A stretch of 64,000 bases of DNA, from contig NZ_LN794158.1 in NCBI RefSeq assembly GCF_000953015.1, forward strand, positions 1 to 64,000, in the 5' to 3' direction. Shown here piece by piece: positions 1 through 64,000 of the stretch; position 1 is the stretch's first letter, and every line of letters begins with the position of its first letter. The translations under genes were made by a program, and so were the position numbers. Source of the DNA: Candidatus Methylopumilus turicensis (GTDB taxonomy: Bacteria > Pseudomonadota > Gammaproteobacteria > Burkholderiales > Methylophilaceae). A model generated the notes under the pieces. That model was not told where the DNA came from, ran no database searches, and worked only from the letters and a program-made list of their open reading frames with translations.

Positions 1-8
1 CGTTTCAT
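1..8 (-). CDS. rpmH: Ribosomal protein L34, first codons only (partial)
   Basis: The reverse complement of the first eight bases reads ATG AAA CG, matching the Met-Lys-Arg start of L34. A TGGAG Shine-Dalgarno lies seven bases upstream (complement of 16-20). rpmH diverging from dnaA is the usual proteobacterial arrangement. Only the N-terminus is in the window, so the identification rests on start, ribosome site and position. Confidence 0.55.
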
Positions 9-140
9 TATGTTTCTCCAATGACTTCTGGGTGCATTTGATGCGGAAGGGCGTAATTAAACCTTAATATGCCTTAACGTGTCAATCTAATTTTAACAAA
101 TAGATACTAAAAGTCCCGCTGTGAATTTAACCCTTTTGTC

Positions 141-149
141 TGTGGATAA
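141..149 (-). promoter_or_regulatory. DnaA box upstream of dnaA
   Basis: TGTGGATAA is the exact complement of the strong DnaA box TTATCCACA. It sits about 130 bases before the dnaA start, in an AT-rich rpmH-dnaA gap. In other bacteria such boxes let DnaA repress its own gene or form part of the origin. Which applies here is not visible. Confidence 0.7.
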
Positions 150-275
150 GTTTTGCTAAAAGCGCTAGAATGGTTTTGGTAATTCTAACAAATAAACACA
201 ATCTAAATTTTATATTAAATTGAAAAATCAACAAGTTAATAAAATTATTTGGAATCTAAAGGTTTTTAGTAATTC

Positions 276-1682
276 ATGAACAATTTTTGGGTCGCCTGCC
301 TTGGACGTTTTGAAAAAGAACTATCCGCGCAGCAATTTAATACTTGGATAAAACCATTACATTTTAAGGTGGATGATCAATCCTTAACATTATTCGCACC
401 CAACCGTTTTGTTCAACAATGGGTTAAGGATAAGTTTTTATCGCGAGTGATCGATTTTGCTAAGGAAAATTTTAGCCACCCGATTTCTATCAATGTTGTA
501 TTGCTGGAAAGTCACTCAGACGACAACATCAAAAGTATTGATAGTTTAATGCCCATTCAGCCTGCGAAAACAACACCCAAACCATCTGTATCGCCAAACA
601 CAAAAAAACTCGACAAAAGCATTCCAAAAGAGACACCAAGTAACAAATATAAAGTCTCTGAACATTCCGGTTTAAATCCTGCCTTTAATTTTGGTAACTT
701 AGTCACTGGTAAAGCCAACCAACTTGCGCGTGCTGCTGCAGTTCAAATCGCAGAGAATCCAGGCAATGCATACAACCCACTCTTCATTTACGGTGGAGTG
801 GGGCTTGGTAAAACACACTTATTACAAGCTATAGGCAATCACTTAAAAGAGTTGCGGCCTGAAGCTAAAATTAAATACCTACACGCAGAGCGTTATGTTT
901 CTGATGTAGTTAAAGCGTATGAACATAAGTCATTTGACGAATTTAAGCGCCTCTACCACTCACTTGATATGCTTTTGATTGATGACATTCAATTTTTCGC
1001 TAAGAAAACTCGCACACAAGAAGAGTTTTTTTATGCTTTCAACTCCCTGATCGAGTCAAAAAAACAAATCATCATTACTTGTGATACCTATCCGAAAGAA
1101 ATTGAAGATATGGATGAGCGTTTACGTACGAGATTTAGTTGGGGATTAACGGTCGCTGTTGAGCCGCCGGAGCTAGAAATGCGAGTAGCCATTCTGCTTA
1201 AAAAAGCAGAAGAGGCCAATATCACACTCAGTGAAGAAGTCGCATTCTTTGTGGCAAAACAGATTCGGTCAAGCGTACGTGAATTAGAAGGTGCCCTGAA
1301 CCGTATTGTGGCTATGTCTAAGTTTACAGGCCATCAAATAGACGTGCATTTAGCTAAAGAAGCCTTGAAAGATCTCATCGCTGTGCGTGGCAGACAAATC
1401 ACCATTGAATACATTCAAAAGACCGTGGCTGATTACTACAAAATTAAGGTCGCAGAAATGTATAGCAAAAAAAGAACTCGAAATTTTGCTCGGCCAAGAC
1501 AGATTGCCATGGCATTAACGCGTGAGCTGACCAATCACAGCTTTCCTGAGATTGGTGAAGCTTTTGGGAGTCGTCATCACACAACGGTGATGCATGCTTG
1601 TGATGAAATAGAGCAACTACGTCAAAACGATCAAACAATCGCAAGAGATATTGCTCTGTTAGTGCAAGTTATTAGAGATTAA
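276..1682 (+). CDS. dnaA: Chromosomal replication initiator DnaA
   Basis: This 468-residue AAA+ ATPase binds DnaA boxes, melts the origin and loads the replicative helicase. Domain I is at about 1-90, followed by a Lys/Pro/Ser-rich linker to about 130. The Walker A motif GGVGLGKT is near residues 173-180 and Walker B LLIDDIQFF near 235. The C-terminal DNA-binding domain carries the signature around RPRQIAMALTRELT and GSRHHTTVMHA. Length and domain order are normal. The gene is followed by an origin-like gap and dnaN, and a DnaA box upstream suggests autoregulation. Confidence 0.98.
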   Translation: MNNFWVACLGRFEKELSAQQFNTWIKPLHFKVDDQSLTLFAPNRFVQQWVKDKFLSRVIDFAKENFSHPISINVVLLESHSDDNIKSIDSLMPIQPAKTTPKPSVSPNTKKLDKSIPKETPSNKYKVSEHSGLNPAFNFGNLVTGKANQLARAAAVQIAENPGNAYNPLFIYGGVGLGKTHLLQAIGNHLKELRPEAKIKYLHAERYVSDVVKAYEHKSFDEFKRLYHSLDMLLIDDIQFFAKKTRTQEEFFYAFNSLIESKKQIIITCDTYPKEIEDMDERLRTRFSWGLTVAVEPPELEMRVAILLKKAEEANITLSEEVAFFVAKQIRSSVRELEGALNRIVAMSKFTGHQIDVHLAKEALKDLIAVRGRQITIEYIQKTVADYYKIKVAEMYSKKRTRNFARPRQIAMALTRELTNHSFPEIGEAFGSRHHTTVMHACDEIEQLRQNDQTIARDIALLVQVIRD

Positions 1683-1919
1683 CAAGCCGTTTTAAGCTCT
1701 AAGTTATGTTGTAGATAAGCTGTGGGTGAAATTTGCATCTAACGTACTTTTGGTAAAACGTATAAAATGTTAACAAATTATCCACAAGATTTTATTGCGT
1801 TTTACTTTGATTTAATTGATATGTAATGCAATGATTTAATTAACAAAAAAAACATATCAACAGATTTTTCAACCATTACTATTATTATTAAATATATTTA
1901 TATATTAGGTTTTTAAAAC
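1683..1919. other. Candidate oriC region between dnaA and dnaN
   Basis: This 237-base gap has no gene. It holds a perfect DnaA box (TTATCCACA, 1778-1786), a one-mismatch box (TGTAGATAA, 1710-1718) and a weaker TGTGGGTGA at 1721. A very AT-rich tract follows from about 1795 to 1919. Within it, 1878-1890 reads ACTATTATTATTA; on the other strand this is a run of TAATAATAATAG triplets resembling DnaA-trio elements. Position, boxes and an unwinding-like tract fit an origin, but strand-skew inversion was not computed. Confidence 0.55.
1778..1786 (+). promoter_or_regulatory. DnaA box in dnaA-dnaN gap
   Basis: TTATCCACA matches the consensus DnaA box exactly and lies just before the AT-rich tract. 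It is probably an origin element, and could also influence dnaN transcription. Confidence 0.7.
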
Positions 1920-3023
1920 ATGAACATTAAAATAAACCGTGAAACCCTTTTAAAACCACTTTCTTCTGTGAGTAGTATTGTTGAAAGACGTCATACATTA
2001 CCGATTCTTTCTAATTTATTGCTACAAGCAAAAAGTGATCAATTGGTTTTAACGGCAACAGATTTAGAAATGCAAATTTCTCTCTCTATTAACACACCTA
2101 TTGGTGCTGAGCTATCAACAACTATTTCAGCCAAAAAACTTTTAGATATTTGCAGAGCACTGCCAGACAATACAGAAATTAATATGACAACGACCGATAG
2201 TCGTGTTGCTGTAAAAGCAGGTAAGAGTAAATTTAACTTGCAAACGTTACCTGCAGTTGATTATCCAGTGATGACTAAAGCGGTTGGTACTGAAACAGTC
2301 ACCATTGGTATCGCTCAAAACACGTTAAAGAACTTGTTTAAACAAGTTGAATTTGCGATGGCCCAGCAAGATATTCGTTATTATTTGAATGGATTATTAT
2401 TTGAGATTAATGGTAGTCGCCTAAATATTGTTGGAACTGATGGACATCGTTTGAGTTTTACATCAACTGAGCTCTCAAAATCTTACGACAAACAAAATAT
2501 TATTATTCCAAGAAAAACCGTTATCGAGTTAATCAAACTACTCGATGATAGTGATAATGAAGTAAATGTTGAGTTGTCAGCAACACAAGTGAACTTCAGC
2601 TTTAATGATATTAAATTAATCACGAAAGTGATTGACGGTAAATTCCCTGATTACACTCGCGTTATTCCTGTTGGACATCAAAACAACTTCACAATAGATA
2701 GAATGACGGTATTGCTTGCTATGCAACGCGCTTCAATTCTTTCTAATGAAAAGTATCGTGGTATTCGCATGGTGCTTGGAATGAATAGTTTGCGCCTGAT
2801 AAGCACTAACAGTGAACAAGAAGAAGCTGAAGAAGAATTGGAAATCAACTATTCAGGTGACACACTGGATATTGGTTTTAATGTGACGTACTTAATTGAT
2901 GTGCTGAACAATGTCAGCAACCCTGAAGTGGTATTCTCGTTTGCTGATGCAAACAGTAGCTGTTTGGTGACGGTACCAAATGATGAGAACTACAAATATG
3001 TTGTGATGCCAATGCGCATTTAA
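1920..3023 (+). CDS. dnaN: DNA polymerase III beta sliding clamp
   Basis: This 367-residue protein is the ring-shaped processivity clamp of DNA polymerase III and acts as a homodimer around DNA. Three repeated clamp folds of about 120 residues are expected from the family. The characteristic start (LLKPLSSVSSIVERRHTLPILSNLL), the central IVGTDGHRLSF and the terminal VVMPMRI are all visible. It is the second gene of the dnaA-dnaN-gyrB series. No recF follows; the stop codon is directly followed by a parS-like palindrome. Confidence 0.98.
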   Translation: MNIKINRETLLKPLSSVSSIVERRHTLPILSNLLLQAKSDQLVLTATDLEMQISLSINTPIGAELSTTISAKKLLDICRALPDNTEINMTTTDSRVAVKAGKSKFNLQTLPAVDYPVMTKAVGTETVTIGIAQNTLKNLFKQVEFAMAQQDIRYYLNGLLFEINGSRLNIVGTDGHRLSFTSTELSKSYDKQNIIIPRKTVIELIKLLDDSDNEVNVELSATQVNFSFNDIKLITKVIDGKFPDYTRVIPVGHQNNFTIDRMTVLLAMQRASILSNEKYRGIRMVLGMNSLRLISTNSEQEEAEEELEINYSGDTLDIGFNVTYLIDVLNNVSNPEVVFSFADANSSCLVTVPNDENYKYVVMPMRI

Positions 3024-3039
3024 TGTTCCACGTGAAACA
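3024..3039. promoter_or_regulatory. parS: parS-like ParB-binding site
   Basis: TGTTCCACGTGAAACA begins on the base after the dnaN stop codon. It fits the widely conserved parS consensus TGTTNCACGTGAAACA, with all palindromic core bases present. ParB loads at such sites, usually near the origin, to segregate replicated origins with ParA and SMC. parA and parB are not in this window. Confidence 0.85.
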
Positions 3040-3051
3040 AACTAAACGTAA

Positions 3052-5481
<2,430 letters not shown>

Positions 5482-5518
5482 TTTTTTAATAAATAATCAA
5501 ACTAAGGTTAAAATCATT

Positions 5519-5540
5519 AAAGCCCGAAAGGGCTTTTTTG
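5519..5540 (+). terminator. Intrinsic terminator after gyrB
   Basis: AAAGCCC-GAAA-GGGCTTTTTT forms a short GC stem with a GAAA tetraloop and a T run, about 40 bases past the gyrB stop. Confidence 0.85.
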
Positions 5541-5615
5541 ATTAATCCGCCAAACAAAGCAGCACTAAAGAAATTGATTGCTGAGCTGGTGCTAGATATT
5601 TTGCCTAAGCCGTAA
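5538..5615 (+). CDS. Possible small ORF or gene remnant
   Basis: A TTG-initiated frame of 25 codons begins at the end of the gyrB terminator and reads MINPPNKAALKKL... ending ...LDILPKP. The composition looks like an amphipathic protein helix rather than random AT-rich sequence. Apart from the TAA at 5613 the same frame stays open to 5765, so it could be a decayed gene. The only ribosome-site-like bases (AAAGGG) are inside the terminator stem. I recognise no family. Confidence 0.2.
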   Translation: MINPPNKAALKKLIAELVLDILPKP

Positions 5616-5696
5616 TTAGTTACTTTTGCAAAAGAAGAGGGTGAGTTACTTGTAGATAAGTGGTTATTAGGTAAGTTGAGTTTGCTGAATTTAAAA

Positions 5697-5735
5697 CAAA
5701 AAAAGACCAACATAAAAGTTGGCCTTTTTGCGTTG
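5697..5735 (-). terminator. Intrinsic terminator after hupB
   Basis: Read on the minus strand, GGCCAAC-TTTTAT-GTTGGTC followed by TTTTTTTG forms a seven-pair stem with one G-T pair. It lies about 20 bases past the hupB stop. On the plus strand the stem has an A-C mismatch, so it favours minus-strand transcripts. Confidence 0.75.
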
Positions 5736-5756
5736 CACCTTAAACTTAAAATAAGC

Positions 5757-6041
5757 TTAGTTTAATGCATCTTTCAAAGCTTTACCTGCGCGGAAAGCTG
5801 GTGCTTTACGTGCAGCGATTTTAAGTTCTTTACCAGTTTGTGGGTTACGACCGATGCGAGCAGCACGGTTGCTAACAGCAAATGTACCGAAGCCGATCAA
5901 TGTAACAGTATCACCACCTTTAAGTGCAGCAGTAACGCTACCAGTAAAAGCGTCTACAGCTTTAGCAGCAGCAGCTTTAGAGATGTCAGCTTCAGCAGCA
6001 ATCTTAGCAATCAATTCTTGTTTGTTCATAGGAGTAGTCAT
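5757..6041 (-). CDS. hupB: DNA-binding protein HU-beta
   Basis: HU is a small basic dimer that bends and compacts DNA. The protein is 94 residues, or 90 if it starts at the internal [11 protein letters not shown] (6029), which is the more usual HU start. Neither start has a clear Shine-Dalgarno. The Ala-rich helices are followed by the HU/IHF signature [21 protein letters not shown] and the DNA-gripping arm. It is a single-gene unit with its own terminator, divergent from the DUF2721 gene. Confidence 0.95.
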
Positions 6042-6160
6042 TCATAAAGGGTTACGGAGTCATTATCTTAACTGAATTTTTAAGTATTTAACAAATATCC
6101 CTTACTTTTTTAACAAATTTTTAAATATTTTTTAAGATTTGGCTGTTATATGACAAACTA

Positions 6161-6628
6161 ATGTCACTTTTAAGTAAATTTAATCAACTTATGCAGAATA
6201 TAGTAGAAGATCTCAGTACCGTTTCACACGTCATCCAACTCGCAGTAGCGCCAGTTTTCTTACTAACAGGCATTGGTGCAATTTTATCTGTGCTGGCAGT
6301 GAGGTTAGGCCGTGTTGTGGACAGATACCGCATATTAATAGAGCGAGACTCACACTCCTCTAAAAATCTGCAAGAAATCCGTTTGTTATCTAACCGTGCG
6401 GTGTGGGTGCATTGGTCGATTACATTATGTACGATTTCAGCATTGTTGGTAGCCACTGTCATTGTGGCGTTATTTATTGGATATGAACGCAGTAAAGATC
6501 CGTCGCATATCGTGGCCCCTTTGTTTATCTTGGCGATGGTTTGTCTCATCATTGGGTTGATTTGTTTTTTACGCGAAATTTCACTTTCCACCCACACGAT
6601 AGATCTTCCAGAAGATTTAAAAGAGTAA
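6161..6628 (+). CDS. DUF2721 family membrane protein
   Basis: This 155-residue protein has three hydrophobic stretches: about 24-49 (VAPVFLLTGIGAILSVLAVRL), 83-107 (WSITLCTISALLVATVIVALF) and 114-138. A conserved RLGRVVDRYRIL segment lies between the first two, which is the pattern of the DUF2721 inner-membrane family. The biochemical role of the family is unknown to me. It ends seven bases before oxyR, so the two are probably cotranscribed. Confidence 0.75.
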   Translation: MSLLSKFNQLMQNIVEDLSTVSHVIQLAVAPVFLLTGIGAILSVLAVRLGRVVDRYRILIERDSHSSKNLQEIRLLSNRAVWVHWSITLCTISALLVATVIVALFIGYERSKDPSHIVAPLFILAMVCLIIGLICFLREISLSTHTIDLPEDLKE

Positions 6629-6635
6629 TTAACGT

Positions 6636-7535
6636 ATGACCTTAAATGAATTAAAGTTTATTGTTGCGCTTGCCAAGTCGAGAAACTTTAGAAAAGCGGC
6701 GGAGGTTTGCTTTGTAAGCCAACCCGCTCTCAGTCTAGCTGTAAAAAAGTTAGAAGATGAACTGGGGGTCTTATTGTTTGAACGCAGTCGCAACGATGTA
6801 ACGATGACACCGGTTGGCGAACTCATAATAGAGCAGGCTACCCGCGTTATTGAGGAAGCGAAGCGCGTGAAGGAAATCGCTAAGCAGGGTAACAACCAAT
6901 TAGCAGGACCTCTGAAACTGGGGGTTATTTATTCGGTTGGTCCTTATTTACTCCCTGAAATTATCCCAATCTTGCGTAAAAATGCGCCAGAAATGCCATT
7001 AATTGTTGAAGAAAATCTGACCAGTAACCTTGAGATGCATTTGCGTAATGGTGTGATTGATGTCGCTATTATTGCGCTACCGTTTGAATTATCAGGCGTC
7101 ACAACCATGCCACTCTATGAAGAAGAGTTTGTCGTTGTTGTGCCGATTACGCATGAATGGGCAAATCGAAATGAGGTGGATGTGAGCGAGTTGGCCGATG
7201 AAAAAGTTCTGTTACTCAATAGTGGTCATTGCTTCAGTAATCAAGTAGTACAAGCTTGTCCCAGTCTTACTCGTAATGGAGAAATCCTTCAAGGTAACTC
7301 ACTAGACACCGTTCGCAACATGGTGGCTTCAAATCTTGGTATTACGGTTTTGCCAATGAGCGCAACGATTAGTCGGTATCAAAATGCCTTGGTCAAAGCG
7401 ATTCCATTTAGACAACCAGTCCCCACGCGTAAGATTGCCCTAGCATGGCGTAAGAGTTATGGGCGCGTGCAAGCGGTGGAAGCGATTGCTAACGCTATTC
7501 GCACCCTTGAGATGTCTCAAGCAGGCTTATTGTAG
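6636..7535 (+). CDS. oxyR: Hydrogen-peroxide sensing LysR regulator OxyR
   Basis: This 299-residue LysR-type regulator has an N-terminal winged HTH (MTLNELKFIVALAKSRNFRKAAE, then FVSQPALSLAVKKLEDELG) and a C-terminal sensor domain. The motif GHCFSNQVVQAC places cysteines at residues 199 and 208. These are the positions of the peroxide-sensing disulfide pair of E. coli OxyR, which supports OxyR over other LysR proteins. It would activate peroxide-defence genes when oxidised. It follows the DUF2721 gene closely; no catalase or peroxidase gene is adjacent. Confidence 0.88.
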   Translation: MTLNELKFIVALAKSRNFRKAAEVCFVSQPALSLAVKKLEDELGVLLFERSRNDVTMTPVGELIIEQATRVIEEAKRVKEIAKQGNNQLAGPLKLGVIYSVGPYLLPEIIPILRKNAPEMPLIVEENLTSNLEMHLRNGVIDVAIIALPFELSGVTTMPLYEEEFVVVVPITHEWANRNEVDVSELADEKVLLLNSGHCFSNQVVQACPSLTRNGEILQGNSLDTVRNMVASNLGITVLPMSATISRYQNALVKAIPFRQPVPTRKIALAWRKSYGRVQAVEAIANAIRTLEMSQAGLL

Positions 7536-7552
7536 CGTTTGCTTAGGTATGT

Positions 7553-8212
7553 TTAGTAAACGATAAAAGCACGAAATCCGGCAACTGGCAGATCTGCTGT
7601 TTTTAAATTCAGTCTCACTTGAATCTCATCGTTACCAGCGAAGCCATCATCTGGACGTTTTTCCAAACCGCTTAGATATTCTATTGGCGAAATCTTGCGC
7701 CTTAGCAATGCAACATCATGCTTGTCTGTCAGGGTAAGCTCAATGGATGGAAAAGATTGTATGAAGGGCGCATTGTTAACAATCAGGCAGTTAAACTTAA
7801 TAAGGCCTTCATGTGTCATGTCTCTAATTAACTCAGCGTCATCAATGACAATCAGCTCAGCATGTTGTGGCAGTGGAATCGAGCAACCCAAATACTCACA
7901 CGATGATTTTAATGCGGGCTTGAAAGCCGGCCATTGTTTGGCGATTTCAGTCCGCAAAAAATAAAGACTTTGAAATATGGCAAGTAGGATAGACAGGCCT
8001 AGTATGACGAAAACAATCGGTTTACTGATCAAAGCCGCTTTTTTTTTCGCACGTAAAAATTCTTCAGGCTCGGCAGTTGCGCTTATATAATCATCTGCGA
8101 TAAAAATATGCTGGCATTGCCCGCATCTTACTTGCCCTTCATGGGATTCGAGTTGTTCAGGTTTGATGATAAAACGAGTAAGGCAAGATGGGCATTTAGT
8201 GACCAAGCTCAT
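7553..8212 (-). CDS. Zinc-ribbon, DUF3426-type membrane protein
   Basis: The 219-residue protein begins with an MJ0042-type zinc ribbon: CPSC near residue 8 and CGQC near 31. A single transmembrane helix follows near residues 65-88 (PIVFVILGLSILLAIFQSLYF). The C-terminal part resembles DUF3426, expected outside the cytoplasm. Its function is not established. It lies 11 bases downstream of prmA, as in many betaproteobacteria, and probably shares its transcript. Confidence 0.8.
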   Translation of the reverse strand: MSLVTKCPSCLTRFIIKPEQLESHEGQVRCGQCQHIFIADDYISATAEPEEFLRAKKKAALISKPIVFVILGLSILLAIFQSLYFLRTEIAKQWPAFKPALKSSCEYLGCSIPLPQHAELIVIDDAELIRDMTHEGLIKFNCLIVNNAPFIQSFPSIELTLTDKHDVALLRRKISPIEYLSGLEKRPDDGFAGNDEIQVRLNLKTADLPVAGFRAFIVY

Positions 8213-8223
8213 GGGGTAGATCC

Positions 8224-9111
8224 CTATTTCTTGGTGCCAGTAAGCAGAGTCCAGCTATCCATAAAAACAGGCGCGTCCATCGTAAACCATTCTGCGTAAA
8301 TGGCAGAGACCTGTTCTGCTTGCTCACGCAAAATGCCAGACAGTGCAATGCGGCCATTTTGTTTACAAGCACCAGCAAGGGCTGGCGCTAAAACACTTAG
8401 CGCACTTGATAAAATGTTAGCGACGACGATATCTGCTTGTTTTTCAGGATAGTCAGTTGCCATATAAAAGTTTGCAGAAACTTGATTCTGTTCAGCGTTA
8501 AATTCGCTTGAAATGATGGCTTGTGCATCAATATCCACACCGACCACTTCATCCGCGCCAAGTTTCTTGGCGGCAATGGCAAGAATGCCAGAGCCACAGC
8601 CATAATCCAGTACATGATGGTGTGACTTCACTTGATCAACTAACCAAGCTAAGCACAGGTGAGTCGTTGGATGGCTGCCAGTACCAAAGGCTAAGCCTGG
8701 ATCAAGTACGATATTGAGCGCATTCGGATTGGGGGCATCATGCCAAGTTGGCACAATCCATAAGTCGTTGGTGATTTTGATCGGGTCAAATTGAGACTGT
8801 GTCGCACGCACCCAGTCTTGTTCAGCAACCATTTCAGTGCTGAAGACTAAATCTTCAAACCCGGTGATTTCTTTGACCTGTGCCATCACTTCTACAATGT
8901 TTGCATCGTCATTAAAAAGTGCGCTAATGATGTTTTTATTCCAAATGCCTGGTGGTGGGTCGCCCGGTTCGCCAAAAATGGGTTGTTCATAAGGTGTTTC
9001 AGCGTTCGCATCTTCGATGCTGGCTGAGAGTGCGCCGATTTCCATCAGCGTATCACTCAGCAAGTCAGCGTTTTGGCTATGCGCCTCGATATGTAATGAA
9101 ACCCAAGCCAT
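8224..9111 (-). CDS. prmA: Ribosomal protein L11 methyltransferase
   Basis: PrmA uses S-adenosylmethionine to methylate ribosomal protein L11. The 295-residue protein has the N-terminal L11-recognition domain to about 120 and then the methyltransferase fold. Visible motifs are DPGLAFGTGSHPTTHLCL, VLDYGCGSGILAIAA (motif I) and VVANILSSAL (the NPP-like catalytic loop). It is downstream of accC and upstream of the zinc-ribbon gene on the same strand. Confidence 0.96.
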   Translation of the reverse strand: MAWVSLHIEAHSQNADLLSDTLMEIGALSASIEDANAETPYEQPIFGEPGDPPPGIWNKNIISALFNDDANIVEVMAQVKEITGFEDLVFSTEMVAEQDWVRATQSQFDPIKITNDLWIVPTWHDAPNPNALNIVLDPGLAFGTGSHPTTHLCLAWLVDQVKSHHHVLDYGCGSGILAIAAKKLGADEVVGVDIDAQAIISSEFNAEQNQVSANFYMATDYPEKQADIVVANILSSALSVLAPALAGACKQNGRIALSGILREQAEQVSAIYAEWFTMDAPVFMDSWTLLTGTKK

Positions 9112-9134
9112 TTAAATTACCTTAATTCAGAAAA

Positions 9135-10484
9135 TTACTTGGTATGAATGCCAAGTTTGTTTTCAAGATAGTGAATGCTGGTTTCACCTAATTGGAATGC
9201 TGCATCATTCATTAAGTCACGATGAAGCGCTACGTTTGTCTTGATACCTTCAACGACCATCTCAGAAAGCGCAATATTCATGCGCGCAATCGCTTGATCA
9301 CGTGTATCGCCATAAGCGATCAGCTTACCAATCATTGAATCGTAATGAGGTGGCACCATGTAGTTTTGGTATGCATGGGTATCAACACGGATGCCAGGAC
9401 CGCCAGGCATATGGAATGTAGTAATACGGCCTGGTGATGGGACAAAGGTGTAAGGATCTTCAGCGTTAATCCGACATTCAATGGCATGGCCACGGAACTG
9501 AATATCTTTTTGGCGTAAGCGCAACTTTTCACCATATGCGACACGGATTTGCTCTTGAACAATATCAACACCAGTAATCATCTCAGTGACAGGATGCTCA
9601 ACTTGAACGCGAGTATTCATCTCGATGAAGTAAAACTCGTTGTTCTCGTATAAGAATTCGAATGTACCGGCACCGCGATAATTAATACGCTTACAAGCAT
9701 CCGCACAACGTTGACCAATCTTGTCACGCAGTCGTGTTGAAATGCCTGGCGCTGGGGCCTCTTCCAATACTTTTTGATGGCGACGTTGCATCGAGCAATC
9801 ACGTTCACCTAAATAAATCGCGTTGCCATGTTGGTCTGAGAGAATTTGAATTTCAATGTGGCGCGGTTGCTCAAGGAATTTTTCCATGTAAACAACTGGG
9901 TTACCAAAAGCCGCCTGTGCTTCCGCTTTAGTCATGTTCACGGAAGAAATTAACGCGGCTTCCGTATGCACAACACGCATGCCACGACCACCGCCACCGC
10001 CTGCTGCTTTGATAATCACTGGGTAACCAATGGATTTAGCAATGCGGACGATTTCTTCAGGGTCATCAGGTAAGGCACCGTCTGAACCCGGTACGCAAGG
10101 AACGCCGGCTTTCTTCATGGTGTCTTTTGCGCTCACTTTGTCACCCATTAAACGGATGGTTTCAGCACGCGGACCAATAAAAACAAAGCCACTTTCTTCG
10201 ACACGTTCTGCGAAGTCAGCGTTTTCAGATAGAAAGCCGTAGCCTGGATGGATCGCTTCCGCATCAGTTACTTCCGCAGCGCTAATCACTGCGGGAATGT
10301 TCAAGTAACTTTGACTAGACGCTGCCGGGCCAATACAGACGGACTCGTCTGCTAATTTAACGTATTTAGCTTCTTTGTCGGCTTCTGAATGAACAGCAAC
10401 CGTTTTAATACCCAATTCGCGACAAGCGCGTTGGATACGTAATGCAATTTCACCACGATTGGCGATGAGGATCTTATCGAACAT
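9135..10484 (-). CDS. accC: Acetyl-CoA carboxylase, biotin carboxylase subunit
   Basis: AccC carboxylates the biotin on AccB using ATP and bicarbonate, the first half-reaction of malonyl-CoA synthesis. The 449-residue length is typical. Visible features are the N-terminal [22 protein letters not shown], the glycine-rich ATP-grasp loop [11 protein letters not shown] near 160-170 and the active-site segment [16 protein letters not shown] near 287. It lies 11 bases after accB, forming the usual accBC operon. Confidence 0.98.
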
Positions 10485-10495
10485 TTAAAGCCTCT

Positions 10496-10951
10496 TTAGC
10501 CGATGATAAATAAAGGTTCGCCGTATTCGACGGGTTGACCGTTCTCAACCAAGATCGCTTTAATCACACCAGCGTGGTCAGACTCGATTTCGTTCAATAG
10601 CTTCATTGCTTCAATAATACATAAGGTATCGCCAACGTTAACGCTAGCGCCAACATCCACGAATGACTTAGATTCTGGTGATGGTGAGCGGTAAAAAGTA
10701 CCTACCATTGGAGACTTCACCACATGACCTTCGATGGCTGGAGCAGCAGGGGCTGCATCCGCTACGGCAGCAGGAGCCGCTTGCGCTGGCTGTGCTTGCT
10801 GCATGTATGGTTGTGCATAATGAACCGTGCCTTGCGCTTGTGGAAGATTACGGCTAATTCGAACTTTTTCTTCACCTTCTGTGAGTTCGAGTTCTGAAAT
10901 GCCAGACTCTTCGACTAAATCGATCAGTTTTTTAAGTTTACGTAGATCCAT
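10496..10951 (-). CDS. accB: Biotin carboxyl carrier protein of acetyl-CoA carboxylase
   Basis: AccB carries the biotin swinging arm of acetyl-CoA carboxylase. The 151-residue protein has a short N-terminal domain, an Ala/Pro/Gln-rich flexible linker (about 35-72) and the C-terminal biotinyl domain. The biotin-accepting lysine is in EAMKLLNE. It is the first gene of accB-accC. aroQ lies upstream on the same strand, a common neighbour. Confidence 0.97.
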
Positions 10952-11012
10952 CTCTTCACCTCATATTGCAGTTAAGCACCTTAATTGCGTGCGTTTATTT
11001 TAATGCTGACGA

Positions 11013-11480
11013 TTAATCAGCTATGGTTTGAATTGCGTAATCTAAAGCCAATAAATAACCCTGTGCGCCCAAGCCACTGATGACACCTACTGCGATGTCT
11101 GAGAAGTAGGAGTGATGGCGGAATGTTTCTCGAGCATAAATATTGGATAAGTGTACTTCAACGAAAGGTACTTTAATCGCTGAAAGCGCATCGCGAAGGG
11201 CGACGGATGTATGGGTAAAAGCAGCGGGATTAATGATAATGAAATCCACTTTTTTATCAGCACTACCATTTGCTACATCATGTAATCTTTGAATTAATTC
11301 AACTTCGGAATTGCTTTGGAATGACTGTAGATTGATATTTGCTTCTTTAGCGCGCTTCGCCATTAAGCTATCAATATCAGCGAGTGTATTATTGCCATAA
11401 TGGTTGGGTTCGCGCAAACCTAATAGATTTAAGTTCGGCCCATGTAACACCAATACGGATTTAAAATTGTTTTCAGCCAT
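11013..11480 (-). CDS. aroQ: Type II 3-dehydroquinate dehydratase
   Basis: AroQ dehydrates 3-dehydroquinate to 3-dehydroshikimate, step three of the shikimate pathway. The family's N-terminal [20 protein letters not shown], the catalytic-loop tyrosine there and the histidine motif FVEVHLSN are all visible. The frame is open 15 codons further upstream, but the ATG at 11480 ([10 protein letters not shown]) gives a 155-residue protein close to the family length and is preferred. It is upstream of accBC on the same strand. Confidence 0.95.
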
Positions 11481-11587
11481 ATTTTTGATGATTCCCAAAA
11501 GAAAAAGCTTTTTTGGAAGATTCAAGTTTGTCGTAAATTAGAAGATATTCTACAGCAATTTAACGAATTTTGAAGAAATTAACTGTT

Positions 11588-12157
11588 TTATTGCTTTTCG
11601 TTTGAGGATGAAACCTTGAGAAGTGGAATAAGCGTTTTTTCAAGAAGTTGTTGATTCACTCGACCAAAAAAGTGCGTGACCACCGTGCCATCTTTATCAA
11701 TGATGACCGTATAAGGCAAGATACCACGATCGTTACCTAGCCTCTCTGCAAGACGCATTGCTTCCAAGTCCCCAGATAAAATTGGATAACTCACGGGAGC
11801 GTTTTTCATGAATGCCTTTGTGGTATCCAAATCTTCCGTTGATAGCCCAACAATCACTACATTTTTTTGATGGTACTGTTTTTGCATTTCGGATAGCTCA
11901 GGCATTTCTTCTCGGCATGGTGGGCACCATGTTGCCCAAAAATTAAGCACAATGACTTTGCCTTGCCATTGTTTGAGTGATTGTTGCTCACCGTTCATGT
12001 CTTTAAAGCGCGTATTCATTAGCGCATTATTATCGATAGAAATGGCCGCTACACTGGTTGTTTCAAGCGGCGCTTTGTTGGCGAACTGTTGAAATAAAAA
12101 CCAGCCAGTGAGGACTGACAAAATGAAAGCAATTAACAAGCGACCATAGGATTGCAT
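11588..12157 (-). CDS. TlpA/ResA-like thiol-disulfide oxidoreductase
   Basis: This 189-residue protein has one N-terminal membrane anchor (residues 6-25) and a periplasmic thioredoxin-like domain. The redox motif is WATWCPPCREEMPEL (CPPC). The fold matches the TlpA/ResA/DsbE group that reduces cytochrome c apoproteins or other periplasmic thiols. Its start overlaps the end of dsbD by 25 bases and has a GGAG ribosome site inside dsbD. DsbD is therefore its likely electron donor. Its substrate is not known. Confidence 0.88.
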   Translation of the reverse strand: MQSYGRLLIAFILSVLTGWFLFQQFANKAPLETTSVAAISIDNNALMNTRFKDMNGEQQSLKQWQGKVIVLNFWATWCPPCREEMPELSEMQKQYHQKNVVIVGLSTEDLDTTKAFMKNAPVSYPILSGDLEAMRLAERLGNDRGILPYTVIIDKDGTVVTHFFGRVNQQLLEKTLIPLLKVSSSNEKQ

Positions 12158-13986
12158 TCATCATCTCCGAGCGTATTAAGTTGGTTAAGTACTTTTATAA
12201 AATCTTCTGGGGCTTGGTAGCCAATCACTTTAAGCGCTGCGACTTCATGACCAGATTTGTTGAAGAAAACAATGCCTGGTGGCCCAAACAGTTTGAATTT
12301 GTTTAATAAGGCGACCTCTTCAGGAGCGTTTGCAGTCACATCTGCTTGTAAAAGCACGGCATTTTGTAGCGCTTTTTTCACAGCAGGGTCGTTAAAGGTA
12401 AACGTTTCAAGCTCTTTACAAGCCACACACCAATCTGCATAAAAATCTAGCATGACGACTTTGCCTTGCGCATTTTTAACGTGCTCTTCAAGCTCCCCAA
12501 TGCTATGAATCCGTTTGAAGTTTAAAGAACTGTTTGATGAATTGGCGGGATTGGCGACGAGTCCGCTCAATGGTTGCCATGGAGACTTTGCGCCAGATGC
12601 TGCACCAACAATCAGGGTGAGGCCAAGCGTTAATAGCATGATGCCAAGTCCTTTCAGTAAGCGAGATCCCGTCTCAGCTTCAGGCGGCAGAGGGTCTAAG
12701 GCATGTAGATACATAGATGGAATAATCAAGAGTGCTGCCCAAAGTAGCATTTGAAGATTAGCTGGTATCACTGGTGAAATTAAGTAAATAGCAACGCCTA
12801 ACATCAATACACCAAAGAAATTACGCACCGTGGTCATCCATCCACCCGCTTTTGGCAAAATATGACCCGCAGATGCCCCAATTAATAAGAGCGGGAAGCC
12901 CATGCCGATGGAGAGTGCAAAAAGTGCAATGCCTCCTAAAACGACATCATGAGTTTGGCTTATATAGATCAATGCACCAGCAAGAGGGGCCGCAACACAA
13001 GGGCTGACGATTAAGGCTGACAGAGCCCCCATGCTGAAAACACCAATAAACTGACCCCCTTTAATACCATTAGCTACAATCACCATGCGATTTTCAATCG
13101 CACTTGGGAGACGAAGCTCATAAAAACCAAACATTGAGAACGCTAAAAATACAAAAATAATAGCCGTGACACCCAGCATCCAAGGGCTTTGTAGGGCATT
13201 GCTGAGCAATTGTCCTGATAGGCCCGCTGCAATGCCCGCCAAGCTATAGCTGAGCGACATGCCAAAGACGTATGCTAAAGAAAGGTTAAATGAGTGCAGG
13301 CGCGACGTGTCATGATGGTGTGCTTTTTTATCGCCCACGATAATGCCAGACAAAATAGGAATCATGGGAAGTACGCAGGGCGTCAGCGCCAATAATAGAC
13401 CAAAGCCAAAGAAGCCAATCACAATTAACCAAAGTTGTCCGCCTTTCAATAAAGTCGTCGCTTGATCGTCGTTGCTCTGAAGATTGTTGGCAATGTCAGC
13501 GGTATCTGTGAGGGCAATCTCAAAGGATTTATGAATGGGCGAGTAACATAGGCCTTTTTCACTACAACCCTGATATGTGGCTTCTAGCGTAATCGTATCG
13601 CGCCCATCAGCTAAGTCTTTTAAAGCAATGTCGGCAACAAAGCTTTGGTGAAAAACCTCAGTCTCCCCAAAATTCGGATCCTTTTTGATCTCACCTGGAG
13701 GAAAGTAGGTCTTCTCAATCGAGGCATGTGGGCTTTTGAATTGAATGCGATCACGATATAAATAATGACCTGGTGCAATCGTAAATTGCGCTTTAATCAA
13801 TCTTGTATTCTGTGGAGATAGCGCAAGTTTGAATGCTTGATCTGGCGTTAACACCTGATCATTTGAGTCGAACAAACTACTCTTGCTAATCGAAGAACTG
13901 TTTTCTGTCGTCCAAGCAGGGGTAATCACGCTCATGGAGAAAAGCAGAAAGCTGATGATAAAAGCGGAGAGTTTCAAGTCAAGCAC
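12133..13986 (-). CDS. dsbD: Thiol:disulfide interchange protein DsbD
   Basis: DsbD carries electrons from cytoplasmic thioredoxin across the inner membrane to periplasmic thiols. The 617-residue protein has a signal sequence, an N-terminal alpha domain with the cysteines of YQGCSEKGLCYSP and a multi-helix membrane domain. That domain has paired cysteines in LTPCVLPMIPI and VSPCVAAPLAG. The C-terminal thioredoxin domain carries DFYADWCVACKELE. All six redox cysteines are present. It lies six bases after cutA and overlaps the TlpA-like gene. Confidence 0.97.
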   Translation of the reverse strand: MLDLKLSAFIISFLLFSMSVITPAWTTENSSSISKSSLFDSNDQVLTPDQAFKLALSPQNTRLIKAQFTIAPGHYLYRDRIQFKSPHASIEKTYFPPGEIKKDPNFGETEVFHQSFVADIALKDLADGRDTITLEATYQGCSEKGLCYSPIHKSFEIALTDTADIANNLQSNDDQATTLLKGGQLWLIVIGFFGFGLLLALTPCVLPMIPILSGIIVGDKKAHHHDTSRLHSFNLSLAYVFGMSLSYSLAGIAAGLSGQLLSNALQSPWMLGVTAIIFVFLAFSMFGFYELRLPSAIENRMVIVANGIKGGQFIGVFSMGALSALIVSPCVAAPLAGALIYISQTHDVVLGGIALFALSIGMGFPLLLIGASAGHILPKAGGWMTTVRNFFGVLMLGVAIYLISPVIPANLQMLLWAALLIIPSMYLHALDPLPPEAETGSRLLKGLGIMLLTLGLTLIVGAASGAKSPWQPLSGLVANPANSSNSSLNFKRIHSIGELEEHVKNAQGKVVMLDFYADWCVACKELETFTFNDPAVKKALQNAVLLQADVTANAPEEVALLNKFKLFGPPGIVFFNKSGHEVAALKVIGYQAPEDFIKVLNQLNTLGDDECNPMVAC

Positions 13987-13992
13987 CCTAAA

Positions 13993-14334
13993 TTAAGTTG
14001 TGTTGGCAGTCATGCTGGTCACCCAAGCCAAGTAATCGGGTAACCCACCATCAATTCCGATAAAAATGATTTCTGGGAGTTCATATGGATGATGTTTTAA
14101 AATAGCCGCTTCTATTTCAGGATAGTGATCACGCGACGCTTTTATCATCATCGGTACTTCAGTCGTTTTTTCAAGCTTATCTTGCCATTGATACATCGAA
14201 GTGCATGGTGCAAGTATATTAACGCAAGCCACTAATTGCGCGGTGATTAAATTTTGTGCTAACTTCTCTGCAGAATTGATGTCTGGTAAGTTCGTTAGCA
14301 CTAAAATAGCGTTATTCCCTATTGGGGTCGTCAT
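13993..14334 (-). CDS. cutA: Divalent-cation tolerance protein CutA
   Basis: CutA is a small trimeric protein linked to divalent metal tolerance; its molecular role is still unclear. The 113-residue sequence shows the typical LAQNLITAQLVACVNILAP and MYQWQDKLEKTTEVPMMIK segments and the end HPYELPEIIFIGIDGGLPDYLAWV. cutA directly upstream of dsbD is a common proteobacterial arrangement. It diverges from fxsA. Confidence 0.95.
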   Translation of the reverse strand: MTTPIGNNAILVLTNLPDINSAEKLAQNLITAQLVACVNILAPCTSMYQWQDKLEKTTEVPMMIKASRDHYPEIEAAILKHHPYELPEIIFIGIDGGLPDYLAWVTSMTANTT

Positions 14335-14375
14335 ATTGAATCTTTTGCTCGTTAAGCAATTTAAGAAAGCACTTC

Positions 14376-14768
14376 ATGCGCCTGTTCATGCTTTTAATTT
14401 TACTCGCATTTCCAATCCTGGAGATATGGTTAATCATCGAGTTAACCGCCAAATATGATTGGTGGTTTATTACATACCTAGTGATCGTGACATTCTTAGG
14501 CCTGCGATTAATCAAAGAAGAGAAGCAATTGTTTGCCGGCCGTATGATGCAAACTCTTGCGCAAAGTGCTAATCCAGGTAGCGCCTTATTCGGAAGTGTC
14601 AAAAACTTGATTGCAGGTATTTTATTTGTGATTCCTGGCATTATCACAGATGGTATAGCCGTCATTCTGCTCTTATTACCTAGCACGCCCTCAGCGTCTA
14701 ACGCGGCCTTTAAACAAAGCGCGGCTAATGATGATGTGATTGAAGGCGAGTATAGGCGAGAGGACTAA
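14376..14768 (+). CDS. fxsA: FxsA-family membrane protein
   Basis: FxsA is a small inner-membrane protein; in E. coli its overproduction relieves phage F exclusion. The 130-residue protein has three to four hydrophobic helices, the N-terminal LLILLAFPILEIWLIIELTAKYDWWFITYLVIVTFLGLRLI and a Gly/Pro-rich LIAGILFVIPGIITDGIAVILLL, followed by a polar tail. It is divergent from cutA and just upstream of the flavin reductase gene. Confidence 0.88.
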   Translation: MRLFMLLILLAFPILEIWLIIELTAKYDWWFITYLVIVTFLGLRLIKEEKQLFAGRMMQTLAQSANPGSALFGSVKNLIAGILFVIPGIITDGIAVILLLLPSTPSASNAAFKQSAANDDVIEGEYRRED

Positions 14769-14806
14769 ATCCCTCGATGACTATCATTTAAATAATAGGA
14801 TAATCA

Positions 14807-15832
14807 ATGGCTTATCAAGTCACCATTCAACCAAGTGGTCATGTTTACTCAGTCACAGATCAAGAAACTTTTTTAGATGCGGCCATTGATGCGGGGCTAA
14901 ACCTGCCTTACGGTTGTCGCATTGGCTCTTGTGGTGCCTGCAAAGGTAAAGTCTTATCAGGGGAAGTGGATTACGGCAAATACCAAGCGATGGCCCTCAC
15001 TGAAGCCGAAAAAGGCTCGGGATTGGCCTTGTTTTGTTGCGCAAAACCTTTAAGTGATACGGTGATTGAGTGTCGAGAGGTCGCAGCTTTAAACGGCATC
15101 AAGCCAAGGATCTTTCCAGTGCGCGTGCAAATGATGGAAAAACTTTCTCATGATGTCATGGCATTATTTCTTAAGCTCCCAAGTAATGAGCGTATGCAAT
15201 TCTTAGCCGGACAGTACATTGAGTTTATTTTAAAAGACGGAAAACGAAGAGCGTTTTCTTTGGCAAATGCACCCCATAACGACGAGTTCTTAGAGTTACA
15301 TTTGCGCTTAGTGCCAGGGGGCGCGTTTACAGAATACGTTTTCAATGAAATGCCAGAAAAAGCAATTTTGCGCTTAGAGGGACCTTTTGGCAGCTTTTAC
15401 TTGCGAGAAGACAGCAATAAGCCGATTATCTTTGTTGCAGGCGGCACGGGTTTTGCGCCAATTAAAGGCTTGATTGAACACATTTTGCACCAAACTACCC
15501 AACGTGAAATGGTGCTTTATTGGGGGGTCAAAGCTTTAGAAGATCTTTATATGCCAGCCTTACCGCACGCTTGGGCAAGTATGCATCCTAACTTTAAGTT
15601 TATACCAGTATTGTCAGCACCTGCGCCAAGTGATGCTTGGCAGGGCAGAACCGGCTTAGTGCATCAAGCAGTTTTGGATGACTTTGCAGAGTTAAGCGCG
15701 CATGAGGTTTATTGTTGCGGCGCGCCTGTGATGGTTGATACCGCCTCGGTCACCTTTAAAGAGCGTGGACTTCCGGCGGATGCATTTTTTGCAGACGTAT
15801 TCTCTTACGCCCTTCAAGCACCAACAACTTAA
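14807..15832 (+). CDS. Ferredoxin-type NAD(P)H flavin reductase
   Basis: The 341-residue protein joins an N-terminal plant-type [2Fe-2S] domain to a ferredoxin-NADP reductase-like FAD/NAD(P)H domain. The cluster cysteines are in CRIGSCGACKGKV plus a distal cysteine in LFCCAKP. FAD binding is indicated by RAFSLANAP and nucleotide binding by IIFVAGGTGFAPIKGLIEH. The architecture resembles CDP-6-deoxyglucoseen reductase (AscD) and oxygenase reductase components. No partner oxygenase is adjacent, so its electron acceptor is unknown. Confidence 0.85.
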   Translation: MAYQVTIQPSGHVYSVTDQETFLDAAIDAGLNLPYGCRIGSCGACKGKVLSGEVDYGKYQAMALTEAEKGSGLALFCCAKPLSDTVIECREVAALNGIKPRIFPVRVQMMEKLSHDVMALFLKLPSNERMQFLAGQYIEFILKDGKRRAFSLANAPHNDEFLELHLRLVPGGAFTEYVFNEMPEKAILRLEGPFGSFYLREDSNKPIIFVAGGTGFAPIKGLIEHILHQTTQREMVLYWGVKALEDLYMPALPHAWASMHPNFKFIPVLSAPAPSDAWQGRTGLVHQAVLDDFAELSAHEVYCCGAPVMVDTASVTFKERGLPADAFFADVFSYALQAPTT

Positions 15833-15851
15833 TATTGGCGAGCGACTGAGG

Positions 15852-16940
15852 CTACTCTTCTAAATCATCTTGGTGTACACGACGTCTTGCACGAACGCCT
15901 TCTGCCAATATATCTAAAATAGCAATTGTGTCATCCCAGCCTAAACAGGCATCGGTAATCGATTTCCCGTATTCCAAAGTGCATCCTGGAGTATGGTCTT
16001 GGCGACCCTCATTGAGATGTGACTCCACCATCAAGCCCATGATGCGCTCATCACCGGCTTTAAGTTGCTCGGCGACGTTCTTCGCCACTTCCAACTGTAA
16101 GCGATATTGTTTAAGACTATTGGCGTGAGAGCAATCCACCATGACTTTTGGGGCAAGACCTGATGCTGCCAATTCCGTTGCGGCAGCACCAACGCTAAGC
16201 GCATCGTAATTTGGTGTTTTGCCACCACGTAAAATTACGTGGCAATCTTCATTGCCCGCCGTTGAAACAATGGCAGATTGTCCTTCTTTGGTCACAGATA
16301 AAAAGTGATGAGGACTCGCTGCCGCTTTGATGGCATCTACCGCAATACGAATATTGCCATCTGTACCGTTTTTAAAGCCGACGGGGCAGGAAAGCCCAGA
16401 GGCTAATTCTCGATGCACCTGAGACTCTGTTGTGCGAGCCCCTATGGCGCCCCAGCTGACTAAGTCTGCGGTGTATTGTGGTGTGATGGTATCTAAAAAC
16501 TCTGTGCCTGCAGGCATGCCAAGCTCATTGACTTCGAGCAAAAATCGTCTTGCGATTTCTAGGCCCTCATTGATTTTGAAGCTACCATCTAAGTAGGGAT
16601 CGTTTATTAAACCTTTCCATCCAACCGTCGTGCGCGGTTTCTCAAAGTAAACGCGCATGACGATGATAAGTTCTTTTTCGTAAATTTCACGTTGCGCTAA
16701 TAAACGTTTAGCGTAAGCAATCCCAGCCTCTTCGTCATGAATAGAGCAAGGGCCAATAATGAGCAGCAATCGGTCGTCGGCATTATGAAGTACCTGATGA
16801 ATCGCTGCGCGTGTAGCCACAATATTGTCCACGGTTTTTTGGCTTGCTTGTAACGATGTTAAAAAATCAGAAGGCGGTCTAAGCGCTTTAATTTCTTTAA
16901 TGCGAACATCATCGGTAGCAAATTTTTGGATAGGGCTCAT
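15852..16940 (-). CDS. aroG: Class I 3-deoxy-7-phosphoheptulonate (DAHP) synthase
   Basis: This enzyme condenses phosphoenolpyruvate and erythrose 4-phosphate, the first step of aromatic amino-acid synthesis. The 362-residue length and motifs LLIIGPCSIHDEEAG, RVYFEKPRTTVGWKGLINDP and IGARTTESQVHRELASG identify the AroF/G/H class. Which aromatic amino acid inhibits it cannot be read from sequence alone, so aroG is a convenience symbol. It is convergent with the flavin reductase, with no obvious terminator between them. Confidence 0.95.
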   Translation of the reverse strand: MSPIQKFATDDVRIKEIKALRPPSDFLTSLQASQKTVDNIVATRAAIHQVLHNADDRLLLIIGPCSIHDEEAGIAYAKRLLAQREIYEKELIIVMRVYFEKPRTTVGWKGLINDPYLDGSFKINEGLEIARRFLLEVNELGMPAGTEFLDTITPQYTADLVSWGAIGARTTESQVHRELASGLSCPVGFKNGTDGNIRIAVDAIKAAASPHHFLSVTKEGQSAIVSTAGNEDCHVILRGGKTPNYDALSVGAAATELAASGLAPKVMVDCSHANSLKQYRLQLEVAKNVAEQLKAGDERIMGLMVESHLNEGRQDHTPGCTLEYGKSITDACLGWDDTIAILDILAEGVRARRRVHQDDLEE

Positions 16941-16976
16941 GTTGTCTATATCAGGTTCACAGCAGAAAACGCTATT

Positions 16977-18158
16977 TTAATGCAAATCCGCAATAAAATT
17001 AGTGCTGGCACGATAATGTTGATTCGCAGCGGTGAGTTGGCCTTTTTTTTCTAACAGGCCAGCAAGGGCCAAATGCCTTGTGGCACTTGGTTCAAGGCTT
17101 AAACTAGCTTCGTAATAACTCTCAGCTTTACCCCAAAGCTTTAATCGGACGCAAAGTTTACCAAGGGTTTCTAACAGATCGGCATCATTAGGGTGATTCA
17201 TCAGCCAATATTCCGCTTGTTGTAACTGCTTGGTCGGTGCGCTTGTCATGCAATTTCCGAGCAATCGAACCAACGCACTTGACCAATGTTTAGTAAGATT
17301 CATTTCGACAATTCTCGCTGCTTCGTCATGCGCGCCAGCTTCTATTAGCAATGGAACAGCGGTTAATACAAGACGCTCATTAAATTGATCTTCTTCACCA
17401 AGCTTTTTCCAATATGCGGTTAAGCTCGCTAAATCATGCGCATAGCGTTTGATTAAAGCTTGATGTGCTTGCAGTCGAATCTCTTTAATTTTGAGCACTT
17501 CAATCACATCTGTTTTTTCAAGTGATTTCAATATAGTGAGCACACGATCCCAATTCTTAAGGCGTGTTTGAATTTTTAATTCCATCAATAATGCGGGTTG
17601 ATAATGCGGCTCAATGGCTGCGAGGCGCTGTAAAATCGTTAATGCGAGTTGATATTGCTGGTCATCTAAAAGCATTTCAGCCTGCGTAAGCAATCTTGCA
17701 ACAGCGGCTTTAGGCGCAAGACGTTCTGCTTCTGATAAGAAGTAGTCTCGTCTCGTTTTGTGTCTGAGTTTATGGGCGGCCCGTGCGCCAATCAACGCGG
17801 TCAGGCCTGCATCTTCACCATAGTCTAGCGCTTTAGAAGCCGTTTTCTCTGCCAAGTCATATCTGCCTTCTACTAGGGCATGCAAGCTATCGATCAGCGC
17901 TTGATGGCCAGCTTTTTTGCGTAAATGTTCTTTATAAACACGCACTGTTGCTGGTAGGTTGCGCGTGTAATGAAATAGTCGTAATGCAAGGTGTAAAAAA
18001 ATAAAGCTTAAAGTGATCAACACAATTAAAAAATTGAGTGAGGTTTCTAATCGATAGGTGGGGGTTTTAACTAATACATAGCCAGTATTTTGACCCGCAA
18101 GTAATGAAACACCGATGGCAATCGCAAGGACAAGTAACAACCAAAATAGCCGACGCAT
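16977..18158 (-). CDS. hemY: HemY-type TPR membrane protein
   Basis: This 393-residue protein has two N-terminal membrane helices (about 1-22 and 38-62) and then a long alpha-helical region with TPR-like repeats (for example YYEASLSLEPSATRHLALAGLLEKKGQ). That is the proteobacterial HemY found after hemCDX. It is not the Bacillus protoporphyrinogen oxidase of the same name, and its precise role in haem metabolism is unsettled. Its ATG shares a base with the hemX stop (TAATG), implying translational coupling. Confidence 0.9.
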   Translation of the reverse strand: MRRLFWLLLVLAIAIGVSLLAGQNTGYVLVKTPTYRLETSLNFLIVLITLSFIFLHLALRLFHYTRNLPATVRVYKEHLRKKAGHQALIDSLHALVEGRYDLAEKTASKALDYGEDAGLTALIGARAAHKLRHKTRRDYFLSEAERLAPKAAVARLLTQAEMLLDDQQYQLALTILQRLAAIEPHYQPALLMELKIQTRLKNWDRVLTILKSLEKTDVIEVLKIKEIRLQAHQALIKRYAHDLASLTAYWKKLGEEDQFNERLVLTAVPLLIEAGAHDEAARIVEMNLTKHWSSALVRLLGNCMTSAPTKQLQQAEYWLMNHPNDADLLETLGKLCVRLKLWGKAESYYEASLSLEPSATRHLALAGLLEKKGQLTAANQHYRASTNFIADLH

Positions 18159-19240
18159 TATGGAAGCCTTTTTGATTTTGGTTCGCGTGCTAATGCTGGC
18201 ACGAAGCTGAGTTTGTAAAGATTAAGCAATCTTAAACTCTGCTCAATATCTGGCAGCTCAGTCGATATATGGTTGCTAGTAAGCGCTTTAATTTCTAATA
18301 AGGTATTTTGCGTGAGCGATTCACGACCATCAAAGTGAAGACTAATTGCACTTTGCGCCGCAGCTAAGTCCGATTTATAGGTCACTTCATCGTGTCTAAG
18401 CAACGCAATGCGCGCAGTTAATAAATGTAACTTAATATTTTCACGAAGGAAGAATGTTTGCTCTTGCGTAAGCAAAGGCAACTCAGGACGATCGATACGC
18501 TCGATGCGAATCATACCTTTAATATCCTGCCAAATTTCTTGGGTCAATTTGCGCCATGGATTATTTGATGTATCAGGCGCGATTTTGTTTTGAGCTGAAT
18601 TTGGGTGGCGGTCGCTAACTAAAGCTAACTGATCGACGCGCTGAGAAAGGTTGCCTAGTTTTAAACTGATTGAAGTGAGATCAGCAAGCGGTAAATTTTG
18701 TAAGCGCTGAATGTCTTGGTTGATGGATTTCCGTAATTGCACCGCTTTTTGGCTATCAAATCCTTGTAATCTTGTATCGGCTGCTTGAAGAGCAAGAAGC
18801 GCAGGCTTGATGTTTCCAGCCAATTGCAACTGCTGATTAGCAATCACCAATAATTGCTCAACATCAGAAAGCATCCGCTCTTCGCGGTTGTTTGCAAGCT
18901 CTTGGTATAGGGCTTTTAAGGCAGCCTGCTGATCGAACGATTCGGTATATTTTTCTTCTAGGATTTCAGCGCGCGCGGCAATTTCAGCGCTACGCGTATC
19001 GGCATTTTTAGCGAGCGCTAAACTTTGCATGTTTTTTTCATTGAATGTATCGAGCTTGATGGCAAGATCATGCTCAAGATTTTGAATGTTTTTAATGCTG
19101 GATAGCCATAACAATATAACAGCCATGACTGCGAATAGAGAAAGGCCCAATGCAAGTTTCAATCGGCGTGACAATGACTGATCACTCACTTGTTCAGTAT
19201 TCATCGCTGAGGCTTGATCGTTATTAGATTCTTGGTTCAT
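18158..19240 (-). CDS. hemX: HemX-like membrane protein
   Basis: The 360-residue protein has a short polar N-terminus, one membrane helix near 28-46 (KLALGLSLFAVMAVILLWL) and a long helical, coiled-coil-prone periplasmic region. HemX of this type was once annotated as uroporphyrinogen methyltransferase, but the sequence shows no methyltransferase motifs. It lies 19 bases after hemD and is coupled to hemY, so the four genes hemC-D-X-Y form one unit. Confidence 0.9.
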   Translation of the reverse strand: MNQESNNDQASAMNTEQVSDQSLSRRLKLALGLSLFAVMAVILLWLSSIKNIQNLEHDLAIKLDTFNEKNMQSLALAKNADTRSAEIAARAEILEEKYTESFDQQAALKALYQELANNREERMLSDVEQLLVIANQQLQLAGNIKPALLALQAADTRLQGFDSQKAVQLRKSINQDIQRLQNLPLADLTSISLKLGNLSQRVDQLALVSDRHPNSAQNKIAPDTSNNPWRKLTQEIWQDIKGMIRIERIDRPELPLLTQEQTFFLRENIKLHLLTARIALLRHDEVTYKSDLAAAQSAISLHFDGRESLTQNTLLEIKALTSNHISTELPDIEQSLRLLNLYKLSFVPALAREPKSKRLP

Positions 19241-19259
19241 TGTTTGATCTTATCAAGGT

Positions 19260-20036
19260 TTAGTCTATTGATGCGGATGACGTTACTGCTTTAATTAAAC
19301 AGGCCAACATTGCTTCGTCACCAGGTGCAGCTGCAATATGCACATTTAAGCCTAATTGTGTTGGCTCTTCAGCAATTCTAGCGTGGTTCACGCATAGCTT
19401 AACATTTTTAAGCCAAGCTTGATGATTTGCCATGGCCAGAAGGTTTCGCATCGCCTCTGAGCTAGTCACAACGATGGCATCCAGAGATCGCGTTGAAGCG
19501 AATGTCGTTAATTGACTTAAATCTTGCTGAGGATTGATGCGCTGATAGCACTCCGCGAAACTCACCTCAGCGCCACGGGACTTTAAGGTGTCCGCCAATA
19601 CCTCACGTCCCCCGATCCCTCTAAAAATCATCACTTTTTGATTTTTAACTGTTTGCATTTCAGGCAAGGCGAGCAGGGATTCGCTATCAAAGCGGTCTTT
19701 AGGGATTAAGGTGTTTTGGATGCCGAATTTACTTAGCTCGGCGGCGGTACTCGGGCCAATGGCTGCAAATCTCAATGAGGAGGGGAGTTCGAGCTTGCTA
19801 ACAAAAGGCATACCGTTTTGAACGGCATTGCTACTAATAAAAATCGCCCAGTCGTATTCATGAAGACTGCTAATCGTATGTTCAAAAGCTTGGTAATTAC
19901 TCAGCGGCGCTATTTCAATCAGTGGAAAAGAAATCACTTCGCCACCGGCCGCTTGCACTAACTTGCTAAGTTTTCCTGCTTGACCAATCGGTCTTGTAAT
20001 GACGATATGACGATCATGAAGCAAGCTTGAGTTCAT
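19260..20036 (-). CDS. hemD: Uroporphyrinogen-III synthase
   Basis: HemD closes and inverts ring D of hydroxymethylbilane to give uroporphyrinogen III. The 258-residue protein is of family length. It shows the weakly conserved markers IVITRPIGQAGKLSKLVQAAGGEVISFPLIEI at the N-terminus, WAIFISSNAVQNGM, and VVTSSEAMRNLL in the second domain. The sequence family is divergent, but position directly after hemC makes the call secure. Confidence 0.95.
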   Translation of the reverse strand: MNSSLLHDRHIVITRPIGQAGKLSKLVQAAGGEVISFPLIEIAPLSNYQAFEHTISSLHEYDWAIFISSNAVQNGMPFVSKLELPSSLRFAAIGPSTAAELSKFGIQNTLIPKDRFDSESLLALPEMQTVKNQKVMIFRGIGGREVLADTLKSRGAEVSFAECYQRINPQQDLSQLTTFASTRSLDAIVVTSSEAMRNLLAMANHQAWLKNVKLCVNHARIAEEPTQLGLNVHIAAAPGDEAMLACLIKAVTSSASID

Positions 20037-20042
20037 CTTGTT

Positions 20043-20978
20043 TTAATGAGTATCTAATGTGGCAAGAATACGATTTGCACCCAAGGCAACCAATTTTTCA
20101 GCGAGTAACTGACCCAATTTTTCAGGATTTTCGATGCTGCCCGTGACTTTCTCTTTGACCATTTCTTTACCATCGACGCTCGCCACAAAGCCTGTCATGG
20201 TAATGCTGTTGTCTTTCATTTGTGCATAAGCGCCGATTGGTACGGTGCAACTTCCAGCGAGCGCACGGCTCATGCCACGCTCCGCCTCTACACAAGCTGC
20301 AGTGGCTGGATGATTAAGAGGTGCAAGCACAGCTATCATATCCGTGCGACTTGCATTAATCTCAATCCCCAGCGCGCCTTGACCAACCGCAGGAATGCTG
20401 TCTTGTGGTGAGATGAGTTCGCGAATGCGAGATTCCAAGCCTAGACGAATTAAGCCCGCTGCTGCAAGAATAATTGCCGCATATTGCCCCTCATCTAGTT
20501 TGCGCAAACGTGTTTGTAAATTACCGCGTAGTGATTCAATTTTTAAATTGGGAAAGCGCGCTTGCAATTGGCTTTGGCGGCGCAAGCTTGAAGTGCCCAC
20601 AATGCTGCCGTCAGGCAATGCGGCTAAGCTGTCAAAATCATTAGAAACAAAAGCATCGCGTGCATCTTCGCGCTCACCAATGGCTGCCATGGCAAATCCA
20701 TCTGGCAAATTCATGGGCACATCTTTCATTGAGTGCACCGCTAAATCCGCACGTCCATCTGCTAACGCTTGCTCAAGCTCTTTCACAAACAAACCCTTGC
20801 CACCAATTCGGGCGAGTGGGGAATCTAGAATTTGATCGCCCGTGGTCGTCATGCCCAAAATCTCAACGGTACTGGTTGGATAAAGGGCTTGTAATCGGCT
20901 TTGAATATGTTTGGCTTGCCACATTGCGAGGGCGCTTTCGCGTGAGGCGATGACGATTTTTTTAGGTGGTGTGTTCAT
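20043..20978 (-). CDS. hemC: Porphobilinogen deaminase (hydroxymethylbilane synthase)
   Basis: HemC polymerises four porphobilinogens into hydroxymethylbilane. The start is taken at the ATG at 20978 ([21 protein letters not shown]), giving 311 residues; the 22 extra upstream codons are not family-like. Key features are the motif VHSMKDVP, the arginine-rich [11 protein letters not shown] and the cofactor-binding cysteine in [11 protein letters not shown]. It heads hemC-D-X-Y and is divergent from argH. Confidence 0.97.
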
Positions 20979-21118
20979 GCAATCAAATCTATTAACAGAA
21001 GTTTTACTGATTTTAACATACCGCTGACGCTTGGCTTGTTGCAAAGGATGACATAGAAAAAATGATGTTTTGCTTTATACTTACTACATAAATTCATTAC
21101 AGATAAGCGTCTTACAGC

Positions 21119-22528
21119 ATGCAAGATAAATCAGATTTAGCTAAGTCAAATACAGATAAAGTTTGGTCGGGTCGTTTTAATGAGCCGGTCTCAGAATTGG
21201 TGAAACGTTACACAGCCTCTGTCGACTTTGATAAACGCCTCGCAACCTTTGATATCCAAGGCTCATTAGCCCATTCAAAAATGCTCGGTGCGCAAGGCAT
21301 TATTAGCCAAGAAGATGTCGCTAAAATTGCGCAGGGTTTGAATGAAATCCTGCAAGAAATCGAAGCGGGTCAATTCGAATGGCGCCTAGATTTAGAGGAT
21401 GTGCATCTGAATATTGAAAAGCGCCTCACCGATAAAATCGGAGACGCAGGCAAGCGCCTTCATACTGGAAGAAGTCGTAACGATCAGGTGTCAACCGATG
21501 TTCGTCTTTGGTTGCGCGCGGTGGCTGACGATGTCATTGCTGGCATTCGCAAGTTGCAAAACTCGATTGTTGATTTAGCCGAAGCGCATTTTGATACCGC
21601 GATGCCCGGCTTTACCCATCTTCAGGTTGCTCAGCCAGTCACGTTTGGTCATCACCTGTTGGCTTACTTTGAAATGTTGCAACGCGACGCAGCGAGATTT
21701 TCCGATGCACGTAAACGGATTAATCGTTTACCATTGGGCGCTGCTGCTTTAGCTGGTACTAGTTATCCGATTGACCGTGAAATGGTCGCGAAAGAATTAG
21801 GTTTTGATGGCGTTTGCGAAAACTCACTCGATGCTGTTTCAGATCGTGACTTTGCGATTGAATTCACAGCTGCAGCGGCTTTGGTCATGACGCATCTTTC
21901 ACGTTTTTCAGAAGAGCTGATTTTGTGGTCAAGCCCAAGATTTGCTTTTGTGGATATTGCCGATCGTTTCTGCACTGGCTCATCCATAATGCCGCAGAAA
22001 AAAAATCCTGATGTGCCTGAGTTGGTTCGCGGTAAAACTGGGCGCGTGACAGGTCATTTGATGGCGCTTCTCACGCTCATGAAGAGTCAGCCGCTTGCTT
22101 ACAACAAAGATAACCAAGAAGATAAAGAGCCGCTGTTTGATACTGCGGATACCTTATTAGTGACCTTGGAAATATACGCGGATATGTTGCGTGGCATTAA
22201 AGTGAATAAAGAAGCGATGCGAAAGGCTGCAACAGAAGGTTTCGCGACAGCGACGGATTTGGCTGATTACCTTGTTAAGAAAGGTACGCCGTTCCGTGAT
22301 GCGCATGAAGTGGTGGCTTTGGCGGTTCGCCATGCCGTTGATAAGGGCTGTGACTTATCTGATTTGCCACTAGCTGAATTGCAAAAATTTAGTGCGCAAA
22401 TCTCAGAAGATGTTTATCAGGTTTTAACCCTAGAAGGCTCATTGGCGAGTCGTAACCATGTTGGTGGCACCGCACCAGCACAGGTGAAACAAGCTATTGC
22501 CCGTGCACGTAAGGTGTTAGCTGCTTAA
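21119..22528 (+). CDS. argH: Argininosuccinate lyase
   Basis: ArgH splits argininosuccinate into arginine and fumarate. The 469-residue protein shows the fumarase/aspartase superfamily features: [21 protein letters not shown] at the start, [13 protein letters not shown], and the signature [16 protein letters not shown] carrying the catalytic serine loop. It stands alone on the plus strand. Its stop shares the palindrome TTAA with the stop of the convergent hemW. Confidence 0.98.
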
Positions 22529-23757
22529 AGAAAGAGCTGTAATAATTCGTTAAGAAACCGTTGGCCCATGAATGTGGGTTGAATGAGGACTTTGTTTTGG
22601 GCATCTAGGGATTGCGTGAGTAATCCTTTTTTTTCTGCTTCGCTCAGTTGGTGGGCAAGTGCGTTACTACTTAGTCCAGTACGCTGCACCAGCAAACTTA
22701 AAGGTACGCCATCTGTTAAACGCAATGCATTCATCATGAATTCAAAGCCTAATTCCTCGCGCGGAATGATCCATTCATGATCGACAGCTTCCCCTTTCAC
22801 CGCATGTTCTAAGTAACGGTTTGGATGTTTGTGGCGTGTCTGCCTAATGATTTTGTCGTGAAAGCTTAATTTGCTGTGCGCGCCAGCACCTATCCCTAGA
22901 TAGTCACCAAAGGTCCAATAGTTGAGATTGTGCCGACATTGTTTTCCGGGTTTAGCAAAGCCTGAGGTTTCGTAATGCTCATATCCATTAGATTTTAAAA
23001 CCAGCTCAATCTGTTCTTGCATCAACGCGCTAGTGTCATCATCTGGAAGGCTTGGCGGCGTGCGGTGAAATGGCGTGTTGGGTTCTAAGGTGAGGTGGTA
23101 GAAAGAAAGATGGTTTGGATTCAAAGCGCACGCGCGTTTTGCGTCGTTTAGTGCGTCCTCTAGGCTTTGATTTGGTAAAGCATACATTACGTCTAAATTA
23201 ACGCTATCAAAGGTAGCAAGCGCTAACTCGGCGGCTTTAATCGCCTCTTCTTGATTATGAATTCTGCCTAGCGCTGTTAAATAGCGATCATCAAAACTTT
23301 GGATGCCGATAGAGAGTCGATTAACGCCAGCTTGTTTGTAGCCCGCAAAGTTGCCTGCATCGGCCGTTCCTGGATTAGCTTCTAAGGTAATTTCCGCATC
23401 GTATTCCAGTGGGGTGAGCATTCGAACGTGGCTTAAAATTCGATCGATTGCTGCCGCGGAAAATAGGCTCGGCGTACCGCCCCCAAAAAATACACTACGT
23501 ATTTTTCTTCCCCAAACCAAAGGCGTGGCTTGTTCTAAATCTGCAATTAAGGCATCCACATAAACATCTTCTGAGAAGTTATGCTTATTTTCGTGGGAGT
23601 TAAAATCACAATAAGGACATTTACGTACACACCACGGAATATGAATGTAAAGAGATAGCGGCGGCGGGTTCTTTAGGCCTGAGACGGTGTTGCTTCCAGC
23701 TAAAGGCGCTTCAGTATTGGGAGAGATAACATTTTCAATCGGAATGATAGGAATCAT
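22525..23757 (-). CDS. hemW: Radical SAM protein HemW
   Basis: HemW is a radical SAM protein now regarded as a haem chaperone and formerly annotated as oxygen-independent coproporphyrinogen oxidase. The [4Fe-4S]-SAM motif [13 protein letters not shown] is near residue 42. [10 protein letters not shown] and [18 protein letters not shown] follow, with a C-terminal HemN-like region. The 410 residues include about 25 variable N-terminal residues. It is last in rph-rdgB-orf78-hemW. Confidence 0.93.
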
Positions 23758-23769
23758 TGATTGCTACGC

Positions 23770-24006
23770 TTAATTTGAATCGTTATTTGGGTAAGGATTA
23801 ATGAGGCTATCCACCAGCGCGTGCAAGGCTTCGCGCATTTGCGCTTCAGACACTTCCATGAGCAAACCGTCTTCAAGCGCATCCTGCGCTATTTGTTTTA
23901 GCTCATCAAAGTTTTCGGTCATGACCTTCACTTTTTCAGTGCATGAGACAACCGTCTTGTCATCGCGCACCCATTTGGGCCAGTGAGATTTGTTCGCGTC
24001 GCTCAT
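23770..24006 (-). CDS. Small conserved-looking hypothetical protein (orf78)
   Basis: The 78-residue acidic protein has no domain I recognise. The first 20 residues are Trp/Lys-rich (SHWPKWVRDDKTVVSC); the rest is helical, with MTENFDELKQIAQDALEDG and MREALHALVDSLINPYP. Its ATGA start overlaps the rdgB stop by four bases and it ends 12 bases before hemW, so it is clearly translated in the operon. A start at the internal MTENFDEL is possible. Confidence 0.75.
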   Translation of the reverse strand: MSDANKSHWPKWVRDDKTVVSCTEKVKVMTENFDELKQIAQDALEDGLLMEVSEAQMREALHALVDSLINPYPNNDSN

Positions 24007-24620
24007 GAAGAAAGTCTTTCTAGCTTTTGCAGTAGTTTGGTCATCGCATGGCCGCGATGACTGATGCGACTTTTAATCTCAAGCGGAAGTTCAGCCACTG
24101 TTTTACCCGTTTTAGCATCAAGGAATAGTGGGTCATAGCCAAATCCATCATCACCTTTTAGCGCGCTTAAAATCTCGCCCGCCCAAATGCCTTCAGCAAT
24201 TATTGGCTCGGGGTCGTGCTCATGACGAACGAGCACAATGACACAATAAAAATGCGCATGACGATTCTTTTCACCTGCCATGACCGCTAATAACTTTTCA
24301 TTATTGCGTGCGTCTGATTTTGGCGTCTCAGCAGTCTCGCACGCATATCTTGCAGAAATGACACCTGGCGCACCTTGAAGTGCATCAACACATAAACCAG
24401 AATCATCCGCCAAGGCTGGTAAGCCTGTTATTTTGCTGGCATGGCGGGCTTTTGCTAATGCATTCTCAATAAAAGTGACATGTGGCTCTTCGGCCTCGGG
24501 CACATTCAATGAAGCTTGCGGGATGATTTCTAAACCAAGCGGCGCAAGCAAGTGCGTAAGCTCTTTGAGCTTGCCCTTGTTGCCTGATGCAATGACGAGT
24601 TGGTTGAAAGGTAATTGCAT
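24003..24620 (-). CDS. rdgB: dITP/XTP pyrophosphatase (Ham1/RdgB)
   Basis: RdgB removes non-canonical purine triphosphates (dITP, XTP) and so keeps them out of DNA. The 205-residue protein has the substrate loop ASGNKGKLKEL near residue 11, the catalytic segment LPALADDSGLCVDALQGAPGV and the end KSRISHRGHAMTKL. Its start shares bases with the rph stop (TAATG) and its end overlaps orf78, placing it mid-operon. Confidence 0.97.
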   Translation of the reverse strand: MQLPFNQLVIASGNKGKLKELTHLLAPLGLEIIPQASLNVPEAEEPHVTFIENALAKARHASKITGLPALADDSGLCVDALQGAPGVISARYACETAETPKSDARNNEKLLAVMAGEKNRHAHFYCVIVLVRHEHDPEPIIAEGIWAGEILSALKGDDGFGYDPLFLDAKTGKTVAELPLEIKSRISHRGHAMTKLLQKLERLSS

Positions 24621-25351
24621 TACAGGCCTAGTGATTGCTTTTGCTTGATGCAGAGTTCTTTGATGCCGGCATTCGCAAGACTCAACATTGCGGTCATGTC
24701 GTCATGGCTAAATGGTTCACCTTCAGCGGTGCCTTGGATTTCTACAAAACCACCTTTGCCTGTCATAACGACATTCATATCAGTGTCGCAGTCTGAGTCT
24801 TCGATGTAATCAAGATCAAGGACAGGGGTGCCTTTATAAACACCAACCGAAATCGCAGCGACGGAATCTTTTAGTGGAGATTCTTTGATGAGTTCTTTGT
24901 TCATCAGGTATGAAATCGCATCCTGTAGGGCAACATAAGCACCAGTAATACTAGCCGTGCGAGTACCGCCGTCAGCTTGAATAACGTCACAATCAATTTG
25001 AATGCTACGCTCGCCTAGCTTTTCTAAATCAATGATGGCACGTAAGCTGCGGCCAATTAAACGTTGAATCTCTTGTGTACGCCCAGATTGTTTGCCGCGC
25101 GCCGCTTCTCTATCCATGCGACTACCTGTAGAGCGAGGCAACATACCGTACTCAGCCGTCACCCAGCCTTGGCCCTTGCCTTTTAAAAAGCCAGGCACTT
25201 TTTCTTCGACGCTTGCAGTGCAGAGCACATGCGTGTCACCAAACTTTACTAATACACTGCCTTCGGCATGCTTGGTGTAATTGCGAATAATCTCAACAGT
25301 GCGTAATTGGTCATTCGCTCGGCCGCTTGGGCGTGAAGTATTGGCAGACAT
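24620..25351 (-). CDS. rph: Ribonuclease PH
   Basis: RNase PH is a phosphorolytic 3'-5' exonuclease that trims tRNA 3' ends. The frame is open 57 codons upstream, but [21 protein letters not shown] at 25351 is the family start and gives 243 residues. Characteristic segments are [59 protein letters not shown] and [18 protein letters not shown]. It heads the rph-rdgB-orf78-hemW operon and diverges from yicC. Confidence 0.97.
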
Positions 25352-25473
25352 CGTGTTTCCTAAAAATTTGTTTTTCTTGAAGCCGCTATTATAAGCCAGA
25401 AATATCTTGTTATTCATGGCATGAAGGGGACCAGATTTGATACCATCTAGACTCTTAAAAGGAATCACACGCA

Positions 25474-26340
25474 ATGATTTATAGCATGACTGGATTTGCC
25501 TCGATCGAAAGACAGATGGCAAATGGCGTTTTAGTGGTTGAGCTTCGCTCAGTTAACCATCGTTATTTAGAGCTTCATATGAAGCTTGATGAGCATTTGC
25601 GTAGCTTTGAGCCATTAGTGCGTGAAATGATTTCAGCAAAATTGGGTCGCGGCAAAGTGGAATGTCGCATGAGTCTTATGCAGCGTGGAGCAGCTGATAA
25701 AGCATTGTCTTTAGATGAGGACGTGCTGACTAACTTATCTGCAGTGGCAGATCAAATTCAAAAGCGTTTCCCAAGTAGCCAAGCACTTTCCGTCTCGGAG
25801 ATTCTTCATTGGCCAGGGGTCGTGCAAAATCAGCAGGCTGATAATGACCAGTTGGCTGAGGATATCAAAAGCAGTCTCAAGCAAATTTTAGAAGACATGA
25901 CTGCGTCTCGTGCCCGCGAAGGTGCAAAGATGAAGGCATTAATTCTTGAGCGTTTAGCCGATGCCGAGAAAATAGTGGCGACGGTGAAGCCATTATTACC
26001 GCTTCAAGTAAAGGCTTATCAAGAGAAGCTGACGGCAAAACTTCAAGAGGCTTTAAGTGGCGTTGATGAAGATCGCGTGCGTCAAGAGCTGGTCTTGTTT
26101 GCACAGAAAATTGATGTCGATGAAGAGCTGACAAGACTGACAGCACACATTAGCGAAGTGAAACGTATTTTGGATGCCGACCAAGCGGCTGGTAAACGTT
26201 TAGATTTCTTGATGCAAGAGCTTAACCGTGAGGCCAATACTTTGGGCTCAAAATCGGTATCAACAGAAGTATCGCAAGCTTCAATGAGCTTGAAGGTATT
26301 GATTGAGCAGATGCGTGAACAAATTCAGAATATAGAGTAA
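25474..26340 (+). CDS. yicC: YicC-family protein (endoribonuclease candidate)
   Basis: This 288-residue protein starts with the family hallmark [18 protein letters not shown] and ends with the conserved [21 protein letters not shown]. coli YicC has been linked to RNA degradation, and related proteins act as endoribonucleases; activity here is inferred. It lies 14 bases before gmk, its usual neighbour, and is divergent from rph. Confidence 0.93.
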
Positions 26341-26354
26341 TTAGAGGCAGTCTT

Positions 26355-26963
26355 ATGTCAGGTAACTTATTTATTATTACAGCCGCATCAGGTGCGGGTA
26401 AAACTAGCTTAGTACGTGCGCTTCTCGCAGCGGACTCGCAAATCAAACTTTCTATCTCTTACACGACACGCCAGCCCCGTCCAGGCGAGGTGAATGGTGA
26501 GCACTATCATTTTGTAGAAGAGGCGACGTTTTTGAGCATGTTAGGAGAAGGCGACTTTTTAGAAAGTGCCCATGTGCATGGTGCGCGTTACGGCACCTCT
26601 CAAACGCGGGTTGATGAAGCGCTGGCATCTGGCAATGATTTAATCTTGGAAATTGACTGGCAGGGTGCAGCCCAGGTGCGGAAACTTTACTCAGAAGCGA
26701 TTAGTATTTTTATCTTGCCCCCATCAATCCCTGAACTTGAATCACGCTTACGTGGCAGAGGCCAAGATAGCGAAGAGGTGATTCTTAAGCGATTAGCTGC
26801 GGCCCGTGAAGAGATGAGCCACGTGGGTGAGTTCGACTATGTTACAATCAACGACAAATTTGAGAAGTCATTGCAAGATTTAGTATCGATTGTCCGTGCT
26901 CAGCGACTCAAATGTAATGCCCAATTGGCGCGTCATGCAGCGTTAGTTAAAGGTCTCGTATAA
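26355..26963 (+). CDS. gmk: Guanylate kinase
   Basis: Gmk phosphorylates GMP to GDP with ATP. The 202-residue protein carries the P-loop [16 protein letters not shown] near residue 8 and the GMP-binding [33 protein letters not shown] and the C-terminal [10 protein letters not shown] also match. It forms the classic yicC-gmk-rpoZ-spoT cluster and so supplies nucleotides beside the stringent-response gene. Confidence 0.97.
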
Positions 26964-26991
26964 GTTTCTTACTAAATTCAGGAGTATTACC

Positions 26992-27204
26992 ATGGCTAGA
27001 ATGACAGTAGATGATTGTCTAGAAAAAATCCCAAACCGCTTTCAATTGACTTTAGTTGCAGCTTTTCGCGCGCGTCAATTAGCAAACGGTTCAGAGCCTT
27101 TGGTAACTACTTATGGCCAAAAAGACAAACCAACAGTATTAGCTTTGCGTGAAATTGCCGCAGGTAAAGTTGGCTTGGAAGTACTTAATCGCGGCCACGC
27201 TTAA
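26992..27204 (+). CDS. rpoZ: RNA polymerase omega subunit
   Basis: Omega is the small RNA polymerase subunit that helps beta-prime fold and, in E. coli, forms part of one ppGpp-binding site. The 70-residue protein has the conserved [30 protein letters not shown] and the loop in which [16 protein letters not shown] continues. A good ribosome site (CAGGAG) precedes the start. It lies between gmk and spoT. Confidence 0.96.
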
Positions 27205-27240
27205 TTCACGGTTATCTTCATGTGTTGTAGATAGCCTGAC

Positions 27241-29472
27241 ATGCCTAATGATAAAAATCATCATGCAGGAAAACGCGCGGCAGACTTCCTAAAACCTGCT
27301 GCGCCGTTGTTACCCGCGGATCGTGAAGATTCGCAACTCACGTTAGCCCTCAAGAAATACCTTAAACCTTCAGATATCGAGCAAGTTTGGGAAGCCTATC
27401 GCTTTGGCGATGCAGCACACCAAGGCCAAATACGTAAAAGCGGTGAGCCTTATATCACCCATCCTGTCTCAGTCGCATTGATATTAGCTGGCTTGCACCT
27501 TGATACGCCCACTATTATTGCGGCGCTTCTCCATGATGTGGTTGAAGATACTGGGATTACCAAAGAAGAAGTCAGCGAGAAGTTTGGCACGCAAGTAGCC
27601 GAGCTTGTCGACGGCTTATCCAAACTAGACAAAATCGAGTTTCAAAGCGCCACAGAAGCCCAGGCTGAAAATTTCCGGAAAATGCTCCTCGCTATGTCAC
27701 AAGATGTGCGTGTGATTTTGGTGAAGCTGGCTGATCGTTTGCATAACATGCAAACCTTAGACGTGATGAAGCCAGATAAGCGTCGCCGTATCGCACGTGA
27801 AACCTTAGAAATCTATGCCCCGATCGCAAACCGTTTAGGCTTGAATGAGATTTACCAAGAGCTTGAAGATTTGAGCTTTAAAAATCATTACCCGATGCGT
27901 TATGAGGTGCTTTCTAAAGCGATATTGGCAGCCCGTGGCAATCGCAAAGAAGTTGTTGGAAAAATCCTAGATGCGATAAAAGGTCGTCTAGCAGAGATGA
28001 AAATTGAAGCAGATGTTTCGGGGCGTGAAAAACATCTGTATAGCATTTATAAAAAGATGACGGGTAAAACCATCGCTTTTTCACAGATTTTCGATATTTA
28101 CGGCTTTCGTCTCATCGTTAAAGACTTACCGTCTTGTTATGCGGTATTAGGTGTTTTGCATGGTTTATATAAGCCGATTCCTGGTAAGTTTAAAGATTAC
28201 ATTGCGATTCCTAAAGCCAATGGCTATCAGTCATTACATACGACGTTATTCGGCCCATTTGGTACGCCGATTGAAATACAAATTCGTAGCCAAGAAATGC
28301 ATAACATCGCCGATGCTGGTGTTGCAGCGCATTGGCTATACAAAACAACGGATGCAGACTTCACCGCGATGCAACAACAAACCCATCAGTGGTTACAACG
28401 TTTGCTGGATATCCAATCTGAAAGCGCCGATTCATTAGAGTTTTTAGAGCATCTCAAGGTCGATTTATTCCCAGATGAAGTTTATGTGTTTACCCCGAAA
28501 GGCAAGATTCTTGCACTTTCTAAGGGCGCAACAGCTGTCGACTTTGCTTATGCAGTGCATACCGATATTGGCAATCGCTGTGTCGCGGTGAAAATCAATC
28601 AAGAGTTAGCGCCGTTAAGGTCAGAGCTTAGAAATGGTGACCATGTTGAGATTATTACCGCAGCACACGCCCATCCCAACCCAGCTTGGCTTAACTACGT
28701 AGTGTCCGGAAAAGCCCGTGCGCATATTCGTCATTTCTTGAAGTCTATGCAATCAACGGAGTCAGCGCATTTGGGTGAGCGTATGCTTAACCAAGCACTT
28801 CGTGCCTTGCACACGGATGCGAGCAAAATTGATGAATCGCAATGGCAAAAGCTATTGCGAGATTATGGTGCGAAAAACAAAGAAGAAATTTTGACCGACA
28901 TTGGCTTAGGAAAACGACTGAATGTCATGGTGGCCCACCAGCTGATTGCAATGGGTGAGGAGCACGGCGAGCGCCATGCAAAACATCCTAATAAACCATT
29001 GGGTACCATTACGATTCGCGGTTCAGAAGGCATGGCGGTGCAGTTTGCGCAATGTTGCCGTCCGATTCCTGGCGATCCAATTCTGGGCTTTATTAACAAA
29101 GACAGAGGCTTAGTTATTCATACCCATGATTGTCCTTCTATTCGTAAATTCCGCGTAGATCCTGATAAATGGCTGGATGTTGAATGGGATCCTCAGGGTA
29201 ATCGCTTATTTAAGGTGAACTTGAAAATTGCAGCGGCCAATAAGCCCGGGATGTTGGCGACCATTGCTTCTGCGATTGCAGATGCAAACTCAAATATTGA
29301 TAACATCAGTATGGAAGAGTCAGACAACAGCACTTATACCAATATTTTATTTACCGTACAGGTGCAAGATCGTGTGCATTTGGCGGACTTGATGCGCCGG
29401 TTACGTAAGATCCCAGATGTTGTCCGCATGAATCGCACCAAAGGAACAGGCGCTGAACAAAGGGCGCAATAA
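27241..29472 (+). CDS. spoT: Bifunctional (p)ppGpp synthetase/hydrolase SpoT
   Basis: The 743-residue RelA/SpoT homologue makes and degrades the stringent alarmone (p)ppGpp. The N-terminal HD hydrolase domain is intact (HPVSVALILAGLHLDTPTIIAALLHDVVEDT, and LADRLHNMQTLDVM). The synthetase domain follows (IYAPIANRLGLNEIYQELEDLSF, FDIYGFRLIVKDLPSCY, KDYIAIPKANGYQSLHTT), then TGS near 410-470 and ACT at the end. The intact HD motif suggests a SpoT/Rel bifunctional enzyme. It follows rpoZ. Confidence 0.95.
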   Translation: MPNDKNHHAGKRAADFLKPAAPLLPADREDSQLTLALKKYLKPSDIEQVWEAYRFGDAAHQGQIRKSGEPYITHPVSVALILAGLHLDTPTIIAALLHDVVEDTGITKEEVSEKFGTQVAELVDGLSKLDKIEFQSATEAQAENFRKMLLAMSQDVRVILVKLADRLHNMQTLDVMKPDKRRRIARETLEIYAPIANRLGLNEIYQELEDLSFKNHYPMRYEVLSKAILAARGNRKEVVGKILDAIKGRLAEMKIEADVSGREKHLYSIYKKMTGKTIAFSQIFDIYGFRLIVKDLPSCYAVLGVLHGLYKPIPGKFKDYIAIPKANGYQSLHTTLFGPFGTPIEIQIRSQEMHNIADAGVAAHWLYKTTDADFTAMQQQTHQWLQRLLDIQSESADSLEFLEHLKVDLFPDEVYVFTPKGKILALSKGATAVDFAYAVHTDIGNRCVAVKINQELAPLRSELRNGDHVEIITAAHAHPNPAWLNYVVSGKARAHIRHFLKSMQSTESAHLGERMLNQALRALHTDASKIDESQWQKLLRDYGAKNKEEILTDIGLGKRLNVMVAHQLIAMGEEHGERHAKHPNKPLGTITIRGSEGMAVQFAQCCRPIPGDPILGFINKDRGLVIHTHDCPSIRKFRVDPDKWLDVEWDPQGNRLFKVNLKIAAANKPGMLATIASAIADANSNIDNISMEESDNSTYTNILFTVQVQDRVHLADLMRRLRKIPDVVRMNRTKGTGAEQRAQ

Positions 29473-29520
29473 GCATATCGTTGATGTTTGCCCCATCAAT
29501 GCAAAGTGAAAGGGAAAGTC

Positions 29521-30153
29521 ATGAGTGAGTATTTCAATCAAGGTCAGCGTCAGCTTCAAGAGACATTTGAAACCATGCCTTTGGCAGATAGATTGCAAGC
29601 AGGGATAATCGCTCCAGAAATCAATCCGCTAGATGCAGAGTTTATTGAAGCACAAAACATGTTCTTCCTTGCAACGGTTGATGACAAAGGCCAAGCGAAC
29701 TGTTCTTATAAGGGCGGTCAAAAAGGTCTCGTTAAAGTAGTTGATCCTACGACGCTCGCATTTCCAATTTATGACGGTAACGGTATGTTTATGTCCGCTG
29801 GTAATGTGCTGGTGAATGGTCAAGTTGGTTTGTTGTTTGTGGATTTTAATAAACAAGCCCGTGTTCGCGTGAACGGTGTTGCAAGCATCACGCAAAATGA
29901 TCCTTTGCTTTCTCATTGGCCAGAGGCTGTGTTGGTGGTTCGTGTTGCAGTCCGTGAGACATTCCCAAATTGCCCACGATATATTCATAAAATGGCCTTG
30001 GTTGAAGAGTCCGCTTTTGTGCCAAAAGCGCAATGTGCAACACCAGATGCTCCATGGAAGAAATTGGAAATTGTGGCGGATGTGTTGCCACCTAAAGATG
30101 CGCATTTGGCGAGCAATGAGCAAGACGTGCTGGCTGCCATCAATCGTAATTAA
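29521..30153 (+). CDS. PPOX-class flavin-binding family protein
   Basis: This 210-residue protein resembles the pyridoxamine 5'-phosphate oxidase-like split-barrel family. Features are FIEAQNMFFLATVDDKGQANCSYKGG near residue 40, IYDGNGMFMSAGNV, and NCPRYIHKMALVEES near the end. The start is ATG 29521 after a GGGAAAG ribosome site, rather than 33 bases upstream. It is not the vitamin B6 enzyme PdxH; these relatives are often FMN- or F420-binding proteins of unknown substrate. It lies between spoT and ridA. Confidence 0.78.
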   Translation: MSEYFNQGQRQLQETFETMPLADRLQAGIIAPEINPLDAEFIEAQNMFFLATVDDKGQANCSYKGGQKGLVKVVDPTTLAFPIYDGNGMFMSAGNVLVNGQVGLLFVDFNKQARVRVNGVASITQNDPLLSHWPEAVLVVRVAVRETFPNCPRYIHKMALVEESAFVPKAQCATPDAPWKKLEIVADVLPPKDAHLASNEQDVLAAINRN

Positions 30154-30206
30154 CGCTACGCAAATAAAGATTCAATTTTTAATCACTGATATTTAGGAAA
30201 AAAGTA

Positions 30207-30590
30207 ATGAGCAAGCAAATTATTCATACCGATGGCGCACCTCAAGCAATTGGGACTTATTCACAAGCCGTTAAAGTGGGCAACACCGTCTATCTATCTG
30301 GCCAAATTGGCTTGGATCCAACTTCTATGGAAATGGTGGATGGTATTGAAGCGCAAGTGCATCGTGTATTTACTAATCTGAAAGCGGTTGCTGAAGCTTC
30401 AGGCGGTTCGCTAGCGGATGTGGTGAAATTGAATGTTTTCTTAATTGACCTTTCAAATTTCGCTTTGGTAAACACCATCATGGCTGAATACTTTACGCAG
30501 CCTTACCCTGCACGTGCAGCAGTTGGTGTTGCCTCATTGCCTCGTGGCGCCTTGGTTGAGGCGGACGGCGTGATTGAGCTTAACGCTTAA
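30207..30590 (+). CDS. ridA: Enamine/imine deaminase RidA
   Basis: RidA hydrolyses reactive enamine/imine intermediates, such as 2-aminoacrylate from PLP enzymes, to keto acids. The 127-residue protein has the family pattern [28 protein letters not shown] and the C-terminal [26 protein letters not shown], including the conserved Arg that binds the substrate carboxylate. A GGAAAAAAG site precedes the ATG. spoT-ridA-recG is a recurrent proteobacterial order. Confidence 0.96.
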
Positions 30591-30605
30591 CTAACGCAAG
30601 CTGGC

Positions 30606-32654
30606 TTGACCAAACTCGCTGACATCAAAGGCATTACCAAGCCCGTGCTATCGGGCTTGCACAAGCTAGGTATACACGATGTGCAGGGGTTGTTGCTCCA
30701 TATGCCACTACGATATGTGGATGAAACTCACATTAGTGAGGTGCGCGAGCTGCGCATGGGTGAGCAAGCGCAAGTTGAAGGTGAAATTATTCATCTTGAA
30801 GTGAGTTATAAACCACGCAAGTCTTTAATAGCTCGTTTGTCTGATGGCACGGGCGATATCTTTTTACGGTTTCTGAATTTTTATCCAAGCCAAATTGCTG
30901 CCCTTAAAGAGGGTACGCGTGTTCGTGCTTTAGGTGAGGTGCGTCATGGCTACTTCGGCTATGAGATGGTGCATCCGCAGACGCGCGCCGTGCGCGAGAC
31001 TACTGCCGTTAAACAAACACTCACGCCAGTTTATCCGACAACCGCTGGCCTAAGTCAGCCCAGCATTCGTAAATGGGTGACTTGGGCATTGAATAACGGC
31101 GATGTCAGTGAAACGTTGCCAAAAGAGACGTATGCCAAACAAACGCCAAGTTTTCAGGCAAGTTTGCAGTACCTCCATAATCCACCACCAGAAGCGAATT
31201 TACAGGCGATGGAAAATCGCTCAAATCTTGAGTGGCGTCGTTTAGCCTTTGACGAGTTGATTTCGCAGCAGCTTTCTATGCGGCAGCATTACGCCAAAAG
31301 GCGTGAGCTTGGCGCACCAGTGTTGAAATTATCGACCAATTTAATTCCACAATTGCTCAGCACATTGCCTTTTGGTCTAACGGGCGCACAGCAAAGAGTC
31401 GTCAAAGAGATTAGCCAAGACCTGAGTCGTCCTTACCCAATGCAACGCTTGTTACAAGGCGATGTGGGCAGTGGTAAAACGATTGTTGCGATGTTGGCGG
31501 CTTTGCAGGCGATTGAGAATGGTTATCAGGCTGCCATCATGGCGCCGACTGAAATTTTAGCGGAGCAGCATTATCAAAAAATGCTGCATTGGCTTGCACC
31601 TTTGGACATCCAAGTGGCGTGGCTTTCTGGTAGCCAAGGTAAGAAAGATAGAACAGCTTCTTTGGCGGCTATTGCGAGTGGAGATGCGCGCTTGGCGATT
31701 GGTACCCATGCTTTATTTCAAGCACAAGTGCAATTTAATCAATTAGGCTTGGTGGTGGTGGATGAGCAACATCGCTTCGGTGTTGAGCAGCGACTCTCCT
31801 TGCGTCAAAAAGGGCAGAGTGATGAAGTGAGTGCGCCGCATCAGCTCATGATGTCTGCCACGCCTATTCCCCGTACCTTGTCGATGAGCTATTTTGCGGA
31901 TTTGGATGTGTCTGTCATTGATGAGTTGCCGCCAGGGCGCACCCCGATTGCTACTAAATTAGTTTCTGATGCGAGGCGTGATGAAATAGTTGAGCGGGTC
32001 AGAGCAGCTTGCAGCCAAGGCGCACAGGCTTATTGGGTCTGTCCGCTTATTGAAGAGTCCGAGGTGTTGCAGCTTCAAACGGCTTTGGATACTTTTGAGC
32101 ATTTACAACAAACCTTCCCAGATTTGCGAGTGGGGTTAGTACATGGCCGCATGAAATCAGCTGAGAAGCAAAGTGTGATGGCGGAGTTTAGCGCGGGAGA
32201 TATTCAGCTGTTAGTGGCAACGACAGTCATTGAGGTGGGTGTGGATGTGCCTAATGCGAGTTTAATGGTCATTGAGCACGCCGAACGCATGGGGTTGAGC
32301 CAACTCCATCAGTTACGTGGCCGCGTCGGCCGTGGCGCTGCAAAGAGTGCTTGTATCCTGATCTACCAAACCCCGCTTTCTGAAACTGCGCGCGCGCGAC
32401 TTAAAATTATTTATGAAAGTAGTGATGGCTTTGAAATTGCACAGGCGGATTTGCACTTGCGCGGCCCCGGAGAGTTTTTGGGGATTCGTCAAAGCGGTAC
32501 GCCTATGCTTAAAATCGCTGATTTAGAGCGCGATGCAGACTTGCTGGAGCAAGCCCAAGCCGTTGCGGATGAATTGCTCAAGCGCCATCCGGTTGAAGCA
32601 CAAAAGCATTTGGACAGATGGTTAAGCCGTGGTGATGAGTTGGTGAAGGTGTAG
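30606..32654 (+). CDS. recG: ATP-dependent DNA helicase RecG
   Basis: RecG remodels branched DNA and stalled forks. The 682-residue protein has the N-terminal wedge/OB domain and superfamily 2 helicase motifs: LLQGDVGSGKTIVAMLAAL (I), MAPTEILAEQHY (Ia), VVVDEQHRFGVEQR (II), MMSATPIPRT (III) and QLHQLRGRVGRGAAKS (VI). Translation starts at TTG 30606, 15 bases after ridA; no ATG fits the family N-terminus. It ends 45 bases before ubiC. Confidence 0.96.
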   Translation: MTKLADIKGITKPVLSGLHKLGIHDVQGLLLHMPLRYVDETHISEVRELRMGEQAQVEGEIIHLEVSYKPRKSLIARLSDGTGDIFLRFLNFYPSQIAALKEGTRVRALGEVRHGYFGYEMVHPQTRAVRETTAVKQTLTPVYPTTAGLSQPSIRKWVTWALNNGDVSETLPKETYAKQTPSFQASLQYLHNPPPEANLQAMENRSNLEWRRLAFDELISQQLSMRQHYAKRRELGAPVLKLSTNLIPQLLSTLPFGLTGAQQRVVKEISQDLSRPYPMQRLLQGDVGSGKTIVAMLAALQAIENGYQAAIMAPTEILAEQHYQKMLHWLAPLDIQVAWLSGSQGKKDRTASLAAIASGDARLAIGTHALFQAQVQFNQLGLVVVDEQHRFGVEQRLSLRQKGQSDEVSAPHQLMMSATPIPRTLSMSYFADLDVSVIDELPPGRTPIATKLVSDARRDEIVERVRAACSQGAQAYWVCPLIEESEVLQLQTALDTFEHLQQTFPDLRVGLVHGRMKSAEKQSVMAEFSAGDIQLLVATTVIEVGVDVPNASLMVIEHAERMGLSQLHQLRGRVGRGAAKSACILIYQTPLSETARARLKIIYESSDGFEIAQADLHLRGPGEFLGIRQSGTPMLKIADLERDADLLEQAQAVADELLKRHPVEAQKHLDRWLSRGDELVKV

Positions 32655-32699
32655 CCATGAATCTACGATTAAACGATACGATTTTAACCGTGCGATAAT

Positions 32700-33269
32700 T
32701 TGTCTGTGAAAATTCGTTCTCAATCTCTTTATCAGCGTTCTCGCTGGCTTGCTAAACCAATGCACAGCGGTGCCTATCGGCCGTGGCTGATTGAGCGCGG
32801 TTCCTTGACTGCACGCTTGCAAGCTAAAACGAAAGGTTTTCATGTGCAGGCTTTGACTGTGCATAATGATTTGCCTTGTCGAGATGAGGCGCATTTATTA
32901 GGTTTGGTTTCACATCAGCACGCATTATTGCGGGAAGTGATGTTGATGGATCAGCAGCAACCGTTGGTCTTTGCACATAGCGTGTTGCCCCATAAAAGCC
33001 TACGAGGGGTTTGGCGCGGCTTGGGCCGTTTAGGCAATAGGCCATTGGGCGCAGCTTTGTTTGCTGACCCGCGCGTGATAAGAACCCCGTTGCAATACAA
33101 GAAAATTAGTAAGCACCACGCTTTATATATGCGTGCCGCAAAAAATCTCGCGTCATTGCCCCCATCGTTATGGGCAAGACGTTCTATATTTGAGCTAAAT
33201 AGTGCTTATAAGCGGCAGTCGATTATGGTGACAGAGGTTTTCTTACCGGCTGTATTGGGTTTAAATTAA
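32700..33269 (+). CDS. ubiC: Chorismate lyase UbiC
   Basis: UbiC converts chorismate to 4-hydroxybenzoate and pyruvate, the first committed ubiquinone step. The 189-residue protein shows WLIERGSLTARLQAK near residue 30, REVMLMDQQQPLVFAHSVLP near 78 and RTPLQYKKIS plus WARRSIFELN near the end. The start is TTG 32700 (a GTG two codons later is an alternative). It abuts ubiA, the next pathway gene. Confidence 0.92.
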   Translation: MSVKIRSQSLYQRSRWLAKPMHSGAYRPWLIERGSLTARLQAKTKGFHVQALTVHNDLPCRDEAHLLGLVSHQHALLREVMLMDQQQPLVFAHSVLPHKSLRGVWRGLGRLGNRPLGAALFADPRVIRTPLQYKKISKHHALYMRAAKNLASLPPSLWARRSIFELNSAYKRQSIMVTEVFLPAVLGLN

Positions 33270-34139
33270 ATGAACAAAATTACGCTCAGCAATAAAATCA
33301 ATGCTTATGAACGCCTGATGCGCTTAGATAAGCCGATTGGTATTTTGTTATTGCTGTGGCCGACGCTATGGGCCCTGTGGCTTGCTGCTGATGGCCATCC
33401 TCACTGGATATTCGTAGGTATTTTTACCCTGGGTACGATATTAATGAGATCTGCTGGATGTGTGATGAATGATGTTGCGGATAGAAATTTTGACGGGCAT
33501 GTGGCGAGAACCAATCAGCGCCCTTTAATTTCAGGTGAAGTGGGGGTCAAAGAGGCCTTGGTAATCGCAGTGATATTAAGTTTGATTGCGTTTGGTTTTG
33601 TGCTGGTGCTCAATCGTCTAACTATTTTACTTTCTATTCCCGCTTTATTTTTAGCGGCTAGTTACCCGCTAACGAAACGCTTTTTTGCGCTTCCGCAGGC
33701 TTATTTAGGGGTGGCTTTTGGTTTCGGCATCCCAATGGCCTTCTCAGCAATTCAAGGTTTGGTGCCGGTTGAGGCTTGGCTCATGTTGCTTGCTAATATT
33801 TGCTGGTCTCTGGCGTATGACACCGAATATGCAATGGTTGATAGAAGCGATGATTTAAAGATCGGAATACGCTCTTCAGCAATTACGTTTGGTCGATTTG
33901 ATGTGGTGTTCATCATGTTCTTTTATTTAACAATGTTGGCTTTGATGGCATGTGTTGGGCATTGCTTGAGTCTTGCTTGGCCATACTATGTGGGGCTAGC
34001 AGCGGCATTGGGCGTGGCGCTATACCATTACCAGTTAATTAAAAACCGTGAAGAAAGTAAATGCTTTAAGGCGTTTTTGCATAACAATTGGATAGGGGCA
34101 TTAATATTTGCTGGTATCCTAATGAATTACTATCTCTAA
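33270..34139 (+). CDS. ubiA: 4-hydroxybenzoate octaprenyltransferase UbiA
   Basis: UbiA is an integral membrane enzyme that attaches the polyprenyl chain to 4-hydroxybenzoate. The 289-residue protein has about eight hydrophobic helices and both Mg-diphosphate motifs: [19 protein letters not shown] near residue 68 and [19 protein letters not shown] near 190. The ATG immediately follows the ubiC stop, so the pair is cotranscribed. Confidence 0.96.
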
Positions 34140-34213
34140 TCGATAATTTGGCATGCGTTGTGCCTATATTAGTTTTTTTATACAAAAAAGATAAAAAGAA
34201 TCACAGATACCGT

Positions 34214-34243
34214 TTGACAAAGGGCTCTGCGCTGACATAAAAT
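34214..34243 (+). promoter_or_regulatory. Promoter of rplM-rpsI
   Basis: TTGACA (34214-34219) and TAAAAT (34238-34243) are separated by 18 bases, 38 bases before the rplM start. The bases after the -10 are CCGCC, a GC-rich discriminator typical of promoters under stringent control. Confidence 0.65.
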
Positions 34244-34280
34244 CCGCCTCTTGATTTTTTTTGTGATTATTGGCTTACCA

Positions 34281-34721
34281 ATGAAAACCTTTTCAGCTAA
34301 AGCGCACGAAGTAAAGCGCGACTGGTTCGTAGTTGATGCTACGGATTTAGTGCTAGGCCGTTTGGCTAGCGAGATTGCTCACCGTTTACGTGGCAAACAT
34401 AAAACGATTTATACACCGCACGTTGATACAGGCGATTACATCGTTGTGATCAATGCGGACAAAATCAAAGTGACAGGTACGAAAGACTTGAATAAGTTGT
34501 ACCATCGTCACTCTGGTTATCCAGGTGGTATTTCAACAACTAACTTCGGTAAGATGCAAGAGCGTTTCCCAGGCCGTGCCTTGGAAAAAGCTGTTAAGGG
34601 CATGTTACCAAAAGGTCCTTTGGGCTATGCAATGTTCCGCAAGATGAAAGTCTATGCTGGTGCGAAGCATGACCACGTGGCACAACAGCCACAACCTTTA
34701 GTCATCCAAAGCCAAGCTTAA
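34281..34721 (+). CDS. rplM: 50S ribosomal protein L13
   Basis: L13 is an early assembly protein of the large subunit. From ATG 34281 the protein is 146 residues, starting [20 protein letters not shown] and ending with QPQPL; the ten upstream codons are not family-like. The conserved [17 protein letters not shown] and HSGYPGGI are visible. It is paired with rpsI nine bases downstream, as in most bacteria. Confidence 0.97.
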
Positions 34722-34730
34722 GGAATCGAT

Positions 34731-35123
34731 ATGATTGGTAAATATAATTATGGTACTGGCCGTCGTAAAAGCTCAGTAGCTCGCGTTTTCTTGAAATCTG
34801 GTAAAGGCAACATCGTTGTAAACGACAAGCCAGCTGACGAATACTTCTCACGCGTGACTTCACGCATGATTCTTCGTCAACCACTTGCTTTGACAGATAA
34901 CGAATCAAGCTTCGACATCATGGTAAACGTGGTGGGTGGCGGTGAATCTGGCCAAGCTGGTGCAGTTCGTCACGGAATTACACGTGCTTTGATTGACTAC
35001 GATGCAGCGCTGAAGAGCGCTTTGTCCAAAGCTGGTTTTGTGACACGTGATGCACGTGAAGTTGAGCGTAAAAAAGTTGGTTTACGTAAAGCGCGTCGTC
35101 GTAAACAATTCTCTAAACGTTAA
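34731..35123 (+). CDS. rpsI: 30S ribosomal protein S9
   Basis: S9 lies in the small-subunit head, and its C-terminal tail reaches the P-site tRNA. The 130-residue protein has [20 protein letters not shown] at the start and the highly basic tail [14 protein letters not shown], whose final Arg contacts tRNA. It is the second gene of rplM-rpsI and is followed by a strong terminator. Confidence 0.98.
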
Positions 35124-35138
35124 TTTTTTAGCGTTCAG

Positions 35139-35170
35139 CAAAAAAAGCCGCGTAATTGCGGCTTTTTTGT
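35139..35170 (+). terminator. Intrinsic terminator after rpsI
   Basis: AAAAAAGCCGC-GTAATT-GCGGCTTTTTTG forms a GC-rich stem flanked by A and T runs, about 20 bases after the rpsI stop. Confidence 0.88.
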
Positions 35171-35250
35171 TTTCCAGCTTAGCTTTTTGTTACTATGCTG
35201 TTTGCTGGCTTTTGCGATAGCCAAACGAATATTAAGAATGGTTTTGAACT

Positions 35251-36285
35251 ATGGATAAAATCAAAGTAGGAATTGTTGGTGGCACAGGCTATACCGGTGT
35301 TGAGCTCTTGCGTCTGTTGGCGATCCATCCAAACGTAGCGCTGACCGTTATTACCTCTCGTGGTGAGGCAGGTATGGCCGTGGCTGACATGTTCCCGAGC
35401 TTGCGTGGTTATGTGGACTTGAAGTTTTCAGACCCAGCACAAATCGATTTATCCATCTGTGACGTCGTCTTCTTTGCGACACCGAATGGCATTGCTATGC
35501 AGCAAACGAGAGAGTTGCTTGCAAAAAATGTACGCGTCATCGACTTAGCTGCGGATTTTAGAATCAAAGATGTCGCTACTTGGGAAAAATGGTATGGCAT
35601 GACGCATGCTTGCCCTGAGTTAATTACTGAAGCTGTCTATGGATTGCCAGAAATTAATCGGGAGCAAATTAGCAAGGCTAGGTTAGTTGCTAATCCTGGT
35701 TGTTATCCAACAGCTGTGCAACTTGGTTTTATGCCGCTACTTGAAGCTGGCGTGATTGACCCCACATATCTCATTGCAGATGCTAAGTCTGGTGTGAGTG
35801 GTGCAGGACGTAAAGCAGAAGTGCATGCGCTGTTGGCAGAGGCTGGTGATAACTTTAAGGCTTATGGTGTTGCAGGCCATCGTCATTTACCAGAGATTAG
35901 CCAAGGCTTAGCGGCGATGGCGAATAAGCAAGTGGGCTTAACATTTACGCCTCACTTATTGCCAATGATTCGTGGGATTCATGCAACCTTGTATGCGAAA
36001 TTGACGAAATCTGTGGATTTGCAAAAGTTGTTTGAAGAAAGATATTGCAATGAAGCTTTTGTGGATGTGTTGCCTAAGGGCAGTCATCCGGAAACCCGCT
36101 CAGTGAGGGGTTCTAACCAATGCAGAATTGCCGTGCATCAGCCACAAGGTGGTGATACTGTGGTGATCTTGTCGGTGATTGATAATTTGGTGAAGGGCGC
36201 TGCAGGCCAGGCAGTTCAAAATATGAACATCATGTTTGGATTGTCTGAAGGCTTAGGCCTGAATGTTGTGCCTTTATTGCCGTAA
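35251..36285 (+). CDS. argC: N-acetyl-gamma-glutamyl-phosphate reductase
   Basis: ArgC reduces N-acetylglutamyl phosphate to the semialdehyde in arginine synthesis, using NADPH. The 344-residue protein has the dinucleotide-binding [18 protein letters not shown] at the start and the active-site cysteine in [15 protein letters not shown] near residue 150. [10 protein letters not shown] and [15 protein letters not shown] follow. It stands alone between rpsI and erpA; argH is 14 kb away. Confidence 0.97.
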
Positions 36286-36400
36286 TTTTCTAGTGTATAG
36301 TAGAGTAATTATATCAAGTATTTAGCGTATTCATTTGCGCGCAACTTTTAGTTCTGCAAGAAGGACTAAATGGAAACAAGTGATTATTAAGGAGTCAGAG

Positions 36401-36751
36401 ATGAATGCAGTGACTGAAATGCCAAGCCCGTTAGTCTTTACTGATAACGCGGCAAAAAAAGTAAAAGAGTTGATTGAAGAAGAAGGTTCGCCTGATTTGA
36501 AATTGCGCGTTTTTGTCAGCGGCGGCGGATGTTCTGGCTTTCAATATGGTTTTACATTTGAAGAAACTGTGAATGAAGACGACACGCAAGTTGAACGTGA
36601 CTCAGTGACACTATTAATTGATCCAATGAGTTTGCAGTATTTGATGGGCGCTGAAATCGACTATAGTGATAGCCTGCAAGGTTCACAGTTTGTGATTCGT
36701 AATCCGAATGCAACAACAACTTGTGGTTGCGGTTCTTCGTTCTCAGTTTAA
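36401..36751 (+). CDS. erpA: Iron-sulfur insertion protein ErpA
   Basis: ErpA is an A-type carrier that delivers [4Fe-4S] clusters to apoproteins. The start is ATG 36401 ([20 protein letters not shown]), eight bases after GGAG, giving 116 residues. The three cluster cysteines are present: one in [12 protein letters not shown] and two in the terminal CGCGSSFSV. It is convergent with gltA through a shared terminator. Confidence 0.94.
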
Positions 36752-36770
36752 TTATTTATCTGACGAATAT

Positions 36771-36798
36771 AAAAAGGCCCCTAGGGGCCTTTTTTTGG
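36771..36798. terminator. Bidirectional terminator between erpA and gltA
   Basis: AAAAAGGCCCCTAGGGGCCTTTTTTT is a near-perfect palindrome with A and T runs, so it can terminate both erpA and the convergent gltA. Confidence 0.88.
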
Positions 36799-36809
36799 AT
36801 ATAACTAAC

Positions 36810-38120
36810 TTACCGCTCGTTAATCGGTACAAAATCACGTCTTGTTTGGCCTGTGTAAAGTTGACGCGGACGGCCAATCTTACCTTCTGGATCAGAGATC
36901 ATTTCACTCCACTGTGCTACCCAGCCAGCGGTTCGCGCAAGCGCAAAAATCGCAGTAAACATTGAGTTTGGAATACCCATTGCGCGCATCACGATGCCAG
37001 AGTAGAAGTCGACGTTGGGGTATAAGCGACGGCTTACGAAATACTCATCTTCTAGCGCAATTTTCTCTAATTCCATCGCAAGCTTAAACATAGGGTCGTC
37101 ATTTAAGCCAAGCTCATTAAGTACTTCATGACATGTTTCGCGCATGATAGAAGCGCGTGGATCCATGTTACGGTAGATGCGATGGCCAAATCCCATCAGG
37201 CGAAACGCATCATTCTTATCTTTGGCGCGGGCAATAAACTCACCAATACGACTCACATCACCAATTTCTTCAAGCATATTGAGCGTTGCCTCATTTGCGC
37301 CGCCGTGTGCAGGACCCCAAAGTGATGCAATCCCTGCAGAGATGCAAGCAAATGGATTTGCGCCACTTGAGCCTGCAAGGCGAACCGTTGAGGTCGATGC
37401 ATTCTGCTCATGGTCGGCATGTAAAATCAAAATACGCTCAAAGGCTTTAGTCAGCACTGGATTTGGTCTGTACTCTTCGCAAGGCGTTGCAAACATCATA
37501 TGCATAAAATTCGCTGCATAATCGAGTTTGTTCTGTGGGTACATGAACGGCTCACCAATGTTGTACTTGTAGCTCCAAGCGGCAATCGTTGGTACTTTTG
37601 CAAGCAAACGATAAGCGGTAATTTCACGCATTTTGGCATCATGGATGTCAGATGATTCACCATAGAATGCTGACATTGAGCCAACCACCCCGACCATGAC
37701 CGCCATTGGATGGGCGTCACGTCTAAAGCCTGTAAAAACTTTAGTGAGCTGATCGTGCAACATCGTGTGTTGATGCACTGTTGTGGTGAACGTATTTTTT
37801 TGTGCTTCGCTTGGTAATTCGCCGTGAATCAACAAGTAAGAAACTTCCATGAAACTACAGTGTTTGGCTAACTGTTCAATTGGGTAACCACGATAGTAAA
37901 GTAGACCTTTTTCGCCATCAATAAAAGTAATGTCTGAGCTACAAGAAGCGGTTGATAGAAAGCCCGGGTCATAGGTGAAGACACCATGCTTGCCAAGGCT
38001 ACGAATATCAATCACATCCACGCCCAAGTTGCCTGAGAGAATTGGTAGCTCGATAGGGTCACTTCCGTTGTCAAAAGTGAGCGTTACTTTTGTTGGTTTA
38101 TTCGTCATTTCACTATTCAA
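36810..38120 (-). CDS. gltA: Citrate synthase
   Basis: GltA condenses oxaloacetate and acetyl-CoA, the entry to the TCA cycle. The 436-residue length fits the hexameric Gram-negative type. Visible are [34 protein letters not shown], the catalytic histidine segments [45 protein letters not shown], and [15 protein letters not shown]. It is a single gene with a terminator shared with erpA. No other TCA genes are nearby. Confidence 0.98.
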
Positions 38121-38140
38121 TCAATGGTTTTATTAATACA

Positions 38141-39223
38141 TTAACAAGCATAAATCGCGCCTAAAATGCGCAATCCATCTGCGCCAGTTACACAAGGTAA
38201 ATTGCCTGGTGCTTTGAGTAACGATTGTCTTGCAAGCCAAGCAAAAGCAGCTGCTTCAACGGCGCTCACATGGATACCTAAAATATCAGTGGGCTCAATT
38301 TTCACAGGATGCAACAAATGTCGCAAGTGTTGAATGAGGGCTTGATTAAAAGCGCCACCACCACACAGGTAAATTTCCTCAGTATTGGGGGCATGTTTTT
38401 GAACAGCATCCGCAATCGAGTGTGCTGTAAAGGCTAATAATGTGCGCTGAACATCTTGTGGCAGATCATTGACATTGAGGTGGGATTTTAACCATTCAAT
38501 ATTAAAGAGATCTCTGCCTGTGCTCTTGGGTGGTGGAAGGGTAAAAAACTCATGTGCTAATAATTTAGAAAGTAATCGATCAATCACTTGGCCAGTCATG
38601 GCCCAGTTGCCCGATTCATCATAACGCTTACCAGTATGCATTTCTGTCCATGCGTCCATCAGCATATTGCCTGGACCAGAATCAAAGCCAATAATTTCTT
38701 GCCCAGTATTTAATACGCTCAGATTGGCGATGCCACCAATATTGATAATGGTGCGATTGATATTAGGGTGTCCGAAAACCGCCTGATGAAAAGCTGGAAC
38801 TAAGGGAGCACCCTGTCCATTTGCTGCGATATCTCGGCTACGAAAATCTGAAACAACAGTGATTCCGGTTAATTCGGCTAATAAGGCTGCATTGCCAATT
38901 TGGATGGTATAGCCAAGCTCAGGTCTGTGTCGAATGGTTTGCCCATGGCAACCAATGGCTGATATTTGAGCAGGATTAATGTTAGTTTTTTCGAGCAGGC
39001 CGTTTACGGCTTGTGCATAGAGCTTTGCCAATTGATTCCCTACGAGCGCTGTTCGCTCGATCTCGTTAGGACCACTTTCGTGCAGTGAGAGGAGCTCTTC
39101 TCGTAGATCTTGATTGAAAGGGAGTGAGTGAACGTTGATCACGCGCGACTGTAGCGTTTGGTCTGAAGCCTGGGTGAATTCAGTGAGCACGGCATCAACA
39201 CCATCTAGGCTGGTGCCTGACAT
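38141..39223 (-). CDS. anmK: Anhydro-N-acetylmuramic acid kinase
   Basis: AnmK phosphorylates and opens 1,6-anhydro-MurNAc during peptidoglycan recycling. The 360-residue protein shows MSGTSLDGVDAVLTE, ISAIGCHGQTIRHRP, INIGGIANLSVL and GFDSGPGNMLMDAW. Relatives usually have a few residues before MSGTSLDG; here the frame reads ATT GGG TTA before the ATG (Ile-Gly-Leu, as in the family), so a rare ATT start is possible. It lies after the M23 peptidase, another cell-wall gene. Confidence 0.94.
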   Translation of the reverse strand: MSGTSLDGVDAVLTEFTQASDQTLQSRVINVHSLPFNQDLREELLSLHESGPNEIERTALVGNQLAKLYAQAVNGLLEKTNINPAQISAIGCHGQTIRHRPELGYTIQIGNAALLAELTGITVVSDFRSRDIAANGQGAPLVPAFHQAVFGHPNINRTIINIGGIANLSVLNTGQEIIGFDSGPGNMLMDAWTEMHTGKRYDESGNWAMTGQVIDRLLSKLLAHEFFTLPPPKSTGRDLFNIEWLKSHLNVNDLPQDVQRTLLAFTAHSIADAVQKHAPNTEEIYLCGGGAFNQALIQHLRHLLHPVKIEPTDILGIHVSAVEAAAFAWLARQSLLKAPGNLPCVTGADGLRILGAIYAC

Positions 39224-39270
39224 TAACCCAATCCATAGACCTTGCGCGTTAATTTTGCAGCTCGCTTAGT

Positions 39271-40635
39271 TTAATCAATAGAAGCAACGTTGCTTGCGCG
39301 TAATAAATTCAATTGCGCTGAATATTCAGCTTTTTGCGCTAAAAAGGCTGCTTTGTAATTGGCAGGAATTGGCTCCGCCGAGGGCAGGGCGACTGTGACT
39401 GGGTCACGGTGATCGCCATTAAGCAAGAACTCATAATGTAAATGTGGTCCAGTGGCTAAACCCGTCATCCCAACGAATGCAATGACTTCGCCTTGGGATA
39501 CTTTCTTTCCTTGATGCAAGCCATGTGCAAATCCTGATAAATGCCCGTAAACGGTACTGATTTTGTTTTGGTGTTGTAAGACGATGACGTTTCCGTATCC
39601 ACCTTTCGAACCAATAAACTCTACGACGCCGTCACCAGAAGCTTTCACTCGGGTGCCAATAGGTGCGGCATAATCTACGCCTTTGTGAGCGCGCATGGTT
39701 TGTAAGAGGGGATGTAAACGACCTGTACTAAACCCCGAACTGATGCGTGAAAACTCCAAGGGTGAGCGCAAAAATGACTTGTGCATGCTCTTGCCGTCAG
39801 GCGTGTAATAAGCAACGTTCCCAGCAGGATCTTTGTGCATGAAAGCGCTGTATGTTTTTCCATCATTGGTGAATTCAGCGGATAACACTTGCCCTGCTTT
39901 TACTTGGAGACCTTCACTATACTCAGCCTCATAAGCGACGACCAAACGATCGCCTTTACGAAGGTCTGTTTGAAAGTCGATGTCTGTTGAGAAGATGTCG
40001 ACAAGTTGCATGGCAACCGAATCAGGAATATCTGCCGCATCTGTTGCACCAAAGAGTGAGTTTTTGATGGTGGCAGATTTGAGTACGGTATGTTTGTTGA
40101 AATTAATTTCGTGTGTTTTAGCGATATAGCCAGAGTCTGAATTGGTCACACTTAATAGATGAGTGTTGTTGAATTGATACTCAAGCGCTATTAGTTTGCC
40201 CGCTCCGCTTGTTTGTGCGCGAACGCTTTGTCCCGGTTTAAGCTGCGATGCTAAAGCGTCTGCATCGTGATTGGTCCGTAAGAACTCAATTGCGTCGTCA
40301 TTGCGAATGTTGAGTCTTTTTAGCAGAGCCACAAGCGTATCGTCACGACGGATGGTCTCGGTCACCCAGAAATACTCTTTAATAGCGTTCAAGCTTGAAA
40401 GTGCCTCAAGCTGAGGAAGCGCAACCTCTTCCACAATGGTTTCAACCGGAATATTGTCCGTGAGGGTTTGTGGTGCAATGCCGAATGCCGTCGCAATCCC
40501 TAATAATGGTAAGCAAGAAATCGCAATAATCCAACGCAAATCAAGCTTTCGTGCTTGGTTTGAGGTTTTTTGCGTTAAAATACGCGGTTTAGAATTTTCT
40601 AGATTGTTGGGCTCGTTACTCTGCACCGACGCCAC
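39271..40635 (-). CDS. M23 family murein endopeptidase (MepM-like)
   Basis: The 454-residue protein has one N-terminal membrane anchor (about 33-52), a central OapA/LysM-like and linker region, and a C-terminal M23 metallopeptidase domain. The zinc ligands are HKGVDYAAPIGTRV (HxxxD) and GPHLHYEF (HxH). Enzymes of this type cut peptide cross-links in murein so the wall can grow. It is followed by anmK and divergent from tyrS. Confidence 0.92.
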   Translation of the reverse strand: MASVQSNEPNNLENSKPRILTQKTSNQARKLDLRWIIAISCLPLLGIATAFGIAPQTLTDNIPVETIVEEVALPQLEALSSLNAIKEYFWVTETIRRDDTLVALLKRLNIRNDDAIEFLRTNHDADALASQLKPGQSVRAQTSGAGKLIALEYQFNNTHLLSVTNSDSGYIAKTHEINFNKHTVLKSATIKNSLFGATDAADIPDSVAMQLVDIFSTDIDFQTDLRKGDRLVVAYEAEYSEGLQVKAGQVLSAEFTNDGKTYSAFMHKDPAGNVAYYTPDGKSMHKSFLRSPLEFSRISSGFSTGRLHPLLQTMRAHKGVDYAAPIGTRVKASGDGVVEFIGSKGGYGNVIVLQHQNKISTVYGHLSGFAHGLHQGKKVSQGEVIAFVGMTGLATGPHLHYEFLLNGDHRDPVTVALPSAEPIPANYKAAFLAQKAEYSAQLNLLRASNVASID

Positions 40636-40740
40636 CTTGATACTTAATATGTGAGGGGCGATGCTAACAGAAAAGTGATTTTTCGTGAAGTTTTGGGGTG
40701 GAGTGGTGCCGGTGATAACAATATATATAGGCTTTTAGTG

Positions 40741-41949
40741 ATGACATCAAATTCAGTATCGATAGAACAAAGTCTGGCGCTAATCAAACGCGGAAGTGAT
40801 GAGCTTTTGATTGAAAGTGAACTGGTAGAAAAATTAAAAACGGGTCGGCCATTGCGTGTGAAAGCTGGCTTTGATCCAACTGCACCGGATTTGCACTTGG
40901 GCCACACGGTCCTTTTAAATAAGTTGCGTCAATTTCAAGAGCTTGGTCATCAAGTGCTTTTTTTGATCGGTGACTTCACTGGCATGATTGGCGACCCTAC
41001 GGGTAAGAGCGCGACACGCCCACCACTCACTGCTGAGCAAGTGCAAGAAAATGCAAAGTCTTATGCTGCCCAAGTATTCAAAATACTCAAGCCTGAGCAA
41101 ACAGAAGTGGTATTCAATTCTACTTGGCTGAATGAATTAGGTGCGGCCGGCATGTTGAAGTTGGCTGCTAGTCACACTGTGGCACGTATGCTTGAGCGTG
41201 ATGACTTTAGTAAGCGCTACAAAAACAATCAGCCAATTGCGATTCATGAATTTTTATACCCTTTATTACAAGGTTACGATTCAGTTGCGCTTAAAGCGGA
41301 TGTAGAACTTGGCGGAACAGATCAGAAGTTTAATTTGCTGATGGGACGTGAGTTGCAAAAACAAGCTGGCCAAAGTCAGCAGTGCGTTCTTACCATGCCT
41401 TTGTTAGAAGGTTTGGATGGCGTCAACAAAATGTCTAAATCGTTAGGCAACTATATTGGTGTTGCTGAGCCTGCCAATGTGATTTTCAGCAAAATCATGT
41501 CAATTTCTGATGAGCTGATGTGGCGTTATATAGAGTTATTATCATTTGAGTCATTAGAAACGATTGCTAAGTGGAAAGCGGAAATCGCTGCGGGCGCAAA
41601 TCCAAGAAATACAAAAGTACATTTTGCCCAAGAGATTGTTGCGCGCTTTCATAATCAAGAGGCGGCTGAAGAGGCGCTCAAGGATTTTGAGCTTCGCTCA
41701 AAAGGCGGCATACCAGATGAAGTGCCTGAAGTGGCGATTGAAATTACAGAAGCAAGTATCTCTGTGCCACAACTATTAAAGCAAGCTGGCTTAGTGGCCA
41801 GTACCTCTGAGGCCATGCGAGCAATTGAGCAGGGTGGCGTAAAACTAGATGGTGAAAAAGTCACTGACAAGCATCAGCAATTGAATAAAGGTAGTGAAGT
41901 CGTTGCGCAAGTTGGTAAGCGAAAGTTTGCCCGGGTCACAATAAGTTAA
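40741..41949 (+). CDS. tyrS: Tyrosyl-tRNA synthetase
   Basis: TyrRS charges tRNA-Tyr. The start is ATG 40741, giving 402 residues; the 30 upstream codons are not family-like. The class I motifs are [13 protein letters not shown] (HIGH) near residue 45 and [10 protein letters not shown] (KMSKS) near 232. A C-terminal S4-like RNA-binding domain runs from about 340. The insert [14 protein letters not shown] places it in the shorter TyrZ-like subfamily. It is the last gene before the rRNA operon. Confidence 0.96.
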
Positions 41950-41988
41950 TTTAAATGTAATTACTTTGTAAAAAAGGCCATATTCCTA

Positions 41989-42016
41989 TTGACCGGTTTT
42001 TATTGTTCTGTAAAAT
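41989..42016 (+). promoter_or_regulatory. rRNA promoter P1
   Basis: TTGACC (41989-41994) and TAAAAT (42011-42016) are 16 bases apart, followed directly by GCGCCC. The GC-rich discriminator is typical of stringently controlled rRNA promoters. Confidence 0.75.
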
Positions 42017-42082
42017 GCGCCCTTCGCTTCGAACACGAGGCGGGAAGCAATATGAAGAGTGATAAATTGTTTGATTTTGCTC

Positions 42083-42110
42083 TTGACCAAATTTACCAGG
42101 TCTGTATAAT
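42083..42110 (+). promoter_or_regulatory. rRNA promoter P2
   Basis: TTGACC (42083-42088) and TATAAT (42105-42110) are 16 bases apart, again followed by GCGCCCC. The 17 bases at 42100-42116 match those of P1 at 42006-42022 at all but two positions. Confidence 0.8.
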
Positions 42111-42116
42111 GCGCCC

Positions 42117-42410
42117 CTCTCGTTGCTAACGCGGAACAAGATTCTGGGTTGGCGAAGTAGAAAGAATTTAGTAATACCCGCTCTTTAAAAATTTGAACAA
42201 TCGATAGGTGTGAGTGTTTGTAGCTGGCAAGTTCACTGGTTCTTCGGAACGTGAACGCTCAAGATACAAATGCTTATACCTTGAATGAAACTTTGTAATA
42301 AACATTGTTTAGCAATAGACAATGTCGACAACCTAGATTCATTTGAGTAAATAAAGCAAAAGCGACATACCGATCCCTTTATTGGGGTCACAAGTAATAG
42401 TTAGGAATTA
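42117..42410 (+). other. 16S rRNA leader with boxA and processing stem
   Basis: This untranslated leader contains a boxA-like antitermination element, CGCTCTTTAAAAATT (42179-42193). It also has the 5' arm of the 16S processing stem: 42196-42215 (AACAATCGATAGGTGTGAGT) pairs, with G-U wobbles, with 43975-43994 after the 16S. The stem would be an RNase III substrate. No protein gene is present. Confidence 0.7.
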
Positions 42411-43952
<1,542 letters not shown>

Positions 43953-44055
43953 GAGAAGCCTATGGCTGCAAGCATTCACACTTATCGGTTGTTTAAAAAA
44001 GAGCGTCACTAAATGATTGGTCCTTAAGATATCTTGAAACAGATAAAGCCTTAGA

Positions 44056-44132
44056 GGGTCTGTAGCTCAGCTGGTTAGAGCACCGTCTTGATAAGGCGGG
44101 GGTCGTTGGTTCGAGTCCAACCAGACCCACCA
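44056..44132 (+). tRNA. tRNA-Ile (GAT)
   Basis: The 77-base cloverleaf has acceptor GGGTCTG pairing CAGACCC, anticodon GAT in CTTGATAAG, T-loop TTCGAGT and an encoded CCA. It lies in the 16S-23S spacer, as usual. Confidence 0.97.
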
Positions 44133-44157
44133 GATTTTATATGTGTATTGAAAATCT

Positions 44158-44233
44158 GGGGGATTAGCTCAGCTGGGAGAGCACCTGCTTTGCAAGCAGG
44201 GGGTCGTCGGTTCGATCCCGTCATCCTCCACCA
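44158..44233 (+). tRNA. tRNA-Ala (TGC)
   Basis: The 76-base cloverleaf has acceptor GGGGGAT pairing ATCCTCC (one G-U), anticodon TGC in CTTTGCAAG, T-loop TTCGATC and an encoded CCA. It is the second spacer tRNA. Confidence 0.97.
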
Positions 44234-44596
44234 TTTATTTAGTGTAAGAAATTAGTCGTTAGTGCTGATTGAGCGAATTGCTTGATGAGTATTAAGGACT
44301 AGCGTCTTGACGTTTAGTATTGATCTTTAACAAAATGGAAGAAGTAAAGAGAACACACGCATTTGTGATGAGTGTGATGTGTTCAAATGGGTAGTAATTG
44401 ATTGCAAAATCGAAATGTTTTAATACGTAAGTTCTGACTAGTTCTCTAACTAGTTAAGTAATAAACGGTTAACTCAAGTTGCCATATATCTAGCTTGGTA
44501 TGTGGTGATGTAGTGCTTTAGAAAACCTATAACTGGCAAATTTACTCCTTGCCGCATGATTTGAGTTTAAAAAGGGCTCAGGTTTTAACGTTATAG
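44234..44596 (+). other. tRNA-Ala to 23S spacer with boxA and processing stem
   Basis: This 363-base spacer has no gene. It contains a second boxA, TGATCTTTAACAAA (44321-44334). It also has the 5' arm of the 23S processing stem: TGGAAGAAGTAAAGA (44336-44350) is the exact complement of 47562-47576 after the 23S. Antitermination and RNase III processing of pre-23S are inferred from these. Confidence 0.75.
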
Positions 44597-47478
<2,882 letters not shown>

Positions 47479-47681
47479 TATAACCTTAAATCTTGATCTC
47501 TTGATGAGATTCAAATTAAGGTTGTTCTAAAGCAATGTAATCAATTGCAACAACCCAATAATCTTTACTTCTTCCAATTTGTTTAAGACAAGTTTGTGAA
47601 AAACAAACATGTTTTACTCGCTGAGCAAGCAATTGCTCACGACAGCTTAACGATTACTTGGCTCCCAAGAAATCACGGTTA
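47479..47681 (+). other. 23S-5S spacer with 3' processing arm
   Basis: This spacer of about 200 bases holds the 3' arm of the pre-23S stem (47562-47576). An adjacent AATCAATT segment (47539-47546) can extend the pairing with AATTGATT at 44396-44403. No tRNA or protein gene is visible. Confidence 0.65.
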
Positions 47682-47797
47682 TGTCTGGCGGCCATAGCGA
47701 ATTGGAACCACCCCTTCCCATCTCGAACAGGGCCGTGAAACGATTCTGCGCCAATGATAGTATGCTTCGTGCATGCGAAAGTAGGTCACCGCCAGAC
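47682..47797 (+). rRNA. rrf: 5S ribosomal RNA
   Basis: About 116 bases, from TGTCTGGCGGCCATAGCG to GGTCACCGCCAGAC; the ends pair as the 5S helix I. The conserved CCCATCTCGAACAGG and GCGAAAGTAGGTCA are present. Confidence 0.96.
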
Positions 47798-47840
47798 TCT
47801 TTATACGAAGTGTTGTTATGTTCATAACAGCACTACTTAA

Positions 47841-47865
47841 AAGCCCACAATCGTGGGCTTTTTTG
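47841..47865 (+). terminator. rRNA operon terminator 1
   Basis: AAGCCCACAA-TCG-TGGGCTTTTTTG forms a stem (AAGCCCACRA/TGTGGGCTT-like) followed by T6, about 45 bases past 5S. Confidence 0.85.
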
Positions 47866-47913
47866 TTTGTGACAAACGCTAACCATTGCGCTAAATGGTT
47901 GATAATAAAAATG

Positions 47914-47938
47914 AATGGGCATTAAGCCCATTTTTTGT
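47914..47938 (+). terminator. rRNA operon terminator 2
   Basis: AATGGGC-ATTAA-GCCCATTTTTTG forms a seven-pair stem with a T run, a second terminator before rimP. A further inverted repeat, AACCATT/AATGGTT, lies at 47881-47900. Confidence 0.8.
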
Positions 47939-47978
47939 TTCTGATGCTTAAGTAATTATTTGGAACAGGAAAGATTAA

Positions 47979-48413
47979 TTGGCAGATTTATACGGATTAA
48001 TTGAAAAAACGGTAACGCAGCTAGGTTACGAATTAGCGGATTTGGAAGTCTCCAACCGCGGTAAATTATTACGCCTATTTATCGATAAGCCTGAAGGCAT
48101 CACAATTGATGATTGTGTACTTGTGAGCAATCAACTTGGTAATGTATTAGCTGTTGAAAACGATATTGATTATGACCGATTGGAGGTTTCATCTCCTGGC
48201 CTAGATCGTGCTCTGAAAAAAGAAGCTGACTTCGTTAGGTTTGTTGAATCCAAAGCATCGGTGAAAGTAAGAATGCCAATTGATGGTAGAAAGAATTTTA
48301 TTGGCGTACTAAAAGGGGTTGATGACGGCGATCTGGTCATTGATGTTGAAGGTGTGCTGATTAAAATTGATCTTAATAACATTGATAAAGCACGCTTAGC
48401 CCCTGAGTTTTAA
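47979..48413 (+). CDS. rimP: Ribosome maturation factor RimP
   Basis: RimP assists 30S subunit maturation. The 144-residue protein has the N-terminal LYGLIEKTVTQLGYELADLEVSNRGKLLRLFIDKPEGI and the conserved YDRLEVSSPGLDRALKK. It starts at TTG 47979 after AACAGGAAAG. It heads rimP-nusA-infB-rbfA-truB-rpsO-pnp and lies only 40 bases past the second rRNA terminator. The metY tRNA that precedes it in E. coli is absent. Confidence 0.95.
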   Translation: MADLYGLIEKTVTQLGYELADLEVSNRGKLLRLFIDKPEGITIDDCVLVSNQLGNVLAVENDIDYDRLEVSSPGLDRALKKEADFVRFVESKASVKVRMPIDGRKNFIGVLKGVDDGDLVIDVEGVLIKIDLNNIDKARLAPEF

Positions 48414-48460
48414 TAGTTTGTATTGTTGTTGATGGATCAAATTTTTAAGCGGAGATTAAA

Positions 48461-49936
48461 ATGAGTCGCGATATTTTATTATTGGTAGATGCACTAGCAC
48501 ACGAAAAAAACGTAGACAAAGAAGTTGTGTTTAGCGCACTTGAGTACGCATTAGCTTCAGCTACCAAAAAACGCTTCACGGATGACGCAGACGTACGCGT
48601 ACAAATTGATCGTGATACAGGAGAGTACGATTCGTTTAGACGTTGGACCTTGTTAACTGATGATGAAGCCATTGAAAACCCCGGCGCACAAATGTATGCA
48701 GATGATGAACGTGCTGAAGGTAAGCTAATTTCTGAAGTAAATACTTTTGAAGAGCCACTAGAGTCCGTTGAATTTGGTCGTATTGGAGCACAAGCAGCGA
48801 AACAAGTTATTCTTCAAAAAGTACGTGAAGCAGAGCGTGAGCAAATTCTTGAAGACTTTTTAGCACGTAAAGAATTTTTAGTCACCGGTGTGATTAAACG
48901 TATGGAAAAAGGGAATGCTATTATTGAGGTAGGACGTATTGAGTCGCTCTTACCGCGTGATCAAATGATTCCAAAAGAGAATCTACGCGTAGGCGACCGT
49001 GTGCGAGCTTACTTGCTACGTGTAGAACGTAGCGGTCGTGGACCTCAATTAATTTTGTCGCGGATTGCACCTGAATTCATTATTCGCTTATTTGAACTTG
49101 AAGTGCCTGAAATTGAAGACGGCTTGCTTGAAATCAGAGCTGCGGCGCGTGATCCTGGCTTGCGTTCAAAAATTGCTGTTAAAGCAAATGATCAGCGTCT
49201 AGATCCAGTAGGCACATGCGTTGGTATGCGTGGTTCACGCGTACAAGCTGTAACGGGTGAGCTTGCAGGTGAGCGTGTTGATATCGTGTTGTGGTCTATG
49301 GAGCCGGCACAATTTGTCATTAATGCAATGGCGCCTGCTGAAGTTTCTAGCATTGTCGTGGATGAAGATGCACATAGCATGGATGTTGTTGTGGATGAAG
49401 AGCAATTGGCACAAGCAATTGGCCGTATGGGTCAAAATGTACGCCTAGCATCAGAGCTCACTGGTTGGACACTCAACATTCTCACTATCGATGAAGCAGC
49501 GAAAAAGAGCGAGGAAGAATATACCAAAACACGTCAAATTTTCATTGAAAAACTAGATGTGGATGAAGAAGTCGCAGATATTTTGGTGCAAGAAGGTTTC
49601 GGTACACTAGAAGAAATTGCCTATGTGCCAATGGCAGAAATGTCAGAAATTGAAGCGTTCGACGAAGACACCATTAATGAGCTTCGCAAACGTGCAAGAG
49701 CTGCTTTGCTCACCGACGCTATTGCTAAAGAAGAAAAAGTTGATGAAGCCTCAGCTGATTTGCTTGGTATGGATGGCATGGATGAAGAAACAGCGCATCT
49801 ACTTGCATCAAAAGGTGTGTCTACCATGGACGACTTAGCTGATCTAGCTGTTGATGATTTGGTTGAATTAACCAATATGGATGTAGAGCGTGCAAAAACA
49901 TTGATCATGACAGCGCGTGCGCCATGGTTTGCCTAA
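48461..49936 (+). CDS. nusA: Transcription termination/antitermination factor NusA
   Basis: NusA binds RNA polymerase and RNA and controls pausing, termination and rRNA antitermination. The 491-residue protein has an N-terminal polymerase-binding domain, an S1 domain near 135-200 and two KH domains to about 350 ([29 protein letters not shown] is diagnostic). Two acidic C-terminal repeats follow ([17 protein letters not shown] and [16 protein letters not shown]). It is the second gene of its cluster. Confidence 0.97.
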
Positions 49937-50021
49937 GCATCAGATTAATATTTGTAAAAAATTTATCGCCGAAGTAATGAGTATTTTGAGTGGTTGCGTA
50001 AAGAATAGACTGGAGTAACAG

Positions 50022-52679
50022 ATGGGACAGACAAGCGTATTACAATTTGCCAGTGAGTTAGGCTTGCCGGCCGAGCTTCTGCTAGAGCAGTTGAAAAGTG
50101 CTGGCGTCAGCAAAGTTGCATCAAGTGACCAGTTGTCCGAACAAGATAAAACCTTGTTGCTGGACTACCTACGCAAAGAGCATGGTGCGCAGGCACCTAA
50201 AAATAAAATTACCTTAATGCGTAAGCAAAACACGGAAATCAAAAAAACAGATAGTTCAGGTAAAGCCCGAACCATTCAGGTTGAGGTTCGTAAAAAGCGC
50301 GTATTGGTTCGTACTGATGAAACGGTCGAGCCGGAAGTGCCTGTTGTGGATCTTATCGAGGAAGCACCAATCGTTACTGAAGCTGAGGTAACTGTTGTGC
50401 CTGAAGTCGTTGAAGAACTACCAAGCATTATTGAAGTAGAAGTGCCTGTCGTTGTTGAGGTCTTGGAGGAAGCTCCAGTAATCGTCGAAGAGACTCCACA
50501 AGCGGTTAAATCAGTTAAACCAAGTTTGCTTTCTCCAGAGCAAATCGCACAGCGTGCGAATGAAGCTAAACGTCATGCAACATTAATGGCAATGCAGATG
50601 GAGGACTTGCGTAAAAAGCAAGAGCTAGTGCAAAAGCGCCTAGAAGATGAAGCTAAAAAGGTTGCGGATGCTGCCGCTGCTGCCAAAAAACTTTCAGAAG
50701 GTACGCTACATAAGCCAGCGCCTAAAGAGGGTGTAAAGACTGAAGATAAAACAGCTAAAAAGAGCAACAAAAACAAAGAGTGGGCTGACGCTGAGAATAA
50801 AAAACGTGGGATCAAGACGCGTGGCGACACTGGGATGAACCAGGGCTGGCGCGGTCAAAAGAACAAATCAAAATCTCATAAAGATGATGATGCTGAGCAT
50901 GCATTTAATGCGCCAACAGAACCTATCGTTCATGAGGTGTTAGTACCTGAAACGATTACTGTGGCTGATTTAGCGCACAAAATGGCGGTTAAAGCAGGTG
51001 AAGTAATTAAAGCGCTCATGAAAATGGGCATGATGGTGACCATTAACCAAGTCCTGGATCAAGAGACGGCTATTATTATCGTTGAGGAAATGGGTCACGT
51101 AGCCAAGGCGGCAGCCGCGAATGATCCAGAAACATTCTTGGATGATACCGAGCACGCTGAAGCGATTCTTGAGACCCGTCCACCAGTGGTAACCGTCATG
51201 GGTCACGTTGACCATGGTAAAACTTCATTGCTAGATTATATTCGTAGCAGTCGTGTTGCGACCGGTGAAGCTGGCGGTATCACACAACATATTGGCGCTT
51301 ATCACGTTGAAACAGATCGCGGTATGGTCACTTTCCTAGATACCCCTGGCCATGAAGCATTTACTGCAATGCGCGCACGTGGTGCTAAGGCAACGGACAT
51401 TGTGATTTTGGTCGTGGCGGCAGATGATGGCGTGATGCCACAAACCATTGAAGCCGTTCACCATGCAAAAGCTGCAGGTGTGCCACTCGTTGTAGCAGTG
51501 AATAAAATTGATAAGCCGGATGCTAATTCTGAGCGCGTGAAGCAAGAACTTGTTGCTGAAGAAGTGGTGCCTGAAGATTGGGGTGGCGATACCATGTTCG
51601 TAGAAGTCTCTGCAAAAACAGGTAAAGGCATTGATGCTTTATTAGAAGCTGTCTTGCTGCAAGCTGAAGTGCTTGAATTAAAGGCGCCTAAGAACACGCC
51701 AGCTAAAGGTTTAGTGATTGAAGGCCGTCTAGATAAAGGTCGTGGTCCTGTTTCAACAATTCTTGTGCAATCAGGTACATTAAAACGTGGTGACATGATC
51801 CTCGCTGGTAGCGCTTTTGGTCGCGTTCGTGCAATGTTGGATGAAGCGGGTAATGATATTAAAGAGGCTGGCCCATCTATTCCTGTTGAGATTTTAGGTC
51901 TTTCAGATGTACCTAACTCTGGTGAAGAAGTCATTGTGTTGAACGATGAGCGTAAAGCGCGTGAAATCGCCTTGTTCCGTCAAGGTAAATTCCGTGATGT
52001 GAAATTAGCTAAACAACAAGCAGCGAAGCTTGAAAACATGTTTGAAAACATGGGTGAAGGTGAAGTGAAAACATTAGCCTTGATTATTAAATCAGACGTT
52101 CAAGGTTCATATGAAGCGCTTGCTACTTCATTACAAAAACTATCGACAGATGAAGTAAAAGTAAACATTATTCACACGGGTGTTGGTGCCGTGACTGAAT
52201 CAGACGTGAACTTGAGCGTTGCTTCTAAAGCTGTATTGATTGGCTTTAACGTGCGTGCAGATGCTGGCGCACGCAAACTGATCGAAAGCTCAGGCGTTGA
52301 TGTACGTTACTACAACATCATTTACGAAGCTGTGGATGAAATTAAAGCAGCACTTGGTGGCATGTTGGCACCAGAGAAGAAAGAAAGCGCCATTGGCTTG
52401 GTTGAAATCCGTGAGGTTTACCGTATTTCTAAAGTTGGCGCGGTGGCTGGATGTTACGTGCAAGATGGTGTAATTAAACGTAACTCCAAGATTCGTGTGC
52501 TACGTGGTGATGTGATCATCCACACAGGCGAGCTCGATTCACTTAAACGCTTCAAAGATGATGTTAAAGAAGTGAAATCTAACTTCGAGTGCGGTTTGTC
52601 ATTGAAGAACTACAACGACATTGAAGTGGGTGATTTGTTAGAAGTCTACGAAGTTGTTGAAGTGGCTAGAACGCTCTAA
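50022..52679 (+). CDS. infB: Translation initiation factor IF-2
   Basis: IF-2 is the GTPase that places initiator tRNA on the ribosome. The 885-residue protein has an N-terminal IF2N domain and a long Val/Glu/Pro- and Lys-rich linker (about 60-290). A second IF2N domain near 310 and the G domain follow: [14 protein letters not shown] (G1), [17 protein letters not shown] (G3) and AVNKIDK (G4). Domains II-IV follow. It lies between nusA and rbfA, and its stop shares a base with the rbfA start. Confidence 0.98.
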
Positions 52680-53044
52680 TGGCTAAAGATTTCGCAAGAA
52701 GCGACCGTGTGGCTGAGCAAATGCGCCGTGAGTTAGCGGATTTGCTTCAGTTTGAAGTAAAAGATCCACGTGTGGGGATGGTTACGGTGACGGAAGTTGA
52801 AGTTACTGGTGACATGGCACATGCAAAGATTTATTACAGTACGGCTGAACAGGACGCGAAATCCGCAGCTGAGCTACAAAAAGGTTTAGAAAAGACCGCT
52901 GGCTTCTTACGCAGTCAGCTTTCTAAGCGTATGTTGCTTCGCACAGTCCCTCAGCTTCATTTTGTCTACGATGCTTCGATTGATAATGGCATGAAATTAA
53001 CACGCCTCATCAATCAAGCTTTGGCAGATAGTCCTAAAGAATAA
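52679..53044 (+). CDS. rbfA: 30S ribosome-binding factor RbfA
   Basis: RbfA binds immature 30S subunits and helps 16S 5'-end processing. The 121-residue protein has the family's DRVAEQMRRELADLLQFEVKDPRVGMVTVTEVEVTGDMAHAKIYYS and the C-terminal PQLHFVYDASIDNGMKLTRLI. The overlap TAATG with infB indicates translational coupling. truB follows after 26 bases. Confidence 0.97.
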   Translation: MAKDFARSDRVAEQMRRELADLLQFEVKDPRVGMVTVTEVEVTGDMAHAKIYYSTAEQDAKSAAELQKGLEKTAGFLRSQLSKRMLLRTVPQLHFVYDASIDNGMKLTRLINQALADSPKE

Positions 53045-53070
53045 TTCTCTTCAGAATTTAAATCTGCCAA

Positions 53071-53991
53071 ATGGCGCAATTCAAAAGAGTTAAACGCAAT
53101 ATCAACGGCGTGTTGTTGCTCGACAAGCCCATCGGTTTTTCATCCAATCAAGCCTTACAAAAAGTAAAATGGTTGTTCCAAGCAGCCAAAGCTGGGCACA
53201 CCGGCACATTAGATCCGCTTGCAACTGGCTTGCTACCTATTTGCTTGGGTGAGGCGACTAAGTTTGCACAATACGTGACTGATGCAGATAAAACCTATAT
53301 AGCAACCGTAAAGTTTGGCGCCACGACAACAACGGGCGACGCCGAGGGTGAGGTAATTGCGACCGGTGATGTGAATTTTACTCGCCAGCAGCTTGAGTCC
53401 GTCTGCCAATCTTTTATCGGCGAAATCAGCCAGGTCCCACCGATGTATTCAGCGTTGAAGTTCGAAGGCAAGGCCTTGTATGAGTATGCGCGTGAAGGGG
53501 TTGATATTGAGCGCCAATCACGGCAGGTCACCATCACAGACATCACCATTCATCGTTTTGATGCTGATGTTGCCGAAATAACGGTGAATTGCAGTAAAGG
53601 CACCTATATTCGGACCTTAGCCGAAGATATTGGCAACGCGCTTGGTTGTGGTGCTCACTTAATCGGTTTGCGAAGAATTGAAACGGCGGGCTATCAGTTA
53701 GCTGATGCGATTACGCTTGAGCAACTAGAACAGAGAATTAAAAACACGCCTGTCGAGTCTTTGCAGAGCTTAATTTTGCCAATTGACTCTGCCATTGCTT
53801 ATTTACCAGCAGTGACCCTAAATGGCGATGCCGCACACTATCTCATGCAAGGCCAAGCCGTGTGGGTTTCAGGACAAATTCCGCATGGTGAAATCCGTTT
53901 GTTTGATGAAAATTCACGATTTCTTGGATTGGGATTTTTACAGGACGATGGAAAAATCGCACCTAAGCGCTTAATGCGAGATTTTTCTTAA
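53071..53991 (+). CDS. truB: tRNA pseudouridine-55 synthase TruB
   Basis: TruB makes pseudouridine 55 in the T-loop of tRNAs. The 306-residue protein has INGVLLLDKPIGFSSNQALQ, the catalytic-aspartate motif GHTGTLDPLATGLLPI near residue 46, and KGTYIRTLAEDIGNALGCGAHL. A C-terminal PUA-like domain follows. It lies between rbfA and rpsO, as in E. coli. Confidence 0.97.
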   Translation: MAQFKRVKRNINGVLLLDKPIGFSSNQALQKVKWLFQAAKAGHTGTLDPLATGLLPICLGEATKFAQYVTDADKTYIATVKFGATTTTGDAEGEVIATGDVNFTRQQLESVCQSFIGEISQVPPMYSALKFEGKALYEYAREGVDIERQSRQVTITDITIHRFDADVAEITVNCSKGTYIRTLAEDIGNALGCGAHLIGLRRIETAGYQLADAITLEQLEQRIKNTPVESLQSLILPIDSAIAYLPAVTLNGDAAHYLMQGQAVWVSGQIPHGEIRLFDENSRFLGLGFLQDDGKIAPKRLMRDFS

Positions 53992-53997
53992 TTCTGC

Positions 53998-54026
53998 TTG
54001 ATAAATCACAAGCTTAGAGATAGAAT
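53998..54026 (+). promoter_or_regulatory. Promoter of rpsO
   Basis: TTGATA (53998-54003) and TAGAAT (54021-54026) are separated by 17 bases, about 77 bases before the rpsO start. The CCCGACCC that follows is GC-rich. The 5' leader this leaves could hold an S15 autoregulation site, but I cannot see a defined fold. Confidence 0.55.
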
Positions 54027-54102
54027 CCCGACCCTAGTCGTAAATGAATGTATGAGCGGATTCCCTGCTTTTACATTGACGCTAACTTAAAGGAAATAAA
54101 AG

Positions 54103-54372
54103 ATGGCAATGACCACACAAGATACCGCTAAAGTTGTCGCAGACTTTCAGCGCGCTCCAGCAGATACAGGTAGTCCAGAAGTGCAAGTTGCATTGTTAAC
54201 TGCACGTATCACCTACCTAACAGAACATTTCAAATCTAACAAAAAAGACAATCACTCACGTCGTGGTTTGCTAGCGATGGTTAGTCAACGTCGTAGTTTG
54301 TTGGACTATTTAAAACGTAAAGATCTAAGCCGTTATCAAGTCTTGATTGAGCGCTTAGGTATTCGTAAGTAA
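54103..54372 (+). CDS. rpsO: 30S ribosomal protein S15
   Basis: S15 binds 16S helix 22 early in 30S assembly. The 89-residue protein has [51 protein letters not shown], the complete family signature. It is preceded by AAGGA, has its own likely promoter and terminator, and precedes pnp. Confidence 0.98.
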
Positions 54373-54411
54373 GTTTTTGCAAAAAGCGATATACGATTTT
54401 TGCAGTTGAAT

Positions 54412-54459
54412 AAAAAGCCAGAAGCATTACGCAAGCGCGTGGTGCTTTTGGCTTTTTTG
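54412..54459 (+). terminator. Hairpin terminator between rpsO and pnp
   Basis: AGCCAGAAGCA and TGCTTTTGGCT pair (one G-U), with a loop containing GCAAGCGCG, followed by T6. In E. coli the rpsO-pnp gap also has a partial terminator and an RNase III site; here only the terminator-like hairpin can be seen. Confidence 0.7.
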
Positions 54460-54544
54460 TTGTACCAAAGTGGCGTCATGCCATCTATCGTTGCGCATTA
54501 TTAGGGTTGTAAATAATGCGCATTAATGTGAAAAAGGAAGACAA

Positions 54545-56665
54545 ATGTTTAATAAAGTAAAAAAGAGTATTCAATACGGTGCGCATGAGCTCACCTTAGA
54601 AACAGGTGAAATTGCACGCCAAGCAGATGGCGCTGTGATGGTGACTTATGGCGACACAGCAGTATTGGTCACTGTCGTTGGTAAAACCGAAGTTAAAGCG
54701 GGTCAAGACTTCTTCCCGTTGACTGTTGATTACCAAGAACGTACCTACGCTGCAGGTAAAATCCCAGGTGGCTTTTTCAAACGTGAAGGCCGTCCTTCAG
54801 AAAAAGAAACACTGACATCACGTTTAATCGATCGCCCATTGCGTCCATTATTCCCAGAAGCTTTTTACAATGAAGTACAAGTTGTTGCTACTGTGATGTC
54901 ATCAGATAGCGAAATCGATCCAGACATTCCTGCCATTATCGGTGCATCAGCAGCGATGGCAATTTCAGGTATTCCTTTCTACGGCCCACTAGGTGCTGCA
55001 CGTGTTGGTTACATTGATGGTGAATACATCATCAACCCATCAGCAACGCAAATGAAAGAGACTGAGTTGGATTTAGTGGTTGCAGCGACTGCAAGTGCTG
55101 TGATGATGGTTGAGTCAGAAGCGAAAGAGTTGCCAGAAGATGTCATGTTGGGTGCTGTTGTATTTGGCCATGAGCAAATGCAAGCAGTGATTAACATGAT
55201 TAATGAGATGGCAGCTGAAGTTGCTAAAGAAGCTTGGGACTGGACACCTCCAGCGCCAAATACAGCAGTGATTGAAAAAGTTACAGCAATCGCGAATGCA
55301 GACATTAACGCTGCATACCAAATCAAATCAAAAGGTGCGCGCTCTACGAAGTTAGACGAAATCAAAAATCGCGTCATGGCTGAGTTGATTACTGAAGAAA
55401 CTTCTACACAAGAAGCGAACGAAATTAAATCAGCATTCTTTGATTTAGAAGCAAAAGTTGTGCGTAGCCAAATCTTGAACGGTGAGCCGCGTATTGATGG
55501 CCGTGATACTCGAACAGTCCGTCCTATTACGATCCGTACAGGTGTGTTGCCACGTACCCATGGTTCAGCATTGTTTACGCGTGGTGAGACACAGGCGTTG
55601 GTTGTAGCGACATTGGGCACAGGCCGTGATGAGCAAACAATTGATGCGCTTGAAGGTGCTTATAACGACCGTTTCATGTTGCATTACAACATGCCTCCAT
55701 ACGCGACTGGCGAAACAGGCCGCGTTGGTACTCCAAAACGTCGTGAAATCGGCCATGGCCGTTTAGCTAAGCGTGCTTTGATTGCTGCGCTTCCTTCACA
55801 AGAGGACTTTGGTTACACCATCCGTATCGTTTCTGAAATTACAGAATCAAACGGTTCTAGCTCAATGGCTTCAGTGTGTGGCGGTTGCTTGGCGTTGATG
55901 GATGCTGGCGTGCCAGTTAAATCACACGTTGCTGGTATCGCAATGGGCTTGATTAAAGAAGGTAACCGTGTAGCTGTGTTAACAGACATCTTAGGTGATG
56001 AAGATCACTTGGGCGACATGGATTTTAAAGTAGCGGGTACAGAAGAAGGTATTACTGCACTTCAAATGGACATCAAGATTACAGGGATTACTGCTGAAAT
56101 CATGCAAGTGGCATTGTCACAAGCTAAAGAAGGCCGTATGCACATCTTGGGTATCATGAAGTCATCAATGGATACTTCACGTACTGAATTGTCAGCATTT
56201 GCACCACGTATCATCACGATGAAAATCAACCCAGAGAAGATTCGTGATGTGATTGGTAAAGGCGGTGCTGTTATTCGTGCTTTGACTGAAGAAACTGGCG
56301 CGACGATTGATATTGAAGATGACGGTACAATCAAAATTGGTTGCGTAAGTGCTGAAGCAGGCGAAGAAGCTAAAAGACGCATTGAAGCGATTACTGCTGA
56401 AGTTGAAATCGGCCAAGTTTACGAAGGTCCAGTGATTAAACTATTAGACTTTGGTGCAATTGTTTCATTGCTACCAGGTAAAGATGGTTTGTTGCACATC
56501 TCACAAATTGCACACGAACGTGTGAATGCTGTGGGCGACTTCTTAAAAGAGGGTCAAATCGTTAAAGTTAAAGTAGTTGAGGCTGATGAGAAGGGCCGTG
56601 TGCGTCTAAGCATGAAGGCTTTGATTGATGCACCAGTTGCTGCAGAAACACCAGCTGCCGAGTAA
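54545..56665 (+). CDS. pnp: Polynucleotide phosphorylase
   Basis: PNPase degrades RNA 3'-5' phosphorolytically and is part of the degradosome. The 706-residue protein has two RNase PH-like domains ([47 protein letters not shown]). They are followed by a KH domain ([34 protein letters not shown]) and an S1 domain ([28 protein letters not shown]). It ends the cluster and is convergent with dksA. Confidence 0.98.
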
Positions 56666-56684
56666 TTTGTAATAACGGCAGTGA

Positions 56685-56719
56685 ATAAAAAAAAGGCCCG
56701 AGCAATCGGGCCTTTTTGT
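56685..56719. terminator. Bidirectional terminator between pnp and dksA
   Basis: AAAAAAAAGGCCCGA-GCAA-TCGGGCCTTTTTG is a strong stem with A and T runs on both sides, suited to ending both convergent genes. Confidence 0.88.
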
Positions 56720-56738
56720 TTTTTTACGAAGAAGCTAA

Positions 56739-57158
56739 TTATTTGGCGACTTGTCTCTCACGCATCTCATCTAGGGTTTTGCAGTCAATACATAGGGTAG
56801 CTGTTGGGCGAGCCTCAAGACGTTTTAGACCAATCTCGATACCACAGCCATTGCAATAACCATACTCGTGCTCACTAATCTTTCTTAAAGTGCTTTCGAT
56901 TTTCTTAATCAGTTTACGTTCGCGGTCACGATTGCGTAGTTCTAAAGTCATGTCTGACTCTTGGCTAGCCCTATCATTTGGATCTGCGAACATCGTCACT
57001 TCGTCCTGCATCGTGTGCACTGTGCGGTCGATGTCATGACTTAATTCGTTCTTCCATTCAGTCAAAATCGCTGTGAAATGCGCAAGTTGCTTATCATTCA
57101 TGTACTCCTCATTAGCAGTTGCTACATAAGGAACAAATTGTTTTGAGATTTCAGCCAT
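56739..57158 (-). CDS. dksA: RNA polymerase-binding transcription factor DksA
   Basis: DksA enters the RNA polymerase secondary channel and, with ppGpp, lowers rRNA transcription. The 139-residue protein has the long coiled coil ([27 protein letters not shown]), the acidic tip ([31 protein letters not shown]) and the C4 zinc finger [25 protein letters not shown]. All four zinc cysteines are present. It is a single gene, convergent with pnp. Confidence 0.97.
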
Positions 57159-57280
57159 GTGACCCTTGAAGATTTAAATGATGATTGACTTAACTGCCAT
57201 TAACATAAAATTAAGGCGGTGCAAAGTGTACACGTATTGCTTAATGTATGCAAAGTTGTTAAATCAATCATAATTGTTAT

Positions 57281-58135
57281 TTATACGCCACGTAACTCCA
57301 TGGCTAATAATGTATTTTCCATGAGTGTGGCCACTGTCATTGGCCCAACGCCACCTGGTACAGGCGTAATCCAGCCGGCACGCTCTTTTGCCGTTTCAAA
57401 ATCAACGTCACCGCAGATGGTGCCATTATCTAAACGATTAATACCAATGTCCACGACGATAGCACCAGGTTTGATCCAATCGCCTTTAATTAAGCCAGCT
57501 TTGCCTGCGGCAGCCACTACTAAATCAGCGCGTGCAATGTTGCCTTGTAAGTCTTTAGTATGACGATGACAACAAGTCACCGTACACCCTGCAAGTAAAA
57601 GCTCAAGTGCCATCGGGCGGCCTACATGGTTAGAAACGCCCACAACAACTGCATCTAAGCCCTTAATATTGATGTTTGCACTATTGAGCATCTTGATCAC
57701 CCCAAAAGGCGTGCACGAGCGTAAGGTGGGTTGGCGAACAGCTAAGCGACCAATGTTATATGGATGGAAGCCATCCACGTCTTTACTTGCACTGATATGC
57801 TCAATAATTAACTTCTCATCAATTTGAGGCGGTAAAGGCGACTGCACCAGGATGCCGTCGATCGTGTCGTCCTCGTTTAGTTTTTGGATGAGCGCAAATA
57901 ATTCACTTTCTTTAATATCTGAGGCCAGATCATATGCGATCGAATTGATGCCGACTTTCTCGCAGGCCAATCGTTTGTTTCTTACATAGATGCTCGATGC
58001 AGGGTCGCCGCCAACCAAGATCACTGCGAGAGATGGTGCGCGCTTGCCAGCACTTAAACGTTGACTGATGCGTGACTTGATGCCGTTGAGCATGTCCTCC
58101 GCGATTGCTTTACCGCTAATAATTTGAGCCGACAT
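57281..58135 (-). CDS. folD: Methylenetetrahydrofolate dehydrogenase/cyclohydrolase FolD
   Basis: FolD interconverts 5,10-methylene-, methenyl- and 10-formyl-tetrahydrofolate with NADP. The start is ATG 58135 ([16 protein letters not shown]), giving 284 residues; the 19 upstream codons are not family-like. Key segments are [21 protein letters not shown] (with YxxxK), [12 protein letters not shown] and [17 protein letters not shown]. In a methylotroph it would also feed one-carbon metabolism. It lies next to the tRNA cluster. Confidence 0.97.
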
Positions 58136-58238
58136 AGATTTATATTTTGAGGGGCATGTAAAAAAATAGTATTTTAACAGGCTATTCGCCAATATTAGAA
58201 TTGACCTTTAGAATAATATGCGAGATAATCTCGCCCCT

Positions 58239-58315
58239 CGGGGTGTAGCGTAGCCTGGTAGCGCGCCTGCTTTGGGAGCAGGATGTCGGGAGTTCAAATC
58301 TCTCCACCCCGACCA
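58239..58315 (+). tRNA. tRNA-Pro (TGG)
   Basis: The 77-base cloverleaf has acceptor CGGGGTG pairing CACCCCG, anticodon TGG in CTTTGGGAG, T-loop TTCAAAT and an encoded CCA. It is first of a three-tRNA cluster. Confidence 0.97.
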
Positions 58316-58354
58316 GTTTTTGTCCCAATATTTGTATTAAGATTGTCCGACAAT

Positions 58355-58431
58355 CTGCCCGTAGCTCAACCGGATAGAGCACCAGCCTTCTAAGCTGGGG
58401 GTTACAGGTTCGATTCCTGTCGGGCAGGCCA
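58355..58431 (+). tRNA. tRNA-Arg (TCT)
   Basis: The 77-base cloverleaf has acceptor CTGCCCG pairing CGGGCAG, anticodon TCT in CTTCTAAG, T-loop TTCGATT and an encoded CCA. It reads AGA/AGG codons. Confidence 0.97.
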
Positions 58432-58448
58432 TACAAATCCAGTTTTAT

Positions 58449-58525
58449 GGTGGCTGTAGCTCAGTTGGTAGAGTCCCGGATTGTGATTCCGGTTGTCGTG
58501 GGTTCGAGCCCCATCAGTCACCCCA
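58449..58525 (+). tRNA. tRNA-His (GTG)
   Basis: The 77-base gene includes the extra G(-1) opposite a C73 discriminator that marks tRNA-His. The acceptor GTGGCTG pairs CAGTCAC, the anticodon is GTG in ATTGTGATT, and CCA is encoded. It is last in the cluster. Confidence 0.97.
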
Positions 58526-58649
58526 AAAACCCTAAATTATTTCAATGAGTTGATCGCGCGAACCTGTTTTGTGAATTGGTTTGACTACCTTAAGCCTTAT
58601 TCGTTGAATTGATGGATGGGCAACGGATTTGCATATAGAATTTCATGAC

Positions 58650-58856
58650 ATGAGTGAAAATAAAGTTAACGATGAGGATGAGGTTATTTGTATGTGCAGC
58701 GGGACCACGCGCGCAAAGGTACGTCTCCTTTTTGAGCAGGGCCTCGATGCCGAGGCCATCTCTCGTCGAACGGGTGCGCTCTCGGGTTGCGGTGGCTGCG
58801 AGTGGGAGATTGCGGACATGCTAAAAGCCCTTACGGCAGAAAAAGCTGGGCATTAA
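58650..58856 (+). CDS. BFD-like [2Fe-2S] protein
   Basis: The 68-residue protein matches the bacterioferritin-associated ferredoxin fold. Cysteines in VICMCSGTTRAKV (CxC) and LSGCGGCEWEIADML (CxxC) would bind a [2Fe-2S] cluster. BFD helps release iron from bacterioferritin, but no bacterioferritin gene is nearby. The start is placed at ATG 58650; a TTG at 58629 is possible. Its stop shares TTAA with the convergent Sak3 gene. Confidence 0.8.
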   Translation: MSENKVNDEDEVICMCSGTTRAKVRLLFEQGLDAEAISRRTGALSGCGGCEWEIADMLKALTAEKAGH

Positions 58857-59500
58857 ACCTTCTTATACTTCTTCAGTGCACTTCTCGTCCTACTATCCAG
58901 CAAACTCCAAAGTCCCACTTTCTCATCGTTTTCTAGCATCTCGCATCGTTCATGCGCGAGCCTTAATTCTTCAAGTTGTACAAGCTCAGTCACTTCCTCA
59001 GCGATTTTTGCGAGTAAGTCTTTCTCATCGTTATTAAATTCTTCTAGTGCGCCTGCCGTTGGGGTAATCGAGTCTCTAGGGGCCTTAATCTCTTTCGCTT
59101 TATTTATTTCTTGCTCTTCCTCCTTGGTCTCTTTCATCTCTGACATGGGAAGATCCTCCCCTGCGTAGATATACATCCCGAGTCCATGGAGTGATATCGC
59201 TTTGGCTAAGCATCTTTGCATTGCCGTATTCACAGAGAACGCATCAGGGTTATGAATCGCCTTATTTCTAAAGTCCATCACCGGCAACTGCGCTGTTCTG
59301 GATTTACCAAAGGCATGCACCGTACAGAACACCATCATGGTCTCACCAAAGATCCTAGGTTCTGCATACTCCCAACTCGCACTCTCATCAAGTTGCAGCA
59401 GTTGATCCACTGCCCAAGACCATGACAAGTAAGCTAAGCCATTCTTACGCTCGATATAGTCATTGACGTTGATCTTCCTCAGTTCTGTGTAATGCATCAT
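58853..59500 (-). CDS. Phage-type single-strand annealing protein (Sak3/DUF1071)
   Basis: The 215-residue protein has the DUF1071 (Sak3) core: NGLAYLSWSWAVDQLL near the start, then LPVMDFRNKAIHNP, NTAMQRCLAKAISLHGLGMYIYAGEDLP to about residue 125. A charged, Glu/Lys-rich tail follows. Such phage proteins anneal complementary single strands in recombination. ATGs lie at 59503, 59500 and 59497 after a GGAGG; 59500 has the best spacing. It overlaps the upstream unknown gene. No other phage genes are nearby, so it is probably a remnant or an acquired module. Confidence 0.82.
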   Translation of the reverse strand: MMHYTELRKINVNDYIERKNGLAYLSWSWAVDQLLQLDESASWEYAEPRIFGETMMVFCTVHAFGKSRTAQLPVMDFRNKAIHNPDAFSVNTAMQRCLAKAISLHGLGMYIYAGEDLPMSEMKETKEEEQEINKAKEIKAPRDSITPTAGALEEFNNDEKDLLAKIAEEVTELVQLEELRLAHERCEMLENDEKVGLWSLLDSRTRSALKKYKKV

Positions 59501-59514
59501 CATTTCCCTCCGCC

Positions 59515-59808
59515 TCAAGCCGCCTTGTCATCTAGAACAGGACCTTCAATCCCCTCATCAATCAAATACGATAGCTGAGACATGTCTTTGAAGTGGGGCG
59601 CATTTAAATTGGCGTTAATTTCTTCCATAGCCTTCTCATACATCCACTCAATACTCTTCCTATCCATCAGCTCAATGATATTGATCTCGCTATCCACAGG
59701 TCTGATCTCATCGATCTGCTCAAATACCATGCATATACACACATCATAAGAAGCTCCCTCACATGCCACCGTCGCCCACTCATAGTTCCTTGCACGTCTA
59801 TTAGTCAT
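59515..59808 (-). CDS. Hypothetical protein of the Sak3 module
   Basis: This acidic 97-residue protein has no family I recognise. It contains YEWATVACEGASYDVCICMVFEQIDEIRP and ends LSYLIDEGIEGPVLDDKAA. It has a good ribosome site (GGGAG, seven bases before ATG) and ends just before the Sak3 start codons, so the two are cotranscribed. It diverges from the HTH regulator across an operator-like gap. Confidence 0.7.
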   Translation of the reverse strand: MTNRRARNYEWATVACEGASYDVCICMVFEQIDEIRPVDSEINIIELMDRKSIEWMYEKAMEEINANLNAPHFKDMSQLSYLIDEGIEGPVLDDKAA

Positions 59809-59869
59809 CTCTTTTCTCCCGATTGTTGGAATTAATGTAAAATGAATAATTGTTACTTTGCATAAACAA

Positions 59870-59888
59870 ATTTCATTCTAAATGTAAT
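59870..59888. promoter_or_regulatory. Imperfect operator-like repeat
   Basis: TTTCATT-CTA-AATGTAA is an inverted repeat with one mismatch. It carries the same CATTC/AATG half-sites as the perfect palindrome 50 bases downstream, so it is a candidate second binding site for the adjacent HTH protein. Confidence 0.4.
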
Positions 59889-59921
59889 TCTAGATGAAAA
59901 TATTGCACTCAGCAATACTTA

Positions 59922-59940
59922 TTTTCATTCAGAATGAAAA
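59922..59940. promoter_or_regulatory. Perfect 19-bp palindrome, likely operator
   Basis: TTTTCATTC-A-GAATGAAAA has nine-base arms that match perfectly around one base. It abuts the AGGAG ribosome site (59941-59945) of the HTH gene. Binding here would block that gene, so autorepression is likely. A third inverted repeat, TATTGC/GCAATA, is at 59901-59917. Confidence 0.6.
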
Positions 59941-59950
59941 AGGAGTTTTT

Positions 59951-60163
59951 TTGATTAAATGTCATTTGTCTCGCATCATGGGCGAGAAAAAATTAAGGGT
60001 TGCTGATGTAGCTAGGGCTGTAGGTGTTCATAGAAATGCAATTACGCTACTTTATGAAGAGACTGCTAGTCGAGTTGAAATGGATACCATAAACAAGCTT
60101 TGTGCTTTTCTGGACTGCGGAATACAGGATCTATTTGAGTATCTTCCTGAGGGTGAGAATTAG
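59951..60163 (+). CDS. Small Cro/CI-type HTH regulator
   Basis: Starting at TTG 59951, five bases after AGGAG, the product is 70 residues (MIKCHLSRIMGEKKLRVADV...). Helix-turn-helix residues are LRVADVARAVGVHRNAITLLYEE, followed by METINKLCAF-like helices and an end LFEYLPEGEN, as in XRE regulators. A start at ATG 59894 would put the palindromes inside the gene and lacks a ribosome site. It is divergent from the Sak3 module and probably represses one or both sides. Confidence 0.85.
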   Translation: MIKCHLSRIMGEKKLRVADVARAVGVHRNAITLLYEETASRVEMDTINKLCAFLDCGIQDLFEYLPEGEN

Positions 60164-60425
60164 CCCTTGTTTTACAAAACGGACTAGTTCTCATTTAAAA
60201 ATACCCAAAAAATAGCTCCCTAGAAAAAACAAAGCCAATCCTTTGGAATTGAAGACTAGCATTAGCTTACAGCAATTTTCTATGTAAATTACTCATTAAA
60301 ATATGCTTTTTGCCAAACGAACCCAAGTGAGCGTTAAGCCATCTCTTGGATGAGATTCAGAGTTATTTGCATGATGCATAAGAATCTGTTTAGTCTGACT
60401 AACGCTTGCTGGTAAAATTCTATAG

Positions 60426-61184
60426 ATGAATGACAATCAGCTCCTCCGCTATAGCCGCCATATTCTGCTTCCTTCTATCGCTTATGAAGGCCAAGAGTTA
60501 CTAACCAAAAGCCATGCGCTGATAGTCGGTGCTGGCGGACTAGGCTCGCCAGCTGCTTTGTACATGGCCGCGGGCGGTGTCGGCACTCTAACGATTTGTG
60601 ACTTTGATGAGGTGGATTTAACTAATTTACAGCGTCAAATCATCCACACCACATCCTCAGTGGGTATCAATAAAGCGCTTTCTGCTCAGCAAGCCATACA
60701 GTCGATTAATCCTGAAGTAGTTGTGAATACGGTACAAGAAAAGTCGACTGAAGCCAGCATGGCTGCTTTAATTAGTGCTGCCGATGTGGTGTTAGATTGC
60801 TCAGATAATTTTGCTACACGCTATGCCCTTAATCGGCTTTGTCACCAATATAAAAAACCGTTGGTCTCAGGTGCAGCGATTGGTTTTGAAGGTCAAATTA
60901 CCGTATTTGATTTTAGGCATGAAGCTAGTCCTTGTTACCACTGTTTGTTTCCAGATGATGGTTCTGATACAGAAATGCGTTGCTCTGAGAATGGCGTATT
61001 TGCTCCGCTGGTCGGCATGATCGGTACCGCGCAAGCGGCTGAAGCGATGAAGCTTGTAATGAACATTGGTAAGAGTCTGGAAGGCCGTTTGCAATTACTA
61101 GATGCGCTGGCGATGGAATGGCGTACGATTAAGCTGAGTAAAGATTCAAAGTGCCAAGTCTGCGGCACAAAATCCTCAATCTAA
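60426..61184 (+). CDS. MoeB/ThiF/HesA-family adenylyltransferase
   Basis: This E1-like enzyme would adenylate the C-terminus of a sulfur-carrier protein (MoaD or ThiS). The 252-residue protein has LRYSRHILLP at the start, the ATP-binding loop VGAGGLGSPAALYMAAGGVG near residue 36 and LDCSDNFATRYALN. Zinc-binding cysteine pairs are in CYHCLFP and CQVCG, and a candidate catalytic cysteine is in MRCSENGVFAPLVG. Sequence alone does not separate MoeB from ThiF, and no pathway genes are adjacent. Confidence 0.88.
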   Translation: MNDNQLLRYSRHILLPSIAYEGQELLTKSHALIVGAGGLGSPAALYMAAGGVGTLTICDFDEVDLTNLQRQIIHTTSSVGINKALSAQQAIQSINPEVVVNTVQEKSTEASMAALISAADVVLDCSDNFATRYALNRLCHQYKKPLVSGAAIGFEGQITVFDFRHEASPCYHCLFPDDGSDTEMRCSENGVFAPLVGMIGTAQAAEAMKLVMNIGKSLEGRLQLLDALAMEWRTIKLSKDSKCQVCGTKSSI

Positions 61185-61245
61185 TTTTTGATGACGGCTG
61201 TCAAGCTGATATGGCTGATACAAGGCCTTATGTTAAAATTACGGC

Positions 61246-64000
61246 ATGAATACAGACACCCAACAAAACAACACGGCCGCAGTTAGCGAACTCGCCAAGT
61301 CCTTTGACCCCAAAACCCTTGAAAGTAAGTGGTATGAATTCTGGGAAAGCCAAGGCTATTATGCTGCTGGTTTAGACACCACCAAGCAAGATAACTTTTG
61401 CATCTTGCTGCCACCACCCAATGTAACAGGCACCTTGCACATGGGGCATGGCTTTAACCAAACCATTATGGACGCGTTAACGCGTTACCACCGCATGCGC
61501 GGCGATAACACGCTTTGGCAGCCGGGCACTGACCATGCAGGGATTGCAACGCAAATCGTTGTTGAGCGTCAATTAGATGCCCAAGGCGTGAGCCGTCATG
61601 ATTTAGGCCGAGAGAAATTCCTAGAAAAAGTTTGGGAATGGAAAGAATACTCAGGCGGCACAATAACGAAGCAAATGCGACGCTTGGGCACATCACCTGA
61701 CTGGTCGCGTGAGCGCTTCACGATGGATGCTGGCCTTAATAAAGTGGTGACTGAAAGTTTTGTGCGCCTGTATAACGAAGGTTTGATTTACCGCGGTAAA
61801 CGCTTGGTGAATTGGGATCCGAAACTTGGCACAGCCGTTTCAGATTTGGAAGTGATTTCCGAAGAAGAAGATGGCTCAATGTGGCATATCAACTACCCAT
61901 TGGCAGATGGCTCAGGCCAATTAACCGTTGCAACGACACGTCCTGAGACGATGTTGGGCGACGTTGCGGTGATGGTGCATCCTGAAGATGAGCGTTATAA
62001 ACACCTCATTGGCAAGCAAGTGAAGCTGCCTTTATGCAACCGTGAAATCCTGATTATTGCTGACGATTATGTGGATAAAGAGTTTGGCACAGGCGTTGTA
62101 AAAGTGACGCCAGCGCATGACTTTAATGACAATATGGTCGGCCAAAGACAAGGTTTGGATAAGATCATTATCTTGAACCTTGAAGGTTTCGTACCAAGCA
62201 CTGCAGAAGTCTATGCCGCCAATGGCGAGGCAAAACAATCGATCGATTTACCTAAAAATCTAGTGGGCTTAGAGCGCTTTGCGGCGCGTAAGCAAATCGT
62301 TGCTGATTTAGAAGCGCAAGGCTACCTAGTTAAGATTGATAAACACAAACTTAAAGTGCCACGCGGCGACCGTACAGGCGTTGTAATTGAGCCGATGTTG
62401 ACTGATCAATGGTTTGTGGCGATGAGTAAACCATCGGCAGATGGTAAGAGCATTACGCAAAAAGCGATAGATGTTGTGGCTTCTGGTGAGATTAAGTTTT
62501 ATCCAGAAAATTGGGTCAATACTTACAACCAATGGCTCAATAACATTCAAGATTGGTGTATTTCTCGCCAGCTTTGGTGGGGTCATCAAATCCCTGCTTG
62601 GTATAGCGATGATGGCAAAGTGTATGTGGCACATGATGAAGCCGAAGCAAAAGATTTGGCCGCCAAAGATGGTTATGCAGGTAACTTGAAACGAGATGAT
62701 GATGTCCTTGACACTTGGTATTCATCAGCGCTTTGGCCTTTCTCACTTTAGACTGGACTGGCGACGAAGCGAAAGATGCTACCAATATTGCGCTACAACA
62801 GTACTTACCTTCATCTGTGCTGGTGACCGGTTTCGATATTATTTTCTTCTGGGTCGCGCGCATGGTCATGATGACCAAGCACATCACAGGAAAAATCCCA
62901 TTTAAAGACGTTTATGTGCACGGCTTAATCCGCGATGCGGAAGGTCAAAAAATGTCTAAATCAAAAGGCAACGTGCTTGATCCGATTGATTTGATTGATG
63001 GCATTTCGCTAGAAGATTTACTGAAAAAACGCACTACTGGCTTGATGAATCCTAAGCAAGCGGAAAGCATTGAAAAGAAAACACGTAAAGAATTCCCTGA
63101 AGGAATTTCAGCTTTTGGTACGGATGCGTTGCGCTTTACCTTTGCAAGTCTTGCCAGCCCTGGCCGTGATATCAAATTTGATATGCAACGCTGTGAAGGC
63201 TACCGTAATTTCTGCAACAAGCTTTGGAACGCAACCCGCTTTGTGCTGATGAATACTGAAGGCCAAGATTGTGGACTTGAGCAATGTAGCACTAAGCCAG
63301 AGAACTATTTGAGCTTCTCACAGGCAGATCGCTGGATTGTGAGTTTATTGCAACGTGTAGAAGCGGATATTGAAAAAGGGTTTGCAGATTACCGTTTTGA
63401 TAACGTCGCACAAAGCATTTATAAGTTTGTTTGGGATGAGTATTGCGATTGGTATTTGGAACTTGCCAAGGTGCAAATTCAGCAAGGGACAGACGCTGAG
63501 AAACGTGCAACTCGCCGCACCTTACTTCGCGTGCTAGAAACCATTCTTCGTTTGGCACACCCAGTGATGCCATTTATCACCGAAGAAATTTGGCAGACTA
63601 TCGGCAAAATGAGTGGCCGCACTGGCCCAAGCATTATGTTGGAAACCTACCCTAAAGCTCAGCCTGAGAAGATTGACGAGGCCGCAGAAGCTTGGGTGGA
63701 TTTGCTAAAAGAAGCGGTTGATGCATGCCGTAGCTTACGTGGTGAAATGAATATTTCGCCGGCAACTAAAGTGCCGCTAATTGCCGCAGGCGATGTCACT
63801 AAGTTGCAAGCTTATGCGCCACATTTAAAAGCCCTGGCTAAATTAGCGGATGTGGAAATTGTGGCTGATTTACCAGAAGCGGATGCACCTGTGGCATTGG
63901 CTGGTGACTTCAAGCTCATGCTAAAAATTGAAATTGATGTTGCGGCTGAAAAAGAGCGCTTGGGTAAAGAGATTGCGCGATTAAGTGGTGAGATTGCGAA
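61246..64000 (+). pseudogene. valS: Valyl-tRNA synthetase with apparent frameshift, partial at right edge
   Basis: ValRS charges tRNA-Val. The first frame (61246-62751) has [11 protein letters not shown] (HIGH motif) near residue 65 and the editing domain, and stops at TAG 62749-62751 after [10 protein letters not shown]. The frame beginning at 62745 then reads [27 protein letters not shown] and the KMSKSKGN motif near 62949, and is open to 64000. The family reads FSTL across this point, so one base appears to be missing near 62743-62746. Because the gene is normally essential, a sequencing error is at least as likely as a true mutation. Confidence 0.9.

Follow-up and report, generated by a model that had tools for sequence, protein, structure and literature searches.

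Genes and features at the locus

The window, by which is meant the whole 64,000-nucleotide stretch analyzed here, has a G+C content of 44.7% and belongs to the genome designated G000. The region of interest is bordered by folD and dksA on the left and by thiF/moeB and valS on the right, as read by eye from the open reading frames of positions 54000-64000; the identity of ThiF was also given by Pfam. Core genes therefore do lie on both sides, as an earlier note made from the sequence had stated. The features found between them are as follows.

58239-58525: tRNA-Pro/Arg/His cluster
58629-58856: BFD-like [2Fe-2S] open reading frame between the tRNAs and sak
58853..58856: left boundary, where sak and the BFD-like frame overlap at their stops by four bases (sequence; same junction in G002)
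58853..59497, minus strand: sak, single-strand annealing protein of the Sak3/DUF1071 family (PF06378), 214 aa (Pfam, PHROG, solved relatives)
59515..59808, minus strand: partner, 97 aa, of no known family (Pfam and PHROG scans, structure prediction)
59871..59940: region between the divergent genes with repeated TTTCATTC/GAATGAAA half-sites, probable operators
59922-59940: perfect 9-bp palindrome within the half-site region (sequence)
59894..60163, plus strand: HTH_26 (Cro/CI-type) regulator, 89 aa from ATG 59894 or 70 aa from TTG 59951 (Pfam)
60171..60198, plus strand: terminal-site-like 28-mer that recurs at RSTGP/XRE/tyrosine-recombinase loci of other genera
60226..60283, plus strand: right-end repeat unit with core AAAACAAAGCCAAT, a diverged copy of a tandem unit of about 91 bp (comparison of copies)
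60314..60327, plus strand: core CAAACGAACCCAAG of the last unit, probable right end of the islet (comparison of copies)

The module had been described as lying next to the three tRNA genes and ending at position 60163. The tRNA cluster is present, but the BFD-like frame intervenes before sak, and the non-coding right end at 60171-60327 was found to belong to the module as well. In agreement with the earlier note, no integrase, terminase or structural gene was seen among the open reading frames of 54000-64000, which were read by eye, five of them being scanned with Pfam. The window copy also lacks a transposase gene (frames by eye, Pfam), a tyrosine recombinase gene and a gene for RSTGP, a protein of 275-310 residues, named for its N-terminal motif, that is carried by larger copies of the module. 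An integrase together with replication or packaging genes, as expected of a PICI-like phage satellite, was not found at the window locus (frames, Pfam, PHROG). A scan of 58100-60500 for known RNAs returned the tRNAs only, plus two sub-threshold matches overlying them, and a scan of 58500-60500 for promoters and terminators returned none.

The sak product matched Pfam SSAP_Sak (PF06378) at 1e-36, with 126.2 bits against a curated cut-off of 22.3, and PHROG 659 at 5e-41. Relatives of solved structure are 8qe9 and 8pq8, and the DUF1071 protein 8qe9 aligned to Sak at 1.1e-23 (phmmer). The protein is a member of the Sak3/DUF1071 annealing family, as had been proposed, and is predicted to anneal single-stranded DNA.

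The partner, whose stop codon lies about 11-17 bp upstream of sak, matched no Pfam or PHROG family above cut-off and is as unfamiliar as first thought. Its predicted fold consists of three strands and a helix, with pLDDT blocks of 74-85 over residues 11-70 and low values elsewhere. Fold searches with the partner (PDB, viral) and with RSTGP (PDB) gave nothing at E <= 0.001. Two possible relatives of the partner were considered and rejected by profile comparison: a small phage frame upstream of sak (probabilities of 0.2% and 0.1%) and a 90-residue frame of G068 (3.4%).

The small divergent regulator was likewise borne out, by an HTH_26 match of 1.1e-18 in Pfam. The TTG start is preceded, five bases upstream, by AAGGAG, while the longer frame from the ATG is open in all three copies compared and similar in the two besides the window. 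Close relatives of this regulator were found only at G009:C9 and G002:C33 (90 and 87%); another family gave a match of 66%, and the remaining matches were weaker. Most of the half-sites between the two genes are retained in L055 and L062, with an imperfect palindrome in both; they are probable operators.

A dispersed family of islets

The sak module, which the earlier note called an orphan, is a dispersed multicopy family of islets in the genus. The sak gene was found in 9 of 41 genomes searched, with only a 34-residue fragment in G005, and a profile search placed it in 12 of 150 genomes of the family, distributed over three genera. Seven of the ten genomes of the window's genus carry sak and the other three have no full sak. 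Full-length copies number four in G009, three in G002, where one has an internal stop, two in G007 and one in G001. G002 and G007 each have two further partial copies, those of G007 at contig ends, and G001 has a remnant. G004 and G000 have one sak each, and that of G008 is truncated. The genomes with several copies are metagenome-assembled, and the G002 assembly is 81% complete. The partner was present at 18 places in 7 of 25 genomes. A 224-residue Arm-DNA-binding integrase fragment (L073:8426-9100) adjoins the truncated sak of G008.

Positions 58100-61200 were aligned with 24 fetched contexts, one of which is the window's own. The alignment showed a conserved left block (58863-59819, sak and partner), a variable middle and a right block (60171-60279) that is conserved in many copies. 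In the copies examined, homology on the left stops at the 3' end of sak, and in some of them the flank supplies the stop codon. The islets range in size from about 1.4 to 6 kb. Three kinds of regulator occur in the middle, one per copy: HTH_26, a 73-residue Cro-like protein, or a CI-like protein of about 228 residues with an S24 peptidase. Larger copies add a toxin-antitoxin pair (AbiEii and an HTH protein, or a PIN toxin and a small antitoxin-like gene) and also RSTGP, which matched no family above cut-off in the copies scanned.

The right end is formed by the 28-bp site, by repeats of about 91 bp, or by both. The tandem units start with AAAAC(A/G)AA(G/C)CCAAT, and ACAGCGATATTTTT follows 29 bases after this 14-bp core. 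The exact unit pattern was found in 6 of 150 family genomes, all of the window's genus; a reversed control pattern gave no match, and the unit pattern had none among viral contigs. It is absent from G000 because the units of that genome have diverged. A second right-end unit of G000 was observed at 1126368 (L310), without sak, beside an RSTGP gene (1126521-1127336) and between thrS and a ParA-like gene. The possibility that the repeat unit forms a conserved hairpin was considered and rejected, the folds varying among units when judged against mononucleotide shuffles; the 35 sequences folded included two false matches in coding genes, L055:15809 and L059:11443.

In sister species, the sites examined are empty and closed, contain a right end only, or contain another version of the islet. 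At the fum site, the G009 islet (L055) is absent in G007 and G003, where the aligned flanks lie 8 and 9 bp apart. At the same site G004 retains the right end alone, with about 140 bp of other sequence, G001 has a shortened islet and G000 another insertion. The M16 site is occupied in G009 and G007, empty in G005 and G000, and reduced to the right end in G001. The whole trio of the window (thiF) site is present in G002, another version in G009, and the right end only, joined to the BFD frame, in G001; in G003 and G008 other genes lie between the tRNAs and thiF. Synteny of the trio, a check suggested by the earlier note, thus holds in one sister, G002, with the same left junction, and is patchy elsewhere in the genus. 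Inspection of the fum and M16 sites by eye showed no target-site duplication, and no transposition event or excision was seen among the copies compared. The fum site is apparently a hot spot for insertion. Frames of 212-237 aa with similar N-terminal motifs were also observed there in three genomes (L296:990-1697, L060:996-1634 and L059:6884-7597); that of G000 matches an IS1595-type transposase domain and the other two no Pfam family.

A tRNA scan covered 24 loci, with contexts partly cut by contig ends. In G004 (L072) a tRNA-Leu lies 41 bp from sak, and at the same site (secG) the distance is 0.9 kb in G001 (L058) and 1.9 kb in G009 (L054). A tRNA-Leu is about 6 kb away in G008 and another lies 38 bp from the end of a Sak-exonuclease islet in G068 (L320); a tmRNA is found about 3 kb away in G022. 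The three tRNAs of the window are also present in G002 (L062). The sequence fetched around the fum, M16 and ahpC copies, in part truncated by contig ends, showed no tRNA, nor did that around the other loci. The tRNA genes beside some islets point to insertion by an integrase rather than by Sak.

Phage relatives, selection and turnover

Sak was matched by 520 of 50,697 phage records, in no case over 80% of its length. In the best 25 of the 520 the match ends at residue 117-118, the best being 68% and 67%; the Sak of Methylophilales phage Venkman reaches 67% over 115 residues. Viral contigs contain full-length relatives of up to 70%, and the best contig also encodes a phage lysozyme. The partner had no match in the 50,697 phage records, nor in two pattern scans of viral contigs, and islet DNA matched two phage records over part of sak only. 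The comparison with phages that the earlier note had suggested thus did not find the same gene set. Since Sak has relatives in phages and viral contigs and the partner was found in neither collection, the ancestry of Sak is, judged from these comparisons, phage-like and the islet itself is not a phage. Islet Sak is of the same sequence family as the phage Sak3/DUF1071 (PF06378) proteins, but its gene does not lie beside ssb, rep or structural genes; it resides in multicopy chromosomal islets and is accompanied by an unrelated partner.

Substitution rates indicate that the sak copies are under strong purifying selection, which the earlier note had proposed as a further check. The median dN/dS was 0.054 over 66 pairs of 12 near-full-length copies, one of which gives only 24 codons owing to an internal stop; the reading frame is intact in the other 11 of the 12.

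At the thiF site, G000 and G002 were compared gene by gene. The dS and dN values were 1.01 and 0.069 for sak, 1.04 and 0.079 for the partner, and 0.79 and 0.079 for the regulator, which has a dN/dS of 0.10 over 69 codons. For the neighboring genes they were 0.96 and 0.057 (thiF), 0.73 and 0.091 (BFD), 0.91 and 0.033 (dksA), and 1.73 and 0.047 (folD). These rates look like simple vertical inheritance under selection.

The fum site gave a different picture. Between G009 and G002, dS is 1.29 for sak and only 0.33 and 0.16 for the flanking fum and UDP-glucose dehydrogenase genes. Because sak is far more diverged than both flanks, the islet there has been replaced or has inserted twice. The same comparison at the M16 site says little about turnover because the flank dS is saturated or high.

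A tree built on sak only had poor resolution. When 13 sak-partner blocks were used, copies clustered by genome with five label changes, the fewest possible, and none of 200 shuffles was as low; the two G007 copies do not group. Support is weak for the G009 group (61/19) and strong for the G002 group (99/99). Same-site clades were rejected at all four sites tested (AU p of 0.020, 0.009, 0.0006 and 0.0008). The excess divergence at the fum site, together with grouping by genome and not by site, suggests that the module is copied or converted between sites. A grouping of right ends by site was also considered. It was seen with the flanks included and was rejected, since after trimming neither site nor genome groups.

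Shared ends and the possible movement of the islet

The window and 54 loci were scanned for the 28-mer, with at most 6 mismatches allowed. Positions 60171-60198 match with two mismatches, and 20 mononucleotide shuffles of the window gave no match. The site occurs in seven sak islets or remnants (the window included), at two right-end-only sites, and at five RSTGP loci of five genera, four of which have a tyrosine recombinase. It is missing from many sak islets, for example L054, L055, L058, L062, L069 and L074. In L360 (G009), L372 (G103), L373 (G107) and L375 (G096) the 28-mer lies just downstream of RSTGP, and the distance in L374 (G057) is about 2 kb. RSTGP adjoins a small XRE gene and a divergent Phage_integrase recombinase (Int) in L360, L372, L373 and L374, and an XRE gene only in L375.

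The three genes (RSTGP, XRE and divergent tyrosine recombinase) constitute a mobile element observed in four Methylophilaceae genera, at L360:10997-13042, L372:3079-5108, L373:2589-4658 and L374:4131-6335. No published name for these elements was found in the open-licence literature, and a 12-mer of the 28-bp site gave one unrelated match in the literature. The L360 Int scores as XerA/C/D-like, all below cut-off, and the integron model gives 22 bits against 265. In G103, the sequence on the far side of the 28-bp site (L372:1362-2971) resembles a cassette array, with toxin-antitoxin-type genes (HicA, HicB-like, HigB-like, HTH) in a row.

The polarity of the window, with sak-partner, a divergent HTH gene and then the 28-mer, is that of Int, a divergent XRE gene, RSTGP and the 28-mer, so that partner-sak occupies the place of the integrase. 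Islets and Int elements are alike in the 28-bp site and in a small adjoining XRE regulator divergent from the recombination gene. They differ in the repeat array at the right end, in that the islet has Sak and the partner where the elements have the integrase, and in RSTGP, which in the islets is either absent or in the opposite orientation.

RSTGP was found in 16 of 100 family genomes, among them all 11 that carry sak (hypergeometric 3e-11 with kinship ignored; E limits of 1e-6 and 1e-8). Several g1 copies, as well as G022 and G068, have the two genes a short distance apart; they are on different contigs in G057 and G103, and about 1.07 Mb apart in G000 (RSTGP at 1126521). The Int gene of G000 lies at 932736, in an Int-XRE pair at about 932.4-933.6 kb without an adjoining RSTGP or 28-mer. 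Relatives of Int also occur in G001 and, in partial form, in G004. At 1e-10 there was no Int match in the sak carriers G002, G007, G008 and G022.

The islet is real and well maintained, and its anatomy is new while its main protein is known. It is somewhat probable that the window holds one copy of a family of small recombination islets that descend from phage and act as mobile elements in the genus. The best reading is that of a regulated, (recently) mobile recombination islet of phage ancestry rather than a decaying prophage. The evidence favors a selected islet of a mobile type, a reading that was not among the options of the earlier note. The HTH_26 protein would bind the half-sites between the divergent genes and keep partner-sak off. 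On derepression, Sak would anneal single strands of imperfect homology, perhaps with the partner as accessory, and this annealing could let islet copies convert one another and re-insert where an islet end already sits. First insertion or excision at the 28-bp site might be carried out in trans by the tyrosine recombinase of an RSTGP-XRE-Int element. The mover of the islet may be either Sak or that recombinase.

The possibility was considered that the recombinase alone moves the islet at the 28-bp site, as a non-autonomous passenger in which sak and the partner are cargo that aids replication or repair. This is a serious, if tentative, alternative. The Int elements of G009, G103 and G107 share the 28-mer and the polarity, Int genes exist in G000, G001 and in part G004, and there are tRNA genes beside the secG-site and thiF-site islets and that of G068. 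However, several copies are without the 28-mer, and the carriers without an Int match (E <= 1e-10) include G002 and G007, which both have several copies, in addition to G008 and G022, G002 being 81% complete. At the other extreme, partner and Sak might have replaced the integrase in a tyrosine-recombinase chassis and now drive an element that spreads between homologous ends by single-strand annealing, with neither transposase nor integrase of its own. Such an annealing-driven element is rather unlikely.

The earlier note had left a choice between a prophage remnant and a retained module with a host role. That the module is a domesticated host recombination function, for repair or DNA uptake, would agree with selection similar to that on a neighboring core gene and with vertical inheritance at the thiF site. 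Nevertheless, a fixed host role is not well supported, since the module is patchy in the genus (full sak is missing in three of ten genomes), occupies several sites and turns over at the fixed fum site; its regulators are moreover of phage type. Domestication is accordingly judged improbable.

An islet in which Sak, the repressor and toxin-antitoxin pairs hinder phages that use a related Sak is very doubtful. AbiEii-like genes do occur in larger copies, and a Methylophilales phage has a related Sak, but no PADLOC model matched sak or the partner at 0.01 and the window copy has no toxin-antitoxin pair. A decaying prophage remnant is scarcely credible and already contradicted by the selection test: although Sak and the CI/S24-type and Cro-like repressors are phage types and an Arm-domain integrase fragment stands beside the truncated sak of G008, simple decay is unlikely because the trio was not found in phage, is syntenic in G002 and has a Sak under purifying selection (dN/dS of 0.05, frames intact in 11 of 12 copies), and the module is multicopy, with no phage neighbor genes seen at the window site and a partner not found in phages.

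Most of what is known of annealing proteins concerns their use by phages. The SXT/R391 elements, which are conjugative, about 100 kb long and equipped with their own integrase, carry Bet/Exo annealing recombination. The islets resemble them in that a phage-type annealing protein is used by a non-phage element, but are neither conjugative nor equipped with an integrase. If the preferred reading of a mobile recombination islet is true, a selected, site-replaced islet that shares an end with integrase elements would offer a simple natural test of DNA spread by annealing only, and would explain the persistence of DUF1071 genes outside phages in streamlined freshwater bacteria. DUF1071 genes have been mentioned in "transposon-like regions" of Gram-negative bacteria, in one sentence with data not shown (PMC8093625). 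Like those regions, as far as that sentence describes them, the islets are situated away from prophage genes; their anatomy, ends, copies and selection are given here and not in that statement. No other published description of these islets was found in the open-licence literature, and the islet family makes the brief published remark testable. In another genus, G068 has an islet composed of RSTGP, HTH, XRE, a 90-aa frame, Sak and a YqaJ exonuclease (L320:836-3784).
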